From assembly GCA_019217005.1 (NCBI GenBank), contig JAHBNG010000045.1, forward strand, positions 36,886-100,885: a stretch of 64,000 nt of DNA, written 5' to 3'. The DNA comes from Chloroflexi bacterium TSY. Lineage in GTDB: Bacteria > Chloroflexota > Anaerolineae > Caldilineales > Caldilineaceae. The notes under the pieces are model-generated. The model ran no database searches. It was not told where the DNA came from and worked only from the letters and a program-made list of their open reading frames with translations. Shown in pieces: positions 1 to 64,000 of this stretch (its first letter is position 1; each line of letters starts with the position of its first letter). A program made the position numbers and the translations under genes.

Positions 1-128
1 CAATTCCCGAGCCTGTGCTGCCGGATGGTTGGCGTATTCGGCATGTGCTCGAGTCTGATTTCGAGGCACGCGTCGCCGTTCATCGGGACGCTTCGTTCGG
101 ATCGTCATTCGACATGAAGCGCTACTAA

Positions 129-1424
129 GGCCAATCCAAAAAATAAAATATACGCGAGAAGGTGTTAAACTAGCTCTCCAAAAGGAGCAAAAATGACAAT
201 CTCGCCAGAAATGGTTGAAGTCTTGAAAGAGACGAAGGCCATGTTAAGTGGATACGAAAGAAGGCACTTCATGGCCCAAACGGTCAAAACGATATGCGAA
301 GGGAGTCCGACGAAAGCAGAACGAGAGTTGGGCTGGAATCGGGCGACGATAGCCAAAGCCCTGGAAGAACTAGAAGGCGGCTTCTGTTATGTCGACCAAA
401 GCCACCGACGTGGTCGCAAAAGCCGAAGACCATATCCCCACTTTACTGGCCGATATGGTTGAAATCGCCGATCAATTCAGCCAGACCGATCCCACCTTTC
501 GACCCCCCCCAATTGTACACTCGACTAACCGCCGCCGAAATGCGTACCCAGCTCATCGAGCAGAAAGGATACACAGATGAGGAATTGCCTGGCGAAGAGG
601 CCATCCGCTTGAAGCTCAATGAGTTAGGCTATGGCTCAAACCGGGTCAAAAAAAGTCAACCAGTGAAAAAGATCCCAGAGACCGATGCGATCTTTGATAG
701 AATTCATCAGATCAATCAAGAAGCGGATGCAGACGAGACGGTTCTGCGCCTCTCTTGGGATGCCAAAGCGACGATTTTACTTGACCGTTTCTCGAGAGAA
801 GGGATAAGTCGAGTGGTTGTCAAAGCGCTCGATCATGACTTTCAAGATAAGAAGACCGAGAAAGTCACTCCTTTTGGCATTTACCTCCCTTCAACCAAGG
901 AACTCTTTCTTTACTTGACTCAGTCGAAAGTGACGAGTGACTGTATTGTCGACTGCCTGATTGATTTTGGGAAAGCGTACGTGAACACTTTCCTCACGTC
1001 AAGACCCTCGTGATCAATCAGGACAATGGTCCCGAAAATCATACCCGTCGGACTCAGTTTATGTATCGTCTCACTCAGTTTGTTGAGCACTATCGTCTCT
1101 ATTCAGCTCGCCTGCTACCCTCCTTATCACAGTAAATACAACCCCATCGAACGGGTTTGGGGCCATCTTGAAAACACTGGAACGGTTCTCTTCTCGATTC
1201 TCTTGAGACCGTTCTCAATTTTGCCCGTTCTTTTCGCTTTAACCAACTACAACCCTTCGTTCACCTGAATTCCACTCTTTATGAGACCGGCGTCAAACTC
1301 ACTCAGAAAGAGATGGACCGTTTGGCACAACGCTTCCAACGTTTACCTGGTTTAGAAAAATGGTTTGTCCTTATTCCCCCTCTCCATTCTCTCGTTCGCG
1401 TATAATTATTTTTTTGGTTTAGCC
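129..1424 (+). mobile_element. ISAzo13-like insertion sequence, copy 1
   Basis: Terminal inverted repeats are GGCCAATCCAAAAAAT at 129 and the complement of GGCTAAACCAAAAAAA ending at 1424; both continue into a TATACGCGA block. Length is 1296 bp, matching copy 2 (48605-50010) once that copy's internal MITE is removed. It is inserted inside the GNAT gene, flanked by CTAA and TTAG. A third, rearranged copy sits at 60859-61953. Confidence 0.85.
193..1405 (+). pseudogene. ISAzo13-like transposase, multiply frameshifted
   Basis: An 89-codon first ORF (193-462, with AAAGGAG just upstream) carries the N-terminal helix-turn-helix region. The catalytic part is spread over 294-1013 and onward to a TAA at 1403-1405. 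Recognisable DDE motifs are LSWDAKATI (first Asp), NQDNGPEN (second Asp) and KYNPIERVWG (Glu), the last typical of ISAzo13 transposases. Compared with the other copies, the breaks fall in a C run near 430, a C8 run near 505 and a T run near 966. These are homopolymers, so sequencing error is a serious alternative to true decay. Confidence 0.75.
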
Positions 1425-1766
1425 TTAGAGGTGCGCTCTATCGACATCTTTGATCCTGAGCTTGACTTGGTTGCGGAAACCCCTAACGGCGAGTTCGCCA
1501 GCTACTGCATCGGTTGGATCGATGAGCCGTCGGGCGTCGGCTCTTTCGAACCAGTGGGGACGCTCCCACAATGGCGTCGTCAGGGTCTAGGCCGCCAGGT
1601 ACAGTACGAGGGTCTGCGTCGGATGAAGGCCAAAGGAATGCACAGCGCAAAGATTGGTACTGCTGGATTCAACGATCGGGCGTATGGGCTCTACACATCC
1701 TGTGGATTCGGATTGATGGATCGCTGTCGGACCTACATCAAGACGCTCGAGTCGCAAACAGAGCCG

Positions 1767-2187
1767 ATGACGATTACGGCTAATCTTGCTACGATTCAAG
1801 AGCGAGACATTCTCGCTAATTTAATGCGTCTGTATCGACACGATATGAGCGAGTTTTCACCCGAAGTGATGGATGAGACAGGGCTGTTTCGACTCGGTCA
1901 ATACTTTGACCGTATTGGTCAGAGAGATCGAACCCCAAACGTATTCTATGGCTGAGTTTTTCATTGCCCATCCTTTTCGGCGGAAAAATGTCGGGATCAA
2001 CGCGGCAAGACAGATTTTCGATCGACTGCGCGGCACATGGCACGTGGCCGAGATGCAGACCAACACACCGGCACAGCGGTTCTGGAGGAGGTTGATCCGC
2101 GACTATACGCATGACGATTTTGTGGAGACTTGGTCGCATGCTGCCCCAACCGGTCCGAAGCAAGTATTTTGCAATGTGATCAACTAG
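1767..2187 (+). pseudogene. GNAT acetyltransferase domain 2, frameshifted and shortened
   Basis: MTITANLATIQERDILANLMRLYRHDMSEF is a typical N-terminus of small GNAT enzymes and is in frame with domain 1, but it is also a plausible independent start. Around 1900-1940 the reading frame changes, and the second half (MAEFFIAHPFRRKNVGINAARQ, then NTPAQRFWRRLI) lies in another frame ending at 2187. The middle of the domain (two beta strands) looks shortened. Family is clear; activity is unlikely. Whether this is decay or sequencing error cannot be settled here. Confidence 0.6.
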
Positions 2188-2693
2188 AGAGACTATGCCT
2201 CAAACCGGCGAGTAGCCTGGTCACGATGGATGCTTGATCGTGGATGGTGCCATAAATCATCTGGTCTGTTGTCATGGCTCTAGACATGATCCAGAGGACT
2301 ACGCACAGAGAGTTGTCCTTTGGAGGTCGATCATGGTTGTACGAACGTCTTCATGCCCCATTAGTTCCTGGACAGTACGGATGTCACAGCCCGTGTTCAA
2401 GCAAGTGCGTTGCAGAGGATGTTAATAATTATGTTACAAATTGCGAACAAATGTTCTTTGGCGGTTGGTAGAGAGATTGAATATATTCATGGAGATGCTT
2501 TTCCGTGACCAAAAATCACAGTTGAAATTTTCAGAAATATTGCTATAATGGCTGTTAAGGAGTTTGTAGGGCGATCCGGCGAAAACCGGAAAACCAGGAA
2601 TAGACCGGACAGAATGACGGTCGATCTCGATATAGCGCGCAAGATCAGGATTTACGTCGTCTTTCTGGCAACCGTTCTCTCAACTGAGTCGAA
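2188..2693. other. intergenic, no gene recognised
   Basis: No ORF here has a convincing start or family resemblance. A short GC-rich hairpin (CCGG-loop-CCGG) lies near 2577-2590. The last 5 bases (TCGAA, 2689-2693) are the left target duplication of the next IS. Confidence 0.5.
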
Positions 2694-4195
2694 CTTTACT
2701 TTCTGGTAAAGGCTTGAGTGACAAAGGGCAAACCGAAAGGGGCGGAAAAAAGAATCCACCCTGAAAAAACGGGATAAAATGTAAAAATAGTGCTCGGCTA
2801 GTTTAAGCAGCGGCATTGAGGCGGCGATGAGCGAGAACGCCTTTAGGGAAATGGTGTGAAACCGAGGCCTTTTTCCGAAAGTCAGGGTCGAGTTGGTCAG
2901 GAGTTGGAAAAAGAGCACTCGAGAGAACGCGGCGCAGCCTGCCGGGAGTGGCTTGAGGCTCTCGATCCCAGTAGCCAGTCGGTATGGGAGGAAGAGAAGC
3001 GGCTAAATGGGAAAGAAGATTGCCAGCCAGCAGCCCCAGTTCAGGTAAGCGGAAACAAGCCTCATCGGCATGAACAAATTGACGATGTAAGCCAATCATC
3101 TGCTTGGAAGCCAAGGGGGGGATGTTCAACAGGCCAGCGTTCCAGGTAGACAAGATAAATGGTTTCAGGCTGCAAAGTCATAACGGTCGCCAAAACCAAA
3201 GGTGTGTTGTAGGCCGGATCCTGAATGACGTAAATCGAGTAGGTACGGTTGGCTGTATCCACCTTGGTTGTTCTGGGGACGAGATTGTGCCATGCTTGAT
3301 AGCAAATCAGGCGACCACTATAGAGAAAGCGACCAGACGAGTCCGGAGTTGTAGCCTCGAGTCGCTTTCCCTTATAGCTGCGAGAGAGCGGACGCACAAT
3401 ATCACCATATTCAGGTGGTCTGCCTTTTTTCTTTGCGTTTGGGGAACTCATTGCGGCGCACTGTGCAGTTAATGGCTTCCCGCAGGACAAATCGGTCGAT
3501 GCCGCTTTCTAGCATTTCTCTGATTGTAAACCCGGCATCGACCACCGCCACTTCGTCTGACTCCAGTGATTTCTTCGTCTCTGTCAGCAGCTTTTTCCGA
3601 AACTCACTTTCCTTTGTTCCAACCGTGCATCTCATGATTGCCTTGAGCAGTGGCACTCGCTTCCCGCCTATCTCCCCGAGCTTATCATCACTCCAAAGAT
3701 GAGCGGGCAATGCCCGACGAGCCGTTGAGTTATAGAGTCGGTTCACTTTCCCTTGCAGCTTCGGTCGCCAGAACCCTGTGATATCTATGCTTTTCACTCG
3801 GTACCCTTCTAACTTTTTTGCCTCCCATTCCCTTTCCACTCCACTTCTTCTTGCCACGACCCCAGCAGACTTGTGATATCCCATGATCCATATCGAAAGC
3901 TCCACCAGCTTCGCCGGAGCTCCTCATCTTCAAACCCGCTTTCTTTCAATGCGCTATGGATTGCTCCTCGACTTTTCAGAAACGACCCATTCAGCATTGC
4001 CCACATCAGACGCATTACATTTACGTTTGTTCCCATCGGCGTTACTTGCAATACATTCATCAGTACTGCTATAGTTATTTCTGGCGCGGTTAGCATTCCT
4101 TCCTCCTTTTTGGGTTCTCTACCTTTAGGATGAACTGCTAACCGCTTTTTGTCACATTTCTCACCTCATCTCTTTTCTTTTACCAGAAAGTAAAG
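2694..4195 (-). mobile_element. IS4-like insertion sequence, copy A
   Basis: Ends are CTTTACTTTCTGGTAAA and its complement, flanked by a perfect 5-bp direct repeat TCGAA (2689-2693 and 4196-4200), giving a 1502-bp element. A near-identical 1498-bp copy lies at 33758-35255. The target duplication indicates simple transposition. Confidence 0.9.
2803..4096 (-). pseudogene. IS4-like DDE transposase, frameshifted
   Basis: Reading on the minus strand from 4096, the protein is spread over several overlapping frames. Likely catalytic motifs are KSIDITGF (Asp), VAVVDAGFT (Asp) and YLVYLERWPVE (Glu). The C-terminus (PELGLLAGNLLSHLAA) resembles transposases of the broad IS4 class; the exact subgroup is not recognised. 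Frame changes differ from those in copy B, for example near 3450 and 3830, and coincide with short homopolymers. The functional state is therefore uncertain. Confidence 0.7.
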
Positions 4196-4420
4196 TCGAA
4201 ATAAGCTAGATACATGTCCGGTTTTGTGCATTGGGATGTAGATAAATCGGGTTACACCCAAGTTGGCGGCTATCCGGTGGGCGGTCCACGGTTTGATGGG
4301 CTTTTGATATAGTTGGCATGGGCCTTTTTGTAGAACCGGGTGGCTACCAACTGTGCTCATCGACCATATTTGCTTATGATCTATGTCGTTTGGCCCACTT
4401 TTTTTCGATATTGAAAGATT

Positions 4421-5122
4421 ATGAACAATAAAGAAGACTCTTCGATAGATTTAGAAGAAAATGAGATCAGGGAGGGGATTGTAAAAGAATTTTTACCTCA
4501 TATCTTGTCTCAACTGATTGACCAAGGATTAATTGATGAAGATAAATCAGCTCAACCAGAATATTTATGGACAATAGTTCGAGAGAATCTTTTCAATTAT
4601 GATGTAGTCAGCGATCCCCCTGTAATATTTATGTTTGATGAGGAATTTGTAGAAATTGCTCATCATGCTATTGAAGTTGAAAAACCTTCTGTAGCCATTG
4701 TTCTGATTATGGTAGTCGTGGAACACCTTCTCAATAGATATTATCGGGATATTTTGGCAAGAAATGACTTTTCTACAAAAGAAATCACTGAAATTATTCG
4801 AACATCTAACATTGCCACAAAGGTTGGATGGTTGCTGAAACTTTCAACTGGAAAAGAATTGCCTAATGATCTAAAAGAAAGAATCTTAAAAATTGCTGAA
4901 ATTCGCAACTCAATAGTTCACTATAAAGCAGTGCCTGTTGAAATGGTCGATGTGGATGAAACAGATGTTGGTTGGCGGGGCATTAAAAAAAGGTTGAAGC
5001 AATTAGATCTCAGTGATGTCCTATCTGTAATCCCAGATCTACAAGAAGCACTTGAGGAAATTTATAAATCGCTAGATGAGAATTATGAAATTGCTAAGCA
5101 CATGACGCAGAAAATGATTTAG
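4421..5122 (+). CDS. HEPN-like helical protein, function unknown
   Basis: A 233-residue acidic, mostly helical protein. The segment ILKIAEIRNSIVHYK (about residues 160-175) contains R-N-S-I-V-H, which fits the R-X4-6-H signature of HEPN ribonuclease-like domains. A hydrophobic helix (VAIVLIMVVVEHLLNRYY, about 92-109) would form part of the same bundle. Base composition is visibly more AT-rich than neighbouring host genes, and it lies between IS elements, suggesting acquisition. No nucleotidyltransferase or antitoxin partner is adjacent. HEPN proteins are common in RNA-targeting defence and toxin-antitoxin systems, but the call rests on a short motif and topology. Confidence 0.5.
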   Translation: MNNKEDSSIDLEENEIREGIVKEFLPHILSQLIDQGLIDEDKSAQPEYLWTIVRENLFNYDVVSDPPVIFMFDEEFVEIAHHAIEVEKPSVAIVLIMVVVEHLLNRYYRDILARNDFSTKEITEIIRTSNIATKVGWLLKLSTGKELPNDLKERILKIAEIRNSIVHYKAVPVEMVDVDETDVGWRGIKKRLKQLDLSDVLSVIPDLQEALEEIYKSLDENYEIAKHMTQKMI

Positions 5123-5156
5123 TATTCTTCTATTAAACCATCTGGTGAAATGAAGT

Positions 5157-5680
5157 CTAGGTTCTGTTGACAAATGAATAGAGCGAACGGAACAAAGTTC
5201 AAGGGAAAGAGAAAGAGATTGACATAAAAGAGTCAAAGTCTGCCCCCAAAAGCAAGAGAAAGCCGAAAGGAGAAGCTAACGTAACCAGATAAGAGAAGAA
5301 GCAAAGAACAAAAAGCCGAGATAGCGACTAACAAGCTTCTCGAAGCGAGAAAAGAGACGGCGAAGCCATTTGATTTTGTTGAAAAAACATTCGACGAGAT
5401 AACGAACTTGGTAGAGATGTTCGTCATAGTCTCCAGGCTCAGTGCGATTGCTGCGAGGGGGATGACGGGAATCGCCCCGACATCAGAGACAATGAAGTCT
5501 CTCAAATCGTCCGAATCATAGCCCTTATCAGCAATGACGTAATCGCCCTTGTGCCCTTTGAGAAGGATCTCACCTTGGCTCGCCTCATGACGCTGGCCAC
5601 CTGTCAAGACAAAATCGATGGGATTGCCTAAGCCATCAACCAGAGCGTGGATCTTGGTGCTGAAGCCCCCTTTACTGCGA
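5157..5680 (-). mobile_element. IS5-family remnant
   Basis: The right terminus TAGGTTCTGTTGACA is at 5159. The opposite end is lost where the IS1182 element begins at 5681. The same terminal motif reappears in a roughly 99-bp mini-element at 25536-25634. Confidence 0.65.
5233..5680 (-). pseudogene. IS5-family transposase fragment
   Basis: From the 5680 end the minus strand reads ARSKGGFSTKIHALVDGLGNP, then FVLTGGQRHEASQ, then DYVIADKGYDSDDLR. These are the RSKGGFSTK and ADKGYDS signatures of IS5-group DDE transposases. Near 5456 a frame change in a G run shifts the C-terminal part (YQVRYLVECFFNKIKWLRR), which retains the usual ECFFNKIK block with the catalytic Glu region. The N-terminus is missing. 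Confidence 0.75.
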
Positions 5681-7215
5681 GCTAGCAGCTTGTCGGAGAG
5701 ACAAGGCTACCTGCATTTAGCAGCAAAGTGACACAACAAGGTGCGAAGATGGAGGTTGTCCGGCGTCATATTGACATAAAAGTAAAAAGTGGAGCCATAT
5801 TCGCCCGAAATTGGATTGCAGTTCCAGATAGTGGGCGCGCCAAATCAAGCAAGGGGTCCCACCTTATGAAGGCACTTCAAGTTGTAGGCAAGACAAACCA
5901 GATTCCATTCGCCAGCAGCAGCAGCTAAGCCGCGCAATGAAAACTGACGAAAGCCCATAACCTCTTTGATGATGCCGAAAACAGGTTCGACCGTACTTTT
6001 CCGTAGTTTGGATAGCGCTTTGCCAGCCTCAGTATTGAGTGCATAAATCATCTTGACAATGTGGTTGGCATTATCCGGTGGTGGCTCCAGTTCATGACCA
6101 AGAAGAGAATCTAAATCGAAATGATGACTATCGCGCCCTGTGGCAATATAAGGAGTGATGCCCCTCTCTTCCAACCCGTCAATGTTGGTTGGACTCATGT
6201 AGCCATTATCCAAAGCCGCCGCATCTGGTCTTCCCAACTCTTGGGGGATGGCATCTACAACGGGGATCGCCTCAAGCTTGTCATTGGGATGGTTAGAGAG
6301 GATGTTCCCGACAATCAGGCGACTCTCCTGGTCAACGTCTGCTTGTCCGTTGTAGCACTGCTCAAAGCCTTTCTTGTTGCCATTCTGCATAATTCGAGAA
6401 TCAGGGTCCGTGAAGTTGTATTGATCGTTCTCTCGGGGATCCTTTTGGGGCGGCTTGGGTTTGCGTCCCCGACTCTTCCTGCCTGTACGCTCTTCCTTTT
6501 CTTGCCGTGCCTTCAACTTTTCCTGGTATTCCGCTGCCGCAATCGCATCTCGTTCTGCGGCTCGTGCATCCAGAATCGCTTTAGCTTGAGCCAGATTCTT
6601 CAGCTTGCTCTGGCGTCTTTGGATTTCATTCTCAATGTCAAACTCATCATCTCTTCCATCCGCCTCTTCTGCAAGCTTAAACAATCGCTCTATCTCTGCT
6701 GTCAAACGTTCTTCCATTTGGCCGATTCGACCATAGCTTACTGCTTTGCTCTTCGAGGCATCCGCATGGACCTTCGTCTGCGCCAGCAACAACACTTGCA
6801 CAAACAACCCTTTCAGCTCTTCCAGCTTCTTTTTGCGAAACTCATTCAGCGTGTCATGATCTGGATTCATATTCCCTGCTATGTACCTATACGGGATCTG
6901 CTCATACGTCCCTTTTTCTATCCTGCGAGAGCTGTACGTCCCTGTCGCATATCCATACAACAACAAGCCCAACAACACTTCCGGCTCATATGCTATTCCC
7001 CCACGTTCACTGTATTTCCCATAGAGTTCGCTCAGCTCCAACAGACCCACTACTGTTACTATATATCTCGCCAAGTGATCCGCTGGCAGCGCTTCTCCCA
7101 GCTTGATTTCCAACTCTTCCGTCCCTTTATCGTCCGCTTTTTTGAAGTTTCGTTTCCTTTTCATTCTTTTACTTTACCACAGCTTGTCTTTTCTTTCTCT
7201 CCGACAAGATGCTAG
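5681..7215 (-). mobile_element. IS1182-family insertion sequence
   Basis: Inverted termini are GCTAGCAGCTTGTCGGAGAG at 5681 and the complement of TCTAGCATCTTGTCGGAGAG ending near 7215. They enclose one transposase gene. The element abuts and truncates the IS5 remnant. Its exact outer ends and target duplication were not resolved. Confidence 0.7.
5845..7164 (-). CDS. IS1182-family transposase, catalytic region shortened
   Basis: A 439-residue DDE transposase. It has an N-terminal DUF772-like helical region (EVLLGLLLYGYATGTYSSRRIE, then RYIAGNMNPDHDTLNEFRK), a charged coiled-coil insert (about 150-235) and the C-terminal DDE half (SRIMQNGNKKGFEQCYNGQ, ALDNGYMSP, STVEPVFGIIKEVMGFRQF). Family members normally have a strand with the first catalytic Asp (DGTK) just before HADASKSKAVSY. 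Here LLLAQTKVHADAS joins directly, so about a dozen residues including that Asp appear deleted without breaking the frame. Probably inactive. The long ORF on the opposite strand is a shadow. Confidence 0.8.
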   Translation of the reverse strand: MKRKRNFKKADDKGTEELEIKLGEALPADHLARYIVTVVGLLELSELYGKYSERGGIAYEPEVLLGLLLYGYATGTYSSRRIEKGTYEQIPYRYIAGNMNPDHDTLNEFRKKKLEELKGLFVQVLLLAQTKVHADASKSKAVSYGRIGQMEERLTAEIERLFKLAEEADGRDDEFDIENEIQRRQSKLKNLAQAKAILDARAAERDAIAAAEYQEKLKARQEKEERTGRKSRGRKPKPPQKDPRENDQYNFTDPDSRIMQNGNKKGFEQCYNGQADVDQESRLIVGNILSNHPNDKLEAIPVVDAIPQELGRPDAAALDNGYMSPTNIDGLEERGITPYIATGRDSHHFDLDSLLGHELEPPPDNANHIVKMIYALNTEAGKALSKLRKSTVEPVFGIIKEVMGFRQFSLRGLAAAAGEWNLVCLAYNLKCLHKVGPLA

Positions 7216-7696
7216 AGGTTATTCTTTACGCCAGTTGGCTTGGTTTTCGCTGTAGATTATGAATAAGTAAATGGCCATAAAGAGGTTATAAGGAGGCTAA
7301 TCTGATAGTACCGTGAAACTTTTTGGTTGTCTCCTATATGTTTGAAACTGCATGGTCATCAGACGTGCCTCCTAGGTTTTCGGTCGGCCGGCTTGTACCT
7401 TCGCCGCCAAACTTCAATCAACAGAATGCCCACCCTTGTGATCGGCGGTGAATCTAAGAAGCCGTACTTTTCAGACCGCTTCTGCTACCTCTGGGACAGG
7501 AGGCGAAATATCGCAAAGAGAGTATCTGTCACCAGAGAGAAATGTCGACCTTTTCAGACGGCTTCTAAGATAGAAAGCAGAAATAACGTTATTCGCGCAA
7601 AGAAGCCAACAAAAAACTCAGCCTACTACTAATAAGGCAAGCCGAGTTTCTTAGTGATCGTCAATTTGCGGCTTCGTGTTCAGTCGGTTCACACGC
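7216..7696. other. intergenic, inverted-repeat arms only
   Basis: No gene is supported. A pair of inverted 9-10 bp arms (AGAAGCCGT near 7455 and ACGGCTTCT near 7557) encloses about 100 bp. The ORF open through this stretch has no family resemblance and no ribosome binding site. Confidence 0.4.
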
Positions 7697-7936
7697 CTAC
7701 AAATCAGCGTTCAACAACTGCTCATAAAGAGCAATCTCATTATATGGGCACAAATGTTGTTGCGTAAATCCGGCGATAGCACAGGCGTGAAAAAGTGTTT
7801 CGAAAGTACGCCACTGGTCAATATCACCAGAGAATGTGGTGGAATATGCTTGATGGCAAATTTTAGCTAATACAGCACATTGTGCAGGAGATAAGCGGAT
7901 TGTGGCTTCTCCGCTCTTGATACATAAAGTCTTCAT
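7697..7936 (-). CDS. small conserved-looking hypothetical protein
   Basis: 79 residues beginning MKTLCIKSGEATIRLSPAQ. I chose the ATG at 7936 over a longer open frame because GGAGG lies 5 bases upstream of it. The sequence is helical with several Cys and His (ICHQAYS, FHACAIAGF, HLCPYNE) but shows no metal-site spacing I recognise. It is divergent from the intron-bearing small ORF at 8060 and shares its upstream region. No function assigned. Confidence 0.5.
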   Translation of the reverse strand: MKTLCIKSGEATIRLSPAQCAVLAKICHQAYSTTFSGDIDQWRTFETLFHACAIAGFTQQHLCPYNEIALYEQLLNADL

Positions 7937-7992
7937 TGCGTCCTCCAATACAGATTTAGGTGGATAAAGATACCCGGGAAGGGCAAAAGCAA

Positions 7993-8029
7993 CGACCGCC
8001 TCGAACAATAGCAGTTCACAAGGCGGTCG
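7993..8029. repeat. inverted repeat between divergent small genes
   Basis: CGACCGCCT (7993-8001) and AGGCGGTCG (8021-8029) can form a 9-bp stem with a 19-nt loop, placed between the start of the 7697-7936 gene and the ribosome binding site at 8060. It could be an operator or an attenuator hairpin. Confidence 0.45.
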
Positions 8030-8059
8030 CATTTTGAATCCACCACAAAGGAGAATACA

Positions 8060-8151
8060 ATGTCGAAAGCCTCCGGACTGGCACGATCAGTGCGGCGGGT
8101 GAGCCGCTTCATCGATGTCCTACCATCTTTGAGGCGGCGTTACTTTTCTGT
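8060..8151 (+). CDS. 5' exon of a small basic ORF interrupted by group II intron A
   Basis: ATG at 8060 follows AAAGGAG with 6-base spacing, a strong ribosome binding site. It encodes MSKASGLARSVRRVSRF and on to RRRYFS plus two bases of a Val codon. The intron begins at 8152. Joined to 17714-17759 the frame stays open to a TAA, giving a 45-residue Arg-rich peptide. The last six bases, TTCTGT, pair with EBS1 of the intron. Function unknown. The 3' exon lies in sequence that resembles the decayed end of a minus-strand gene, so the full peptide may be fortuitous even though the start looks real. Confidence 0.45.
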
Positions 8152-8471
8152 GTGCGACACGGCAAGCCGTGTGAGTAGCTGTTACCCAGTAGGACCAGAT
8201 GTAACCTGGTGTTCTGCCACCAGTACCCTACCAGAGCGTGCGTCGCTGGCAACGGCGGGGTGCGAAGCCTCTGGGACAATGTAGCCTCATCCGAAGCGGA
8301 TGGCAACGAAATCGCAAGAAGCCGTTGCGACGGCCAGCACCAAGGCGGTCGGGAGCTAGGGTCGAATGGCATGGTCAACAGATGTGAATCGCTGATAAAC
8401 GTCGTGAGTAGCACAAGCCAAAGGTGCTGATAGGCTTGAACCAAAAAGGTGTGTGGCCAGGAACAGGGGCT

Positions 8472-8477
8472 ACAGAA
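8472..8477 (+). other. EBS1 of group II intron A
   Basis: ACAGAA pairs perfectly with IBS1 TTCTGT (8146-8151), the last six bases of the 5' exon. It lies in the domain I region, about 320 nt into the intron, where EBS1 is expected. Confidence 0.65.
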
Positions 8478-8764
8478 TCTCCCGTCGCAGATGTTGCGCC
8501 ACCGGCGAAAAGGCGAGACCTACCCCATTCATCGGTACTCATTCGGAACGCGGTAAACCCGTCAGCCTCCCACTGGGAAAGCGAGCCGTGAGGCAAGCCG
8601 ATGGGACGGCGGGTAAAGGAGGATGGAGAAAGCGAATGCTGGCCTGTAATGGGCCAGATAGAGATTGCGCGACAACAACATTATCTCACACGAAAGTGGG
8701 CAGACTTCCATCTGGTATCTCATCACAAGAGAGTTTGGCAATCCGTCTCCGGAGGGAACGCAGG

Positions 8765-9166
8765 ATGACAGCAACAATGAATCGAGCAGTCCCGTTGATA
8801 GCTGACGCACCCTCACACGAAGCCGTGGCGTGGCACGCCATCAACTGGCGCAAAGCACCACGCAATGTGCGGCGGCTCCAAGCGCGTATTGTGAAAGCGG
8901 TGCGGGCAGGCAAATGGCATAAAGTGAGAGCCTTACAGCGTTTGCTGACCCGCTCATTTAGCAGCCGAGTGCTGGCTGTTAAACGCGTGACCGAAAACCG
9001 GGGCAAGAATACACCAGGGGTAGACAGCGAAATCTGGAATACCCCGCAACAAAAAGCCAATGGTGTGAAACGCCTCCAGAAACGACAGTTCAAAGCCAAA
9101 CCCCTCAAGCGCAAATACATTCCAAAGCCAGATGGCAAAAAGCGTCGTCCCCTAGGGATACCAATG
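8765..9166 (+). pseudogene. intron A reverse transcriptase, segment 1 (N-terminus to GIP motif)
   Basis: ATG at 8765 (AGG just upstream; a second ATG at 8777 is possible) begins MTATMNRAVPLIADA. It continues through WHAINWRKAPRNVRRLQARIVKA (RT domain 0), NRGKNTPGVD and KPLKRKYIPKPDGKKRRPLGIPM. The frame then enters recombinase element 1 and stops after VCA. Segments 2 and 3 complete the protein. The open frame upstream of 8765 is intron RNA and should not be counted as protein. Confidence 0.85.
9164..9166. other. left core of recombinase element 1 attachment site
   Basis: The trinucleotide ATG is repeated at 11886-11888. Collapsing the two copies joins CCA-ATG to ATT-GAC and restores G-I-P-M-I-D-R-A in the RT. 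The exact crossover dinucleotide (AT or TG) cannot be told. Confidence 0.65.
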
Positions 9167-9173
9167 GTGTGTG

Positions 9174-9187
9174 CATAGTGCACCTCC
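9174..9187 (-). promoter_or_regulatory. orphan ribosome binding site and ATG at the element 1 end
   Basis: On the minus strand GGAGG (9187-9183), six bases, then ATG (9176-9174) point outwards across the element end. In the integrated state this reads into RT antisense. In the circular form, 9167 would be followed by 11888-11886, and the frame ATG-CAC-ACA-CCA-TGC-AGG continues directly into the ORF that ends at 11557. Confidence 0.65.
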
Positions 9188-9203
9188 TACAAATAGAGTT
9201 GGG

Positions 9204-9240
9204 AATAAAGAAAAGGGCGAGTGTTGAATAGGACTCGCCC
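9204..9240 (-). terminator. intrinsic terminator of the recombinase operon
   Basis: On the minus strand GGGCGAGT and ACTCGCCC (8-bp stem, 10-nt loop) are followed by TTTTCTTTATT. It lies 6 bp beyond the recombinase stop codon. Confidence 0.85.
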
Positions 9241-9246
9241 ATTATA

Positions 9247-11349
9247 CTACGAAGAAGAGGAAGAGTCGAGGGTTTTGCGCCATCGCTGTTGAACGGGTTT
9301 GCGTAAGCGGTCAATAATCTCGGGAGTGAGTGTAATCCAGCGCGGTCCATGGGAATGCTCCTGGAGATAGTCGAGTTTACCGTCTTTACACCAAGCAGCA
9401 ATCGTCGAAACATTGACATTCAATAGCTCGGCGGCTTTGCGAGCAGAATAGCGACCATCGCCGCGTTGTCCATCTGGGCAAGCGGCGGGACCGACTAGGC
9501 AGTGGGAAGAAATGTGGTACTTATAGCGGAGCCAACTGACCATGCGATGGGTAAAGGGCAGACCGCGACCAGAGAGGCGTCCCTCTTGGTTGAGCTGGTC
9601 AGCAATTTGGCGGTCGGTATGGTCAGCGGCGAGGGTCCGAATGCGGTCGAGGATAGCAGTGGGCGTCTTGATGGCTTCACAAGAGGGAACCGGACGAGCC
9701 ACGGTCAACTCGGTGATAGCCTCGGTCTGCCAGCGGATGCCGATATAGACGGTGGTGTTGCGGCGAGCCAGGGTGACATCCTTGATAAGAAAGCGGAGCA
9801 GTTGTTTGCGTGCGGTCTGCTGCGTTGTGGGCGCACGCCAAATGCGAGGCAGGTCTTGTGCCAGATCGAGGATACGTTGTCGTTGTTCAAGTGTAGTCAA
9901 TAAGGCAGTTGGCTTGGGCAGAGATGCGAATTCTCGTTCCAGACGTTGGACAGCGGTGAGTTTTTCGTTCCACTCGCGTTCAAGGGTGCGAGCCACGAGA
10001 CGATTCTCGGGTTCGACAGCCATAAAGCGGCGTCGGGCCAGATCGGCTTCGTATTGTGCACGCTCGATACGCAAGTGCCACTGCTGTTCAAGTTGCTGTT
10101 GCCGTGTCTCCATCTGCTCAATAGTAGCCAGTGAGATCTCTAACTGAGCAGGCTGCATCGCCTCGAGAAAAGTCTGCGCAACTGCCTTGTCAATGGCCGT
10201 CCCGCGTAGCGAGAGACAGGTCTTGGCCGCATACTGAGCGTGGAGTTGGCTGCAGGTGTAGGTAGGTGTCTGAGCATCGTAGTAACGCACGGACATGCGT
10301 CGTCCGCAGCGACCACACAAGACAATGCCTTGGAGCAAGGCAGCACCCTCGCGGACCACGCCGCGCTGTGCTTCCGCCCGATAGGTCCGGTTATCATCGA
10401 GCGTCTGTTGGTTTTGCTGGAATTGTGCCCAAGTGATATAGCCAGGATGGGCATCATGAATGAGCACCAACCAGTCATCCCGTTTCCGCTGTGTTGTTCG
10501 CCCTTTGATGTACGGTGTCTCACCAGGCAGCAGTTGGGTGCGGGTTTGAGTCCGACCATAGGTATAGGCGCCGGCATAAGTGGGATTATGCAAAATGGCC
10601 AACACACGACCGTGGTTTAAGGGTCGCCAGTCGAGTTCTCCATCCCGCACACCACCCCAGTGTCGAGTGGGAAAGAGCAAGTCATGGTCAGCGAAATACT
10701 GCACAACAGCCAGGGCAGAACGCAACATCTCAAAGCGGGTGAACAGAAGCCGCACGGCGGATGCGACCTGTTCATCGGCATCGAAGACGATGCGCTGCGC
10801 AGAGTCATACATATAGCCCGTGGGCAAACGGAAGCGCAGTTCGCCCTTTTGGGCTTTGACCAGCTTGCCACCTTGAAGACGATTCCGAATCCAGTGCAAT
10901 TCTGCTTCGCTCATGGCCCCTTTGAAGCCGAGGAGAATGCGGTCATTGTAGTCGCTGAGATCATAGATCCCTTCTTCATCAATGACCAGCGTATCGGTCA
11001 AGCGGCAGACTTCCATGAGACGATGCCAATCGCTTGAAGAGCGAGCCAGCCGCGACACTTCGAGACTGAGTACAGCACCGGCATGACCAAGCCCGACCTC
11101 AGCAAAGAGCCCTTGAAAACCGTCCCGATAGTGAGCCGATGCACCAGATTGTGCTTGGTCCTGGTCGACCATGATGATTTGTTCCTTGGACCAACCTAAC
11201 GCACAGGCTCGTTGGACAAGATCGTACTGGCGCTCAGTACTACCGGTATTGTAACGGACTTGTGAGAGGGTTGACTGGCGTACATAAATGAAGGCCTGAC
11301 GCTCAAGATGGCCGGCTTGAATCTTGTTGGGTATTCGTTCGATTGACAT
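9247..11349 (-). CDS. large serine recombinase (integrase), element 1
   Basis: 700 residues. The resolvase domain starts at about residue 18 (AFIYVRQSTLSQV, with the nucleophile probably Ser26), followed by SRLARSSSDW and the E-helix region LLGFKGAMSEAELHWIRNR. A recombinase domain spans about 180-300 (AILHNPTYAGAYTYGR). A zinc ribbon follows (CGRCGRRMS, with further Cys to about 385), then a coiled coil, and a C-terminal extension with an excisionase-like helix-turn-helix (YSARKAAELLNVNVSTIAAWC). GGAGG lies 7 bases before the ATG. It should catalyse integration and excision of its own element. It overlaps the upstream 69-codon ORF by 47 bp, implying one transcript. It appears intact, so the element may still be mobile. 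Confidence 0.9.
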   Translation of the reverse strand: MSIERIPNKIQAGHLERQAFIYVRQSTLSQVRYNTGSTERQYDLVQRACALGWSKEQIIMVDQDQAQSGASAHYRDGFQGLFAEVGLGHAGAVLSLEVSRLARSSSDWHRLMEVCRLTDTLVIDEEGIYDLSDYNDRILLGFKGAMSEAELHWIRNRLQGGKLVKAQKGELRFRLPTGYMYDSAQRIVFDADEQVASAVRLLFTRFEMLRSALAVVQYFADHDLLFPTRHWGGVRDGELDWRPLNHGRVLAILHNPTYAGAYTYGRTQTRTQLLPGETPYIKGRTTQRKRDDWLVLIHDAHPGYITWAQFQQNQQTLDDNRTYRAEAQRGVVREGAALLQGIVLCGRCGRRMSVRYYDAQTPTYTCSQLHAQYAAKTCLSLRGTAIDKAVAQTFLEAMQPAQLEISLATIEQMETRQQQLEQQWHLRIERAQYEADLARRRFMAVEPENRLVARTLEREWNEKLTAVQRLEREFASLPKPTALLTTLEQRQRILDLAQDLPRIWRAPTTQQTARKQLLRFLIKDVTLARRNTTVYIGIRWQTEAITELTVARPVPSCEAIKTPTAILDRIRTLAADHTDRQIADQLNQEGRLSGRGLPFTHRMVSWLRYKYHISSHCLVGPAACPDGQRGDGRYSARKAAELLNVNVSTIAAWCKDGKLDYLQEHSHGPRWITLTPEIIDRLRKPVQQRWRKTLDSSSSS

Positions 11350-11512
11350 GGGTGACCTCCAGTGTGGATTCAGCGGATTGCATTTTGAGAAGATTGAAGG
11401 CTAACTCGGCCATGAACTGAATGGCTTTGCGGCGACGTTCTGCGCAAAGACAGGCCCATACCTGCGTGGGCAAGATCGCATCGGGGGGCGGCTTTGATTG
11501 ATGTGGCATCAC
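11303..11512 (-). CDS. small protein of recombinase element 1
   Basis: 69 residues (GTG at 11512, or ATG at 11509, preceded by AAGGAG at 11523-11518). The core PTQVWACLCAERRRKAIQFMAELAFNLLK is an amphipathic helix pair. It lies between the DUF5372-like ORF and the recombinase and overlaps the latter. From memory, short proteins of this type accompany this recombinase class; a role in directionality or regulation is only inference. Confidence 0.6.
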   Translation of the reverse strand: MMPHQSKPPPDAILPTQVWACLCAERRRKAIQFMAELAFNLLKMQSAESTLEVTHVNRTNTQQDSSRPS

Positions 11513-11556
11513 ATGTGCTCCTTATGGACTCATCGAGGAAGGAAATGTTGATGATA

Positions 11557-11888
11557 TCAATCATAGCCCACCTCCTCCGTCCAGCCGCTTGCCGACTGTT
11601 GCCACTCCGCAATGAATTGGGCTACTTGGCATAGGCCAGCTATGTCCAGTAGGTGTCTCTGGGGATGGTCTTGCGCTGCGCTTGCCCCTGCATAATCTGT
11701 ACAGCTCATGGCGATGGCCGTGTGGAAGCCGTCTGGGTGACGGATGATGAGGTCCGGATCTTCGCCTCGACGCAGGCGAATCACTTCAACTTGTTGACCA
11801 CAGAGTGGATGGTGGGGATGGGTAATTCTGATGTATCCCGAAGACAATTGGCATTGTTGGGTAGTTTGCTCTGAGCATTCCCTGCATG
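11557..11888 (-). CDS. DUF5372-like small protein, start codon supplied only in the circular form
   Basis: The recognisable part RITHPHHPLCGQQVEVIRLRR, then LIIRHPDGFHTAIAMSCTDY, resembles DUF5372 proteins that, as I recall, accompany serine recombinases in transposon-like elements. Inside the integrated element the frame has no ATG and no ribosome binding site; it simply runs out into antisense RT sequence. Joining the element ends puts the GGAGG plus ATG at 9187-9174 in frame, giving M-H-T-P-C-R-E-C at the N-terminus and about 113 residues in total. The stop at 11557 is 44 bp before the next ORF of the operon. Confidence 0.6.
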
Positions 11889-12213
11889 ATTGACCGGGCG
11901 TACCAAGCCTTACACCTTCTAGCTTTGGACCCAGTGGCCGAAACGATGGGCGACCCAAACTCCTATGGATTTCGGAAAGGTCGCGCCGCAGCGGACGCCA
12001 TCGAGCAGCTCTTCTTGCGGTTGTCGCCCAAGAATGCCGCTCAATGGATACTGGAGGGCGATATCAAGGCGTGTTTCGATGAATTGTCGCATGACTGGTT
12101 AGAAGAGCACATTCCCACGGATAAGCGGAGCCTCCGAGCATGGCTGAAGGCAGGATACATGGAGAAGGATGTCCTCCATCCGACAGAGACAGGCTCGCCC
12201 CAAGGCGGGATAA
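11886..12213 (+). pseudogene. intron A reverse transcriptase, segment 2
   Basis: IDRAYQALHLLALDP, then SYGFRKGRAAADAIEQLF, WILEGDIKACFDELSHDWL and ETGSPQGGI are RT motifs 1-4 of the group II intron class. The segment starts at the repeated ATG core and breaks at GSPQGG-I where recombinase element 2 is inserted. The short tail RAPPTMLQTM in the open frame belongs to that element. With segments 1 and 3 it forms a 571-codon ORF (402 + 325 + 989 bp without duplicated cores). Confidence 0.85.
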
Positions 12214-12224
12214 GAGCGCCTCCA

Positions 12225-12238
12225 ACAATGTTGCAAAC
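12225..12238 (+). other. recombinase arm site, left end of element 2
   Basis: ACAATGTTGCAAAC, 11 bp inside the TAA core, is the exact reverse complement of 14184-14197, which lies 8 bp inside the other core. In the circular junction the two would flank the core symmetrically as an inverted repeat, the layout expected of an attP. Confidence 0.65.
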
Positions 12239-12374
12239 AATGTGATAGACTACTCGATAAGGGTACCGCGCAAGCGGTTGCGCCCGAACTATGGTGATGG
12301 ATTCCATCCGATGAATGCCACGCCATCATCTCCCGAACAAGAAACCAACAGTCAAAAAGGAGAATGCAATCGAG

Positions 12375-12575
12375 ATGAGTCGACCACAACGAGACCCAAG
12401 TAAATGGCGGGTAAAACGCACCTTCGAACCGAATCGACTGTCATTGAACCATTTGGAAGCAGCCTACGCCCAAATCGTGCCAATCCAGAGTCGCATCCTG
12501 CGTTCAAGGACGCCCCAAGCGAGTTCGAGCAAGCAAGCGGCCAGCGCAGTCCGCCAAACAAGGAGAGCGGGATGA
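12375..12575 (+). CDS. small protein upstream of recombinase 2
   Basis: 66 residues, MSRPQRDPSKWRVKRTFEPNRLSLNHLEAAYAQIVP, then a basic tail. AAGGAG lies 12 bases upstream of the ATG, which is long but usable. The WRVKRTFEPNRLS block resembles short ORFs I recall preceding this recombinase type. The stop codon overlaps the recombinase ATG by four bases, indicating translational coupling. Confidence 0.6.
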   Translation: MSRPQRDPSKWRVKRTFEPNRLSLNHLEAAYAQIVPIQSRILRSRTPQASSSKQAASAVRQTRRAG

Positions 12576-14314
12576 GCGATCTACAAGTTGCCCTATATGC
12601 CCGTGTCTCTAGCGACCAGCAAGCGGAAGCTGGCACGGTGGCAAGTCAGATCAGTGCCTTGCAGGAGCGAATCGAGCAGGATCGTTTAGTCCTGGCCGCT
12701 GAACTGACCTTTATCGATGACGGCTACAGTGGTGCCACGCTGATTCGTCCCGCACTTGAGCAACTGCGGGATGTCGTTGCGCTACAGGGCATCGACCGAG
12801 TGTATGTCCACTCGCCCGACCGTCTGGCGCGCAAATATGCGTATCAGGTCTTGCTCCTCGATGAATTTCAGCGCGCCGGTGTCGAACTCGTCTTCTTGAA
12901 TCGAGAGTTAGGCCAAAGTCCGGAAGATGACTTGCTCCTCCAAGTACAAGGAATGATGGCCGAGTACGAACGAGCGAAAATTCTGGAGCGCCACCGCCGC
13001 GGGAAATTGCATGCTGCACGCACGGGGAACGTGGCGGTCCTCTCCGGTGCGCCCTATGGCTATCTCTATGTGAGCAAGCAGGATGGTGGCGGTCAAGCTC
13101 GCTATGAGATCATCCTCGATGAAGCCCGCGTTGTGCGGCAGGTTTTCCACTGGGTCGGCCACGAGAGAGTCTCCATCGGCGAAGTTGCGCGGCGTTTACA
13201 GGCGGCAGGTGAACGGACGCGCTCGGGCAAAACGACCTGGGACCGGACAACGATTCAAGGCATGCTCAGAAATCCTGCCTATAAGGGACAAGCGGCTTTC
13301 GGCAAGACTAAAACCGAACCCATGCGCCCCAAACTGCGTCCACAACGAGGCGATCCAGCGATTCCCAAACGACCCGTTTCCACGGTTAATGTCCCACAAG
13401 AGGAATGGCTTTACATCCCGGTGCCACCCCTCGTCAGTGAAGCACTCTTTGATACTGTCCAGGAGCAACTTGAAGAGAACCGGCGCCGTGCCCGTCAGCG
13501 CAAACGAGGGGCCAGTTATTTACTCCAAGGACTCCTCGTCTGTGCAGACTGTGGCTATTCTTTCTATGGCAAGCCGGTTAGCCGCAAATCGGCCAAGGGC
13601 AAGACCCGCCGTTATGCCTACTATCGATGCATCGGGACCGATGCCTATCGTTTCGGCGGTGAACGCATTTGTCATAATCTTCAGGTACGCACCGATCTGC
13701 TTGAAAACATGGTCTGGGATGAGGTCTGTGCTTTGCTCAATGATACAGCGCGGGTTGAACGAGAATATCAACGGCGCTTGCAAGCACCTGCGAAAGATAA
13801 TGATGATCTCGACGTCACCAACCGCCAACTCGCTAAAATCAAGCAGAGTATTGCCCGTCTCATTGACACCTATACCGATGGCTTCATCGACAAGGATGAG
13901 TTTGCGCCGCGTATCAGACGGCTTCGCCAACGTCAGTCCGACTTGGAAGAGAAACTGCAAAAACTCAACCAAGAACTCAGCCAGCAACAACAACTCCGTC
14001 TACTCATCACACAACTAGAAGACTTTGCTGCCAAAGTCACTGAAGGGCTTGACACCGCCGACTGGCAGACCAAACGCGAGATTATTCGCATGCTTGTTCA
14101 GCGCATTGAAATTGCCCAAGACGATGTCAACGTCGTCTTTCGCATCCCTTCCTCCCCTTTTGAACTCAGCCCCGAAAGGGGCGGTTTGCAACATTGTAGT
14201 AATTGTAATCTCCCCAGCGGTGGCCAATCTGGCTCTCGATGGGTTGGAAACGCTTCTCTATCGAACCTTTTCAAGTCGACGTGGCTTACGGATTCATTTG
14301 ATAAGGTACGCTGA
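12572..14314 (+). CDS. large serine recombinase, element 2
   Basis: Start chosen at 12572 (AAGGAG, six bases upstream). Resolvase domain VALYARVSSDQQ (nucleophile probably Ser13), then YVHSPDRLARKYAYQ and MMAEYERAKILERHRRGK; recombinase domain with IQGMLRNPAYKGQA (about 235-250); zinc ribbon CADCGYSF with a later Cys pair; coiled coil to about residue 500; and a conserved-looking tail VVFRIPSSPFELSPERGGLQHC. The tail overlaps the arm site. The gene has no stop inside the element: in the integrated state it reads through the core into RT codons in another frame and ends at 14314, so the last 35 or so residues are host-derived. In the circle it would continue to 12403. Confidence 0.88.
   Translation: MSDLQVALYARVSSDQQAEAGTVASQISALQERIEQDRLVLAAELTFIDDGYSGATLIRPALEQLRDVVALQGIDRVYVHSPDRLARKYAYQVLLLDEFQRAGVELVFLNRELGQSPEDDLLLQVQGMMAEYERAKILERHRRGKLHAARTGNVAVLSGAPYGYLYVSKQDGGGQARYEIILDEARVVRQVFHWVGHERVSIGEVARRLQAAGERTRSGKTTWDRTTIQGMLRNPAYKGQAAFGKTKTEPMRPKLRPQRGDPAIPKRPVSTVNVPQEEWLYIPVPPLVSEALFDTVQEQLEENRRRARQRKRGASYLLQGLLVCADCGYSFYGKPVSRKSAKGKTRRYAYYRCIGTDAYRFGGERICHNLQVRTDLLENMVWDEVCALLNDTARVEREYQRRLQAPAKDNDDLDVTNRQLAKIKQSIARLIDTYTDGFIDKDEFAPRIRRLRQRQSDLEEKLQKLNQELSQQQQLRLLITQLEDFAAKVTEGLDTADWQTKREIIRMLVQRIEIAQDDVNVVFRIPSSPFELSPERGGLQHCSNCNLPSGGQSGSRWVGNASLSNLFKSTWLTDSFDKVR
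14184..14197 (+). other. recombinase arm site, right end of element 2
   Basis: GTTTGCAACATTGT, reverse complement of 12225-12238. It overlaps the recombinase codons for G-L-Q-H-C, so protein sequence and DNA site are constrained together. Confidence 0.65.
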
Positions 14315-15197
14315 CGACTTTGTGATAACAGGAACCACCAAAGCGGTTCTTGAAGAAGAAGTGATGCCACTCGTGCAAGCCTTTCTCCACGAGCGGGGTC
14401 TCACACTTTCACCGGAAAAGACGACCATCTCCCACATCAATGATGGCTTTGACTTTCTCGGCCAGAACGTTCGCAAATACAACGGCAAACTCCTTATCAA
14501 ACCATCGGCCAAAAGCCAACGAACACTGCTCGACAAGGTGCGAACCATTCTCAAGACCGAAGGTCGATACCTCTCTGCCTACGGTCTGATCATGAAACTC
14601 AATCCGGTTATCCGGGGATGGGCTAACTACCATCGACACGTCGTCAGTAAACAGGTCTTTGCCGATATCGACCACCACATTCACTGGGCACTCTGGCGAT
14701 GGGCGAAGCACAAACATCCTCAGAAATCCCCTGGCTGGATTCAACAGAAGTACTTTGACGGTCAAGACGGTCAACGAAATGTCTTCCACACGCACACGGC
14801 CGATAAGGACGGCAAACGGGTAACCACTCGGCTTTTCCTAGCCGCTAAGTTACCGATTCGTCGCCATATCAAGATTCGCAACACCGCGAATCCCTATGAC
14901 CCAGCCTGGGAACTCTATTTCGAAGAACGGCAATACCGCCAAACGCTAACTGATTTCTGGGACCGTTCCTGGTTTAAACATCTCTGGACCAGAGAACGGG
15001 GACTCTGTCCGGTTTGTGGGGAACTCATCACGAGGCAAACTGGCTGGCACAATCATCACATTCATTGGCGGGTCTACGGCGGCAGTGACGACTTGGACAA
15101 TCGAATATTGCTCCATCCCAACTGCCACCGACAGGTTCACAGTCCCGATTACAACGGTCCACCGCTGCGTCCTTCTCTTGGCGTCCGAGATGCTTGA
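14209..15197 (+). pseudogene. intron A reverse transcriptase, segment 3 (YADD, maturase, HNH)
   Basis: Resumes ISPAVANLALDGLE, then LIRYADDFVITG (catalytic YADD), LTLSPEKTTISHINDGFDFLG (RT 6-7), maturase domain X (GLIMKLNPVIRGWANYHRH), and a C-terminal HNH endonuclease with CPVCGELI, NHHIHWRVYGGSDDLDN and HPNCHRQVHS. Catalytic residues are all present, so the protein would look functional if the two insertions were removed. The open frame before 14209 is recombinase-element sequence. Confidence 0.88.
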
Positions 15198-15215
15198 GCC
15201 GTATGCGGGGTAACT
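15196..15215 (+). ncRNA. intron A domain V, 5' half
   Basis: GAGCCGTATGCGGGGTAACT. With CGTACGGGCGGTTC (17659-17672) it makes 34 nt with the usual lower helix, 2-nt bulge, four-pair upper helix (CGGG/CTCG) and a GTAA (GNRA) tetraloop. One A-G mismatch sits in the lower helix. Confidence 0.75.
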
Positions 15216-15748
15216 GTGCGCCGTGGTACGCACTGAGAGAATTGCTACTGGAAGTAGCCGGCGTTCAGGGTAAATGACGCCGAGACGAACAACTAACCTG
15301 GACCTGAAAAGGCGAGGGGACAAGAGCATGTATGTAAAGCGGGGAACGGCAGAAGGCGTGTATGCTAGGCAGCCCCGCAACGTCTGTGTGATAAGGCTAG
15401 AGCTATACTGCCCAAATCCCAATGTCCAGTGGTGAAACCGTACACTCATCGGTAGCACGCCTGTACACCGATGCCATCCATAGCTGCGAAGCGAGTTTCA
15501 TTCGTGGTACACCCTGATGGATGGACGATGCGTAGTGAACGCATTCAAGGGCATGAGTGGGGAGCCTAAGTTGCGCTAGAACGTTCCTCAGTGACGGAAC
15601 ACGGGATCGTCTACGGGACGCGAGTCCTATGATGACGGAGTTCTGATAGTAGTCGTGCGAGTCACGCCGCACCAGGGAGACGGTAACACCGATTACAGGG
15701 CGAAGCAGAACAGATGTCCTTGATGTCAAAGACCATGAGGTATGCGAA

Positions 15749-17560
15749 ATGCAGAGAGCCGAAACGGTATTGAACATCATTTGAGAACGCGGAAAACGTA
15801 GATTGCCGCTAAGGCAACTGTATCGACAGCTTTACAATCGAGAGTTGTACCTTTGCGCCTATGGCAAACTATACGCCAATAATGGTGCAATGACACCTGG
15901 CACAACACCAGAGACTGTAGATGGAATGTCGTTAGCGAAAATCGACCACATCATTGAGCTACTGCGCAATGAAAGATATCGATGGACGTCAGTCCGACGC
16001 ACATACATACCCAAAAAGAATGGCAAATATCGCGGCCTTGGTATGCCGACGTGGTCGGATAAATTACTTCAAGAAGTGATACGCTTATTGTTGGAGGCGT
16101 ATTACGAACCGGAGTTCAGCGAACATTCCCACGGGTTCCGGCAAGGGCGAGGATGTCACACGGCGTTACAAGAGATAATGGGGAAATGGCAAGGTGTAAA
16201 GTGGTTTATCGAGGGCGATCTCCACGCTTGTTTCGACAATATCAACCATATGATTCTGTTGAACATCCTACGTGAGAAGATTCATGACAATCGATTCATC
16301 CGACTCATTACAAATCTCTTAAACGCTGGATACTTAGAAGAATGGCACTATCACACGACCTATAGCGGAGTTCCGCAAGGCGGTGTGGTCAGTCCCATGC
16401 TTTCTAATCTAGTGCTAGACCGATTAGACAAATTTGTCGAACAGACGTTTATAGCTGCATATACATGTGGGAAGCGAAGAAAAACGTATCGACCTTATGC
16501 CGCATTGACAATGAGAGCCAGTGTAGCACGGCGGAACAATGATTATGTAAGGGCTAAGGAATTTAGCCAACAAGCGCAAACCATGCCATCCCGAGACCCT
16601 AATGACCCCAATTTTCGTCGCCTACGATACTGCAGGTACGCTGATGACTTCATTCTGGGATTCACTGGTCCAAAGGCAGAAGCGGAAGATATCAAAAGGC
16701 AACTCTCGCAGTTTCTACAAGAAGAGTTGAAGCTTGAACTGAACGATGAAAAGACTTTGATCACTCATGGACGCGAAGGCAAAGCTCGCTTTCTCGGCTA
16801 TGATATTCATGTTCTACACGCTGATGATAAGCATGATGGGCGTGGTCAAAGGTGCGTCAATGGCGGTATTGGCCTGCGTGTTCCTGAAAGTATTATTCAA
16901 TCTCATTGTCAAAAGTACATGCGGAACGGAAAACCAACTTATTTGCCACAGAGGACCATCGATGATGCTTATAGTATAGTCACTCAATACCAAGCAGAAT
17001 ATCGAGGCATTGTTCAGTACTATAAGCTGGCCTACAACCTCCATCAACTCGACCGACTGAAATGGGTGATGGAAACCTCTCTCACCAAGACATTAGCGGA
17101 AAAGTACAAGACTACTCGGCGGAAAATATACAAGAAGTACCGGAAGACTATCCAAAATGAGTATGGCACATACAAGGGGTTGGAGGTAACTTTAGACCGC
17201 GGTCCTGACAAGAAACCGCTTGTGGCACAATGGGGTGGTATACCTCTCCAATGGAACAAATGGGTAGCGCTCAATGATACTCTACATCAGCCTATTTGGA
17301 GTGGACGCACTGAACTAGTTGACCGACTTCTAGCACAACAATGTGAGTTATGTGGTGCAATGGACAATATCGAAGTCCATCACATTCATAAACTCAAAGA
17401 CCTAGACAAACATGGCCATTCAGAGACACCACAGTGGGTACATCGAATGGCTGCCCGACGACGCAAAACGCTAGTCGTCTGTCAACCATGTCACAATGAC
17501 ATTCACTATGGTCGATACGATGGACCTTCTCTCGAAATAGGACATGGGAAAGCCACGTGA
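15749..17560 (+). pseudogene. intron B reverse transcriptase/maturase-HNH with in-frame TGA
   Basis: The family N-terminus is recognisable from ATG 15749 (GAGG eight bases upstream): MQRAETVLNII-stop-ERGKRRLPLRQLYRQLYN. The TGA at 15782-15784 stands where CGA (Arg) would be expected. Translation could also begin at the TTG at 15803. The rest is complete: GDLHACFDNI, SGVPQGGVVSPMLSNL, LRYCRYADDFILGF (catalytic), domain X, and a C-terminal HNH (CELCGAMDNIEVHHIHKLKDL, then CQPCHNDIHYG). The call of pseudogene depends on that single codon; read support would decide. Confidence 0.75.
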
Positions 17561-17584
17561 GACGGAAACGCTCATGCGTGGTTT
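17550..17584 (+). ncRNA. intron B domain V
   Basis: AAGCCACGTGAG, a GGAAAC-type loop and CTCATGCGTGGTTT form the domain V hairpin with the AGC triad and a two-base AT bulge on the 3' strand. It starts before the RT stop codon, so coding and ribozyme sequence overlap by about 10 nt. Confidence 0.8.
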
Positions 17585-17658
17585 GGAGGGGGGCGATTGG
17601 AATAGCGTTTGTCGGCAACGCGCAAGTCCACAAATGGCTCGCTGGTCGCCTACCCTAC

Positions 17659-17672
17659 CGTACGGGCGGTTC
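17659..17672 (+). ncRNA. intron A domain V, 3' half
   Basis: CGTACGGGCGGTTC completes the domain V begun at 15196. It is followed by TGAGGAGAGGGGG and the domain VI hairpin, ending at 17713. Confidence 0.75.
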
Positions 17673-17713
17673 TGAGGAGAGGGGGTGAGGGCCACCTCAC
17701 CTTCTTATCCGAC

Positions 17714-17759
17714 TGTCATACCTCTTGCCAAGCGGCAATTGGTATTCTTTAGATCATAA
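17714..17759 (+). CDS. 3' exon of the small ORF interrupted by intron A
   Basis: Completes the Val codon and reads VIPLAKRQLVFFRS-stop when joined to 8151. The same bases are part of a roughly 95-bp imperfect direct repeat (17725-17822, 18657-18755) that on the minus strand looks like the C-terminal coding end of an unrelated gene. Coding status of this exon is therefore doubtful. Confidence 0.3.
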
Positions 17760-17822
17760 CACTAACCGCGCGCGGCGACAAATGCCAATTCATTACGAGT
17801 GCGTAAGCAAAAAATAAGTACA
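17725..17822. repeat. direct repeat, left copy, flanking a toxin-antitoxin pair
   Basis: About 95 bp similar to 18657-18755 (shared blocks such as CAATTCATTA and GAGTGCGTAAGCAAAAAATA). On the minus strand the right copy reads FCLRTHNELTFIAEHGWRYDL and ends in TGA; the left copy is the same but broken by stops. The DUF433/DUF5615 pair lies exactly between them. Confidence 0.6.
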
Positions 17823-17831
17823 CGAGCAGAC

Positions 17832-18236
17832 TTAAGGGAGATAGAGACGAGGTACACCGCGATAATTTTCCAAGTCGAAGATAATGTCAGCCAGTCTTTG
17901 TGCACATGCTCTACAATAATGCCGATCTGGTATTACACGTTTAAGATTCCCAAAGGTCAGTACGGGAAGGCTATCTGGGCCAACCAGTGTACGTGTGATA
18001 TGTTCAAGTGACTCGGTATCGTCATCGCCCGTTCGGTTACCAGTTAACAACAGGCAGTTGTTATCTTGGCAAAACCGCCAGATTGTTTCGTCATCTATAC
18101 CTTCTGTTAACCTCGCCTCCTCCCAAGTTAAGAGATCGACTTCGAGCAACTTAACATAACCTAGTTGATCTAGTGCGTTGAACACTGCTTCAACCTGCCC
18201 ATGACAGTTTTCGTCACTCAAGATCCGAATCGCCAT
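17832..18236 (-). CDS. DUF5615-like (Mut7-C/PIN-like) putative toxin
   Basis: About 134 residues from MAIRILSDENCHGQ (ATG at 18236, GGAG five bases upstream, start overlapping the end of the upstream gene). The early LSDEN, the middle DDETIWRFCQDNNCLLLTGN and the acidic TGDDDTESLEH fit the Mut7-C/DUF5615 group of PIN-like nucleases, in which acidic residues bind metal. Such proteins pair with DUF433 antitoxins, as here. Target RNA unknown. Confidence 0.65.
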   Translation of the reverse strand: MAIRILSDENCHGQVEAVFNALDQLGYVKLLEVDLLTWEEARLTEGIDDETIWRFCQDNNCLLLTGNRTGDDDTESLEHITRTLVGPDSLPVLTFGNLKRVIPDRHYCRACAQRLADIIFDLENYRGVPRLYLP

Positions 18237-18594
18237 TCTTGCTCCATAAACGCTTGTTTTTCTCGCGTAAAGCATAGAACGCCTCACGTTCAGGTGTCAT
18301 AGGTAAGGCTGCAATCTGCTTTTCGCGTTCGGCAGCAATTGCGCGATGATAGCGCTCGTTCTCAGCCTTTTTTGCTAGTAATTTGGGGAGTTTGGCCTCC
18401 AACCGTTCACGATTTTTCTCAATATATTCCAGTGCAACTTGCACTTGCAGCGGTTTAAGATTATGAATTACGCAAAGCGCGTTGAAGTCCTCTCCTTCTT
18501 GTTGCGAAAGCAAGATATCATAGACTGTGGTACGGCTCTGGCTGACTACGGGGCCAATGCCAGTTTCAAGAATTTCGTAGCCTTTGAAACTCAT
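18214..18594 (-). CDS. DUF433-like antitoxin
   Basis: 126 residues. QSRTTVYDILLSQQEGEDFNAL, then NLKPLQVQVALEYIEKNRERLE is the DUF433 helix-turn-helix-like fold; the C-terminus is a long charged helix that probably binds the partner. AAGGAG precedes the ATG by 7 bases. It overlaps the downstream putative toxin by 23 bp. It likely represses its own promoter, in keeping with the family. Confidence 0.65.
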   Translation of the reverse strand: MSFKGYEILETGIGPVVSQSRTTVYDILLSQQEGEDFNALCVIHNLKPLQVQVALEYIEKNRERLEAKLPKLLAKKAENERYHRAIAAEREKQIAALPMTPEREAFYALREKNKRLWSKNGDSDLE

Positions 18595-18915
18595 TGTCGC
18601 ACTCCTTTTTATAAGCAGTTAACTCAAGTTTACTGTCTGCCATTATACCACACAAATCAAGTAGCCAAACGGTAATCGGTACTCACCAGATCGTAACGCC
18701 AACCATGCTCGGCGATAAACGTCAATTCATTATGAGTGCGTAAGCAAAAAATAGTTACTTGTTTCCGTGTGTATTTACAGTGGCGTTGGCGACTTCGTGG
18801 GTTCATCCAACACAAGCAATCCGGTCAACCCGCCGTCAGGTCATCGGGTAAGTAGTTTTTCTGTTATAATATCCATAATATCCCTAAATCATACATAGCA
18901 TTGAGCGTCGAAGTC
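18595..18915. other. intergenic with right copy of the direct repeat
   Basis: Contains the divergent control region of the DUF433 gene and the right repeat copy (18657-18755), whose minus strand encodes a 47-residue gene end (SRQRHCKYTRKQVTIFCLR and onward to RLAT). That gene is not otherwise present here, so it is a remnant. Confidence 0.5.
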
Positions 18916-19155
18916 ATGAAAATATATTTCGATAATTGCGCACTACAACGGCCTCTAGACGACAAATCGCAAACACGGATTCGGTTAGAGGCAGAAGCAA
19001 TACTCAGTATTTTAGAACAGTGTAAAGCTGGGAATGCTGAAGCGGACTACTTCTGCACTTGCAATGACCGATTTTTAAGACGGGCGAAAACGGTCAGTGA
19101 CCTTAAAACGATGATTGTAACGCCCCTTGAATTGATAGAGGAGTTAGATATATGA
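18916..19155 (+). pseudogene. PIN-domain toxin remnant (internal deletion)
   Basis: MKIYFDNCALQRPLDDKSQTRIRLEAEAIL is the start of a well-known PIN family, and AEADYFCTCNDRFLRRAKTV is its C-terminal part. The roughly 80 central residues carrying the other metal-binding acids are absent, and the two halves are joined in frame at CKAGN-AEADYF. The protein should lack nuclease activity. It overlaps the next ORF by 4 bp (ATGA). Confidence 0.7.
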
Positions 19156-19385
19156 TAGCCGAAGCTAAACCACTAGCTGAGATAACCCAAGAGGCCATCC
19201 GAATATTATTTCGAGAAATTGGTGTTGTTAATACTATCCGTTTCATCAATCAATATACGACGGGATATGGTAATTATACTGAGGAACGGCGTGAACTGTT
19301 TGCAGATCAAACTTTAGAAGATCTAGTGAGCCAGATTAAGCAACGAAGAGAACGTAAGGCAAAGACTGAGTCAAACGCGGGATAG
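19152..19385 (+). CDS. antitoxin-like partner of the PIN remnant
   Basis: 77 residues, KPLAEITQEAIRILFREIGVVNTIRFINQYTTGYGNYTEERRELF, then a basic C-terminus. This is the small protein that usually follows PIN proteins of the MKIYLDNC type. It is intact while its toxin is deleted. Confidence 0.65.
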   Translation: MIAEAKPLAEITQEAIRILFREIGVVNTIRFINQYTTGYGNYTEERRELFADQTLEDLVSQIKQRRERKAKTESNAG

Positions 19386-19646
19386 GCTGTGTTGTGTATT
19401 TAATCGATTAGGGCATTGGGGAGTCTCGCCAAACTACCTACGAGGTCAGAGCCGATCGTCTAGTGTCTTGGTGGAGTGGCTGGGGTGTCGCAGGCAACAT
19501 CATTTGCACCAGACGGCGGGGGATTGGTGCCGAATTGCGTTATTTCGTTCACATTATTGGTCGCTCACTCGGAGCCAGTTGGGTAATTTTGCAGAGAACC
19601 CATATAGCGACTCAAACTTCTATTGTTCGTTTCCTGGCGTGATGAT
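19386..19646. other. intergenic, no gene assigned
   Basis: One plus-strand frame is open from about 19410 to 19633 (SWWSGWGVAGNIICTRRRG), but has no start or recognisable family. It may be a gene remnant. Confidence 0.35.
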
Positions 19647-20709
19647 CTAAGTCTTGATCGCACCCGAAGTCAACCCCTCGACAAACAATCGACTGGTGAA
19701 AAAGAAGAGAATCACGAGCGGGACTGCCCCCAGCAAGAGACCCGCCATCACCCGTCCATAACTGGTGTAATACTGCTCCATATAGGAGTATAGCCCCGGC
19801 GTCAGCGGGTAGAGTCGGCGTTCTGTGAGGGTTAAGACGGGCCAGATTAAGTTGTTCCAAGTGCTCAGGAGATTGAGAATCGCAACCACGCCCAACATCG
19901 ATTTCGTCAGCGGCAACGCGATATACCAATAGATCTGCCAATCGGATGCCCCATCAATCCGACAGGCATCGAACATCTCGCGCGGGAGGCTCTCGAAGAA
20001 AGCGCGTAAGATCAAGATACCCAGGATCTGCCCGCCCGATATCCACGGCAGAATCAAGGCCCAGTGCGTATTGATCAGCCCCAAATCCTTGACCAGCACG
20101 AAGGAGGGCACCAGGGTCAGCGAGGCGGGGACCATCATCAAGGCCAAGACAGCATAGAAGACAACCGGTCGGCCTGGAAAGTCGATCATCGAGAAAGAGT
20201 AGGCTGCCAGAGAACTCAACAGCAGAACACCGATGACGGTGGCACCGCTGACGATGATGCTGTTCAGCAAGAATTGACTGACAATCTGGGGGTGGTTCAA
20301 AATTAGGTTTACACTTTTGATATATAGACAAAAATCTATATGAGACCGTTTTCTCTCTGAGAACCGGCGAAATCAGAGAATATAAACGTTCTTTCTGTTT
20401 CTAAAAGTGTAAACCTATCTATCCAGCTAAAATGAACCACCCCACAATCTGTCCGGCAAACTGGTAATTCTCCCATCGTAGCGGCAGCGTGGGTGTAAAG
20501 GGCACTCGCGCAAATTGCGAGGGGCTTTTGAAGGAGATGAAGATCGCCATGATGAGTGGGGCAATCATCAAGAAACAGAGAAGACCGAGGACGATGACGC
20601 GCCAAAGATCGCCTCGACGAAGACTGCGCCTACGCTCGGTCGTCTCGCCGGCAACGGATCTGTCCTCTGCAATGGTCGAAATTGTACCTGCGTCGCCACT
20701 TTGCTCCAC
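19647..20709 (-). pseudogene. carbohydrate ABC transporter permease (MalG type), split by a MITE
   Basis: The GTG start at 20709 (AGGAG, seven bases) overlaps the end of the MalF-type gene. The N-terminal part includes LLCFLMIAPLIMAIFISFKSPSQF and ends FAGQIV, then stops within the inserted element. The C-terminal part from about 20280 (SQFLLNSIIVSGATVIGVLLLSS) carries the EAA loop (DACRIDGASDWQIYWYIALPL) and GLTSGAIKT at the end. Deleting 20289-20443 and one copy of ACAATCTG restores FAGQIVSQFLLNS in frame. The importer is thus probably non-functional here unless the element excises. Confidence 0.9.
20289..20443. mobile_element. 155-bp MITE in the permease gene
   Basis: Termini GGGGTGGTTCA and TGAACCACCCC, further inverted arms AGGTTTACACTTTT and AAAAGTGTAAACCT, and a perfect 8-bp target duplication ACAATCTG (20281-20288, 20444-20451). 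A sister copy of identical length is at 59687-59841. No coding capacity. Confidence 0.92.
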
Positions 20710-20710
20710 A

Positions 20711-21670
20711 TCAAAACTCCTGCGTTCGAATATAGCGCATGTTGATGATCGTGGCCACCAACGTAATCAGAAACATCACTACCCCGATGGCCGAAGCATA
20801 GCCCATTCGACTGATGCGGAAGGCATTGAAATACATCCACATGCCGGGCACCTGCGTTGAATCGATGGGGCCTCCTTGGGTCATGGCAAAGACCGATGTG
20901 AACTCCTGTACGCTCCACATGATGGTCAGCACAATGAGCAGCTTGATCTGACCCGTCACCAAAGGCAGTTCGATATACCACAGGCGCTTCCACCCAGTGG
21001 CACCATCCAGCAGTCCGCTTTCAACTACCTCGTTGGGAATTGCTTGTAATCCGGCTAGCAAAATGAGTACCGAGATGCCATCAATCCACGGGAAGTTGCG
21101 AAACATAATCGCATAGATCGCAATCTTCGGATCCGCCAGCCAGGCACGAGTCCACTCCTCCAGCCCGGCCAACCTGAGTAACTCATTGAGAGGCCCAATG
21201 GTTGCATCATAGATGAAGATCCAGAGCAGAATGAGAACCACAGAAGGAATGACGACTGGCAGGATCATGAACAGCCGAAAAGCATATTGTAGACGCCCAC
21301 TTCGGAGTCGATGAATCGTCACGGCGACGAGAATAGAGAAGCCAACAAAGGCAACCAAATACCAAACCGTTAATAAGGCCATGTTTTCGAGGGATCGGAT
21401 AAAGACCTTGTCGTCTGTAAAGAGTTCAACAAAGTTCGCCAAGCCGATATATGTTCCCTCCAGCCCTGCGTTCCAATCAAAGAGTGATCGATATAACCCA
21501 GAAACAGCTGGATAGTATTGAAAGACGAGGAGAAAGGCAATGGTCGGCAGAACCATGAAATAGCCCGTCCTCGTTTCAACCATCCGTTGCCAAAGCGTCT
21601 TCTGATGGCGAGTAGAGGCAGTCTCTCCGACCGCTATTACCGCCTGTTCAGACTTTGCCTTGCCGATCAT
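20711..21670 (-). CDS. carbohydrate ABC transporter permease (MalF type)
   Basis: 319 residues from MIGKAKSEQ (21670); an in-frame ATG ten codons upstream is less likely. Six membrane segments, starting with GYFMVLPTIAFLLVFQYYPAVSGLY and including LFMILPVVIPSVVLILLWIFIY. The EAA loop that contacts the ATPase reads ESGLLDGATGWKRLWYIELPL. Lies between the MalG-type gene and the binding protein in the usual order (binding protein, MalF, MalG on the minus strand). No ATPase gene is in the window; these systems often share one. Confidence 0.9.
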   Translation of the reverse strand: MIGKAKSEQAVIAVGETASTRHQKTLWQRMVETRTGYFMVLPTIAFLLVFQYYPAVSGLYRSLFDWNAGLEGTYIGLANFVELFTDDKVFIRSLENMALLTVWYLVAFVGFSILVAVTIHRLRSGRLQYAFRLFMILPVVIPSVVLILLWIFIYDATIGPLNELLRLAGLEEWTRAWLADPKIAIYAIMFRNFPWIDGISVLILLAGLQAIPNEVVESGLLDGATGWKRLWYIELPLVTGQIKLLIVLTIMWSVQEFTSVFAMTQGGPIDSTQVPGMWMYFNAFRISRMGYASAIGVVMFLITLVATIINMRYIRTQEF

Positions 21671-21773
21671 AACCCCTTCACTTCCCGCTTTTATTAACAA
21701 TTCGTCAATTCAACAATTCATCAATTCGTTATTACTTTTACGAACTTACCCTACAAATGACGTCACCCTATAC

Positions 21774-21860
21774 TCAGTAGACAGCAATCGTTAGATTCTT
21801 CACTTCGTTGGTGCTTCGCACCCACTACGTGAGCGGAATGACACGTTTGCGGTCTACTGA
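21774..21860. repeat. short palindromic interspersed element, copy 1
   Basis: Ends TCAGTAGACAGCA and TGCGGTCTACTGA are inverted repeats. The inside shares CAATCGTTAGATTCTTC and GAATGACAC with a copy in opposite orientation at 35300-35363. Confidence 0.65.
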
Positions 21861-21876
21861 TACTGAGTACCAACAC

Positions 21877-23367
21877 TCACGCACACGCATTGCCTTGCTC
21901 ATCAATGTAACGAGCAGCATATCCCTCAAAAGCCGCCTGATTCTCCTCAATACATTCGTCAATTGTCATCTCGTCCAGAAGGTAGGCCCACCAAGCTTTG
22001 CCACATCGCTCTGCAGCTTCTAGATCCATCGTGACGATCTCGTATTGGAACATCGTCACGTATCCAAGGGATTGGACCACACCCTTGTGCGCCTCAGCGA
22101 ATCGGTTGGGTACGTTAACATTCTTGACATTGGGCATATCCGTCCCGATCTCTCCCTGGACCTTGCCGACATTTTCGGGATGGGACATGAAGCGCAGCAG
22201 GTCAATAGCCGTGTCCAATACGCCATCTTTGCGCGCCCGGGTAGAAACTGCGTAATTATTGGTCACCGTACCGACATTTGGCGCAACGGAGGGCGGATCA
22301 GTCACGAATTCACTACTTTCCTTGGTGAGCGGAGGTGCCCAGAAAGTGGCCCATTCGAAATCCATTAGCGGATCGATCTCCAATTGTGGGATGATCCAGG
22401 AGCCAGCCTCCAAGCCAGGTGTCTTCTTGGTGAGGAAGAGTTGGGTTGCATTTGGCCGCTGAACAGTCCAGTCCGCACGGCGATAGGGAACGTTCAACTT
22501 CCATAACTCCAACCATTGGCGAAATTGCGGGATATGTGCAGAATATTCCCCGCTCCTGATCGCGCAGGCGACTTCGGAAAGTTCGGCAAATTCACCATCT
22601 GGGTTGACCAACGGTGCCAAGTCGCGCTCCATAATCATCGAGCCAATCTGCTGGCGATACCAGGCGTCGGTATCCGATGGACTAAAGGTCATGTGGTCAT
22701 ACCCAATCAGGCCCGCGTCTTGGGCGACCTGACAGTTCTCTAGAAACTCGGCATAGCTTTGTGGCACGCTGATGCCAAGCTCATCATAGAGATCGACATT
22801 GTAGTAGAACCAGGTTGTGTTGATCCCAAAGGCAACGTTGTATCGATTCCCTTCGATCAACAACATGGTGTTGGGGGTTGGGTAGAATTGATCAATCCAG
22901 CGGTCGCTGCCTTCTGCGCCGGCCGGAATATACGGATTTGGTTCGTCCAGAAATGGTGATAAATTGACCCACCAGTCCTTGTCCACGTCTTCCTTGATGA
23001 TCCACTGCGCTGCTGGCATGACGTGGGGAATGGTGCCAGCTGTCTGCTGGGCCACCATCCACTCGCGGGAGTCAACGCCAGCTGGTAGCCTGATCCACTC
23101 GATCCTCACGTCGGGGTGTTCTGCCTGGTAGTCATCGACCACCTCCAGGATTTTGTTGTGCGGATTGGGGTTGTCTTCGCTCCGCTCCATGCTCTCGGTG
23201 GGTGTCCAACCTCCCCACCATACGATCAGATTTTGCGTATCAGCAGCCGCTTGACCATCGTCAGACGCGTCAGGCTGTGGTGGCGTACATGCAGCCAGAA
23301 CTCCGCCGACTGATAGAGCGCCCGCTGCCTTTAGAAAGCTTCGTCTCGAAAATGTAGATGTCTCCAT
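21877..23367 (-). CDS. extracellular sugar-binding lipoprotein (solute-binding family 1)
   Basis: 496 residues with a twin-arginine type signal (SRRSFLKAAGA) ending in a lipobox LAAC at about residue 26, so exported and membrane-anchored. Typical family 1 features are NLIVWWGGW at the start of the mature domain and DLYDELGISVPQSYAEFLENC in the middle. GGAGG lies upstream of the ATG. It is the first gene of the importer operon with the two permeases. Substrate is not deducible; sugars or sugar acids are usual. Confidence 0.9.
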   Translation of the reverse strand: METSTFSRRSFLKAAGALSVGGVLAACTPPQPDASDDGQAAADTQNLIVWWGGWTPTESMERSEDNPNPHNKILEVVDDYQAEHPDVRIEWIRLPAGVDSREWMVAQQTAGTIPHVMPAAQWIIKEDVDKDWWVNLSPFLDEPNPYIPAGAEGSDRWIDQFYPTPNTMLLIEGNRYNVAFGINTTWFYYNVDLYDELGISVPQSYAEFLENCQVAQDAGLIGYDHMTFSPSDTDAWYRQQIGSMIMERDLAPLVNPDGEFAELSEVACAIRSGEYSAHIPQFRQWLELWKLNVPYRRADWTVQRPNATQLFLTKKTPGLEAGSWIIPQLEIDPLMDFEWATFWAPPLTKESSEFVTDPPSVAPNVGTVTNNYAVSTRARKDGVLDTAIDLLRFMSHPENVGKVQGEIGTDMPNVKNVNVPNRFAEAHKGVVQSLGYVTMFQYEIVTMDLEAAERCGKAWWAYLLDEMTIDECIEENQAAFEGYAARYIDEQGNACA

Positions 23368-23435
23368 TCTACCTGCCTCCTCCAGTGAAATTGCCTATTC
23401 ATGTTACAGATGTGGGAATATAGGGAGGTCGTTGA

Positions 23436-25469
23436 CTACGTGTGATTCTCTGGATCTTCCCAATACCAGGTGGCGTTGTCGATGATGTGTTCATAGACGC
23501 CACGACAGCAGTCCCACGGATAGCCAGGATGGATGCCCTTGAAGCCATCCTTGACCACGACCAGCCGTGGCAGTTCGCCAAAGAAGCCAACCGTGGGCAA
23601 TTCCTCGGCCCAAATTTGCAGAATCCCCTTGAATAGCTCAATCTGCTTATCCGGATCGGCTGTAACTCGAATCTCGTCCCACAGATTCCAAAGATCCCAC
23701 TGCCAGTGACCGTCGGGCGGTTCCTCGCCGTTGGGGTTGCTTGGGTCCACTGACCACATTTGCCAGGCATTGCCCCACGGACGCTCGGTGTTGGCACGGT
23801 TGATCCAGATGACGGGATCGGCTAGGGGGATCAAGTTGCGGTCCATAAAAGTCGTATTGGCTTCAATGTCGTTGGCCCGATCGAGTTCTTGCGCAAGCGC
23901 GCGTTCAGCACCGCGATAGTTGACCTCAAAACCTAGCTCATTCAGAAAATCGATGAGCATCTGATCGTTATCGGTCACCTCTGGTCCGCCCAACTGGGTC
24001 CAACGGATTCGTTCGCCGCTACCATCTTTCCAGAGGCGGAACCCATCTTCGTCCCGCTCCGTGTACCCCAAGCCGTCGATCAACTCGTTGGCTCGATCTG
24101 GATCGTACTCAAGATGGGCGTTGGTCAGTTCAGGAAGATGCAACGGGGATTCTACCGGTGGACCGTACTGCATGCTTGTCGCGAGGCCATCAAATACCAG
24201 TTCATTGATCTCATCCCGATTCACACCAAGCGAAACCGCGATGCGAAAGTCTCGCTCCTGAAAGAGCTCGCGTACGCGTGGATCTTTGGCAGTCATATTA
24301 AAGTGGAGGCCATAGACTGCCGTCCGACGCCAGATCTGAACTTTGTAGTCTCCCTTCTCCTCGTTCTCTTTGAGCACAGTCAAATCTGTATTGCGTACGT
24401 GGCGCGATTGACAGTCAACCTCACCATTGATGAGTCGCAAGGCGTGGACATCTGGGTCGGTGAATTGACGGAATGAGAGGTTATCGATGTAGGGTAGCTG
24501 GTTGCCCGCTACGTCTACTGCCCAGAAATAGGGATTTCTCGTGGCGTTGAGCAGCTCTTCAGCCATCGTGTTTTCTACGGTCCAGGGCCAAAGCATGGGG
24601 CTCTCGGGGTTTTCGTGACGATTGCTGCGCATATCTTCATAGAGATCGACCCAAGAGTCTAAGCCCGCATCCGCAACCGCCTTGTCTAGGGCCGCCGCAT
24701 CGTCGGTGTGATCTGGATGGAACTGCTTCATATAGACAGCGGATCGTACGGGGAAACTCAACAATATCCCAGCCGAAAAGTGGAAGAGCGCATTAGGACT
24801 GGCAAATTTGAATACGACTGTCGTTTCATCAGGCGCAGATAGCTCCGCTGGCACATTTTCGCCGTCCACGTTGCTGGTCAACCATGCGGGAAAGACGGGG
24901 GTCAGTTCCTCGTTCTTGATCTCTTCCTCATACCAGAAGATGACATCGTCGGCAGTGAACGGTTCGCCGCTCGACCATTTCATTCCCTTGCGCAGCCGGA
25001 AGGTATATTCAGTGGCATCCTCGCTCACTTCCCAGGACTCCGCGACCATGGGATTGATCGTCAACTCCTGGTTGATCGAGAGCAATCCCCTGATAATGAC
25101 CTGATTGATGGCAAAGTGATCGGCTTGGCCACGTCTGCCAGCTCGCCAGAGCCCACCATAGTTGCCGACGCCATCCAGACCCTCGAGCACCAAGGGATTC
25201 TCGGGCAGGCGTTCGTCCACAGGTGGTAGGTCGCCGTTGGCGACCATCTCTGCCAACATTGGTGCTTCATTGTAGGTTCCTGGTGGTCCAGCCGGAGCGG
25301 CGGGTTTCTCAGCAGCTGATGTATCCGAGACAGATGCTTCATCTGCAGGTGCTTCGGGCGCTGGAGCACCGCCTCCACAGGCAGCTAGGGCTGTGCCGAC
25401 CGTCGCAAACGCTGACATGCGTATAAACTCGCGACGCGAGATTTCTGTTCTGGGCTTCAATCTTTTCAT
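23436..25469 (-). CDS. peptide/nickel-type solute-binding lipoprotein (family 5)
   Basis: 677 residues from MKRLKPRTEISRREF (25469; AAGGAG six bases upstream, preferred over an in-frame ATG nine codons earlier). Tat-like signal SRREFIRMSAFATVG and lipobox LAAC. Family 5 signatures include ESWEVSEDATEYTFRLRKGMKWSSGEPFTADDVIFWYEE and the Asp-rich middle. No cognate permease or ATPase follows, so it is an orphan here. Likely binds an oligopeptide or a plant/algal oligosaccharide-like ligand; specificity unknown. Confidence 0.9.
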   Translation of the reverse strand: MKRLKPRTEISRREFIRMSAFATVGTALAACGGGAPAPEAPADEASVSDTSAAEKPAAPAGPPGTYNEAPMLAEMVANGDLPPVDERLPENPLVLEGLDGVGNYGGLWRAGRRGQADHFAINQVIIRGLLSINQELTINPMVAESWEVSEDATEYTFRLRKGMKWSSGEPFTADDVIFWYEEEIKNEELTPVFPAWLTSNVDGENVPAELSAPDETTVVFKFASPNALFHFSAGILLSFPVRSAVYMKQFHPDHTDDAAALDKAVADAGLDSWVDLYEDMRSNRHENPESPMLWPWTVENTMAEELLNATRNPYFWAVDVAGNQLPYIDNLSFRQFTDPDVHALRLINGEVDCQSRHVRNTDLTVLKENEEKGDYKVQIWRRTAVYGLHFNMTAKDPRVRELFQERDFRIAVSLGVNRDEINELVFDGLATSMQYGPPVESPLHLPELTNAHLEYDPDRANELIDGLGYTERDEDGFRLWKDGSGERIRWTQLGGPEVTDNDQMLIDFLNELGFEVNYRGAERALAQELDRANDIEANTTFMDRNLIPLADPVIWINRANTERPWGNAWQMWSVDPSNPNGEEPPDGHWQWDLWNLWDEIRVTADPDKQIELFKGILQIWAEELPTVGFFGELPRLVVVKDGFKGIHPGYPWDCCRGVYEHIIDNATWYWEDPENHT

Positions 25470-25535
25470 GTTTTTCTCCTTGGGTTCTTGTGGCAAATAT
25501 GGGGAATTGAATGTAATATAATGAAATTATTCTCA

Positions 25536-25634
25536 ATTAGGTTCTGTTGACATTTAGAGTGCACCCTCAGAGCGTTGGTCGCGTTGCATGATGATTTCTC
25601 TCGAGAGGGCTGTCAAATGTCAACGGCTCCTAAT
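25536..25634. mobile_element. 99-bp mini-element with IS5-like ends
   Basis: Ends ATTAGGTTCTGTTGACATTT and its imperfect complement (AAATGTCAACGGCTCCTAAT). The left motif matches the surviving terminus of the IS5 remnant at 5157, suggesting a non-autonomous derivative. Confidence 0.6.
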
Positions 25635-25771
25635 GAGTGAGTGCAGTATTAGGGCGGGAGGAGATATCAGCACCGCCCATTAGTATAGCGGACAAAAGTA
25701 TGGTGTGCAAGTCTCTTGTTTACATGGCAGCAATATCAAATTAGGCGGTTCCAGGTGACAGTCCCACCCGA

Positions 25772-26797
25772 ATGGACCGTTTCCAATTTGCAATTGCTGA
25801 TTATATGGGAGTATTTCTGCCTATGAACTTACTCGCTTTCATCGTTTTTATCATCGTCCAAATCCTGTTCATTCCTTTTGCCATTGTGGCCTTAATTCTT
25901 GTAACTTACAAGCAAATAATCGTCAGTCGTAAATTAGATGTTTCCCAGACGGCCGTTGAGGTGCTGAATAATCGATGGATCATGCACATCTTTGACCTGC
26001 GAAAGGATACCGCTACGGCCAAACTGATTCAAGTGTTGCCCAATACGTCGGCGGTAGGTCTGTGGCTGTTTCTGTTTCCACTCTACTTGCGCTACAAAAT
26101 CAGCAGCAAACATGCTATATTCCCCACGCTTGCTAAACCCAGAGAAGAAGGCATTGCCCAAATTGTTTTCAACAGAACGATCTATTTTGACAACATCATC
26201 AAGCAGGCAAAGGATGAGGTTGAGCAGTTTGTGGTGATGGGAGCAGGATTTGATACGAGGTGTTACGGTGACCTCAAGCATCGTGCTCTCCATTTTTTTG
26301 AGCTTGATCAAGCCAAGACCCAACAGTTCAAGAGAAAGCTCCTGGAAAAAGCCGCTATCGATGCATCTCACGTTCGGTTTGTTGAAGTCGATTTTTCAAC
26401 AGAGCACTGGTATAAAAAGCTTGAAGAATCAGGCTACGATCCGACCAAAAAATCGCTCTTTCTGTGGGAAGGAGTGACGCTCTACCTCTCTGAATCGGAT
26501 GCGAGAAACACCCTGCGAGAGATGAAAGCTCACTCGGCATCTGGGAGCATTCTGGCAGCTGACTTCTATGCGCTTCGTTTCGTGACGGGGGAGATGTATC
26601 CTGGTATGAAATCATCGCTGAAACTCTTGAAGCTGACGGACGAGGAATTTGGCTTTGGACTGGATTTTTCGACCAATCACGAAAGTTCGCTTCAGTCATT
26701 TATTGAAAGCGAAAATGCCACCGTTGGTGCAACTCATTTTATGGGATCGAAAACAAAAAAAGGGACCTACACGGTTGTCGCCGAAATTAAGCTGTAG
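25772..26797 (+). CDS. SAM-dependent O-methyltransferase of the leucine carboxyl methyltransferase type
   Basis: 341 residues. The first 50 hold one or two hydrophobic segments (LLAFIVFIIVQILFIPFAIVALILV), unusual for this soluble family, so it may be membrane-tethered. The SAM site is VVMGAGFDTRCYG, followed by HFFELDQAKTQQFKR, FVEVDFST and SLFLWEGVTLYLSE, all hallmarks of the TIGR00027/Ppm1 group. The start codon is uncertain because no good ribosome site is visible. Convergent 11-bp overlap with the sulfatase. Substrate unknown. Confidence 0.8.
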   Translation: MDRFQFAIADYMGVFLPMNLLAFIVFIIVQILFIPFAIVALILVTYKQIIVSRKLDVSQTAVEVLNNRWIMHIFDLRKDTATAKLIQVLPNTSAVGLWLFLFPLYLRYKISSKHAIFPTLAKPREEGIAQIVFNRTIYFDNIIKQAKDEVEQFVVMGAGFDTRCYGDLKHRALHFFELDQAKTQQFKRKLLEKAAIDASHVRFVEVDFSTEHWYKKLEESGYDPTKKSLFLWEGVTLYLSESDARNTLREMKAHSASGSILAADFYALRFVTGEMYPGMKSSLKLLKLTDEEFGFGLDFSTNHESSLQSFIESENATVGATHFMGSKTKKGTYTVVAEIKL

Positions 26798-28214
26798 CCC
26801 AACCTGCATACTTTTCTGGATCTGCGAACACCTGGCCTAATTCGAGAAAACCACGGGGGCCACGTCGTCCATACTCGAAGGGATCATGAGTCGCTTCCAT
26901 CCAGCGATGAAGACGACACTCCATCTCTTCGAGAGCAGGGCGTGCTTCAGCGGAATCTGCGAGATTGACCATTTCAAGAGGATCTTCTGACCGATCAAAC
27001 AACCACGGTCCACGTTCATTGCCAAACCAGCGGGCGTAGGTCCAGCGATCCGTGCGCACCCCGCGCCAACGACCCACCCAGCCATCGCGATTCGGCCAAC
27101 CGTGGGCCATGTTTTGTAGGAAAACCGAGTCTGATCCGCCCGGTGTACTCTCTGTATCGTGCGGCACGTCTTTTCCTTGCCAAACGCTAGACAGATCGCG
27201 CCCCTGGAGTCCATCCGGCAAGGGGACCCTACAGGCACCAAGTAAAGTCGGCACCAGATCAATCGCCCCCATAAAGTCATCGCTGCGGGTGCCAGCCGAT
27301 GCGACACCCGGCCACCGCACAACAAAAGGTACGTGAATCGACTCTTCATATGGCGTCGCTTTGGAGGCTCTCATGGATTCATGCATCCAGTAGTCATAGG
27401 GTTTGCCATACCCGTGGCTGGAGAGGTGATCGCCATGATCGGATGTATAGCAGACAATGGTATTGTCGCTAATGCCAAGTCGATCGAGCGCCTCGACAAG
27501 CCGCGCCATTTGCGCGTCAAGACCCGTGCAACAGCCATAGTAATCGGCGATCTCTCTGCGTGCGAAATCCACCATCTGTTCCGGCACATTGCCCGGTACA
27601 TCCACGTCAGCTGGATCGTAGATTGCATGTTCTTCAGGATATTGAGGATAGGGCCAGTGGGGTGGGCGCCAGGAAACGAAAAGCGCAAAGGGATCGTTTG
27701 GCCGTGCGTCCAAATGCCGCTCCATAAACCGAATGGCTAGATCGGTCTCAACCTCTGGTGCCCACCCTTCAAACAAGGTCGGTCCAGACTCATTTTCGTA
27801 GTAACTTCTGTTGAAATAGCCTGCGCCGCTATTGAGATCGAGCGCGGCTAGATAATCCAATCCATAGCGTTCTTCTTCTGGATAGGGCCCTTTGCCCAGA
27901 TGGAACGTTCCCACATGCCCCGTGCCATATCCATGTTTGCGCAGCGTACCCGGCAGCGTTGGAATATCGCGGCGCGGCTGATACTCATTATCAATGACCA
28001 GATTCTGCCAGGCATAACGTCCGGTCAGCAAGATTGCTCGATAGGGCGAGCACAGAGGGTGGTTGGAAAACATATTGTCACAGACCATCCCTTCAGCGGC
28101 GAGTCGGTCGATAGTGGGTGTCCGGACAATGGGATTGCCGTTGGCACCGAGCGCGCTATAACGTTGCTGATCTGAAAAGACGAAGAGAATATTGGGACGT
28201 TGGTTTGAACTCAT
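26787..28214 (-). CDS. type I sulfatase
   Basis: 475 residues, alkaline-phosphatase superfamily. Metal site NILFVFSDQQR, sulfatase signature HPLCSPYRAILLTGR in which the Cys (about residue 55) is converted to formylglycine, and YTSDHGDHLSSHGYGKPY for the second metal site. C-terminal WRGVRTDRWTYARWFG and LFDRSEDPLEMVNLAD are typical of polysaccharide or aryl sulfatases. No signal peptide seen, so cytoplasmic unless exported otherwise. No maturation enzyme is in the window. Fits use of sulfated glycans taken up by the nearby importers (inference). Confidence 0.9.
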   Translation of the reverse strand: MSSNQRPNILFVFSDQQRYSALGANGNPIVRTPTIDRLAAEGMVCDNMFSNHPLCSPYRAILLTGRYAWQNLVIDNEYQPRRDIPTLPGTLRKHGYGTGHVGTFHLGKGPYPEEERYGLDYLAALDLNSGAGYFNRSYYENESGPTLFEGWAPEVETDLAIRFMERHLDARPNDPFALFVSWRPPHWPYPQYPEEHAIYDPADVDVPGNVPEQMVDFARREIADYYGCCTGLDAQMARLVEALDRLGISDNTIVCYTSDHGDHLSSHGYGKPYDYWMHESMRASKATPYEESIHVPFVVRWPGVASAGTRSDDFMGAIDLVPTLLGACRVPLPDGLQGRDLSSVWQGKDVPHDTESTPGGSDSVFLQNMAHGWPNRDGWVGRWRGVRTDRWTYARWFGNERGPWLFDRSEDPLEMVNLADSAEARPALEEMECRLHRWMEATHDPFEYGRRGPRGFLELGQVFADPEKYAGWATA

Positions 28215-28378
28215 TTTGATTCCTAGTATTTGAGATGATAGGGATTAAGAATGTGGGACATAGATAAACACAGATTTCACGGATTTATTCTGAGATTCAT
28301 CGTTTCTTCATGATAACTGATACTTCCGTCTAAAGCCAAGACTAAGAATCTTACGCTTCGCCAGCCCTTGATAGCAAA

Positions 28379-28420
28379 GTACGCGATTACCCGCCCCATC
28401 AATGTAGGGCAATCGCGTAC
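28379..28420. repeat. inverted repeat upstream of the sulfatase and ArsR genes
   Basis: GTACGCGATT (28379-28388) and AATCGCGTAC (28411-28420) form a 10-bp stem. A related half, GTGCGCGATTACCC, recurs at about 28552, only 20 bp before the regulator ORF. These may be operator copies or decayed interspersed repeats. The rest of 28215-28571 shows nothing else. Confidence 0.5.
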
Positions 28421-28571
28421 CTAAAAAAAGCGGCGCTATTCGGCGACCGCCGTCGATTAAAACCGACGTCTGACAGCGGAAGTACACTAAAGTGCACTGG
28501 ATTTTCTACCTTTTTCGTACAACGAACCCTGCTCGGCCCCTCGGTGGCAAAGTGCGCGATTACCCTACCCG

Positions 28572-28859
28572 TTGATGTTGAAGCGCTTGACAAGGCTGAC
28601 TAAGTTGTGCCAAACTACAACATTGCAACTCTTGCGCAGATGTGATATGTCAGCAGGGGAGCTCGCCGACCATTTTGACTCCACCAAGCCAACGCTATCG
28701 CGTCACTACTCTGTTTTGCGCGATGCGGATTTGATTCAAGGAAGCAGAAGTGGTACAACCATCACCTATCGGCTCAATGTCAACGCGTTGGAAGAGGTGA
28801 TGCTTGAGATGATGGAGATGTTCAAAATCGATGTTGGAGGGACGAATCATGAAAAATAG
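28572..28859 (+). CDS. ArsR/SdpR-type transcriptional regulator
   Basis: 95 residues. Winged-helix region LQLLRRCDMSAGELADHFDSTKPTLSRHYSVLRDADLIQGSRSGTTITYRLN is clearly ArsR family, most like autorepressors of the SdpR type. No metal-binding CxC is present. The first 20 residues (MMLKRLTRLTKLCQTTT) align poorly with the usual FKALADPTRR, so either the start is degenerate or an indel lies there. Precedes the EamA gene by 52 bp and may control it. Confidence 0.7.
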   Translation: MMLKRLTRLTKLCQTTTLQLLRRCDMSAGELADHFDSTKPTLSRHYSVLRDADLIQGSRSGTTITYRLNVNALEEVMLEMMEMFKIDVGGTNHEK

Positions 28860-28911
28860 GCAAAGGGAAAGCTGACGCCGATAGCGAACTCACAACAGCA
28901 GACATAAATTC

Positions 28912-29823
28912 ATGAAATTACAGTTATCACCTTATGCGAAAGGACTACTCATTACCGCTTTGGGTGTCGTGATCATTTCGCCCGATGGACTTTTGACGCG
29001 TCTGATTGGGACCGATCCTTGGACATACGCGTTTTGGCGAGGATTATTATTTGGGTTGGCGATATGGGGCGGTATATTTGCCATTCACCGCCACAAAGGT
29101 TGGTCCTATCTCACTGGATTGGGTTGGCCCGGACTATTGTTTGCGCTGATCTTTAGTTCAGGTAGTATCCTGTTTGTTTATGCGTTCACCACAACGACCA
29201 TTGCCAACACCCTCTTTATCGTTAGTACGTCCCCCGTTTTTACTGCCCTGATCGGCCATTACTTCTTGCACGATCTGATCCCAATGCGTACTTATATCAC
29301 AATTTGTGTCGTGCTGATAGGTATCGCCATTATTGCGTTTGCGGGGGGAACAAATAGTGGTCATTTTTGGGGAAATTGGGCAGCATTGGGGACAGCATTG
29401 ACATCAGCGATAAACTTTTCTTTGACACGTCGCTTTCGGCACATCGACATGGTCCCTGCTGTCGGCGCCGGTGGCCTGCTCAGCGTTCTACTTACTTTCC
29501 CTCTAGCTGAACCACTTTCTATTGCCCCGGCACAGTGGCCTTATCTGCTATTTCTAGGGCTGTTCATTTTGCCCGCTTCCTTTAGCTTGATCTTTATTGG
29601 CCCGCGCTATGTGCCTGCGGCAGAAGTTAACTTAATGACGTTACTAGAAGCAATTCTAGGACCTTTGTTGGTCTGGTGGGCAATCGGAGAAAGTCTAGGC
29701 ATCCATACTTTGATTGGAGGAACAATTATCATCACTGCACTTGCGTTGAATACAGCTATCCCATTGCTATCTTCTAGACACCTAGAATCACCGCTAGATT
29801 ACGACAGTGTGTCAATAGATTAG
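28912..29823 (+). CDS. EamA/DMT-family transporter
   Basis: 303 residues with ten predicted membrane helices in two EamA repeats (first GLLITALGVVIISPDGLL and onward, second FWGNWAALGTALTSAINFSL). The TLLEAILGPLLVWWAIGE segment near the end is the usual second-repeat hallmark. Probably exports a small metabolite or amino-acid derivative. Same strand as the ArsR-like gene. Confidence 0.85.
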   Translation: MKLQLSPYAKGLLITALGVVIISPDGLLTRLIGTDPWTYAFWRGLLFGLAIWGGIFAIHRHKGWSYLTGLGWPGLLFALIFSSGSILFVYAFTTTTIANTLFIVSTSPVFTALIGHYFLHDLIPMRTYITICVVLIGIAIIAFAGGTNSGHFWGNWAALGTALTSAINFSLTRRFRHIDMVPAVGAGGLLSVLLTFPLAEPLSIAPAQWPYLLFLGLFILPASFSLIFIGPRYVPAAEVNLMTLLEAILGPLLVWWAIGESLGIHTLIGGTIIITALALNTAIPLLSSRHLESPLDYDSVSID

Positions 29824-30056
29824 GCTTTTCCAACAATATCAAATAAAATCCCGAATTTGATCTGGAAAAGCGCAAGCCATTCTAGAGAGGTCGACCTGGC
29901 AAATCAAGGATTTATTTCTCTGGAATGGCCTTAACACCTACATTGTCCCTATTCCTTGGTATGGTGCCTCATTTTAAGTGCTTATTCGAAAAACTCTGTA
30001 GCGATCTATTATCCCTCGAGAAGTGCCTAGACTTACAACCACCTTTTAGTTAGGTT

Positions 30057-30878
30057 CTAAGCCGGCCATAGTTGCCTACCACCATCGACCCTCAGAACCT
30101 GTCCTGTGATATAGGATGAGTCGCCAGTGACGAAAAATTCAACGGCCCGTGCAATTTCAAGCGGAGCCCCATATCGTTCTAGAGTCCCTTCCGTAATCTG
30201 CTGACTTTCATCTACGGGGCGGCTCGCGACAAAGCGAGGGGTAACAATTGGACCAGGTGCAATACAATTGGCATAGACGTTGTGGGAACGCAGTTGGTCG
30301 GCAAGCGCGCGTGTATAGGTATGGACAGCGGCTTTTGCTGCACCGTAAATGGCACCTGACTCTCGCCCAAATAGCCCCGCAATGCTACCAATATTGACGA
30401 TCCAACCTGCTTTGCGCTCGATCATTTCCGGTGCACCGGCCTGACAAGCCAAAATACAGGTGAACAGGTTGCGATCAATGACAGCACGCACATCTTTTGG
30501 TGAGATGAAGATGGCATCGTTAATGACAGGCTTTCCCGCATTTTCACCCATTGTTCCTTGAGCACCAATGTCCCCACCAGCGCAGTTGACGAGAATATCG
30601 ATCTGCCCAATGCGTTGGTGGATTTGGGCAACCGTTTGCTCGTCTGACAAATCGCCCCAAACGGGAATTACATCCATACCCGTGGCTTCTTGAATCGAGT
30701 CGGCGACTGCGTCCAATGATGGCGCTTCGTTAAATGCTTGGGTGGAGGTTGGACTGGTTCCATGAATGGCTACTCGTGCGCCGAGGGAAGCCAGATGCTC
30801 AGCCACGACTCGACCGATGCCGCGGGATGAGCCCGTGACCCAGACGGCTTTGTTTTCTAGACGTTTTGTGTTGCTCAT
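30057..30878 (-). CDS. short-chain dehydrogenase/reductase
   Basis: 273 residues, classical SDR. Cofactor motif TGSSRGIG at residue 15, NCAGGD (NAG-like), catalytic Ser in VNIGSIAG, YGAAKAAVHTY (YxxxK) and C-terminal ITGQVLRVDGGRQ. Reduces or oxidises a hydroxyl/carbonyl substrate with NAD(P). Stands alone, divergent from the aldolase gene at 31126. Confidence 0.9.
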   Translation of the reverse strand: MSNTKRLENKAVWVTGSSRGIGRVVAEHLASLGARVAIHGTSPTSTQAFNEAPSLDAVADSIQEATGMDVIPVWGDLSDEQTVAQIHQRIGQIDILVNCAGGDIGAQGTMGENAGKPVINDAIFISPKDVRAVIDRNLFTCILACQAGAPEMIERKAGWIVNIGSIAGLFGRESGAIYGAAKAAVHTYTRALADQLRSHNVYANCIAPGPIVTPRFVASRPVDESQQITEGTLERYGAPLEIARAVEFFVTGDSSYITGQVLRVDGGRQLWPA

Positions 30879-31125
30879 ATTCTAAAAACCTCTTTGTTCT
30901 GTGTTAATCTAATAGCCACATCATTTAAACTTCGGACAATAGTCCCTCAAGAGAAAACGATTCTATTTTCCGAAGTTTAAGTGGCGTCTCTATAATGGAT
31001 AAGCAAGTGAGACCGTTCCAAAATGAACAATATGTGGCAATTCGTGGCATGTGAACGGACCGAGATGATTATTCGAGATTATAGATCAAGAACCCAATAC
31101 TCGTGAATCAAGGAGAGATCAATAT

Positions 31126-32034
31126 ATGAACGAACCATGGCGAGGGATTTTTACGATTGTGGCTACACCCTACACCTCAAGCTATGAATTTGACGAAGTG
31201 AGCATGAAAAAGCAGATACAGTTTCTTCTTGATGCAGGCGTCAACGGGTTGGTGGGACCTGCTTTTGCCAGCGAGTTTGGCGTTCTGTCTGACGATGAAC
31301 GCAAACGCTGGATCGAAGTTGTGGTCGGCGAGGCGGCGGGTCAGGTACCTGTAGTGGCTACAACGCACTCAGTGCATACAGTACCTGCCGTGGCCATGAG
31401 TCGATGGGCCGAAGGAATTGGCGCAGATGGGGTCATGTTGATGCCTCCCCACCTCTTCCACTTTGACAGCGCTGGTTGCTATCAGCACTATCAAGCGCTA
31501 TCCGATGCGCTCACTGTGCCCATTATCGTCCAGAACATGATCGGTCCCATTGGAACACCCTTGGGGAGCGAGATGCTGGCTCGCCTATGTCAAGAATTGG
31601 CGCACGTGAAATATATTAAAGAGGAAACACTACCAGAGCCGCGTAAAATCGCCCAAACGATCGCGGCGGCGGGAGATTCATGCGCTGGTGTCTTTGGTGG
31701 GCGCGGTGGACAGCATATTGTGGATGAGTTTGTGCGGGGAGCTGCGGGAAATATGCCCGGCGCCGTCAATGCTGACGCGTTGGTCAAACTCTGGAAAAAG
31801 TTAGAAGAGGGCAATCTTGATGAAGCCAGAGCTCTACACAATCGGCTACTTCCTCTGATCAGTGCACCAATGGCATTGGGGGGAGCATCTGTGATTCAGG
31901 AAACACTTCACCGGCGCGGTCTCTTCGCAACCAATCTCAGCCGTATGCCGGGTGGACCACTGAGTGATGAGGATCGGAACGAGCTATCACGTTTGTTGGC
32001 AGAAGTAGAAGATATCTTGGCAGGATTAGATTAA
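31126..32034 (+). CDS. DHDPS/N-acetylneuraminate lyase-family aldolase
   Basis: 302-residue TIM barrel. LVGPAFASEFGVLSDDERKRW matches the GTTGE and phosphate-loop region, and the Schiff-base Lys is in HVKYIKEETLPEP. The normally invariant Tyr of the YN motif is replaced (IIVQNMIGP), and GTTGE reads GPAFASE, so it is not a housekeeping lysine-biosynthesis enzyme. A catabolic sugar-acid or keto-acid aldolase/dehydratase is more likely. AAGGAGAG precedes the ATG. Confidence 0.8.
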   Translation: MNEPWRGIFTIVATPYTSSYEFDEVSMKKQIQFLLDAGVNGLVGPAFASEFGVLSDDERKRWIEVVVGEAAGQVPVVATTHSVHTVPAVAMSRWAEGIGADGVMLMPPHLFHFDSAGCYQHYQALSDALTVPIIVQNMIGPIGTPLGSEMLARLCQELAHVKYIKEETLPEPRKIAQTIAAAGDSCAGVFGGRGGQHIVDEFVRGAAGNMPGAVNADALVKLWKKLEEGNLDEARALHNRLLPLISAPMALGGASVIQETLHRRGLFATNLSRMPGGPLSDEDRNELSRLLAEVEDILAGLD

Positions 32035-32141
32035 CGATGAAGTTTTGTCCTTGTCTCTGGCTGTCCAGGCCGGATTAGAGCAGCTTGGACAGTATGGTTC
32101 CCGTGCGTAGCTAATAGACAAAATAAATGGAAAGCAAATAT

Positions 32142-32636
32142 TCAATCATCAAATACCTCTGCAACAGGAAATTGAATATTGAGCTTTGAATCAATTAAAT
32201 CATCACCGATAGAAAAAGTTTTCCAATCGTTAATTGTCGAAAAAACGTGTACATTGCGAATTACTGGATCCACGAGCCAACATGATTCTATGCCAAGAGC
32301 AAAGTAGGCATTGAATTTTTCGATCAGCGACGATTGAAATTGCCGAAACGACAATACTTCGACGACCATAAGTGGCATATCCTTCATTTTCAAAACGTCA
32401 AATGGACTTAGTAGCTTACGTTTTGGATAGATACATACATCAGGAATCAGCTCATCTTTAACATCGAAAATATTTTTGTCCAGAGAACTACTATCGAGAC
32501 TCAGTTCAACCGACACCGTAAATTTGCCAATCCGTTTCAAGAGATAGGCCACGTTGGCTTGAACGGTTGAATGGTTGAATGACCCCATATCATCAAATTC
32601 CTGCTCTTCTTCTTGCAATACAGTCAGTTCACTCAT
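32142..32636 (-). CDS. Uma2-family PD-(D/E)XK nuclease-like protein
   Basis: 164 residues. ELIPDVCIYPK, then LMVVEVLSFRQFQSSLIEKFNAYFALGIESCWLVDP is the DUF820/Uma2 core, with Asp of PDV, Glu of VEVLS and a downstream Lys as the catalytic set. These proteins are abundant in cyanobacteria and Chloroflexi; their biological role is not settled. Single gene, low GC relative to neighbours. Confidence 0.85.
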   Translation of the reverse strand: MSELTVLQEEEQEFDDMGSFNHSTVQANVAYLLKRIGKFTVSVELSLDSSSLDKNIFDVKDELIPDVCIYPKRKLLSPFDVLKMKDMPLMVVEVLSFRQFQSSLIEKFNAYFALGIESCWLVDPVIRNVHVFSTINDWKTFSIGDDLIDSKLNIQFPVAEVFDD

Positions 32637-32746
32637 AGCAATTTTCTCTCAGAATAACATACTGTTCCTGAATCAGATTATAACATGACGAGTATTCAGG
32701 TGAATAAACAGCTTGTTACGTAAACTCTAGCAAGTCTTTAGAAAAC

Positions 32747-32790
32747 TGGAGGAAGCACTCTCCTGTGCGACCGATCGAATGCTTCCTCCA
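32747..32790. repeat. hairpin between Uma2 and SDR genes
   Basis: TGGAGGAAGCA and TGCTTCCTCCA form an 11-bp stem. It is not followed by a T run, so a terminator role is possible but unproven. Confidence 0.5.
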
Positions 32791-32883
32791 CTAATTCTAA
32801 ATACTTTCGCGGTTTCAATTGAGAGCAGAGCATTAATCACCAGGTGACTGGTGCGACTGTTTCTGGTCATTGGCCAGTGAATT

Positions 32884-33645
32884 TCAAGTATCTCTTCGCA
32901 TCAAACTAAAGCTCTGTGCCGTGGGACCTATATTGGGTTGTGTTGCGAGAAAGAGAGCCAGTGGCACAACATCCTGGGGCTGTTTGACCCATTCTCCACC
33001 CGTCGTAAATGCTCTTCCTGTCCGTGAATCGGGATTATTGGTCATTGCGGTTTCGACCGGCCCAGGAATTAACTCGTTGACGCTGATATTGTCTTGCCAG
33101 ACCTCCTGCGCCAGGATACGCGTCAACATCCATAAGCCCGCCTTGGAACAGCTATAGGCCGAACTACTCGGACCCCCTTTATGACCCATTCCCGAGCCAA
33201 CCATGATAATTTTTCCAGCCCCACGTGCTTTCATATGGGGAATGGCTGCTCTCGCACAATAGTACGGTCCAAAAAGATTCACCTCAATGGTCCTCTGCCA
33301 TCCATCGAGATCACTTTCTTCGACCATATTCCGGTCAAGCTGTGCCCCCGCATTGAGTATGAGAATGTCAATTCCACCAAAATGCGCAACGGATCTGTCC
33401 GTCATCTGCGCAACCTGCTCAGGTTGTGAAACATCAGCTTGAATGGCGATGGCTTGACCACCAGTGGCGATAATACGGTCTACAGTCTCATCAAGCTCTG
33501 ATTGTGTACGTGCAACGCAAACGATCTGCGCCCCCTCTTTTGCAAATCCCAATGCGATTGCTTGTCCGATTCCACGACCAGCGCCTGTTACAATTGCTAT
33601 TTTGTCTTGGAGTAGTTTGTTTTGAAGTGAAGGTTGGTTGTTCAT
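32884..33645 (-). CDS. short-chain dehydrogenase/reductase
   Basis: 253 residues with TGAGRGIG, LILNAGAQ, catalytic Ser in IMVGSGMG and YSCSKAGLWML. The C-terminus GPTAQSFSLMRRDT resembles the GQSFSLARRPL ending of a catabolic SDR subgroup rather than FabG. Independent from the 30057 SDR (different subgroup). Downstream of an IS insertion at its promoter side (33758). Confidence 0.9.
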   Translation of the reverse strand: MNNQPSLQNKLLQDKIAIVTGAGRGIGQAIALGFAKEGAQIVCVARTQSELDETVDRIIATGGQAIAIQADVSQPEQVAQMTDRSVAHFGGIDILILNAGAQLDRNMVEESDLDGWQRTIEVNLFGPYYCARAAIPHMKARGAGKIIMVGSGMGHKGGPSSSAYSCSKAGLWMLTRILAQEVWQDNISVNELIPGPVETAMTNNPDSRTGRAFTTGGEWVKQPQDVVPLALFLATQPNIGPTAQSFSLMRRDT

Positions 33646-33757
33646 GAGCTTGGTTTTGTCCTTATCAGTTTAGGGCTCTGATTGATCAAGTGTGTACCAC
33701 AAAGTGTACAAAATGCCATCAACAACAGGGAAATCTTTTTCTGAAAGGCTATAGTAA

Positions 33758-35255
33758 CTTTACTTTCTGGTAAAGGCTTGAGTGACAAAGGGCAAACCGA
33801 AAGGGGCGGAAAAAAGAATCCACCCTGAAAAAACGGGATAAAATGTAAAAATAGTGCTCGGCTAGTTTAAGCAGCGGCATTGAGGCGGCGATGAGCGAGA
33901 ACGCCTTTAGGGAAATGGTGTGAAACCGAGGCCTTTTTCCGAAAGTCAGGGTCGAGTTGGTCAGGAGTTGGAAAAAGAGCACTCGAGAGAACACGGCGCA
34001 GCCTGCCGGGAGTGGATTGAGGCTCTCGATCCCAGTAGCCAGTCGGTATGGGAGGAAGAGAAGCGGCTAAATGGGAAAGAAGATTGCCAGCCAGCAGCCC
34101 CAGTTCAGGTAAGCGGAAACAAGCCTCATCGGCATGAACAAATTGACGATGTAAGCCAATCATCTGCTTGGAAGCCAAGGGGGGAGGTTCAACAGGCCAG
34201 CGTTCCAGGTAGACAAGATAAATGGTTTCAGGCTGCAAAGTCATAACGGTCGCCAAAACCAAAGGTGTGTTGTAGGCCGGATCCTGAATGACGTAAATCG
34301 AGTAGGTACGGTTGGCTGTATCCACCTTGGTTGTTCTGGGGACGAGATTGTGCCATGCTTGATAGCAAATCAGGCGACCACTATAGAAAAGCGACCAGAC
34401 GAGTCCGGAGTTGTAGCCTCGAGTCGCTTTCCCTTATAGCTGCGAGAGAGCGGACGCACAATATCACCATATTCAGGTGGTCTGCCTTTTTCTTTGCGTT
34501 TGGGGAACTCATTGCGGCGCACTGTGCAGTTAATGGCTTCCCGCAGGACAAATCGGTCTATGCCGCTTTCTAGCATTTCTCTGATTGTAAACCCGGCATC
34601 GACCACCGCCACTTCGTCTGACTCCAGTGATTTCTTCGTCTCTTTCAGCAGCTTTTTCCGAAACTCACTTTCCTTTGTTCCAACCGTGCATCTCATGATT
34701 GCCTTGAGCAGTGGCACTCGCTTCCCGCCTATCTCCCCCGAGCTTATCATCACTCCAAAGATGAGCGCGGGCAATGCCCGACGAGCCGTTGAGTTATAGA
34801 GTCGGTTCACTTTCCCTTGCAGCTTCGGTCGCCAGAACCCTGTGATATCTATGCTTTTCACTCGGTACCCTTCTAACTTTTTTGCCTCCCATTCCCCTTT
34901 CCACTTCTTCTTGCCACGACCCCAGCAGACTTGTGATATCCCATGATCCATATCGAAAGCTCCACCAGCTTCGCCGGAGCTCCTCATCTTCAAACCCGCT
35001 TTCTTTCAATGCGCTATGGATTGCTCCTCGACTTTTCAGAAACGACCCATTCAGCATTGCCCACATCAGACGCATTACATTTACGTTTGTTCCCATCGGC
35101 GTTACTTGCAATACATTCATCAGTACTGCTATAGTTATTTCTGGCGCGGTTAGCATTCCTTCCTCCTTTTTGGGTTCTCTACCTTTAGGATGAACTGCTA
35201 ACCGCTTTTTGTCACATTTCTCACCTCATCTCTTTTCTTTTACCAGAAAGTAAAG
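33758..35255 (-). mobile_element. IS4-like insertion sequence, copy B
   Basis: Same ends (CTTTACTTTCTGGTAAA) as copy A, 1498 bp. Flanking TAGTAA and TTGTAA match at 5 of 6 positions, so the target duplication is imperfect. Nearly identical to 2694-4195 apart from scattered indels. Confidence 0.9.
33867..35156 (-). pseudogene. IS4-like transposase, copy B, frameshifted
   Basis: Three overlapping frames (34794-35156, 34370-34993, 33867-34325) together give the same protein as copy A with KSIDITGFWRPKLQ, VAVVDAGFTIREML and YLERWPVEPPP. Copy B retains a longer continuous middle (207 residues) than copy A. Comparing both copies lets one reconstruct the undamaged transposase. Confidence 0.75.
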
Positions 35256-35299
35256 TTGTAAAGGATAGCCTGAAAGGAACTGAGAGACAAAGAAGACTA

Positions 35300-35363
35300 T
35301 CAGTAGACAGCAGTTGTGTCATTCTCGAGCGGAGCGAAGAATCTAACGATTGCGGTCTACTGA
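35300..35363. repeat. short palindromic interspersed element, copy 2
   Basis: Reverse-oriented relative of 21774-21860: TCAGTAGACAGCA and TGCGGTCTACTGA ends, with GTGTCATTCTC and GAAGAATCTAACGATTGC inside. About 20 bp shorter in the loop. Confidence 0.65.
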
Positions 35364-35486
35364 CTATTGGATTTGAGGCCCTTTGTTGCTCTCTTTATCC
35401 AAAAATGATTGGCGAAATAGTCTTTCGCTGGTATACTGAAATTGACTATCCCTTCATCCGCTTCACAATTCAATTAGGAGCAATCC

Positions 35487-36626
35487 ATGCCTACCCTAAA
35501 TCCCAAAGACATTTATAGCCAACTCGGAATCAAACCAATTATCAACGCATCTGGCAACCAGACGCTGCTGGGCGGTTCAACTCTCTCACCCGGTGTGCAG
35601 GCCGCAATGGAGGCCGCCAACGCGGTCTACGCACCAATGGAAGAGGTGTTGGAAAAATCGGGCGCAGCCATTGCCAAAATGATGGGCGCTGAGGGTGGAT
35701 ATGTAACTTCAGGTTGTTATGCTGCGCTTGTCCTAAGCGTTGCAAGCGTCATGGCGGGCGACGATCCCGACAAGATTATGCAACTGCCCGACACGTCCGG
35801 TATGAAGAACGAATTTCTGCTACAGAAAAAGACTCGCTATCACTATGATCGCTGTATTTCTGCGGCGGGTGGCAAACTGATTGAGATGGGCGATGAAACT
35901 GGAACAACAGCCGAACAGTTGGAGGCAGCGATAAACTCCCAGACAGCCGGAATTCTCTTCTTTGCGGCGGGAGAGAAGATTCCCGACACCTTACCCCTCA
36001 AGACAGTGATTTCGATTGCCCAAAAGCACAATCTTGCCGTGATTGTGGACGCCGCCGCCGAAATCTATCCTCTGGAACGCATGACCAATTTAGTCAACAG
36101 TGGAGCCGACTTGCTCTGCTTTGGGGCCAAGTATCTCGGTTCAGCTAATTCAGCTGGCATTCTATGCGGCAAAAAAGATAGAGTCCATGCCGCCACGCTT
36201 CACAACTTTATCAGCTATGAAACCAAGCTCAATCGCAGTATGGCGCGCGGTTACAAGATTGACCGCCAAGAGGTAGTTGCCACGGTGGTTGCCTTGGATG
36301 AATGGCTCACCATGGATCACGAAGAGCGGCTTCAAGAACAAGCTGAGCGCATTCAGACCATTTCTGGGGTGTTGGCTGGCGTGCCCCACATTACGGCCGA
36401 AAATGCCTATCCTGATGAAGGGGGAGCCTGGATGCGTCTGCGCGTTAAAGTGGATACAGATGCTCTCGGCAAGACCCCTGATGAAGTCGTCGCCAATTTG
36501 AGGGCTGGCGATCCGTCCATCTGGACCCGAGCGGATGGCGACAAGCTCTTCATTGGTGTACATACTCTGCGTGAAGGCGAAGTCGAGATTGTCGCCGATC
36601 GACTCAAGCAGGAGCTGTCTGTATGA
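35487..36626 (+). CDS. SelA-like PLP-dependent enzyme (fold type I)
   Basis: 379 residues. IKPIINASGNQTLLGGSTLSP and EKSGAAIAKMMGAEGGYVTSGCYAAL are typical of the SelA-like group that also includes D-glucosaminate-6-phosphate ammonia-lyase. The PLP lysine is in LLCFGAKYLGSANSAGILCG. AGGAG lies upstream of the ATG. Overlaps the next gene by 4 bp, so the two act together. It is not selenocysteine synthase: no selenoprotein machinery is visible. A lyase or epimerase acting on an amino acid or amino sugar acid is the best guess. Confidence 0.8.
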   Translation: MPTLNPKDIYSQLGIKPIINASGNQTLLGGSTLSPGVQAAMEAANAVYAPMEEVLEKSGAAIAKMMGAEGGYVTSGCYAALVLSVASVMAGDDPDKIMQLPDTSGMKNEFLLQKKTRYHYDRCISAAGGKLIEMGDETGTTAEQLEAAINSQTAGILFFAAGEKIPDTLPLKTVISIAQKHNLAVIVDAAAEIYPLERMTNLVNSGADLLCFGAKYLGSANSAGILCGKKDRVHAATLHNFISYETKLNRSMARGYKIDRQEVVATVVALDEWLTMDHEERLQEQAERIQTISGVLAGVPHITAENAYPDEGGAWMRLRVKVDTDALGKTPDEVVANLRAGDPSIWTRADGDKLFIGVHTLREGEVEIVADRLKQELSV

Positions 36627-37726
36627 GTCGACTCACGATTTTGGGCGGTGGCAATACAGCTTTCGCCGTTGCAGCCAATCTGGCTTTACGCGGGATGGAG
36701 ATCACAATTTGTGAGCATCCTGACTTTGCCTGGACGCTCGAGCCGATCGTTGACAATCAGACCATCATGCTAGAAGGGGTTGCCGAGACAGGACTGGCAT
36801 CACTTGCCAAGCTGACGACAGATCCACAAGTGGGATTGCAGAACGATCTGCTTTTGCTCATTGTCCCGGCTTATGCCCACAAACCCTTTGCCGAATTCTG
36901 CGCACCTTATCTGCGCGATGGCCATATCGTTGTGATCACACCAGGTACATTGGGTTCGTTAGAGTTTGCGCGGATTGTACGAGAGGCAGGCAATCAAAGT
37001 GATATTGTCTTTGCCGAGACCGATACAGCACCCTATGTCTGTCGCAAATCATCTCCCGATTCAGCCATCATTTGGGGTGTAGTCAGCGCGCTGGGGTTAG
37101 GCGCCTACCCAGCGACCCGAACAGAGGAGGTCGCAGATGCACTGGCTGAGATATTCACGATAGACGGCCGTAATGATAGTAGAACAGCCATTGCTCCCTA
37201 TCCCAATGTGATTGCGTGTGGTCTGTCGGCCATGAATCCAGTCGTCCATCCGCCGGGCGTCTTGATGAATGCGGGACGTGTGGAGCATTCACGAGGTGAG
37301 TTCTATTTCTACGATGAGGGCGTGACGCCCACGGTGGTCGATGTTATCTATGCCTTAGACGCGGAACGTCGTGCTGTTGGCAAGGCGTTGGGGTTGGATT
37401 TGACACCAGTCGATGAAGCGTTTCACGCAGCCGGATTTGGTCCCAAGGGTGATCTCTGGGCCACGATCAACGGTAGTCGAATGTTGACACAACTGCGCGC
37501 ACCCGGAATGATCGACACACGTTGGCTCACGGAAGATGTTCCCTATGGCGTTGCGGCGTGGAGTCTCTTGGGCGATCAACTCGGTGTGCAAACACCTCTC
37601 ATGCGTTCGCTGGTGACGCTCGCCAACGCCGCGCTCAAGCGCGATTTTTGGGCGAGTGCCCGATCACCAGAAAAATTGGGGATCGAACAACTGAATAAAA
37701 CATCATTATTGCAATATGTGGCATAG
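36623..37726 (+). CDS. NAD/NADP octopine/nopaline dehydrogenase family protein
   Basis: 367 residues. N-terminal Rossmann fold with LTILGGGNTAFAVAANLALRG, then LIVPAYAHKPFAEFCAPYL. C-terminal opine-dehydrogenase helical domain with the catalytic His in MNPVVHPPGVLMNAG. Members reductively condense or oxidatively split N-(1-carboxyalkyl) amino acids (opines). Start overlaps the SelA-like stop (ATGA), a translationally coupled pair that suggests opine or modified amino-acid catabolism. Confidence 0.85.
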   Translation: MSRLTILGGGNTAFAVAANLALRGMEITICEHPDFAWTLEPIVDNQTIMLEGVAETGLASLAKLTTDPQVGLQNDLLLLIVPAYAHKPFAEFCAPYLRDGHIVVITPGTLGSLEFARIVREAGNQSDIVFAETDTAPYVCRKSSPDSAIIWGVVSALGLGAYPATRTEEVADALAEIFTIDGRNDSRTAIAPYPNVIACGLSAMNPVVHPPGVLMNAGRVEHSRGEFYFYDEGVTPTVVDVIYALDAERRAVGKALGLDLTPVDEAFHAAGFGPKGDLWATINGSRMLTQLRAPGMIDTRWLTEDVPYGVAAWSLLGDQLGVQTPLMRSLVTLANAALKRDFWASARSPEKLGIEQLNKTSLLQYVA

Positions 37727-37737
37727 ATCGCTCTTTG

Positions 37738-37875
37738 GAAGGCGAGACTGGCTGGGATGTACATTATGCGCTTTTTAGCCGTCAAGGATTTAATCAAGCC
37801 CTAACTGCCTTGGCTGAGAGCGAACGTGAGATCCATCTATTCACCCCCGAATCCGTTCTCGCTTCTGGTAGCTGA
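37738..37875 (+). pseudogene. C-terminal fragment of a DUF234/AAA ATPase
   Basis: 46 codons, EGETGWDVHYALFSRQGFNQALTALAESEREIHLFTPESV, then stop. This resembles the end of archaeal/bacterial ATPases with a C-terminal DUF234 nuclease-like domain (YALFSRxGF). It has no start and sits in the gap between two genes, so it is a relic. Confidence 0.55.
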
Positions 37876-37899
37876 CATCTATACCAAAAGGAGGCAACT

Positions 37900-39168
37900 G
37901 TGTCAACCAAAGCCAAAATTACTGAAGTCGAACGCATCTTGCTCGTCGTCCCATTTGTCGAACGGGTGCAGCGCGAAATGGAGCGAGCGCGCATCCATCT
38001 CTGGTCTGAGGTAGAGGTGATTCGGGTCGTGACGGATTCAGGTGTCGTAGGTTATGGTGAGACGATTCAGAATTATACCTGGGGACGAGTTGATCTCCAT
38101 GAGCGGGTGATTGGTCGTTCTCCCTTTGAGTTGATGTGGGATGACAGCCTTGGGGCGGGCTTGCAAATGGCGCTCTTTGATGCGGCTGGTAAGCTTGCGG
38201 GCGTTCCGGTCTATCGGCTGCTGGGCCATCCATGCCGAGACACATGTCCGATCTCTTTTTGGGATCATGACATGTCGCCGGAAAAATATGAGCAGGAAGC
38301 CAAGGTTGCAGTGGAATTGGGCTATACGTCGCTCAAGATCAAAACACGTCCTTGGTTTGATGTCTATGAAACGATTCAGCGTATCAGTGCCGTCACACCT
38401 GACTGGTTCTGTATCGATGCCGACTGGAATGACTTTCTCATCAATGTCTCCAATGCAGTACCAGTGCTACAACAATTGGAACAGGAATATCCCAAACTGA
38501 AGATTTTTGAAGGGCCCATCCAAGCCAACGATATGCCAGGCAATCGGTTATTGCGATCGCAGATTCGGACTCCGATTGCGCACCATTACGGTGCGGTACC
38601 CGGACGAACGGCCATCGGTGAAGGCTACTGCGATGGCTTCGTGATCTCTGGAGGTGTCTCGCGCATTATGGCAGATGGATTGGCCGCAGCCATGGCCAAC
38701 ATGCCCTTTTTCTTGCAGATGGTCGGGACAGGTTTGACAACCACTATGGCCCTTCATTTGGGTGCCGTTCTAACACATGCCCAATGGCCCGCAATCACCT
38801 GTCATGAACTCTATCAGCATCCTTTGCTGACCGAACGTATTCATGTGGCGGGTGGGCACGCTCGAGTGCCAGATCATCCTGGGTTGGGCGTGACAGTTGA
38901 TGAGGCTGCGCTGGAGAAGTTTCGTGTGGAGCAAGCTGATCTCAAGCTACCGAAAAGGCTGGTGAAATATAGCCGCGCATGTGGCATCAACGTCTATTTC
39001 GCCGACGATTCGCACAACACATCTTCGGTATGGACCTATTTCAAAAATGGGAATCAGCCCGTTTATGAGCGAGGCGTGTCAACTGAACTACTTGATGATG
39101 ATGGGAGTTCTGGCTTTGCGGATCTGTATCAGCAAGCGAAAGTTGGGCCCGTGTTAAGCGAAAGCTGA
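37900..39168 (+). CDS. enolase-superfamily enzyme (mandelate racemase/MLE type)
   Basis: 422 residues from GTG at 37900, with a strong AAAGGAGG five bases upstream. The capping domain precedes a barrel with the acid/base motif YTSLKIKTRPWFD (KxK). Metal ligands are probable at CIDADWN (Asp) and KIFEGPI (Glu); the third position is less clear, near RTPIAHHYG. The large C-terminal part includes an extra tail past 380. Dehydration or racemisation of a sugar acid or related carboxylate is likely. Same strand and next to the opine-type pair. Confidence 0.8.
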   Translation: MSTKAKITEVERILLVVPFVERVQREMERARIHLWSEVEVIRVVTDSGVVGYGETIQNYTWGRVDLHERVIGRSPFELMWDDSLGAGLQMALFDAAGKLAGVPVYRLLGHPCRDTCPISFWDHDMSPEKYEQEAKVAVELGYTSLKIKTRPWFDVYETIQRISAVTPDWFCIDADWNDFLINVSNAVPVLQQLEQEYPKLKIFEGPIQANDMPGNRLLRSQIRTPIAHHYGAVPGRTAIGEGYCDGFVISGGVSRIMADGLAAAMANMPFFLQMVGTGLTTTMALHLGAVLTHAQWPAITCHELYQHPLLTERIHVAGGHARVPDHPGLGVTVDEAALEKFRVEQADLKLPKRLVKYSRACGINVYFADDSHNTSSVWTYFKNGNQPVYERGVSTELLDDDGSSGFADLYQQAKVGPVLSES

Positions 39169-39189
39169 GAACTCTTATTCCAATACGAA

Positions 39190-39214
39190 AGGGCCAGTCA
39201 TAATGACCGGCCCT
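39190..39214 (+). terminator. hairpin after the enolase-superfamily gene
   Basis: AGGGCC-AGTCA-TAA-TGAC-C-GGCCCT stem-loop, 22 bp after the stop codon, followed by a T-containing tail (GATTTGGTTGG). Probably a terminator, though the U tract is weak. Confidence 0.6.
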
Positions 39215-39712
39215 CCGATTTGGTTGGTTGACTCATCTGCACAGTCTAAAGATGAGCGGTTTTATGTTTGATTTTTCGAAGCCCGCTATGAAACGAGCTT
39301 TTTTTCTCGTCAATAAATCATCATTTGACGATTTATTGGTTTTATATGAAAACAGCCCTTTCGGAGGCTGGATAAAGATTAAGAACTCATTTCACAAATG
39401 GGAATAAGGTGCCGTTTGGTTCGGAGAGACATCATTGTCGCCCACGTTTGTCGTAAATGAGTCAGAGATAAAAAGAAGGCCATAAATTGGGTTTGATAAA
39501 GAATAATAATTTGAGTGGCCTTCTATACGTAACCTTGCTATCTATAAGCGAGTGTTGCGTTTAGATGCTAGTGTAGCGGGCGATCGTTAAATTATCATTA
39601 TACGGATCATAGAAAAGAGGGAAGGCTCATCTATGAAAAGTGTGCAAGTAAGCGATTAGACTGTCGAAATTTCAGAAGGTTGCACATTTTTGTCTGATGA
39701 GCGAAGGAGAAA
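39215..39712. other. intergenic with an AT-rich hairpin
   Basis: CAATAAATC (39311-39319) and GATTTATTG (39330-39338) form a 9-bp stem followed by GTTTTATATG, perhaps a second terminator. No gene is supported in this 500-bp gap. Confidence 0.45.
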
Positions 39713-41155
39713 TTGCATCCCGTGCGTATAGCATTTGGTGGTATCTCAATCGAAAACGGTTCATTCTCACCGCTGACCGTCACACTCACCGACTTTATGA
39801 TCATGCGAGGCAACGAGATGATGGGCTCTGACCGTTACCCCTTCCTGTCAGATTTCCAGGCGAATTCTAACGTTGAATTTCTGCCAACCCTCTTTGCTCA
39901 TACATGGCCGGGTGGCGAATTAGAACAATCAGCGTATCGAACATTGAAGGAAGAATTGTTAGAGCGACTGAGTATTTATAATGCTGTCGACGGGGTTTAT
40001 CTAGATCTGCATGGTGCGATGAAGATCGTTGGCATGGACGATGCTGAGGCAGATCTGGCGCGATCAATCCGCAACATCGTCGGACCGGATGCTCTCATCT
40101 CTGCGAGCATGGATCTACATGGCAATATCTCGCATGATTACGTTGAGCAGATCGACATGTTGACCGCTTATCGGACTGCACCCCATCACGACACGTTGGA
40201 GACGCGCCAGCGAGCGTGCAATTTGTTGGTTCATGCCTTGCAGATGCAACATCGACCCAAAATCGCGCTACACCCGATTCCCGTTCTGCTCTCTGGTGAA
40301 CAGACCCGCACAGATATGGAGCCTGGCAACGGCATCTGGTCCTCTCTTGAGCAGATCACTCAGGTACCAAGCATCATTGATGCCTCACTCTTTGTCGGTT
40401 TTGCGTGGGTTGACGAGCCACGCGCCCGTGCCGCCGCTGTCGTGACGGGTCTCGATCAAGATGTTGCAGTTCAAGAAGCGGCAAAGCTGGCACAAGCGTA
40501 TTGGGATGCACGCACGGAATTTCACTACGGCGTTGAGTCTGGGACCATCGATGAATGCATTGGCCTCGCACTCGCTGCGACTGAACCAACCATCTTTATC
40601 AGCGACAGTGGTGATAACCCCACTGCGGGTGCTGCAGGCGACATTCCACTTTTCGTGGAGCGACTTCTGGCGTACCCTGTATCCACCGCTCTGGTCGCTG
40701 CCATTCCCGACGCGGGCACGGTTGCACGGTGTAAGCGGGTGGGCATTGGAGCCAAAGTGAATGTAGAGTTAGGTGGTAAGCTAGATACAGTCAATGGCAC
40801 ACCACTCCCGATCGAAGGGCTCGTCGTGACAATTGAGGCAGGCGACTCCCACGTAGGCGATCAGGTGGTGCTTCGGATCAATCAGGAAAATATGACGATT
40901 GATGTAATTGTGACAGAGCAACGCAAGCCATTCACAACAGTCACAGATTTTGAGCAAGTAGGCATCCATCCACTCGATTATAAAATTGTGGTTGTAAAGC
41001 TGGGATATCTCTTTCCCGACCTGATCCGCGTGGCACCACGAGCCCTGATGGCGCTCAGCCCCGGTGCGTCTGATCTAAATCTGGCCCGCTTGCCTTATCA
41101 ACGAATTGAGCGACCGATGTATCCAATCGATCCGTCGGCAGAAGTAGCCGTTTAG
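39713..41155 (+). CDS. M81-family metallopeptidase (MlrC/microcystinase C-like)
   Basis: 480 residues. RIAFGGISIENGSFSP, GVYLDLHGAMKI, ASMDLHGNISHDY and YRTAPHHDTLETRQRA are the metal-binding motifs of the M81 N-terminal domain (His and Asp residues of DLHG, DLHGN and PHHD). ISDSGDNPTAGAAGDIP marks the MlrC C-terminal domain. The start is TTG (39713, three bases after AAGGAG) or GTG at 39722; neither spacing is ideal. Cleaves small peptides or amide bonds in secondary metabolites; the substrate here is unknown. Confidence 0.9.
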   Translation: MHPVRIAFGGISIENGSFSPLTVTLTDFMIMRGNEMMGSDRYPFLSDFQANSNVEFLPTLFAHTWPGGELEQSAYRTLKEELLERLSIYNAVDGVYLDLHGAMKIVGMDDAEADLARSIRNIVGPDALISASMDLHGNISHDYVEQIDMLTAYRTAPHHDTLETRQRACNLLVHALQMQHRPKIALHPIPVLLSGEQTRTDMEPGNGIWSSLEQITQVPSIIDASLFVGFAWVDEPRARAAAVVTGLDQDVAVQEAAKLAQAYWDARTEFHYGVESGTIDECIGLALAATEPTIFISDSGDNPTAGAAGDIPLFVERLLAYPVSTALVAAIPDAGTVARCKRVGIGAKVNVELGGKLDTVNGTPLPIEGLVVTIEAGDSHVGDQVVLRINQENMTIDVIVTEQRKPFTTVTDFEQVGIHPLDYKIVVVKLGYLFPDLIRVAPRALMALSPGASDLNLARLPYQRIERPMYPIDPSAEVAV

Positions 41156-41193
41156 GTTATTGCTCGTTGGCCATTGACCATTGATTTGGCTCT

Positions 41194-42588
41194 CTAACTG
41201 AGCCGTATCTCCTCTTGTTCGGCTATCAGACCTGCCGTCAAACCATTGACTTCCTCTACTTCTGTGGAAAGATTGGAACCGAGATGACGTGGACTCCCAA
41301 TTTGGGTGGGGCTTTTGTCGCGCCTTCGCTTGAGTTCGTTCAGCAACATGTAGGTGCGTCTGCCATTATCAGGCAGAGAGTAGCGCGCCCGCTCGGCTTT
41401 GCGAAGCCACCGTTCTGCTTCTGTGTAATGCTGCTTTTGCATCAGAATTGCGCCCAAATTGGCGGCAGCCAGTGCTGAGTTTGGGGTATGCTTCAACTGT
41501 TTACGCAAACGTGTTTCGCGAGCGTCGGCAAGTGAGCTCCCGCGCAGCACAACGCCCAGATCAAAGATCAGCTCGGGCAGCATTTCGGGTTTGTGGCGAC
41601 TGGCTCTGTGTCGGACAAGACAGCGGGTGCGCGGGATAATCATATCCAATTCACGCACGACGCGCATGTGCAACTCGACGCGCTCCGATTTTGTTTCGGG
41701 AAAGAGTTCGAGTGTGTCGCCGCCGTCCACAACGACGTTCAGCATTTCTTCTTCTTCGCCAGAGCCAATTGACTGGAGTAGAACAGGTTGTTCTGTTTGA
41801 TTGGTTACCTTGAGCGCTTCCCCCTCCATCCCTGCTGTCACCCAACCCGATTGCAGAGAACTTGCTGTGGTCAGCGCCAGGAGTTGACGCTGTGGAAACT
41901 GGACATCCAAGATTTCGATAAAGTCTGAAGAATAGTTTTTAAAGATCCCAACGTGCTCATGGATTTCATCACCCGTTTCTAAAACCTCGACGACAACTTT
42001 CTCACCGATGTAGCGTTCTAGCAGAGGATCATGATCGGTTCCCACACGCCCAATCACATTTACGCCCAAGCTCTTCAAATGGGTTTCACCTGAATCGGTG
42101 ATGTATCTTCCTGCCGGCTTGCGCAAACGACCAATGAGCAGGCCAAATACCTCGGACAGGGAACTAGAGGCTGTCGAAATAAAGTGACGCGTCTGCCGTA
42201 GAAGTCGACGCTGAAGTCCTGGCTGGAATGACAATTCCACATCTTTTTCGCGTTTCTCTCGGTTTTCTGGACTCAACTCATCCGCATAACGGAAAATGGC
42301 GCGAATGTCCTCATATTCATCAGCAAAGAGAATATAGCTCGACTCCACATGATTTTCATCCTGGATTGCATTTCGATAGAGCAATTCCAGTCCTGTCGAT
42401 TCTATCTCTAGAACTCCCCAAACATGTTTGCCGTCAGACCGTTCTAGCGTCACGTGGAAGCCATCAAACGACTTCAGGCATGTATCGCGACGGCTTGCCC
42501 GTAGATACCCCCCAAAGAGTGAGACGACAAAGATCAGACCGATTGTTGCGATTAATGATATGTCAAATAACTCTCCAAATAAACTCAT
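41194..42588 (-). CDS. membrane-anchored TPR protein of unknown function
   Basis: 464 residues from MSLFGELFDISLIATIG (42588, preferred because the membrane segment follows at once; an ATG 14 codons earlier is in frame). One N-terminal TM helix (LIATIGLIFVVSLFGGYL) and a large soluble region with beta-rich stretches (HVTLERSDGKHVWGVLEI, then EKVVVEVLETGDEIHEHVGIFKNY). Near the C-terminus a TPR-like helix pair (NSALAAANLGAILMQKQHYTEAERWLRKAERA). I do not recognise the family; probably a scaffold on the cytoplasmic face of the membrane. Confidence 0.6.
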   Translation of the reverse strand: MSLFGELFDISLIATIGLIFVVSLFGGYLRASRRDTCLKSFDGFHVTLERSDGKHVWGVLEIESTGLELLYRNAIQDENHVESSYILFADEYEDIRAIFRYADELSPENREKREKDVELSFQPGLQRRLLRQTRHFISTASSSLSEVFGLLIGRLRKPAGRYITDSGETHLKSLGVNVIGRVGTDHDPLLERYIGEKVVVEVLETGDEIHEHVGIFKNYSSDFIEILDVQFPQRQLLALTTASSLQSGWVTAGMEGEALKVTNQTEQPVLLQSIGSGEEEEMLNVVVDGGDTLELFPETKSERVELHMRVVRELDMIIPRTRCLVRHRASRHKPEMLPELIFDLGVVLRGSSLADARETRLRKQLKHTPNSALAAANLGAILMQKQHYTEAERWLRKAERARYSLPDNGRRTYMLLNELKRRRDKSPTQIGSPRHLGSNLSTEVEEVNGLTAGLIAEQEEIRLS

Positions 42589-42678
42589 ACTACTACTCCC
42601 AGAAAAGATGACAGGTTGACAGGTTGACAAGGTGAGAAAGCGAGGGAGTTTGTGAATTACCTTTGCCTAATTCAGCAT

Positions 42679-42771
42679 CAGTCGATCCAAATTATCGTGG
42701 AAGAGGTGTTCTCTAACGCCGGTTCCGCCCACCAGTCGCATTAGAGAATGCTCCCTCCTCGGATCGACTTT
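42679..42771. repeat. inverted repeat upstream of the TM/TPR gene
   Basis: AGTCGATCC near 42679 pairs with GGATCGACT near 42763, and inner arms TTCTCTAACGC and GCATTAGAGAA pair as well, giving a long imperfect cruciform of about 92 bp. Likely a degenerate miniature element. Confidence 0.5.
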
Positions 42772-42861
42772 GTATGCTAGTTTTGCGGTCACTGTTCGCG
42801 AATGCTGCGCCATACATGGTGATTCCACGGATATCAGACACATTTTGGATCGACTGAGTAT

Positions 42862-43293
42862 TTAAAAACCGCGCAGCTTTGTGGGTACGATGTTGATCGC
42901 AACGGAATAGACTTCCGCAAAGCGCTCTGCCGACATCTGGATTCTCACGAGACCTTCACGGTACTTTTCTACAAAAGGCTGGATCTCATTCGCTGGTGGT
43001 GCGTTCTGATCAATCGTTGCTTGGCCGGCGAAGACAACGATATCATTGCCGCGCGGTCCGCTATTAAAATGAAGTGCAACATTGGGCCGCCGTTCAATGT
43101 GGCGATTGCGAAATGCATCAAATTTCGAATAGATCAACATGCTCTCACCATCCCAATAAAACCAGACCGGATTGGGCTGGGGAATCCCCTGATTGCTGAT
43201 CGTTGTCAACCAAATAATCTCTTCGTCTTGCAATCTTTGTGCGACTCGCCGTCCAAAATCACTTGTGAAGTCTATCATGATCAAGTTCTCCAT
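42862..43293 (-). CDS. F420/FMN split-barrel oxidoreductase (TIGR03667-like)
   Basis: 143 residues. EEIIWLTTISNQGIPQPNPVWFYWDGESMLIYSKFDAFRNRHIERRPNVALHF is the split-barrel flavin/F420-binding fold of the TIGR03667 group (pyridoxamine-phosphate-oxidase superfamily). Either MENLI (43293) or M-I-D-F five codons in (GGAG nine bases upstream) could be the start. Probably reduces a small substrate with deazaflavin or flavin. Confidence 0.85.
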   Translation of the reverse strand: MENLIMIDFTSDFGRRVAQRLQDEEIIWLTTISNQGIPQPNPVWFYWDGESMLIYSKFDAFRNRHIERRPNVALHFNSGPRGNDIVVFAGQATIDQNAPPANEIQPFVEKYREGLVRIQMSAERFAEVYSVAINIVPTKLRGF

Positions 43294-43335
43294 TTTTATC
43301 CCATATCAGAACGTGTTTTAAAAGTGAGATCAGTG

Positions 43336-43420
43336 CCGGTTGAGTAGCCGAAGGCGTATCGAAACCAAACGGGTCGACCCACAAACGCTGGTTTCGATAC
43401 CGCTTTGCGACTCAACCGGC
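43336..43420. repeat. interspersed inverted repeat, copy 1
   Basis: GCCGGTTGAGTAGC and its imperfect complement, plus GTATCGAAACCA and TGGTTTCGATAC inside, make an 85-bp imperfect palindrome. A related, partly decayed copy is at 50659-50721. Confidence 0.6.
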
Positions 43421-43458
43421 GTTTGCTCGCCCTTTCGTCAAACTTTTAAAACACACTC

Positions 43459-44385
43459 TTAATCAAACGAATCGAACCAATAAGCCAAATATTTCCACTC
43501 TCCCCAATCATTATAGATGCTCATCATTTCTTGATCTGATACATTTTTGTCTGATGAACCGCGATCAGAAAAGTAATGGCGTGTCATGAAGGCCCGAAAC
43601 TCGCTATCAACGGCCAGCTCGTCGTAGCGTCCGAGGAGCATCATCAACGTGTGGGCTGCATAATCACCCACACCTTTGATCGACTTTAGTTCTTTCTTCA
43701 ACTCACTACTCGTCAGGTCAGCGATTTTCAAGGCTTCCAATTCGCGTCGTCCAGCGACAATTTCTTGCGCAAGCTGAATGACATAAGCATTACGGTAGCC
43801 CATGCGGATTTCGTTTTCGAAAATCGCCGGATCGGCATCGGCAACCTGTTCAGGTGTGGGAAAGGCTCGCAGTTGGGTTTTCCCGAACTCGTTGCCCTGC
43901 AGTGGAGCACCCAACTGCTGAACCAATCGCCGTATCATATTCTCAGTGTTGGCCCACGTTACATTCGTGGTCGCAATCGTCTTGACCACGTCTTCCCACA
44001 TGGTTGGTGACCGCAACAAGCGACCGCGGCCCGATTTGACGGTGGCCCAAATGCGATCGTCCAGTTGCGCTCGTTGGTAAAATTCCGATAGATCCTCATT
44101 CAGCTTGAGCATCCAGGTTGTTGCACGGCGGATTTCCTCTTTTTCCTTTGATGTTAGTGAGGTGTCAACCTTGGTATCGATCTCGATGACAACGGTATTA
44201 GCCAATTCCTCAGCTTTTTCTTTGGCCTTGATTTGTAGCAGAACGACTCGACCGTTCTGTAACCGTTCGATTCGTTGGAGAGTCTGTTCATCATTCAGCC
44301 ATTTGCAAGGAGAGAGGACGTACCATCCGTGATCTTGTACACTTCTCGTGAAGTTATATGGTTTGGGGGCAGTGAGGCTGATCAT
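43459..44385 (-). CDS. HhH-GPD DNA glycosylase (AlkA/OGG-like)
   Basis: 308 residues. N-terminal beta domain, then helical HhH-GPD fold with the hairpin ELKSIKGVGDYAAHTLMMLLGRYDELAVDSEFRAF. The Asp of AVDSE is the catalytic residue; the HhH has no Lys at the OGG1 position, so it is probably a monofunctional, AlkA-like glycosylase. Lies one base after the penicillin acylase stop, same strand, likely co-transcribed although functions are unrelated. Confidence 0.85.
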   Translation of the reverse strand: MISLTAPKPYNFTRSVQDHGWYVLSPCKWLNDEQTLQRIERLQNGRVVLLQIKAKEKAEELANTVVIEIDTKVDTSLTSKEKEEIRRATTWMLKLNEDLSEFYQRAQLDDRIWATVKSGRGRLLRSPTMWEDVVKTIATTNVTWANTENMIRRLVQQLGAPLQGNEFGKTQLRAFPTPEQVADADPAIFENEIRMGYRNAYVIQLAQEIVAGRRELEALKIADLTSSELKKELKSIKGVGDYAAHTLMMLLGRYDELAVDSEFRAFMTRHYFSDRGSSDKNVSDQEMMSIYNDWGEWKYLAYWFDSFD

Positions 44386-44386
44386 G

Positions 44387-46795
44387 CTATCTTGATTCCA
44401 GAGTGAGTCGCTCTCCAGCTACCTTCTCGCGTCCAAAATGCATTGGCAAGTAAACAACGTCACGGTGACGTTCAATGAGATCATCATAGTGATCACTGAG
44501 CAGATGACCAGATTGTCCCGTGGTGTGCATAAAAAGGCTCTTGTCCAAGTTCGCTAGATCGACGATTTGCCGATAGCTCGGAACCCAATTTTGGTTGTAG
44601 AGATCATCAAAGTTTACGGGTGCCACGTTGATTGTATAGGTGTTTCCACCTGTTTCAATGGATCGGTGGAAGAATGGACGTAAGAAAGGGACTTGGCTAA
44701 ATGGATTGTGTGGGTATTGCGTTTTGTGTAAATCAGCCCATTGCCACTGATCCATATCTTGACCCAACCGATCACGTAAATCGTCTAGGGCCTGATCGAG
44801 AGCCAATTGAGCGAGGTCAGCGCAATTCTCCGTTGAAGGAGTGCGCACGTTGTCGCACCAACCTGCATGCTCGTCCGGATTGGCGTAGATTTCTGCAAGT
44901 AGAGTCGGATGTTTCCGGTTGGCCACCTCTTTGAAGAGCCCTTCGGGTAAATCATCTTCAAAGACCGCACGCCCTAAATGGACAAACCAGGCTTCATAAA
45001 TAGCTGCCGCAGGGCTTGTACCAGACGAGGTTCGATCCCAATTTTGCAGAAACGAAAGCGCCTGATTCCGACGAATGCTTTTCTCATCTTCTTCCTGGGT
45101 TGTTCCTTCCAGAGCATCTCCAATCGTCGACAACAAATTGGGGAGTAACGCATCGACCTGCGTACTGCGCTGATCGGCTTGTATGGCCATCATGTCGCTC
45201 ATCGTGACTTTTCGGCCATCGGCTGTCAATTCGGCGATCAGTTGCATGATGCGTTCAGCACGATACAGGGGTGACCACGAGTTTGAAAGAAAATAAGGAT
45301 AGGAATCGTCCACGACCCGGTTGTTTGCTGAGGCGATAAATCCCTGGTCAGGATTGAATGCTTGAGGCAAGTCCTCGAAAGGGATAAACCCTGTCCAACC
45401 ATATTCATCGTTCCAACCCGGTGATGGAAATGCTCCCGTTCCCTGATTCCGAATCGGAATCTGTCCCGGTACAAAATAACCAATATTGCCTTCGACATCT
45501 GCATAGACAAAGTTTTGGCTTGGCGCAACATAGTCGCGCATCGCATCCTTGAATTCTATCCAATTGCGTGCATAATTGATCGCTAAAAACGCTTCGAACG
45601 TTGTGTCATTTGGTGCGAGAGCCGTCCAGCGCATGGAGACAGGAAGGGTCGTCTCGCTCACATCGCTGATCAGTGGTCCATGTCTTGTCGCTCGGGCTGC
45701 CCAACGAATTGGTTCATCCATGCCATCGACGGAGATCAATTCTTCGATGATCTCCATATCCTGCCATTCACCATTGACCTCGACCTGATTTGGATTTGCG
45801 GGATTCAACCGTTCGATATAAAGATCCTGAACATCTGGATCGACGTTTGTCAACCCCCAGGCAATTTGTTCATTATGTCCAATGGCAATCCCCGGAAGAC
45901 CTGGCAGCGTGGCGCCAATCACATGTAGATTGTCTCCTTGGAGCTCGGCCAAATACCAGACCGAAGGAATGCGAGACCCTAAATGTGGATCGTTGGCTAG
46001 CAGCGGTTGCCCACTTTCCGTCCAATCACCACTGATCACCCAATTGTTGCTACCCACATCGATTCCACCAAGATGAAAATCCCGCTGAAGAATCGTATCA
46101 ATCTCCAGAACGGTTGCGACAAGGGGATCGGCTGAACGGGTTTGAGCCAATATGTTGATTCCGTCGACGGGATAGGGCTGGAGAAGATCGTTGGCACGCT
46201 CCGGACCCAAAATCTGACCCAGCTTCAAACGCAGCAATTCTTCGTCGTAATCGCCACCCAGATCCCACGCCATCATCTTGACCCAAACCAATGAATCAAA
46301 GACTGTCCAAGGCTCTGGCTCCACACCTAGAACCAAAAACTCTACAGGCAGCGTGTGGTTCTGTTTAAGCCAACTATTCACACCCGATGCATAGGCATCT
46401 AATGTATCTTGGGCCTGGGCATTCAAGGCTGGCCAAGCAGCCTGTGCCGCACGATAAACGCCGACTGTACGCAGAAATTGGTCAATCTTAAGCGTTTGTT
46501 CTCCCAATATTTCACTCAAGCGACCCGCGCCAACGCGGCGCTGAAACTCCATCTGCCACATACGATCTTGTGCATGGACGTAGCCCAATGCAAAAAATGC
46601 ATCATGATCGGTCGTGGCAAAAATGTGTGGAACACCATCCTCATCACGAATAATGTCGACTGTCCCATCAAGACCATCGATCGATATAGAACCACTGGTT
46701 TGGGGTAGACTCGAACGCAGATAGAGCCAGCCACCACCGACCAATATGAGAATTACTATGACAATACTAAAGAATATGAGAAACGTCCTACGCAT
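44387..46795 (-). CDS. penicillin acylase-family N-terminal nucleophile hydrolase
   Basis: 802 residues from MRRTFLIFFSIVIVILILVGG (46795); a longer open frame reaches into IS sequence and is rejected. Signal anchor at the N-terminus, alpha domain with VDIIRDEDGVPHIFATTDHDAFFALGYVHAQDRMWQMEFQRR. The autoprocessing site is G-S in DVGSNNWVISG (about residue 265), making Ser the N-terminal nucleophile of the beta subunit, then DPHLGSRIPSVWY. Secreted or periplasm-side amidase; may cleave acyl-homoserine lactones or other N-acyl compounds. The IS at 46879-48512 lies only about 80 bp upstream and may have replaced its promoter. Confidence 0.9.
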   Translation of the reverse strand: MRRTFLIFFSIVIVILILVGGGWLYLRSSLPQTSGSISIDGLDGTVDIIRDEDGVPHIFATTDHDAFFALGYVHAQDRMWQMEFQRRVGAGRLSEILGEQTLKIDQFLRTVGVYRAAQAAWPALNAQAQDTLDAYASGVNSWLKQNHTLPVEFLVLGVEPEPWTVFDSLVWVKMMAWDLGGDYDEELLRLKLGQILGPERANDLLQPYPVDGINILAQTRSADPLVATVLEIDTILQRDFHLGGIDVGSNNWVISGDWTESGQPLLANDPHLGSRIPSVWYLAELQGDNLHVIGATLPGLPGIAIGHNEQIAWGLTNVDPDVQDLYIERLNPANPNQVEVNGEWQDMEIIEELISVDGMDEPIRWAARATRHGPLISDVSETTLPVSMRWTALAPNDTTFEAFLAINYARNWIEFKDAMRDYVAPSQNFVYADVEGNIGYFVPGQIPIRNQGTGAFPSPGWNDEYGWTGFIPFEDLPQAFNPDQGFIASANNRVVDDSYPYFLSNSWSPLYRAERIMQLIAELTADGRKVTMSDMMAIQADQRSTQVDALLPNLLSTIGDALEGTTQEEDEKSIRRNQALSFLQNWDRTSSGTSPAAAIYEAWFVHLGRAVFEDDLPEGLFKEVANRKHPTLLAEIYANPDEHAGWCDNVRTPSTENCADLAQLALDQALDDLRDRLGQDMDQWQWADLHKTQYPHNPFSQVPFLRPFFHRSIETGGNTYTINVAPVNFDDLYNQNWVPSYRQIVDLANLDKSLFMHTTGQSGHLLSDHYDDLIERHRDVVYLPMHFGREKVAGERLTLESR

Positions 46796-46878
46796 TGACT
46801 TGAACCATCTTTTGGGGAGTTTTGGCGTCGTGTTGCATAGTTTTACCATGAATTGACAGAATTTCAAATATTTAAAAG

Positions 46879-48512
46879 GGGCTGGTTCAGAAATAGGTTG
46901 ACAAAGAAGAGAGTACGTTAACAAGAGAATAGGTTAGAGAAAGAGGCTCCTGTTCAGGCAAAATAAGGGTGTTCAGACCAAAATAGCCAAAAAGGAGCCT
47001 CTAAATGTCAGAGTATCGAACAGACCCCCTATCATTGTCAACCCGAATCGATCTTGCGTTGGAAATGCTCAACCCGAATCGAGAGTGGGGGAGAGTGAGC
47101 GAACTGTCAACGGCGTACAATGTGTCTCGAACGTGGCTCTATAAGTTGAGAGAGAGCGGTGAAGCGGCGCTGAAAGCGATCTTGTCGCCAGTGAGTCCAG
47201 GACCGCAGCCGAAAAGCCATGTGATCGAAGTGGATGAGACGTTCATCCGACGAACCATAACGGTGTTGCCGATGCTGCGAGGAAGCGTACGAGATATCCA
47301 AAGGGGGTTGGGGTTGCTGCTAGGTGTGGAGCGGTCGGTGGGATTCATCCAAGGGACGCTGGCGGAAGTTGGAGAACTGGCATCGGCGTACAATGAGAGC
47401 ATGGTGCCGACGCTGCCGGTGTTGGGGGAAGCGGATGAAATTTTCTGTGGCGACCAACCGTGCCTGACGGTGGTGGACGGAGCATCGTTTGCGCTGTTGA
47501 ATATCTCAGCAGCCGATGCCCGAGATGAAACAACATGGGGGGTTGAAGTTTCTCGAATTGCTCGAGCGAGGCATCACCTTTGATGACTTGGTGACCGATG
47601 GGGCTTTGGGCATTCAGGCAGGAGCCAAGGCAGCGGGGATGAATGCGCCACACTCCTATGACCTCTTTCACCAAATGCAGAATGGCACCAAAATCACCCA
47701 ACGTCTGGAGAGAGAAATGGACCAGGCCATGACCGACCGTGACGTAGCTTGGCAAGAGTTGGACGAGCAGACTGCTCCTGCACGTCGCCCTGGGCGACCA
47801 CGCAAATGCACAGTGACTCTCGAGGTTGCCGACCAAACGGTGCTGACAGCAGTTGACTTGCACGAGAACTGGACATGGCTTCTCCGAACGGTCCGTCAGG
47901 CACTGGAGCCGATTTCACCGACCGGGCAGCTTGTCAACACAGATGCCGCGCAACAAACCATTCTGGCTGCCACCCAACTTATGATGGAGATGAACCGCGA
48001 TGAAATTGCACACTTTGCCACCCAACTGCAGCAGAATCTACCTACATTGCTGGCTCCCCTCCGCCAGAACCTCTCACCTGAGTACGAAGCCTTCATCACA
48101 CACCTCTGGACTTATCGCCATGACCATCAACTTCCCATTGAACAGCTTTTCCCTCCCTCATTGCAGCCTATGGCTCTTGCCTTCTGGCATGCACTGGATC
48201 GCTTCCATCGGGCTTCTTCTCTAGCTGAATCCTTTCATGCTTGGCTCAGGCCCTTTCTTGCAATCCATCGCTCTTTGCCCGATTGGTTGGCCGCTCTTTA
48301 CAGCTCTTTTGGAATCATCGCACCTTCTCACGTGGCAAACGCTCCGGTCACTCACCCTTAGAACTGGCTACCGATTCCTATGTCTCTTCTTTGGCTGACG
48401 CCCTTGATGCCATTCTTCAGCCTCAACAGCAACTGGCTCTTTAACCTATTCTCTTTTTAACGTGCCCATTTCAATTTTGTAAACCTAACTCATCCCTTGT
48501 TCTGAACCTGCC
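46879..48512 (+). mobile_element. DDE insertion sequence with MITE-like ends
   Basis: Ends GGGCTGGTTCAGAA and the complement of GGGCAGGTTCAGAA, with AGGTTTACAAAA just inside the right end; 8-bp target duplication TTTAAAAG (46871-46878, 48513-48520). Length 1634 bp. The terminal sequence and 8-bp duplication match the 155-bp MITEs at 20289 and 59687. Confidence 0.9.
47005..48444 (+). pseudogene. DDE transposase of an unassigned (ISNCY-like) family, two frameshifts
   Basis: Frame 1 (47005-47583): helix-turn-helix EWGRVSELSTAYNVSRTWLYKLRES and VIEVDETFIRRT, then EADEIFCGDQPCLTVVDGASF (likely catalytic Asp). Frame 2 (to 48361): TFDDLVTDGALGIQAGAKAAG (second Asp), a long helical region and RASSLAESFHAWLRPFLAIH (Glu). 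Frame 3 (to 48444): NHRTFSRGKRSGHSPLELA. Breaks are near 47530 and 48300, the first within a G run. ATG follows AAAAAGGAG. One conserved ORF is implied if the indels are errors. Confidence 0.7.
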
Positions 48513-48627
48513 CTTTAAAAGCTATCCGAAAAGTAGGTGTGCGTTCTTGTCTCTTTGTTTTGTTCCAGGTACAATCGTGTTATCGGAAAAATAATAGATA
48601 GATAGGCTAAACCAAAAAAATAAATAA

Positions 48628-49834
48628 TTATACGCGAACGAGAGAATGGAGAGGGGGAATAAGGACAAACCATTTTTCTAAACCAGGTAAACGTTGGAAG
48701 CGTTGTTCCAAACGGTCCATCTCTTTCTGAGTGAGTTTGACGCCGGTCTCATAAAGAGTGGAATTCAGGTGAACGAAGGGTTGTAGTTGGTTAAAGCGAA
48801 AAGAACGGGCAAAATTGAGAACGGTCTCAAGAGAATCGAGAAGAGAACCGTTCCAGTGTTTTTCAAGATGGCCCCAAACCCGTTCGATGGGGTTGTATTT
48901 ACTGTGATAAGGAGGGTAGCAGGCGAGCTGAATAGAGAGACGATAGTGCTCAACAAACTGAGTGAGACGATACATAAACTGAGTCCGACGGGTATGATTT
49001 TCGGGACCATTGTCCTGATTGATCACGAGGGTCTTGACGTGAGGAAAGTGTTCACGTACGCTTTCCCAAAAATCAATCAGGCAGTCGACAATAAAGTCAC
49101 TAGTCACTTTCGACTGAGTCAAGTAAAGAAAGAGTTCCTTGGTTGAAGGGAGGTAAATGCCAAAAGGAGTGACTTTCTCGGTCTTCTTATCTTGAAAGTC
49201 ATGATCGAGCGCTTTGACAACCACTCGACTTATCCCTTCTCTCGAGAAACGGTCAAGTAAAATCGTCGCTTTGGCATCCCAAGAGAGGCGCAGAACCGTC
49301 TCGTCTGCATCCGCTTCTTGATTGATCTGATGAATTCTATCAAAGATCGCATCGGTCTCTGGGATCTTTTTCACTGGTTGACTTTTTTGACCCGGTTTGA
49401 GCCATAGCCTAACTCATTGAGCTTCAAGCGGATGGCCTCTTCGCCAGGCAATTCCTCATCTGTGTATCCTTTCTGCTCGATGAGCTGGGTACGCATTTCG
49501 GCGGCGGTTAGTCGAGTGTACAATTGGGGGGGTGGGATCGGTCTGGCTGAATTGATCGGCGATTTCAACCATATCGGCCAGTAAAGTGGGGATATGGTCT
49601 TCGGCTTTTGCGACCACGTCGGTGGCTTTGGTCGACATAACAGAAGCCGCCTTCTAGTTCTTCCAGGGCTTTGGCTATCGTCGCCCGATTCCAGCCCAAC
49701 TCTCGTTCTGCTTTCGTCGGACTCCCTTCGCATATCGTTTTGACCGTTTGGGCCATGAAGTGCCTTCTTTCGTATCCACTTAACATGGCCTTCGTCTCTT
49801 TCAAGACTTCAACCATTTCTGGCGAGATTGTCAT
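48628..49834 (-). pseudogene. ISAzo13-like transposase, copy 2
   Basis: The best-preserved copy: 48628-49374 encodes 248 continuous residues covering all three DDE motifs (LSWDAKATI, VINQDNGPEN, KYNPIERVWGHLEKHWNG). The N-terminal ORF (49565-49834) and a linker frame (49371-49733) are out of phase because of C-run differences (CCCC near 49592 and a G run near 49530). Copy 3 joins these same segments in one frame, giving the consensus PYPTLLADMVEIADQFSQTDP. Confidence 0.8.
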
Positions 49835-49887
49835 TTTTGCTCCTTTTGGAGAGCTAGTTTAACACCTTCTCGCGTATATTTTATTTT

Positions 49888-49991
49888 CAGTAGCAGCAAA
49901 AGTCGGGTACAAATTTTTCATGCAAACAGAGGGCTGCTCTAGGATTTCACCCCTTATGGTCATTTTTTGTACCCGACTTTTGCCGTAGCTG
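49888..49991. mobile_element. 104-bp MITE nested in ISAzo13-like copy 2
   Basis: Ends CAGTAGCAGCAAAAGTCGGG and the complement of CAGCTACGGCAAAAGTCGGG, with the shared block GCAAAAGTCGGGTACAAA. Flanked by an 8-bp duplication TTTATTTT. Absent from the same position in copies 1 and 3. Confidence 0.85.
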
Positions 49992-50033
49992 TTTATTTTT
50001 TGGATTGGCCATAGATCCCGAGGGCAATGAGTA

Positions 50034-50540
50034 ATGGCCAAAAGTAATCCCAGTCTCATCCAAGCGCTGCGCGAAACAGCGAGTCGGCTAGAGCAAGGTG
50101 CCAGGTATGAATGGGGCCATATGGGGCGTTGTAACTGCGGGCATCTGGTCCAAACACTGACTGATATGAGTGACTATGAAATCGTTCAATCGATTGACTT
50201 TGAGACAGCGGAATGGACTGAGCACGCCAAGGATTATTGTGAAGGTACGGGACACAAAGTGGATGATCTTTTCAGCATTCTCTCTCGTGTCGGCTTCAGC
50301 TATCAGGATGTGATCCAGTTGGAGAATCTGGCCGACAAACGCGTGCTGGACCAATTGCGCTCAACCGACAGGCCTCGTTATCTTACCCGCAACAATGTGG
50401 CGCATGTTCAACTCTACATGAATACGTTGGCTGACCTCTTAGAGTCAGACAGCATCCTGCATCCCATAACCGAATCTTCTTCTCAAGAAAATGAATTCGC
50501 GCCCATTGCGTCAGCCGATGTGAATGCCGAATTGAATTAG
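50034..50540 (+). CDS. conserved hypothetical protein with CNCG motif
   Basis: 168 residues. MAKSNPSLIQALRETASRLEQGARYEWGHMGRCNCGHLVQTLT is a recognisable conserved protein found in several phyla; later LENLADKRVLDQL. The Cys-x-Cys may bind metal. Function unknown. The IS end lies 23 bp before the ATG, so the native promoter has been separated from the gene. Confidence 0.75.
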   Translation: MAKSNPSLIQALRETASRLEQGARYEWGHMGRCNCGHLVQTLTDMSDYEIVQSIDFETAEWTEHAKDYCEGTGHKVDDLFSILSRVGFSYQDVIQLENLADKRVLDQLRSTDRPRYLTRNNVAHVQLYMNTLADLLESDSILHPITESSSQENEFAPIASADVNAELN

Positions 50541-50568
50541 ACATGAAAATTACCGACATCCAAAAAAA

Positions 50569-50642
50569 GAGTTGCAAGATGACAGCTCTCTCACCTTGCA
50601 ACTCCATAACTTGGCTCTTCAGGAATTCAGGGGGTTGACAAA
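50569..50642. repeat. hairpin repeat, related to 56491-56568 in inverted orientation
   Basis: GAGTTGCAAG and CTTGCAACTC form a 10-bp stem (50569-50604), then TTGGCTCTTCAGGAATTCAG and GGGGTTGACA. The reverse complement of 56491-56568 has the same layout (GAGTGGCAAA hairpin, TTGGCTCTTCAGGAACTCAG, GGGGTTGACA). Confidence 0.65.
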
Positions 50643-50658
50643 CGCAGAAAAGGTTAGC

Positions 50659-50721
50659 GCCGGTTGAGTGGCGGAACCGTATCGAAACCAAAGCGGGTCT
50701 ACCCCTTGAGATCCGGTTGAG
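50659..50721. repeat. interspersed inverted repeat, copy 2
   Basis: GCCGGTTGAGTGGCGGAACC and GTATCGAAACCAAAGCGGGT match the left half of 43336-43420; the right half is mostly lost. Confidence 0.55.
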
Positions 50722-50739
50722 CCCATAACTTTTGGGTGT

Positions 50740-50816
50740 ATACCACAAAGTGTGCAAATGGAACAGGTTCTCTAATTGAGTGATCTCCATTTACACACTT
50801 CGGGACACACTTTGCA
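50740..50816. repeat. short repeat with ACCACAAAGTGTG / TTACACACTT arms
   Basis: ACCACAAAGTGTGCAAATGGA and TCCATTTACACACTTCGG are inverted arms. A similar unit is at 51012-51090, and a partial one at about 56688-56740. Lies just after the small gene at 50829 on its transcription path. Confidence 0.5.
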
Positions 50817-50828
50817 CTAACTGTTTGC

Positions 50829-50975
50829 CTATTTCAGCCCCACCTGCCGTTCGATGGCATCGAGCCGTTTGATCAACTCTTCGATATGTAGCAAGATCTG
50901 ACCAATTGCTTGATCGGCTGTGATCTCTGCTAACTCCCACATACGAATGATTTGTGCCAGGTCATATTTACTCAT
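50829..50975 (-). CDS. small coiled-coil protein (48 residues)
   Basis: MSKYDLAQIIRMWELAEITADQAIGQILLHIEELIKRLDAIERQVGLK. AAAGGAG stands four bases before the ATG, an excellent site. The whole chain is one or two amphipathic helices with heptad spacing in the second half, so it probably oligomerises. No family recognised. It lies between two copies of a short repeat. Confidence 0.6.
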   Translation of the reverse strand: MSKYDLAQIIRMWELAEITADQAIGQILLHIEELIKRLDAIERQVGLK

Positions 50976-51011
50976 AGTGCTCCTTTACAACTGTGACCTG
51001 TCGGATAAATT

Positions 51012-51090
51012 GAGTGTGGACCACAAAGAGTGAAAATGAACACCGCTCAGTCAAAGGACCGCTCTATTTACACACATTGGGACACACTTC
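51012..51090. repeat. short repeat with ACCACAAAGAGTG / TTACACACAT arms, second copy
   Basis: Similar to 50740-50816: GTGTGGACCACAAAGAGTG, then CCGCTCAGTCAAAGGACCGC, then TTTACACACATTGGGACACA. The CTCAGTCA block also occurs in the partial copy near 56710. Confidence 0.5.
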
Positions 51091-51276
51091 CGATAAATTT
51101 GGATCGATTGATATGCGCAATATCTCAGTGCAATGCCTAGATTTATCCGAACCTTTTGTGATTTGCTCGTCAGATTTCAAAGACGAGCCTTCAGATTAAG
51201 CGATTAAATCGCAAACACAGAACACGCTAGCGTGTTGGTATTTTACACCTATACGTGTAGTTTGTCAAGTTGTAAA

Positions 51277-51774
51277 TCAAGATTGATTCGGTTTTTCTTC
51301 CCCAAAGGAAATCCCCGCTCGTTCAGCGACGATCGTCAACAATTTCGACATTGCGCGAGTCGGCTTATACATGCCGGTTTCCCATTCGCTAACGGTCTGT
51401 TGACGTACACTCAGTTCGTCTGCGAGCTCTGTTTGCGTCATGCCCAAATCATTCCGCACAGTCTTAATCAACTCTCCATCCCAAACGATTTCACCATTTC
51501 GCCATTGAAGATTATACTCAAGATTTGGTTTCCGAAATGTGACTGCACCATCATCAAAATCTACATCTTCTGCATGGTATCCTGCTCCCATCCAAGCTGC
51601 TGCCTGCACAGCGCCGCTGCCGCGGTTGCTCCACCAAGGCCGGCCTGTGCGGGCTGATTTTGGTAGCGTTTGACCAATCATCTCTTCAATCTCATCAAAC
51701 GTTAGCCTCAGCTCATCTGCATCATGTTGACGTAAAAAGAGATGAAGTGGGTAATATTTGCTTCCTTTATTCAT
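51277..51774 (-). CDS. DUF7662 domain plus XRE helix-turn-helix regulator
   Basis: 165 residues from MNKGSKYYPL (51774). N-terminal domain LHLFLRQHDADELRLTFDEIEEMIGQTLPKSARTGRPWWSNRGSGAVQAAAWMGAGY is of the DUF7662 type. C-terminal XRE HTH LIKTVRNDLGMTQTELADELSVRQQTVSEWETGMYKPTRAMSKLL. The combination suggests a sequence-specific regulator whose first domain senses or binds something else; a stand-alone antitoxin-like role is possible. Confidence 0.75.
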   Translation of the reverse strand: MNKGSKYYPLHLFLRQHDADELRLTFDEIEEMIGQTLPKSARTGRPWWSNRGSGAVQAAAWMGAGYHAEDVDFDDGAVTFRKPNLEYNLQWRNGEIVWDGELIKTVRNDLGMTQTELADELSVRQQTVSEWETGMYKPTRAMSKLLTIVAERAGISFGEEKPNQS

Positions 51775-51966
51775 CTTGACTATCTCGCGTCTATTTCTAA
51801 CTTTTACTCTCACTACCCACATTTTCAGTGATCGTGGGATTCTTCGCTAATCTAATCGGTTCAAGCGGAGTAGCTCAGGCAGAGAAGCGGGCTCAAACGA
51901 TGTAAATTGGCTCGAATACCCGCTCAAGAATGACACGTACGAATGTTTTGTGGGGTAGTGAGACTT

Positions 51967-53409
51967 TTACTTACGCCAATATGATGGCGAGAACAGGATC
52001 ACAACCGTGAAAACCTCCAGCCGACCCATTAGCATCAAAAAGGACAAGATCCATTTTCCCAAGGACGGAATCGATGCAAAATTATCAGTTGGACCGACAG
52101 TTCCTAAGCCAGGCCCGATGTTGCCCAAACAGGCCACAACGGCCCCCAATGAAGAGAGTAAATCGAGCCCCAAAAAAGACATGATCAAAACACCCGTGGT
52201 GAAAATTGTCATAAAGAGCACGAAGAATCCGGCGATGTTTGTGACCACTTCGCGAGGGACTGTTACGCCATCTTGACGAACTGGCAACACTGCATGGGGA
52301 TGAATCAGTTGGGTGATCTCATTGACAATCAACTTCAGCATGAGGTAAATGCGCATAATTTTCATACCCCCTGCTGTCGAACCGGCAGAACCACCGATAA
52401 ACATCAACCCAAACAGGATAAATTGAGAACTGTATGACCACTGCTCGTAATCCGCTGTGCCAAAGCCCGTCGTCGTCACAATAGACACGACCTGAAACAT
52501 GGTATCGCGTAGCCCTCGCCCAATGCTATCATATTGTGTAAAGATCGTGTCAATCCCGATTAAGAGCGTCGCTCCACCCAAAATCGCCAGATAAATGTGG
52601 AACTCCCTGTTGCGGAAATAGGCCGACCACTCCCCACGTAAGAAGCGATAGTGGAGTGCGAAATTGCTCCCTGCTAAGAACATAAACACTAGAATGACGA
52701 TGTCGATATAAGCACTTCGAAATCCCCCCACGCTTGCATTCAGTGTTGAATACCCTCCGGTGGCCATTGTCCCGAATGTGTGACACAGGGCATGAAAGAG
52801 ATTCATCCCGCCCAGCATCAAGAGCACAGTTTCGATTGCCGAGAGCAATAGATAAACGCCCCAAAGCAACTTGGCTGTTTGCGCGACTCTTGGTGTTAGC
52901 TTATCAGTCACTGGACCTGGAACTTCGGCCTTAAAGAGCTGCATGCCGCCGACGCCAAGAAACGGCAAGATCGCAACTGACAGCACCACAATACCCATGC
53001 CGCCCAACCAATGTGTCAAACTACGCCAAAAAAGTAGCCCCTCTGGCAATGCCTCGATATCTTCCAAGATTGTTGAGCCAGTTGTTGTAAAGCCCGACAT
53101 AGTCTCAAAGAATGCATCGGTAAATGAGGGTATTTGCGATGAGAAGAGAAATGGCATGCTCCCAAAAAGAGCAGCTGCAAGCCAGCCAAACGTGACAATC
53201 GCAAATCCCTCCTTGGCGCGCAAATCTTGATCAAGCTGAGTCAAGCGTGTTGCAAGCAATCCGCACCCAAAGGTTATGGCCGCGCTGATTAAAAACGCAC
53301 TATAGCTACCATCCCCGTAATAAAGTGAAAAGGGGATGGGCAGCAACATGGTTGCCGCAATAGATATGAGCAATCGGCCCAAGAGATGAATGACACTCGT
53401 GATATGCAT
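51967..53409 (-). CDS. trkH: Trk/Ktr potassium uptake membrane subunit TrkH
   Basis: 480 residues with four M1-P-M2 repeats: selectivity-loop residues in FETMSGFTTTGST, HTFGTMATGGYST, VVSIVTTTGFGTADY and VACLGNIGPGLGTVG. GGSAGSTAGGMKIMR is the TrkH-specific stretch. The C-terminus (LMGRLEVFTVVILFSPSYW) is complete. Starts at the last base of the TrkA gene; the two form one operon for K+ uptake. Confidence 0.92.
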   Translation of the reverse strand: MHITSVIHLLGRLLISIAATMLLPIPFSLYYGDGSYSAFLISAAITFGCGLLATRLTQLDQDLRAKEGFAIVTFGWLAAALFGSMPFLFSSQIPSFTDAFFETMSGFTTTGSTILEDIEALPEGLLFWRSLTHWLGGMGIVVLSVAILPFLGVGGMQLFKAEVPGPVTDKLTPRVAQTAKLLWGVYLLLSAIETVLLMLGGMNLFHALCHTFGTMATGGYSTLNASVGGFRSAYIDIVILVFMFLAGSNFALHYRFLRGEWSAYFRNREFHIYLAILGGATLLIGIDTIFTQYDSIGRGLRDTMFQVVSIVTTTGFGTADYEQWSYSSQFILFGLMFIGGSAGSTAGGMKIMRIYLMLKLIVNEITQLIHPHAVLPVRQDGVTVPREVVTNIAGFFVLFMTIFTTGVLIMSFLGLDLLSSLGAVVACLGNIGPGLGTVGPTDNFASIPSLGKWILSFLMLMGRLEVFTVVILFSPSYWRK

Positions 53410-53410
53410 G

Positions 53411-54742
53411 TCAAAATAGCCGTTCGACTCTCGTCATTGCTTCGGGTAGTGTAAAGACAACTGCCTTATCGCCCGGAAAAATCTGTGTATCACCGTGAGG
53501 AATGATCACCTTATCTCCGCGCATCACCGCTCCAACGATTGCACCTTTTGGGAAATCTATCTTGCGCAGCGGTCTGCGTGTGATTCGTGAGCGCTCACCG
53601 ACAATAAATTCGACCAATTGGGCATCCATACCTGGCGGACTCGCAATGTCGGCGATCTCTGACTGAATCAAATGCTGCACAGCGTTTACGGTTAAGAGTT
53701 GCTTACTCACGACGCTGTCCAACCCAATCTTGGGCATAATCGAAAAATAGTCAACCTTATTCACAAGCGCCACGCAACGCGGAACCTTTTGGTGATGCGC
53801 CATCAAGGTGCTGATCATATTATTTTCATCATCGCCTGTGACCGCAACAAACGCGTCCATATCGGACAAGCCTTCATTTTGTAGCAGATCGACATCTGTC
53901 CCGTCTCCCTGAATGACGAGCACATGAGGCAAGTCGCAAGCGATTTGTTCTGCCTTATCCTCATCACTCTCTATGATCTTCACGTTGACGTGCGTGGGTA
54001 AATGACCAGCTATAAACCGGCCGACCAATCCTCCACCAAGGATCATGACGCTTCGGACCGTTGATTCTCGCTTGCCAGCCAAAGCAAGAAAGTCTGCCAC
54101 ATGGGCCTCATCACAAACAGCAAAGATCTGATCACCTGCTGCGAGGATCGTATTGCCGTCCGGAATCAGTGTTTGGTGGTTGCGCTCAATTGCCACGATC
54201 CGTAGATGCTCATCTTGGTAGATATTGAGATCAATCAAAGGAGTATTGAGCAAGGATGAATATCGATCCAGCCGTACACCCAACACGCGTATTTTGCCTT
54301 CCTCAAATTCAACAGCATATGTTGCACAAGTCTGATGAATTAACTGCATTGCGGCCTTCGCGGTAACATATTCAGGATGAATAATATGATCTGTCCCCAA
54401 TTCGGTAGGCGAGAGAATAAAGTCGGGTTCGGTAAACTCTGGATTGCGGACGCGGGCCAAGGTCAGCGATACACCTGCCTTTTTCGCTAGACGACAAGCA
54501 AGCAAATTGACCTCGTCATTGTTGGTGACTGCTGTTACAATTTCCATCTCTTTGATACCCGCACGTTCTAAATCACGAAAGCTGCTTCCACTTCCCCGTA
54601 TCACAAAGGCATCTAATTGCTCCTGCGCGCGTTGTTCCTTTTGGGGATCCGATTCCAATACAGTAATATCGTGGTGTTCGCCACTTAGCCGTTTGCTCAA
54701 ATGAAAACCGATATCGCCTGCACCAATAATTAATATGCGCAT
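53411..54742 (-). CDS. trkA: Trk potassium uptake regulatory subunit TrkA
   Basis: 443 residues from MRILIIGAGDIGFHLSKRL (54742). Two RCK units, each with an NAD(H)-binding RCK_N (second: SVMILGGGLVGRFIAGHLP) and an RCK_C. Gates TrkH in response to nucleotides. The IS110-type element begins within about 45 bp upstream, so the operon promoter may be displaced or supplied by the element. Confidence 0.92.
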   Translation of the reverse strand: MRILIIGAGDIGFHLSKRLSGEHHDITVLESDPQKEQRAQEQLDAFVIRGSGSSFRDLERAGIKEMEIVTAVTNNDEVNLLACRLAKKAGVSLTLARVRNPEFTEPDFILSPTELGTDHIIHPEYVTAKAAMQLIHQTCATYAVEFEEGKIRVLGVRLDRYSSLLNTPLIDLNIYQDEHLRIVAIERNHQTLIPDGNTILAAGDQIFAVCDEAHVADFLALAGKRESTVRSVMILGGGLVGRFIAGHLPTHVNVKIIESDEDKAEQIACDLPHVLVIQGDGTDVDLLQNEGLSDMDAFVAVTGDDENNMISTLMAHHQKVPRCVALVNKVDYFSIMPKIGLDSVVSKQLLTVNAVQHLIQSEIADIASPPGMDAQLVEFIVGERSRITRRPLRKIDFPKGAIVGAVMRGDKVIIPHGDTQIFPGDKAVVFTLPEAMTRVERLF

Positions 54743-54920
54743 AAACAACTCACTTTATGAAAAAGAATGGTTCTTCCGGAATAGAGGGGGCGGAACTTCC
54801 CGGAAGAGGTAAAGAAGAGTCTCGTTGACGACCTCATGCCTGACCTCTTCCTGTTAGGTAATATAGGAAAGGGAGATAAAATAAGGGAAGGCAAAAGCAA
54901 GGAAAGCCGAAACTTATTGG

Positions 54921-55040
54921 ACTCTCGACCTGGCAAAAAGGACCAACCTCTTCGAGCGGTGCGACCGCCCTTCCCGGACAGTCCGCCAGGTCGACGCCGT
55001 GCAACGTCGAAAGCGTGCAGCACCTCGAGTGCCATAACAG
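54921..55040 (+). ncRNA. candidate bridge RNA of the IS110-type element
   Basis: Upstream of the transposase a strongly structured stretch: GACCTGGC (54927-54934) pairs with GCCAGGTC (54985-54992); inside, GCGGT-GCG-ACCGC forms a hairpin; next, TCGACG and CGTCGA (54991-55010) form another. IS110 elements encode a bridge RNA in a non-coding end that guides recombination. Position and structure fit; the guide loops were not matched to flanks. IS1111-type elements usually carry it downstream, which counts against this placement. Confidence 0.4.
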
Positions 55041-55103
55041 GAAAACGGAAAACAGCGTCCAAAGTTGAGGAGCTCAGGCGATACGGGAGAGGAGGTCCCA
55101 AGA

Positions 55104-56323
55104 TGAAAGTGAAAATGGGAATCGACTGGAGTGAAAAGAAACATGATGTGATGATGTTGGATGAGACAGGACGAGCGCTGGGCTATGCGCAGATAGAGCA
55201 TAGCCAGAAGGGATTTCGCCAAATTGAAGAAATGAGAAAGAAGACAGGAGCGAGCCATGATGAAGTGACAGTGGGACTGGAAACAGCGCATAATTTGCTG
55301 ATTGATTATCTCTGGTCGAGCGGGTACAAGAATGTCTATGTGGTGCCGCCGAATGTGGTGAACAAGAGTCGGGAGCGCTATAGTCAAAGTGGTGCGCATA
55401 ATGATAAGAGTGATGCCTATGTGATAGCAGATTTGTTGCGGACCGATGTCCATCGATTTTATCCTTGGTCACCTGGCAGTGAATTACTCCAGCAGATGCG
55501 AGTGGTCAGCAGTGCCACACAATACTGGACCAAAGAGACTGTGGCCTTATCCAACCGTCTGCGCGCTTGCCTGTTGCGTTACCATCCGGCGCTGCTTGAG
55601 GTCTTCAGCAACTGGCCTTCTCGGATTGCCTGCCACCTGGTTCTGACCTATCCAACGCCAGAGCATGTGCGCAACTCCACCTATGAAGGCTTCCAAGAGT
55701 TTCTCAAGCAGCACCGACATACGCAACCCCGTAAATGGGTCACTTGTTATGATAAGTTAACCGCCACTTATCCCACATCAGCTCCTGCATTTGTGCCAGC
55801 GTATCAACGAGAAGCTCTTCAGCTGGCTGAATGTCTTTTGCTTGCACTGCGCTATGAACAAGAGACCCTTGACCAGTTACAGTCACTTTTTCTGCAACAT
55901 CCGGATCAGCATATCTTTGCTTCTTTACCTGGTGCTGGCCAGCTTTTAGCTCCCAGTCTTCTGGTCAAGTTTGGCGAAGACAGGAAACGCTTTCCCTCTC
56001 CCATGAGCCTTCAGTCTCTGGCGGGAACCTGTCCTGTCACCAAACAAAGTGGCAAAGTCAGAACCGTTCATTTCCGCAGAGCTTGCGATCACGACTTTCG
56101 TTATTTTACTCAGCAATTTGCTCGCTGCTCCCGCAAAGAGTCTTCTTGGGCCGCTGCTTTTTACACCGCCGCTCGCCAACGCGGTCTCAAAAAGAGTCAT
56201 GCTGATCGCACTCTCGCTAATCGCTGGATTTGCATCATTTGGAAATTGTGGCAAGACAAGAAACCTTATGATGAATCTTTCCATTTGCAGCAACGAGCCC
56301 ATCGTCGCCAACCTATCGCTTAA
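55104..56323 (+). CDS. IS110-group transposase (DEDD)
   Basis: 406 residues from MKVKMGIDWSEKKHDVMML (55104, GGAGG eight bases upstream; longer upstream frames are non-coding end). RuvC-like DEDD residues: Asp in GIDWSE, Glu in VGLETAH, and DKSDAYVIADLL. C-terminal Transposase_20 domain with LPGAGQLLAPSLLVKFG and SLAGTCPVTKQSGK, the latter near the catalytic serine region. Appears intact. Confidence 0.9.
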
Positions 56324-56490
56324 TTGCTTCTAATTTTTTACTATGTATCGCCTTTGGGTTCCTTGCCTTTGTCCTCATCTATATGTTGACATAACACGCT
56401 GCTGGTTCTCTCTATCAGTTCTTCTTCAACGCGCCCTTTTGGAACTGCCATTACATACAAAGCGTGTCCGGGAAGTTCGGGGCACTTCTT

Positions 56491-56568
56491 TGTCAACCCC
56501 CTGAGTTCCTGAAGAGCCAAAAGAATTGCAGAGTGGCAAGGTTTCAGAATGACATCTCTTTGCCACTC
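56491..56568. repeat. hairpin repeat, inverted partner of 50569-50642
   Basis: TGTCAACCCCCTGAG, CTGAAGAGCC and a hairpin GAGTGGCAAG / TTTGCCACTC (56531-56568). The pair in opposite orientation brackets the 5.9-kb block with the trk operon. Confidence 0.65.
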
Positions 56569-56767
56569 TCAATATTTGAAATAATACGATTGCCCTATCC
56601 ATTTGTCAATCATCTGCCCGAGCGCAGGTGTGTTAAGTGCTGATCCAAAAAGTTCTGTGACAATCTATTCTCACGAATGTCTACCACAAAGTTTGTAAAT
56701 GAATACTGCTCAGTCAGAGAACCGCTTTTTTGGATAGGTTCTCCTCAGATAACGAAAGGTTGATTCA

Positions 56768-58327
56768 ATGTCCAAGAATAAACTCATTACGCTTGAAGAA
56801 GCCGCAAGATTGATTCCCGATTCCTCTGTTATAACCGTTAGCTCCTCCAGCGGGTTGGGATGTCCAGACGCCATTCTACGTTCAATCGGCGACTGCTACG
56901 CTCGTACGGGGCATCCCAAAGAGATCACTACGATCCATCCGATTGCCGCCGGTGATATGTATGGAATAGACGGGATTGACCACATTGCACAACCCGGTCT
57001 ACTTGCCCGTGTCTTAGCTGGATCCTATCCGAGTGGCCCATCATCCCTGCCTTCACCCAAGATCTGGCAAATGATAGATGGGAATGAGATCCAAGCATAC
57101 AATATCCCCAGTGGAATCCTCTATCATATGTTACGCGAGGCTGCTGCCAAGCGACCAGGTCTGTTGACAAAGGTTGGCATGTATACCTTTGTCGATCCTC
57201 GGTTGCAGGGCGGACGCATGAATCAAGTTACAGAGGAGGAAGTCGTGGAAGTCGTCGAGTTCGATGGTCAAGAATGGCTCTATTTTCGCGCAATTGCACC
57301 GAACGTTGCCATCATTCGCGGGACAACTGCAGACGAGCAGGGCAATATCTCGATGGAGCACGAAGGGGCATATTTAGGAGCATATGACCAGGCACTTGCC
57401 GCGCACAACTCTGGTGGTATTGTGATTGCACAAGTGAAACGACTGGCCAGCACAAATTCATTGCCACCTCAACAAGTGCGCATACCGGGCGTTCTCGTTG
57501 ATTTCGTTGTGCTCGATCCCAACCAGATGCAAACGACTCAGACCGACTTTGATCCTGCCATCAGCGGGGAAATCCGCCGTCCTACTGACTCATTTGAGTC
57601 GGTTGAGTGGGGCATTGAGAAGGTCATTGCTCGTCGTGCTGTCCTGGAATTAAGATCAGGCGAGGCTGTCAATCTGGGGTTTGGGATTTCCGCACTCGTC
57701 CCGCGCATTTTGATGGAAGAAGGGGTTGGAGATGCCGTTACGTGGGTCATCGAGCAGGGAGCAGTGGGTGGTGTGCCGTTGTTGGGCTTCCAGTTTGGCT
57801 GTGCAGCGAATGCGCAAGCGATTGTGCCTTCTCCAGATCAATTTACTTACTTTCAAGGCGGTGGTTTTGATCGCTCCATGCTCTCGTTTATGCAGATCGA
57901 TCAGCATGGCAATGTCAATGTCTCCCGTCTGCTGGCCCGACCCCACGTGACGGCTGGTGTTGGTGGCTTTATCGACATAACTGCTCATGCCAAAAGCATT
58001 ATCTTTAGCGGAACCTTCACAACGGGCGGGACAAAGCTTGAATTGCAGGATGGCCAATTAAAGATCGCTCAAGAAGGTCGCGTTCACAAATTTGTTACAG
58101 ATGTCGAACATGTCACGTTCTCTGGTCGGCGCGCGCGGGAACTGGGACAACATGTGCTCGTTGTGACGGAGCGCTGTGTGCTCCAACTCCTGTCAGATGG
58201 CTGGACGGTTATGGAAATTGCTCCCGGTATTAACTTAGAGGAACATGGTCTATCACAAGTTGACTTTCCACTGCAAATTTCTAAGCAACTGGACGAATGG
58301 ATGAACGCATCTTTGATCCCAAATTAA
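56768..58327 (+). CDS. family I CoA-transferase (propionate CoA-transferase-like)
   Basis: 519 residues, fused alpha and beta subunits. LITLEEAARLIPDSSVITVSSSSGLGCPDAIL is the subunit A start, VNLGFGISALVPRIL the subunit B start, and the catalytic Glu is in WVIEQGAVGGVP. Matches the long YdiF/propionate CoA-transferase group that moves CoA between short-chain acids (acetate, propionate, lactate, acetoacetate). Monocistronic; AAAGG nine bases before the ATG. Confidence 0.9.
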   Translation: MSKNKLITLEEAARLIPDSSVITVSSSSGLGCPDAILRSIGDCYARTGHPKEITTIHPIAAGDMYGIDGIDHIAQPGLLARVLAGSYPSGPSSLPSPKIWQMIDGNEIQAYNIPSGILYHMLREAAAKRPGLLTKVGMYTFVDPRLQGGRMNQVTEEEVVEVVEFDGQEWLYFRAIAPNVAIIRGTTADEQGNISMEHEGAYLGAYDQALAAHNSGGIVIAQVKRLASTNSLPPQQVRIPGVLVDFVVLDPNQMQTTQTDFDPAISGEIRRPTDSFESVEWGIEKVIARRAVLELRSGEAVNLGFGISALVPRILMEEGVGDAVTWVIEQGAVGGVPLLGFQFGCAANAQAIVPSPDQFTYFQGGGFDRSMLSFMQIDQHGNVNVSRLLARPHVTAGVGGFIDITAHAKSIIFSGTFTTGGTKLELQDGQLKIAQEGRVHKFVTDVEHVTFSGRRARELGQHVLVVTERCVLQLLSDGWTVMEIAPGINLEEHGLSQVDFPLQISKQLDEWMNASLIPN

Positions 58328-58749
58328 TGAGGATACAAACGTAGTAGATTTTAGTAGATAAACTGCCATAAATGTGTGGACTCGAGGCGCTCTTTATACA
58401 CATTTGAGAGATGAGCCATGTAATGATCTATTTACTTTGAAATAACAGGCTATCTATGGTATAAACACTCCATAATCTATTCCGCCAGGAAATCTTGCCT
58501 AAATCGATACAAGCCTGGGAACGAAACATTTTCTGTGCCTTGCTGTCCCAACTATGCTCCTCACGAGTACAACTGTTCAGGTTTATCTTTGATAAAATCG
58601 TACAGTTGTGCTCGGTATACTCTTTTGTATTACTTCCAAGTCCGCCTCTTGATTAGCAGGCGTTCAATTTATCGCGGTCGATTCCAGAACCCCCTACTCA
58701 GTCATACCTCAACTGATCCCCCAACTGTTCTTGCTCAATAGGAGGATAA
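58328..58749. other. intergenic with one inverted repeat
   Basis: GAGTACAACTGT (58565-58576) and ACAGTTGTGCTC (58602-58613) form a stem of about 12 bp with one bulge; possibly a terminator or operator. Nothing else is recognised before the strong AGGAGG at 58740. Confidence 0.45.
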
Positions 58750-59686
58750 ATGATTCTCATCGCTCTACTTTCACATCGGTTCCAGATCTTATCCGCCTTT
58801 GCCTTAAGTCTTATTTTTATCTTGACGAACATCCATCAGCCAGCGTATGCCCAATCGGAAGTGCAGTATGATGCTTCTTTGCGCACATTTGGTCAAACAT
58901 ATGAAGGCAATCTTTGTATCACGGTTGGTGGTGCCAGTCTGCATACTGGAGATGATGCGTCTGCACCAGATGCTGAAACATCCTTCACGTTGGACATTCA
59001 AGGCACGTTGATCGTTGCAGAAGCATTTTGGTCTGGTCGAGACAAAGGACAAGGAGAAGATGGCCCACCCGTTGTTGCTGGCACGGGTGACAACACAATT
59101 ACTGTAAATAACACATCTGTCGCCGCGACAGCCAGCTTTTTCGCGAAAGTTGATGATAGAAATTCACCTGTCGAGGTTCGACGGGCATTTGGCTATCATG
59201 CAGATGTGACGAATTTGATCAACAGCGGTCTGAATACGATCACCGTTGGCGGTCTGAATATTCGTGAGGATCATGGTGTTGGCATTATTGCGATCTATGA
59301 AAATACCAATAGTTGTCCATACGTTGCAATCAACTTGAGCGAAGGTCTTGATGCTGTCTCCAAATCAAAACCCGCACCTGCCGGACCAAATGGCGCTTTG
59401 CACTGCTCTGAATTTCCTGCGGCAAACGTAGCGTACGTTCGATTGGGCAACCGTTGTTGGTGGCATCGCACCGTGGACGCCACCAGGTAAGACGGAGGAA
59501 GAGCCACGTCCGGCAGATATCTGGTTTGCGACAGGCAATGGTACCCCACCAACTGATATCATAGACGCCAACCCTCCTATTGGTCAGACGGTGCCCGATA
59601 ATCGGGATCCTACCGACTATCAGTTCCCTTATCCACTTGGCTTTACGCTAGGCGCAGGTGAAAAAGAATTTGATATCTATCAAGAG

Positions 59687-59841
59687 GGGGTGGTTCAGAA
59701 TTAGGTTTACACTTTTGATACATAGACAAAAATCTATATGAGGTCATTTTCTGCCTGAGCATGGCTCAAATTAGAAAATATAAACATCTTTTCTCTTTGC
59801 AAAAATGTAAACCTAATTGGCCGCCTAAAATGAACCACCCC
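59687..59841. mobile_element. 155-bp MITE in the SdrD-type gene
   Basis: GGGGTGGTTCA and TGAACCACCCC ends with AGGTTTACA and TGTAAACCT inside, duplicated target ATCAAGAG (59679-59686, 59842-59849). Same length and architecture as 20289-20443. Its mirror image in the palindromic arm is at about 62952-63102. Confidence 0.9.
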
Positions 59842-59966
59842 ATCAAGAGCGCTTTATTATTCCGGCTGGCGATACCTATATCTGCTTCCAAACTCAATCG
59901 AAAAATCTCCCCTTTAGCCGGGGGGCCAGCCATGTTGTCATTGGATTAGCAGGTGCATTATCCGTT

Positions 59967-60858
59967 GACCCAGCCACATTGGGCAACTATGTCTGGAGCG
60001 ATCTGAATGGCAATGGACTCCAAGATGGAGGAGAGCCAGGGGTAGATGGTGTCACGGTGGAGCTGCTGGATGCAGGTGGCAGCGTGATCTCGAACACGGT
60101 GACGGCAGGTGGCGGATTCTACTCCTTTACGAATCTGGACCCCGGCACCTACTCAGTGCGCTTCACGGCCCCAGATGGAACACAGCTAACCAGCCAGGAT
60201 GCTGGAGATGATGCACTGGATAGCGATGCGGATCCGAGCACGGGCGAGACGGCCCAGGTGACGCTGGCAGCCGGTGAGAACAACGACACGATTGATGCAG
60301 GATTGGTGGACACGCCAGTTGACCCAGCCTCGTTGGGGAACTATGTTTGGAGCGATCTAAATGGCAATGGACTCCAGGATGGGGAGAGCCAGGGGTAGAT
60401 GGTGTTACGGTGGAGCTGCTGGATGCAGGTGGCAGCGTGATTTCGAATACAGTAACCGCGGGTGGCGGATTCTACTCCTTTACGAATCTCGATCCAGGAA
60501 CCTACTCAGTGCGCTTCACGGCCCCAGACGGAACACAGCTAACCAGCCAGGATGCTGGAGACGATGCACTGGACAGCGATGCCGATCCAACCACGGGTGA
60601 GACAGCCCAGGTGACGCTGGCCGCCGGTGAGAACAACGACACCATCGATGCAGGGCTGGTGGATACGCCAGTCGACCCAGCCACATTGGGGAACTATGTT
60701 TGGAGGGATCTGAATGGCAATGGACTCCAGGATGGTGAGCCAGGAGTGGATGGCGTCACGGTGGAGCTGCTGGATGCAGGTGGCAGCGTGATCTCAAACA
60801 CGGTGACGGCGGGTGGCGGATTCTACTCCTTTACGAATCTAGACCCTGGAACCTGCAA
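59967..60858 (+). repeat. tandem SdrD B-type repeats
   Basis: Units start at about 59967, 60318 and 60673 (about 351-355 bp). Units are almost identical at DNA level, with unit 2 carrying a GAGG/GGAG indel that shifts the frame near 60390. Such identity suggests recent amplification or recombination. Confidence 0.85.
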
Positions 60859-61953
60859 GGCCAATCAAAAAATAAAAATATACGCGAGAAGGTGTTAAAC
60901 TAGCTCTCCAAAAGGAGCAAAAATGACAATCTCGCCAGAAATGGTTGAAGTCTTGAAAGAGACGAAGGCCATGTTAAGTGGATACGAAAGAAGGCACTTC
61001 ATGGCCCAAACGGTCAAGACGATACATAAACTGAGTCCGACGGGTATGATTTTCGGGACCATTGTCCTGATTGATCACGAGGGTCTTGACGTGAGGAAAG
61101 TGTTCACGTACGCTTTCCCAAAAATCAATCAGGCAGTCGACAATACAGTCACTCGTCACTTTCGACTGAGTCAAGTAAAGAAAGAGTTCCTTGGTTGAAG
61201 GGAGGTAAATGCCAAAAGGTGACTTTCTCGGTCTTCTTATCTTGAAAGTCATGATCGAGCGCTTTGACAACCACTCGACTTATCCCTTCTCTCGAGAAAC
61301 GGTCAAGTAAAATCGTCGCTTTGGCATCCCAAGAGAGGCGCAGAACCGTCTCGTCTGCATCCGCTTCTTGATTGATCTGATGAATTCTATCAAAGATCGC
61401 ATCGGTCTCTGGGATCTTTTTCACTGGTTGACTTTTTTTGACCCGGTTTGAGCCATAGCCTAACTCATTGAGCTTCAAGCGGATGGCCTCTTCGCCAGGC
61501 AATTCCTCATCTGTGTATCCTTTCTGCTCGATGAGCTGGGTACGCATTTCGGCGGCGTTAGTCGAGTGTACAATGGGGGGTCGAAAGGTGGGATCGGTCT
61601 GGCTGAATTGATCGGCGATTTCAACCATATCGGCCAGTAAAGTGGGATATGGTCTTCGGCTTTTGCGACCACGTCGGTGGCTTTGGTCGACATAACAGAA
61701 GCCGCCTTCTAGTTCTTCCAGGGCTTTGGCTATCGTCGCCCGATTCCAGCCCAACTCTCGTTCTGCTTTCGTCGGACTCCCTTCGCATATCGTTTTGACC
61801 GTTTGGGCCATGAAGTGCCTTCTTTCGTATCCACTTAACATGGCCTTCGTCTCTTTCAAGACTTCAACCATTTCTGGCGAGATTGTCATTTTTGCTCCTT
61901 TTGGAGAGCTAGTTTAACACCTTCTCGCGTATATTTTATTTTTTGGATTGGCC
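60859..61953. mobile_element. ISAzo13-like copy 3, rearranged head-to-head
   Basis: Both ends are the same (left) IS end: GGCCAATC at 60859 and the complement of GGCCAATCC at 61953. The first 162 bp read forward, then at about 61015-61020 (ACGATA, shared by both partners) the sequence switches to the interior of the IS in reverse. It is therefore a truncated inverted dimer, not a simple insertion. Confidence 0.85.
61149..61889 (-). pseudogene. ISAzo13-like transposase, copy 3
   Basis: 246 continuous residues, N-terminal HTH through LSWDAKATILLDRF, then KTEKV; the continuation to NQDNGPEN is in another frame (60974-61270) and the C-terminal third with the catalytic Glu is missing at the fold point. 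Useful because it joins in one frame the segments that are out of phase in copies 1 and 2. Confidence 0.75.
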
Positions 61954-63949
61954 TTAGTAGGTTCCAGGGTCTAGATTCGTAAAGGAGTAGAATCCGCCAC
62001 CTGCCGTCACCGTGGCTGAGATCACGCTGCCACCTGCATCCAGCAGCTCCACCGTGACGCCATCCACCCCTGGCTCCCCTCCATCCTGGAGTCCGTTGCC
62101 ATTCAGATCGCTCCAAACATAGTTCCCCAATGTGGCTGGGTCGACTGGCGTATCCACCAGCCCTGCATCGATGGTGTCGTTGTTCTCACCGGCGCCAGCG
62201 TCACCTGGCTGTCTCACCCGTGGTTGGATCGGCATCGCTGTCCAGTGCATCGTCTCCAGCATCCTGGCTGGTTAGCTGTGTTCCGTCTGGGGCCGTGAAG
62301 CGCACTGAGTAGGTTCCTGGATCGAGATTCGTAAAGGTAGAATCCGCCACCCGCGGTTACTGTATTCGAAATCACGCTGCCACCTGCATCCAGCAGCTCC
62401 ACCGTAACACCATCTACCCCTGGCTCTCCCCATCCTGGAGTCCATTGCCATTTAGATCGCTCCAAACATAGTTCCCCAACGAGGCTGGGTCAACTGGCGT
62501 GTCCACCAATCCCTGCATCGATGGAGTCGTTGTTCTCACCTGCGGCCAGCGTCACCTGGGCCGTCTCGCCCGTGCTCGGATCCCATCGCTATCCAGGGCA
62601 TCGTCTCCCGCATCCTGGCTGGTTAGCTGTGTGTCCATCTGGGGCCGTGAAGCGCACTGGTGCCGGGGTCTAGATTCGTAAAGAGTAGAATCCGCCACCT
62701 GACGTCACTGTATTCGAGATCACGCTGCCACCTGCATCCAGCTCCACCGTGACACCATCTACCCTGGCTCTCCCCATCTTGGAGCCCATTGCCATTCAGA
62801 TCGCTCAGACATAGTTGCCCAATGGCTGGGTCAACGGATAATGCACCTGCTAATCAATGACAACATGGCTGGCCCCGGCTAAAGGAGATTTTCGATTGAG
62901 TTTGGAAGCAGATATAGGTATCGCCAGCCGGAATAATAAAGCGCTCTTGATGGGGTGGTTCATTTTAGGCGGCCAATTAGGTTTACATTTTGCAAAGAGA
63001 AAAGATGTTTATATTTTCTAATTTGAGCCATGCTCAGGCAGAAAATGACCTCATATGATTTTGTCTATGTATCAAAAGTGTAAACCTAATTCTGAACCAC
63101 CCTCTTGATAGATATCAAATTCTTTTCACCTGCGCCTAGCGTAAACCAAGTGGATAAGGGACGCTGATAGTCGGTAGGATCCCGATTATCGGGCACCGTC
63201 TGACCAATAGGAGGTTGGCGTCTATGATATCAGTTGGTGGGGTACCATTGCCTGTCGCAAACCAGATATCTGCCGGACGTGGCTCTTCCTCCGTCTTACC
63301 TGGTGGCGTCCACGGTGCGATGCCACCAACAACGGTTGCCCAATCGAACGTACGCGCTACGTTTGCCGCAGGAAATTCAGAGCAGTGCAAAGCGCCATTT
63401 GGTCCGGCAGGTGCGGGTTTTGATTTGGAGACAGCATCAAGACCTTCGCTCAAGTTGATTGCAACGTATGGACAACTATTGGTATTTTCATAGATCGCAA
63501 TAATGCCAACACCATGATCCTCCACGAATATTCAGACCGCCAACGGTGATCGTATTCAGACCGCTGTTGATCAAATTCGTCACATCTGCGATAGCCAAAT
63601 GCCCGTCGAACCTCGACAGGTGAATTTCTATCATCAACTTTCGCGAAAAACTGGCTGTCGCGGCGACAGATGTGTTATTTACAGTAATTACCCGTGCCAG
63701 CAACAACGGGTGGGCCATCTTCTCCTTGTCCTTTGTCTCGACCAGACCAAAATGCTTCTGCAACGATCAACGTGCCTTGAATGTCCAACGTGAAGGATGT
63801 TTCAGCATCTGGTGCAGACGCATCATCTCCAGTATGCAACTGGCACCACCAACCGTGATACAAAGATTGCCTTCATATGTTTGACCAAATGTGCGCAAAG
63901 AAACATCATACTTCGATTGGGCATACGCTGGCTGATGGATGTTCGTCAA
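61954..63949 (-). pseudogene. SdrD-type protein in the palindrome arm, many frameshifts
   Basis: Pieces in several minus-strand frames: TNIHQPAYAQSKYDVSLRTFGQ (63949-), SFTLDIQGTLIVAEAFWSGRDKG (63863-), CPYVAINLSEGLDAVSKSKPAPAGPNG to DIIDA (63525-63136), and B-repeat segments at 62465-61954. The protein is that of 58750-60858. I would not count it as a second gene without independent evidence. Confidence 0.75.
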
Positions 63950-64000
63950 GATAAAAATAAGACTTAAGGCAAAGGCGGATAAGATCTGGAACCGATGTGA
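61954..64000 (-). repeat. inverted copy of the SdrD-type gene (palindrome arm)
   Basis: The reverse complement matches 58771-60858 over its whole length, including the MITE, B repeats and N-terminal domain, and runs off the window at the base corresponding to 58771. It carries many small deletions relative to the left arm (for example TACTC lost near 62660, two C lost at the MITE edge near 63101), while at other points it is better (near 63370). Confidence 0.9.

Follow-up and report, generated by a model that had tools for sequence, protein, structure and literature searches.

Why does one group II intron carry two large serine recombinases in its reverse transcriptase (RT) gene and a second group II intron in its ribozyme? 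The arrangement lies at positions 8152–17713 of the window, a 64,000-nt stretch of Chloroflexi bacterium TSY contig JAHBNG010000045.1 to which all coordinates refer. A preliminary description of this DNA recognized four nested mobile elements, and matches to Rfam (RF02012 and RF00029) and Pfam domains bear that out. Judged from sequence, the nest is real: intron A hosts elements 1 and 2 in its RT gene and intron B in its domain V.

Organization of the nest

The features are as follows, in order of their left ends.

8152–17713, + strand: group II intron A, 9,562 bp including every insert (2,405 bp with the inserts removed)
8765–9160, + strand: intron A RT piece 1 (RVT_N; PF13655, 1.1e-32), ending in the codons for GI of GIP
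9161–9162, + strand: left CC core of element 1, in the Pro codon of GIP, with a 21-nt arm ending TGCAC
9163–11881, − strand: element 1, 2,719 bp counting one CC; removal gives an ungapped 572-codon RT, and the junction is common to relatives
9247–11349, − strand: LSR1, large serine recombinase of 700 aa (PF00239, PF07508, PF13408)
11557–11881, − strand: DUF5372-type accessory ORF (PF17342, 3.2e-07, ORF residues 45–93)
11880–11881, + strand: right CC core of element 1, preceded by a 21-nt arm
11882–12212, + strand: intron A RT piece 2 (GIP to PQGG)
12213–14207, + strand: element 2, 1,995 bp; rejoining restores PQGGIISP
12225–12238, + strand: left 14-bp inverted repeat of element 2
12404/12575–14314, + strand: LSR2, large serine recombinase (PF00239, PF07508, PF13408), 579 codons from 12575
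14184–14197, − strand: right 14-bp inverted repeat of element 2
14208–15197, + strand: intron A RT piece 3 (RT core, maturase, HNH; PF00078, PF08388, PF01844)
15196–15215, + strand: intron A domain V, 5′ 20 nt
15216–17658, + strand: group II intron B, 2,443 bp, starting GTGCGCC
15803–17560, + strand: RT of intron B, a 585-aa protein that includes maturase and HNH domains (PF00078, PF01348, PF21368)
17659–17672, + strand: intron A domain V, 3′ 14 nt
17674–17713, + strand: intron A domain VI region and 3′ end

Intron A is identified as a group II intron by its D1–D4 ribozyme (RF02012 at 8205–8356, 121.5 bits), D5, D6 and intron-encoded RT/maturase. Its ends, GTGCGAC at the start and ..CCGAC at the finish, were placed by motif, and its splicing is a prediction. 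D5 was judged by folding its rejoined halves, a split D5 being beyond scoring by the Rfam D5 model. As described previously, this 34-nt domain V is cut at 15215; its 20- and 14-nt halves fold at −16.4 kcal/mol when rejoined (z −3.75), and the 40-nt sequence of the domain VI region that ends at 17713 folds at −23.7 kcal/mol. Intron B has its own D5–D6 (RF00029 at 17548–17658, 49.1 bits) and an intact RT/maturase, which likewise place it among group II introns. Lying between both parts of intron A domain V, it forms, structurally, a twintron.

Pfam matches place RT-family pieces on both flanks of the two recombinases. In both LSR1 and LSR2 the N-terminal resolvase domain precedes Recombinase and zinc-ribbon domains, the large serine recombinase architecture. 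Large serine recombinases use 2-bp cores, and element 1 has CC at both window junctions, between symmetric arms. The 3-bp cores proposed earlier, ATG and TAA, do not represent the crossover: CC (9161–9162/11880–11881) together with a symmetric dinucleotide (12213–12214/14208–14209) gives a 572-codon RT that reads GIPCMIDRA and SPQGGIISP and has zero gaps against the four relatives compared (P0241, P0242, P0244 and P0245). The 571-codon RT reported earlier has to be replaced, as its literal coordinates give 570 codons, or 571 keeping one TAA, with 2 and 1 gaps, respectively, against each of the four. On re-measurement the length of intron B was unchanged, and the elements were adjusted from 2,722 to 2,719 bp (element 1) and from 1,998 to 1,995 bp (element 2). 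Insertion-free RT genes, which the preliminary description had proposed to seek in relatives, do exist; P0241, the closest of the four, is 87.6% identical to the rejoined RT. The empty sites predicted for the intron A RT read GGGATA-CC-CTGCATG and GGCGGGATAATCTCC.

The element 2 crossover was positioned by symmetry, 10 nt outward of each inverted repeat, and the dinucleotide there is AG on the left and AT on the right. Arm-symmetry offsets were non-discriminating and were dropped. The inverted repeats are perfect over 14 bp, against at most 10 bp in 300 shuffles of both ends; they do not appear in the preliminary description. The LSR2 ORF has no stop within element 2 and runs 35 codons into the RT gene, and the accessory ORF of element 1, as called mechanically (11557–11958), overruns the boundary of that element.

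Relatives of LSR1 and LSR2 in other genomes

Twelve loci, drawn from 10 genomes or plasmids, have an RT split at its GIP codons by an LSR1 homologue, which in all 12 runs antiparallel to the RT, as in the window. The core is CC in 18 of 19 readable junctions, a count that includes the window and leaves out a second candidate arm in L140 (no GTGCA, core AA); among LSR1 relatives with DNA, the closest (L157) has CT as its left core. Most LSR1 loci with 400 residues or more (52/66) have no RT split at GIP/PQGG-type sites, and two members, L158 and L180, fall within the GIP clade yet lie outside any RT. Among six plasmid loci fetched of 40 listed (550 matched), four are at GIP and two elsewhere. 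Viral contigs yielded two distant LSR1 relatives (L081 and L082), neither with an adjoining RT, and no LSR2 relative. By annotation, DUF5372 or Y4bD/Y4pK genes adjoin the LSR1 homologues in L134, L135, L137 and L139.

For LSR2, an RT is split beside the element at profile positions 234–250 (PQGG = 238) in 32 of 80 homologue loci, or 31 of 80 without L042, whose junction enters Ns. The first 15 loci of the homologue ranking are all of this kind. The 32 split loci represent 29 genomes, one of which contributes four. The other 48 comprise 47 without an RT hit and L031, excluded from the count as its RT is unsplit. The tails of LSR2 homologues fit an RT at PQGG in 77 of 99 readable cases, whereas shuffles gave a mean of 3.7 and a maximum of 10; the patterns were composed after inspecting the tails, 20 of 119 tails were removed as shorter than 9 residues, and 22 of the 99 did not fit. 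The fitting tails run in both orientations (29 forward, 48 antisense), and L005 and L006 carry near-identical LSR2s in opposite orientations in different RTs. Of 10 two-sided loci outside the window, 6 have matching crossover dinucleotides left and right.

Target site follows recombinase phylogeny. On the LSR1 tree (66 loci of at least 400 residues) the GIP label requires 2 changes, against a shuffled mean of 11.2, and on the LSR2 tree (65 of the 80 loci, at least 350 residues) the PQGG label requires 11, against 22.0; 0 of 500 shuffles were as low in either case. One LSR2 locus with a frameshifted RT (L002) was labelled PQGG by hand. As a control, no RT piece lies beside distant serine recombinases in 27 loci (L107–L133). 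Of 17 split-RT loci scanned, 12 also contain parts of a group II ribozyme, and these match several different D1–D4 models. Some loci in these counts are near-copies or come from one genome.

The nest had been put forward as an arrangement not known to have been described. Its recombinase pair is instead of a recurrent type: in L004, from another Chloroflexota MAG, LSR1 at GIP and LSR2 at PQGG occupy a single RT. L007 combines an LSR1 relative at the DIK motif with LSR2 at PQGG. L010 was rejected as a GIP and PQGG double, its LSR1 relative lying outside the GIP clade and its GIP-side junction being mismatched. Many relatives of both recombinases lie outside RT genes, and several of these disrupt transposase genes. 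Flank Pfam listings count matching ORFs rather than loci and include non-mobile families; 15 of 30 chosen ORFs in the flank scan matched no family.

Conserved codons as attachment sites, and rival accounts

Positions, junctions, recurrence, orientation and phylogenetic clustering of the target are direct observations on these loci. Because relatives of each recombinase occupy the matching motif in other bacteria, unrelated to this one, it is highly probable that each recognizes an RT codon motif, GIP or PQGG, as its attB, which would make both elements dedicated parasites of other mobile DNA. We infer integration by the recombinase, a circle, excision, splicing and a loss of intron mobility. 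An excised circle bearing attP would recombine with the RT codons. The LSR1 crossover would be CC, the first two bases of the GIP Pro codon, flanked by 21-nt arms, and the single orientation of LSR1 fits such a non-palindromic core. The LSR2 crossover would be a dinucleotide, often AT, in the codon following PQGG-I/V, symmetric between the inverted repeats; both orientations of LSR2 are observed. Multicopy mobile RT genes would be abundant targets whose loss should spare the cell, while the RT of an invaded intron should fall silent. Intron B splits domain V independently, and, because of that split, intron A is expected to splice only once intron B is gone. It is plausible that the fate of intron A depends on excision of the recombinase elements and on earlier splicing of intron B.

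We lean slightly towards a broader reading, in which a widespread guild of small serine-recombinase elements preys on other mobile elements by using the codons of conserved motifs as attB. Its targets would include GIP, DIK..FD and PQGG in the RTs of group II introns and, elsewhere, the VERTFAWL region of IS5 transposases, conserved stretches of IS256 and Tn5-like transposases, and another recombinase gene. The target would be unable to escape, because a codon change would kill the host element. If this is true, a single enzyme gene can accumulate several parasites, as it does in the window, and guild elements would be natural brakes on group II introns.

Chance provides a simpler account, in which three unrelated generic elements with loose targets struck one intron. 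It agrees with the many recombinase relatives outside RT genes and with the varied 5′ flanks of intron B relatives, but is improbable overall given the exact recurrence at identical codons, the clustering of targets on both trees and the RT-free control loci. Chance insertion is disfavoured for elements 1 and 2 and may be correct for intron B, whose position in domain V has the look of a single event given the relatives surveyed. The preliminary description treated all three insertions as independent, but the families of both elements are found repeatedly at precisely those RT codons. Grouping by target on the trees and the near-copies among loci could also reflect a single entry per recombinase followed by spread as intron cargo or by gene conversion, with no repeated insertion. 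This is very unlikely, as LSR2 occurs in both orientations, even between the near-identical L005 and L006, the hosts have different D1–D4 models, and some members sit inside transposase genes.

LSR1 and LSR2 are full-length and contain the domains expected of them, and exact removal would leave an intact 572-codon RT, as might suit a developmental or regulated switch in which conditional excision restores the RT, comparable to the skin element of sigK. There is only a slight chance of this: no directionality factor was identified, and the presence of the same elements across numerous unrelated RT and transposase genes is more in keeping with a parasite than with a dedicated switch. An assembly artefact is scarcely credible, although the window is known from assembled sequence alone, since its junctions are codon-exact and junctions of the same types are present in records whose titles call them complete (plasmid loci L135–L137 and chromosome NZ_CP021659).

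Known systems and intron B

RmInt1-type introns insert into IS transposase genes and, like the families described here, exploit a conserved site in another mobile element. The direction is reversed in the window, where a DNA element invades an intron RT. The y4b-type repeat of NGR234 (L139) has a recombinase 44% identical to LSR1, a DUF5372 accessory gene and small ORFs, but unlike element 1 this copy lies outside an RT gene. The open-licence literature searched yielded no paper on this repeat and no description of a recombinase targeting RT codons. Diverse large serine recombinases converge on one conserved host-gene site, and the targets named in the available text of that study are cellular genes (magnesium chelatase/protease, prolyl isomerase and competence genes), the term 'reverse transcriptase' occurring there 0 times (PMC10083194). 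LSR1 and LSR2 resemble these recombinases in having a conserved target site, in an RT gene rather than a cellular one. In Thermosynechococcus elongatus, introns have entered conserved sites in an IS or in the RT ORFs of other introns, and an insertion element interrupts one RT ORF, a single case (TeI4g::ISEL2f) (PMC2882425). From the available part of that source, the conserved-site invader there is an intron that targets between two start codons, whereas in the families of the nest DNA elements with serine recombinases recur at conserved RT-motif codons.

If RT-codon motifs do act as attB, group II introns and insertion sequences would have a named class of natural enemies, whose target sites would be hard for the host element to mutate, and serine recombinases with a defined natural attB in conserved codons would be on offer. 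This would provide a testable account of the frequent interruption of intron RTs, and fragments of RTs, transposases and recombinases that annotations record as decay may in fact mark occupied attachment sites.

The placing of intron B in intron A is like that of the nested introns of Methanosarcina acetivorans and of bacterial twintrons, group II within group II; these, as far as the available text of the sources goes, are intron-in-intron only, unlike the window nest with its recombinase elements, and the Trichodesmium inner intron lies in domain I whereas intron B lies in domain V (PMC4424553, PMC4649490). Relatives of the intron B RT were examined at 30 loci, some of which had no listed 5′ candidate. 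The 5′ flanks varied, and intron B was rejected as a domain-V specialist, as no listed 5′ candidate follows a domain-V half. Separately, in L197 an intron-B-type intron adjoins RT sequence at FDHINHD.

Architecture of intron A and its corrected junctions

The outer group II intron (intron A) has a reverse transcriptase (RT) gene split by two elements that carry the large serine recombinases LSR1 (element 1) and LSR2 (element 2), while a second intron, intron B, lies in its domain V. Pfam places an N-terminal RT domain first, followed by LSR1 (minus strand), LSR2 (plus strand), the RT core, maturase, HNH and finally the RT of intron B. Features located in the window are:

8152-17713, intron A
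8205-8356, D1-D4 of intron A (Rfam)
17548-17658, D5-D6 of intron B (Rfam)
5845-7164, ORF resembling an insertion-sequence transposase or remnant (Pfam-checked)
47005-48361, likewise, judged by eye
48628-49374, likewise, judged by eye
54836-56323, likewise, judged by eye
61149-61889, likewise, judged by eye

The window is part of a 100,885-bp contig. No drug-resistance genes were noticed among the window ORFs listed. The named best relatives of the RT and recombinases belong to Chloroflexota, as the source organism probably does too.

The preliminary description regarded the RT segments as one interrupted gene, and uninterrupted relatives do exist, with up to 87-88% identity over 572 residues and with GIPC-IDRA-type and SPQGGIISP motifs. 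Its 3-bp cores had to be replaced: they rejoin an RT of 570 or 571 codons, whereas placing the crossover of element 1 at CC and that of element 2 at a symmetric dinucleotide yields 572 codons reading GIPCMIDRA and SPQGGIISP, without a gap against the four relatives compared. Element 2 carries perfect 14-bp inverted repeats, each 10 nt inside the crossover. The LSR2 ORF has no stop codon within the element and continues for 35 codons into the RT gene.

LSR2 relatives at the PQGG motif

The missing stop codon provided a clue, because the C-terminal tails of LSR2 homologues translate whatever surrounds the insertion. Among 119 homologues, 99 had a tail 9 or more residues long, and 77 of these fit an RT at PQGG (29 forward in the +1 frame, 48 antisense), against a chance mean of 3.7 and maximum of 10 in 500 shuffles. 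Since the tail patterns were composed after the tails had been inspected, evidence from DNA was required. In 80 loci, scanned with one genome per species, an RT profile detected an RT in 33, split at profile positions 234-250 (PQGG = 238) in all except L031, where it is unsplit. These 32 split loci, among them the entire top 15 of the ranking, are spread over 29 genomes. They span Planctomycetota, Chloroflexota, Cyanobacteriota, Acidobacteriota, Actinomycetota, Pseudomonadota and others, single assignments being soft as the labels follow record titles, mostly of MAGs. In their junction DNA the loci share element ends that bear short inverted repeats, and insertions run in both orientations.

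At L023, L064 and L075 (Candidatus Fukatsuia symbiotica), and also at L012, an LSR2-type element lies between two facing N-terminal or C-terminal RT halves, the arrangement expected after inversions between copies; in Candidatus Fukatsuia symbiotica it suggests such inversions.

LSR1 relatives and stacked insertions

The LSR1 search covered genomes and plasmids, taking six of 40 listed plasmid loci. Twelve loci from 10 genomes or plasmids have an RT split at GIP, and in all 12, as in the window, the recombinase is antiparallel to the RT. The crossover is CC, the invariant portion of the GIP proline codon, between 21-nt arms (GTGCA.../...TGCAC) at 18 of 19 readable junctions, the exception being L157 (CT). 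On the tree, 11 GIP loci cluster with the window in a group of 14 (SH-aLRT 88); the remaining two members are an identical pair, L158 and L180, which lie outside any RT. In this pair, inverted-repeat flanks extend past the aligned element ends. Three LSR1-type loci (L169, L178 and L181) split the RT at DIK..FD instead, as does L007. In one genome (L085, L100, L093), a second LSR1-type copy breaks an LSR1-type recombinase gene at about residue 140.

Stacking recurs elsewhere. A Chloroflexi MAG contig (L004) has one RT with LSR1 at GIP and LSR2 at PQGG. In L007, from an Acetobacteraceae MAG, the motif occupied by an LSR1 relative is DIK; LSR2 again sits at PQGG, and the RT stretch that separates the two is present. 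The hosts of the split RTs are group II introns; ribozyme parts lie beside the split RT at 12 of 17 loci scanned, with several D1-D4 models.

Proposed integration into RT codons, other sites and intron B

The simplest explanation is that small recombinase elements integrate site-specifically, with RT codons serving as attB for both LSR1 and LSR2. The single orientation of LSR1 would follow from its non-palindromic CC core, and the two orientations of LSR2 may stem from a centre that is often AT (GT and CT are also found). The RT genes of group II introns are mobile, occur in several copies and are not needed by the cell, and their motif codons are constrained, which makes them safe and durable targets. 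In the 1.5-kb flanks of more distant serine recombinases (L107-L133), none of the 27 loci showed an RT piece.

Among the 80 LSR2 loci, 48 lie away from these RT sites, as do 52 of the 66 long LSR1 loci. Transposase families are the commonest matches of ORFs flanking RT-less loci, among many other families (Transposase_mut 7 and IS66 6 in a first set of 123 ORFs; IstB 8 and Mu-transpos_C_2 6 in a second set of 140, where short HTH models reach 9). Pieces of one IS256-type transposase flank the LSR2-type elements L059 and L067 on both sides. Likewise, pieces of one IS5-type transposase, split before VERTFAWL, lie on either side of both LSR2-type (L024, L029, L037, L063) and LSR1-type (L144, L146) elements, which suggests that the two families converge on one transposase motif. 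Tn5-like pieces lie on either side of L141, and ordinary genes adjoin some loci (an aminotransferase at L145, a hydrolase at L171).

In the excerpts available, PMC2882425 describes introns at conserved sites of other introns' RT ORFs and of an IS, as well as a single RT ORF into which ISEL2f is inserted; PMC4424553, PMC4649490 and PMC3534033 cover twintrons; PMC10083194 treats target genes of large serine recombinases with no mention of RT; and PMC4853749 holds nothing relevant to recombinase elements in RT codons. Searches of the open-licence literature found no description of recombinase elements that specialise in the RT codons of introns.

Intron B is inserted after the 20th nucleotide of intron A domain V. 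Its relatives have varied 5' flanks, so this placement looks incidental. Splicing of intron B first would restore domain V, after which intron A would need a trans-acting maturase. At L197, RT coding sequence that starts at the FDHINHD motif comes after a group II intron of the intron-B type.
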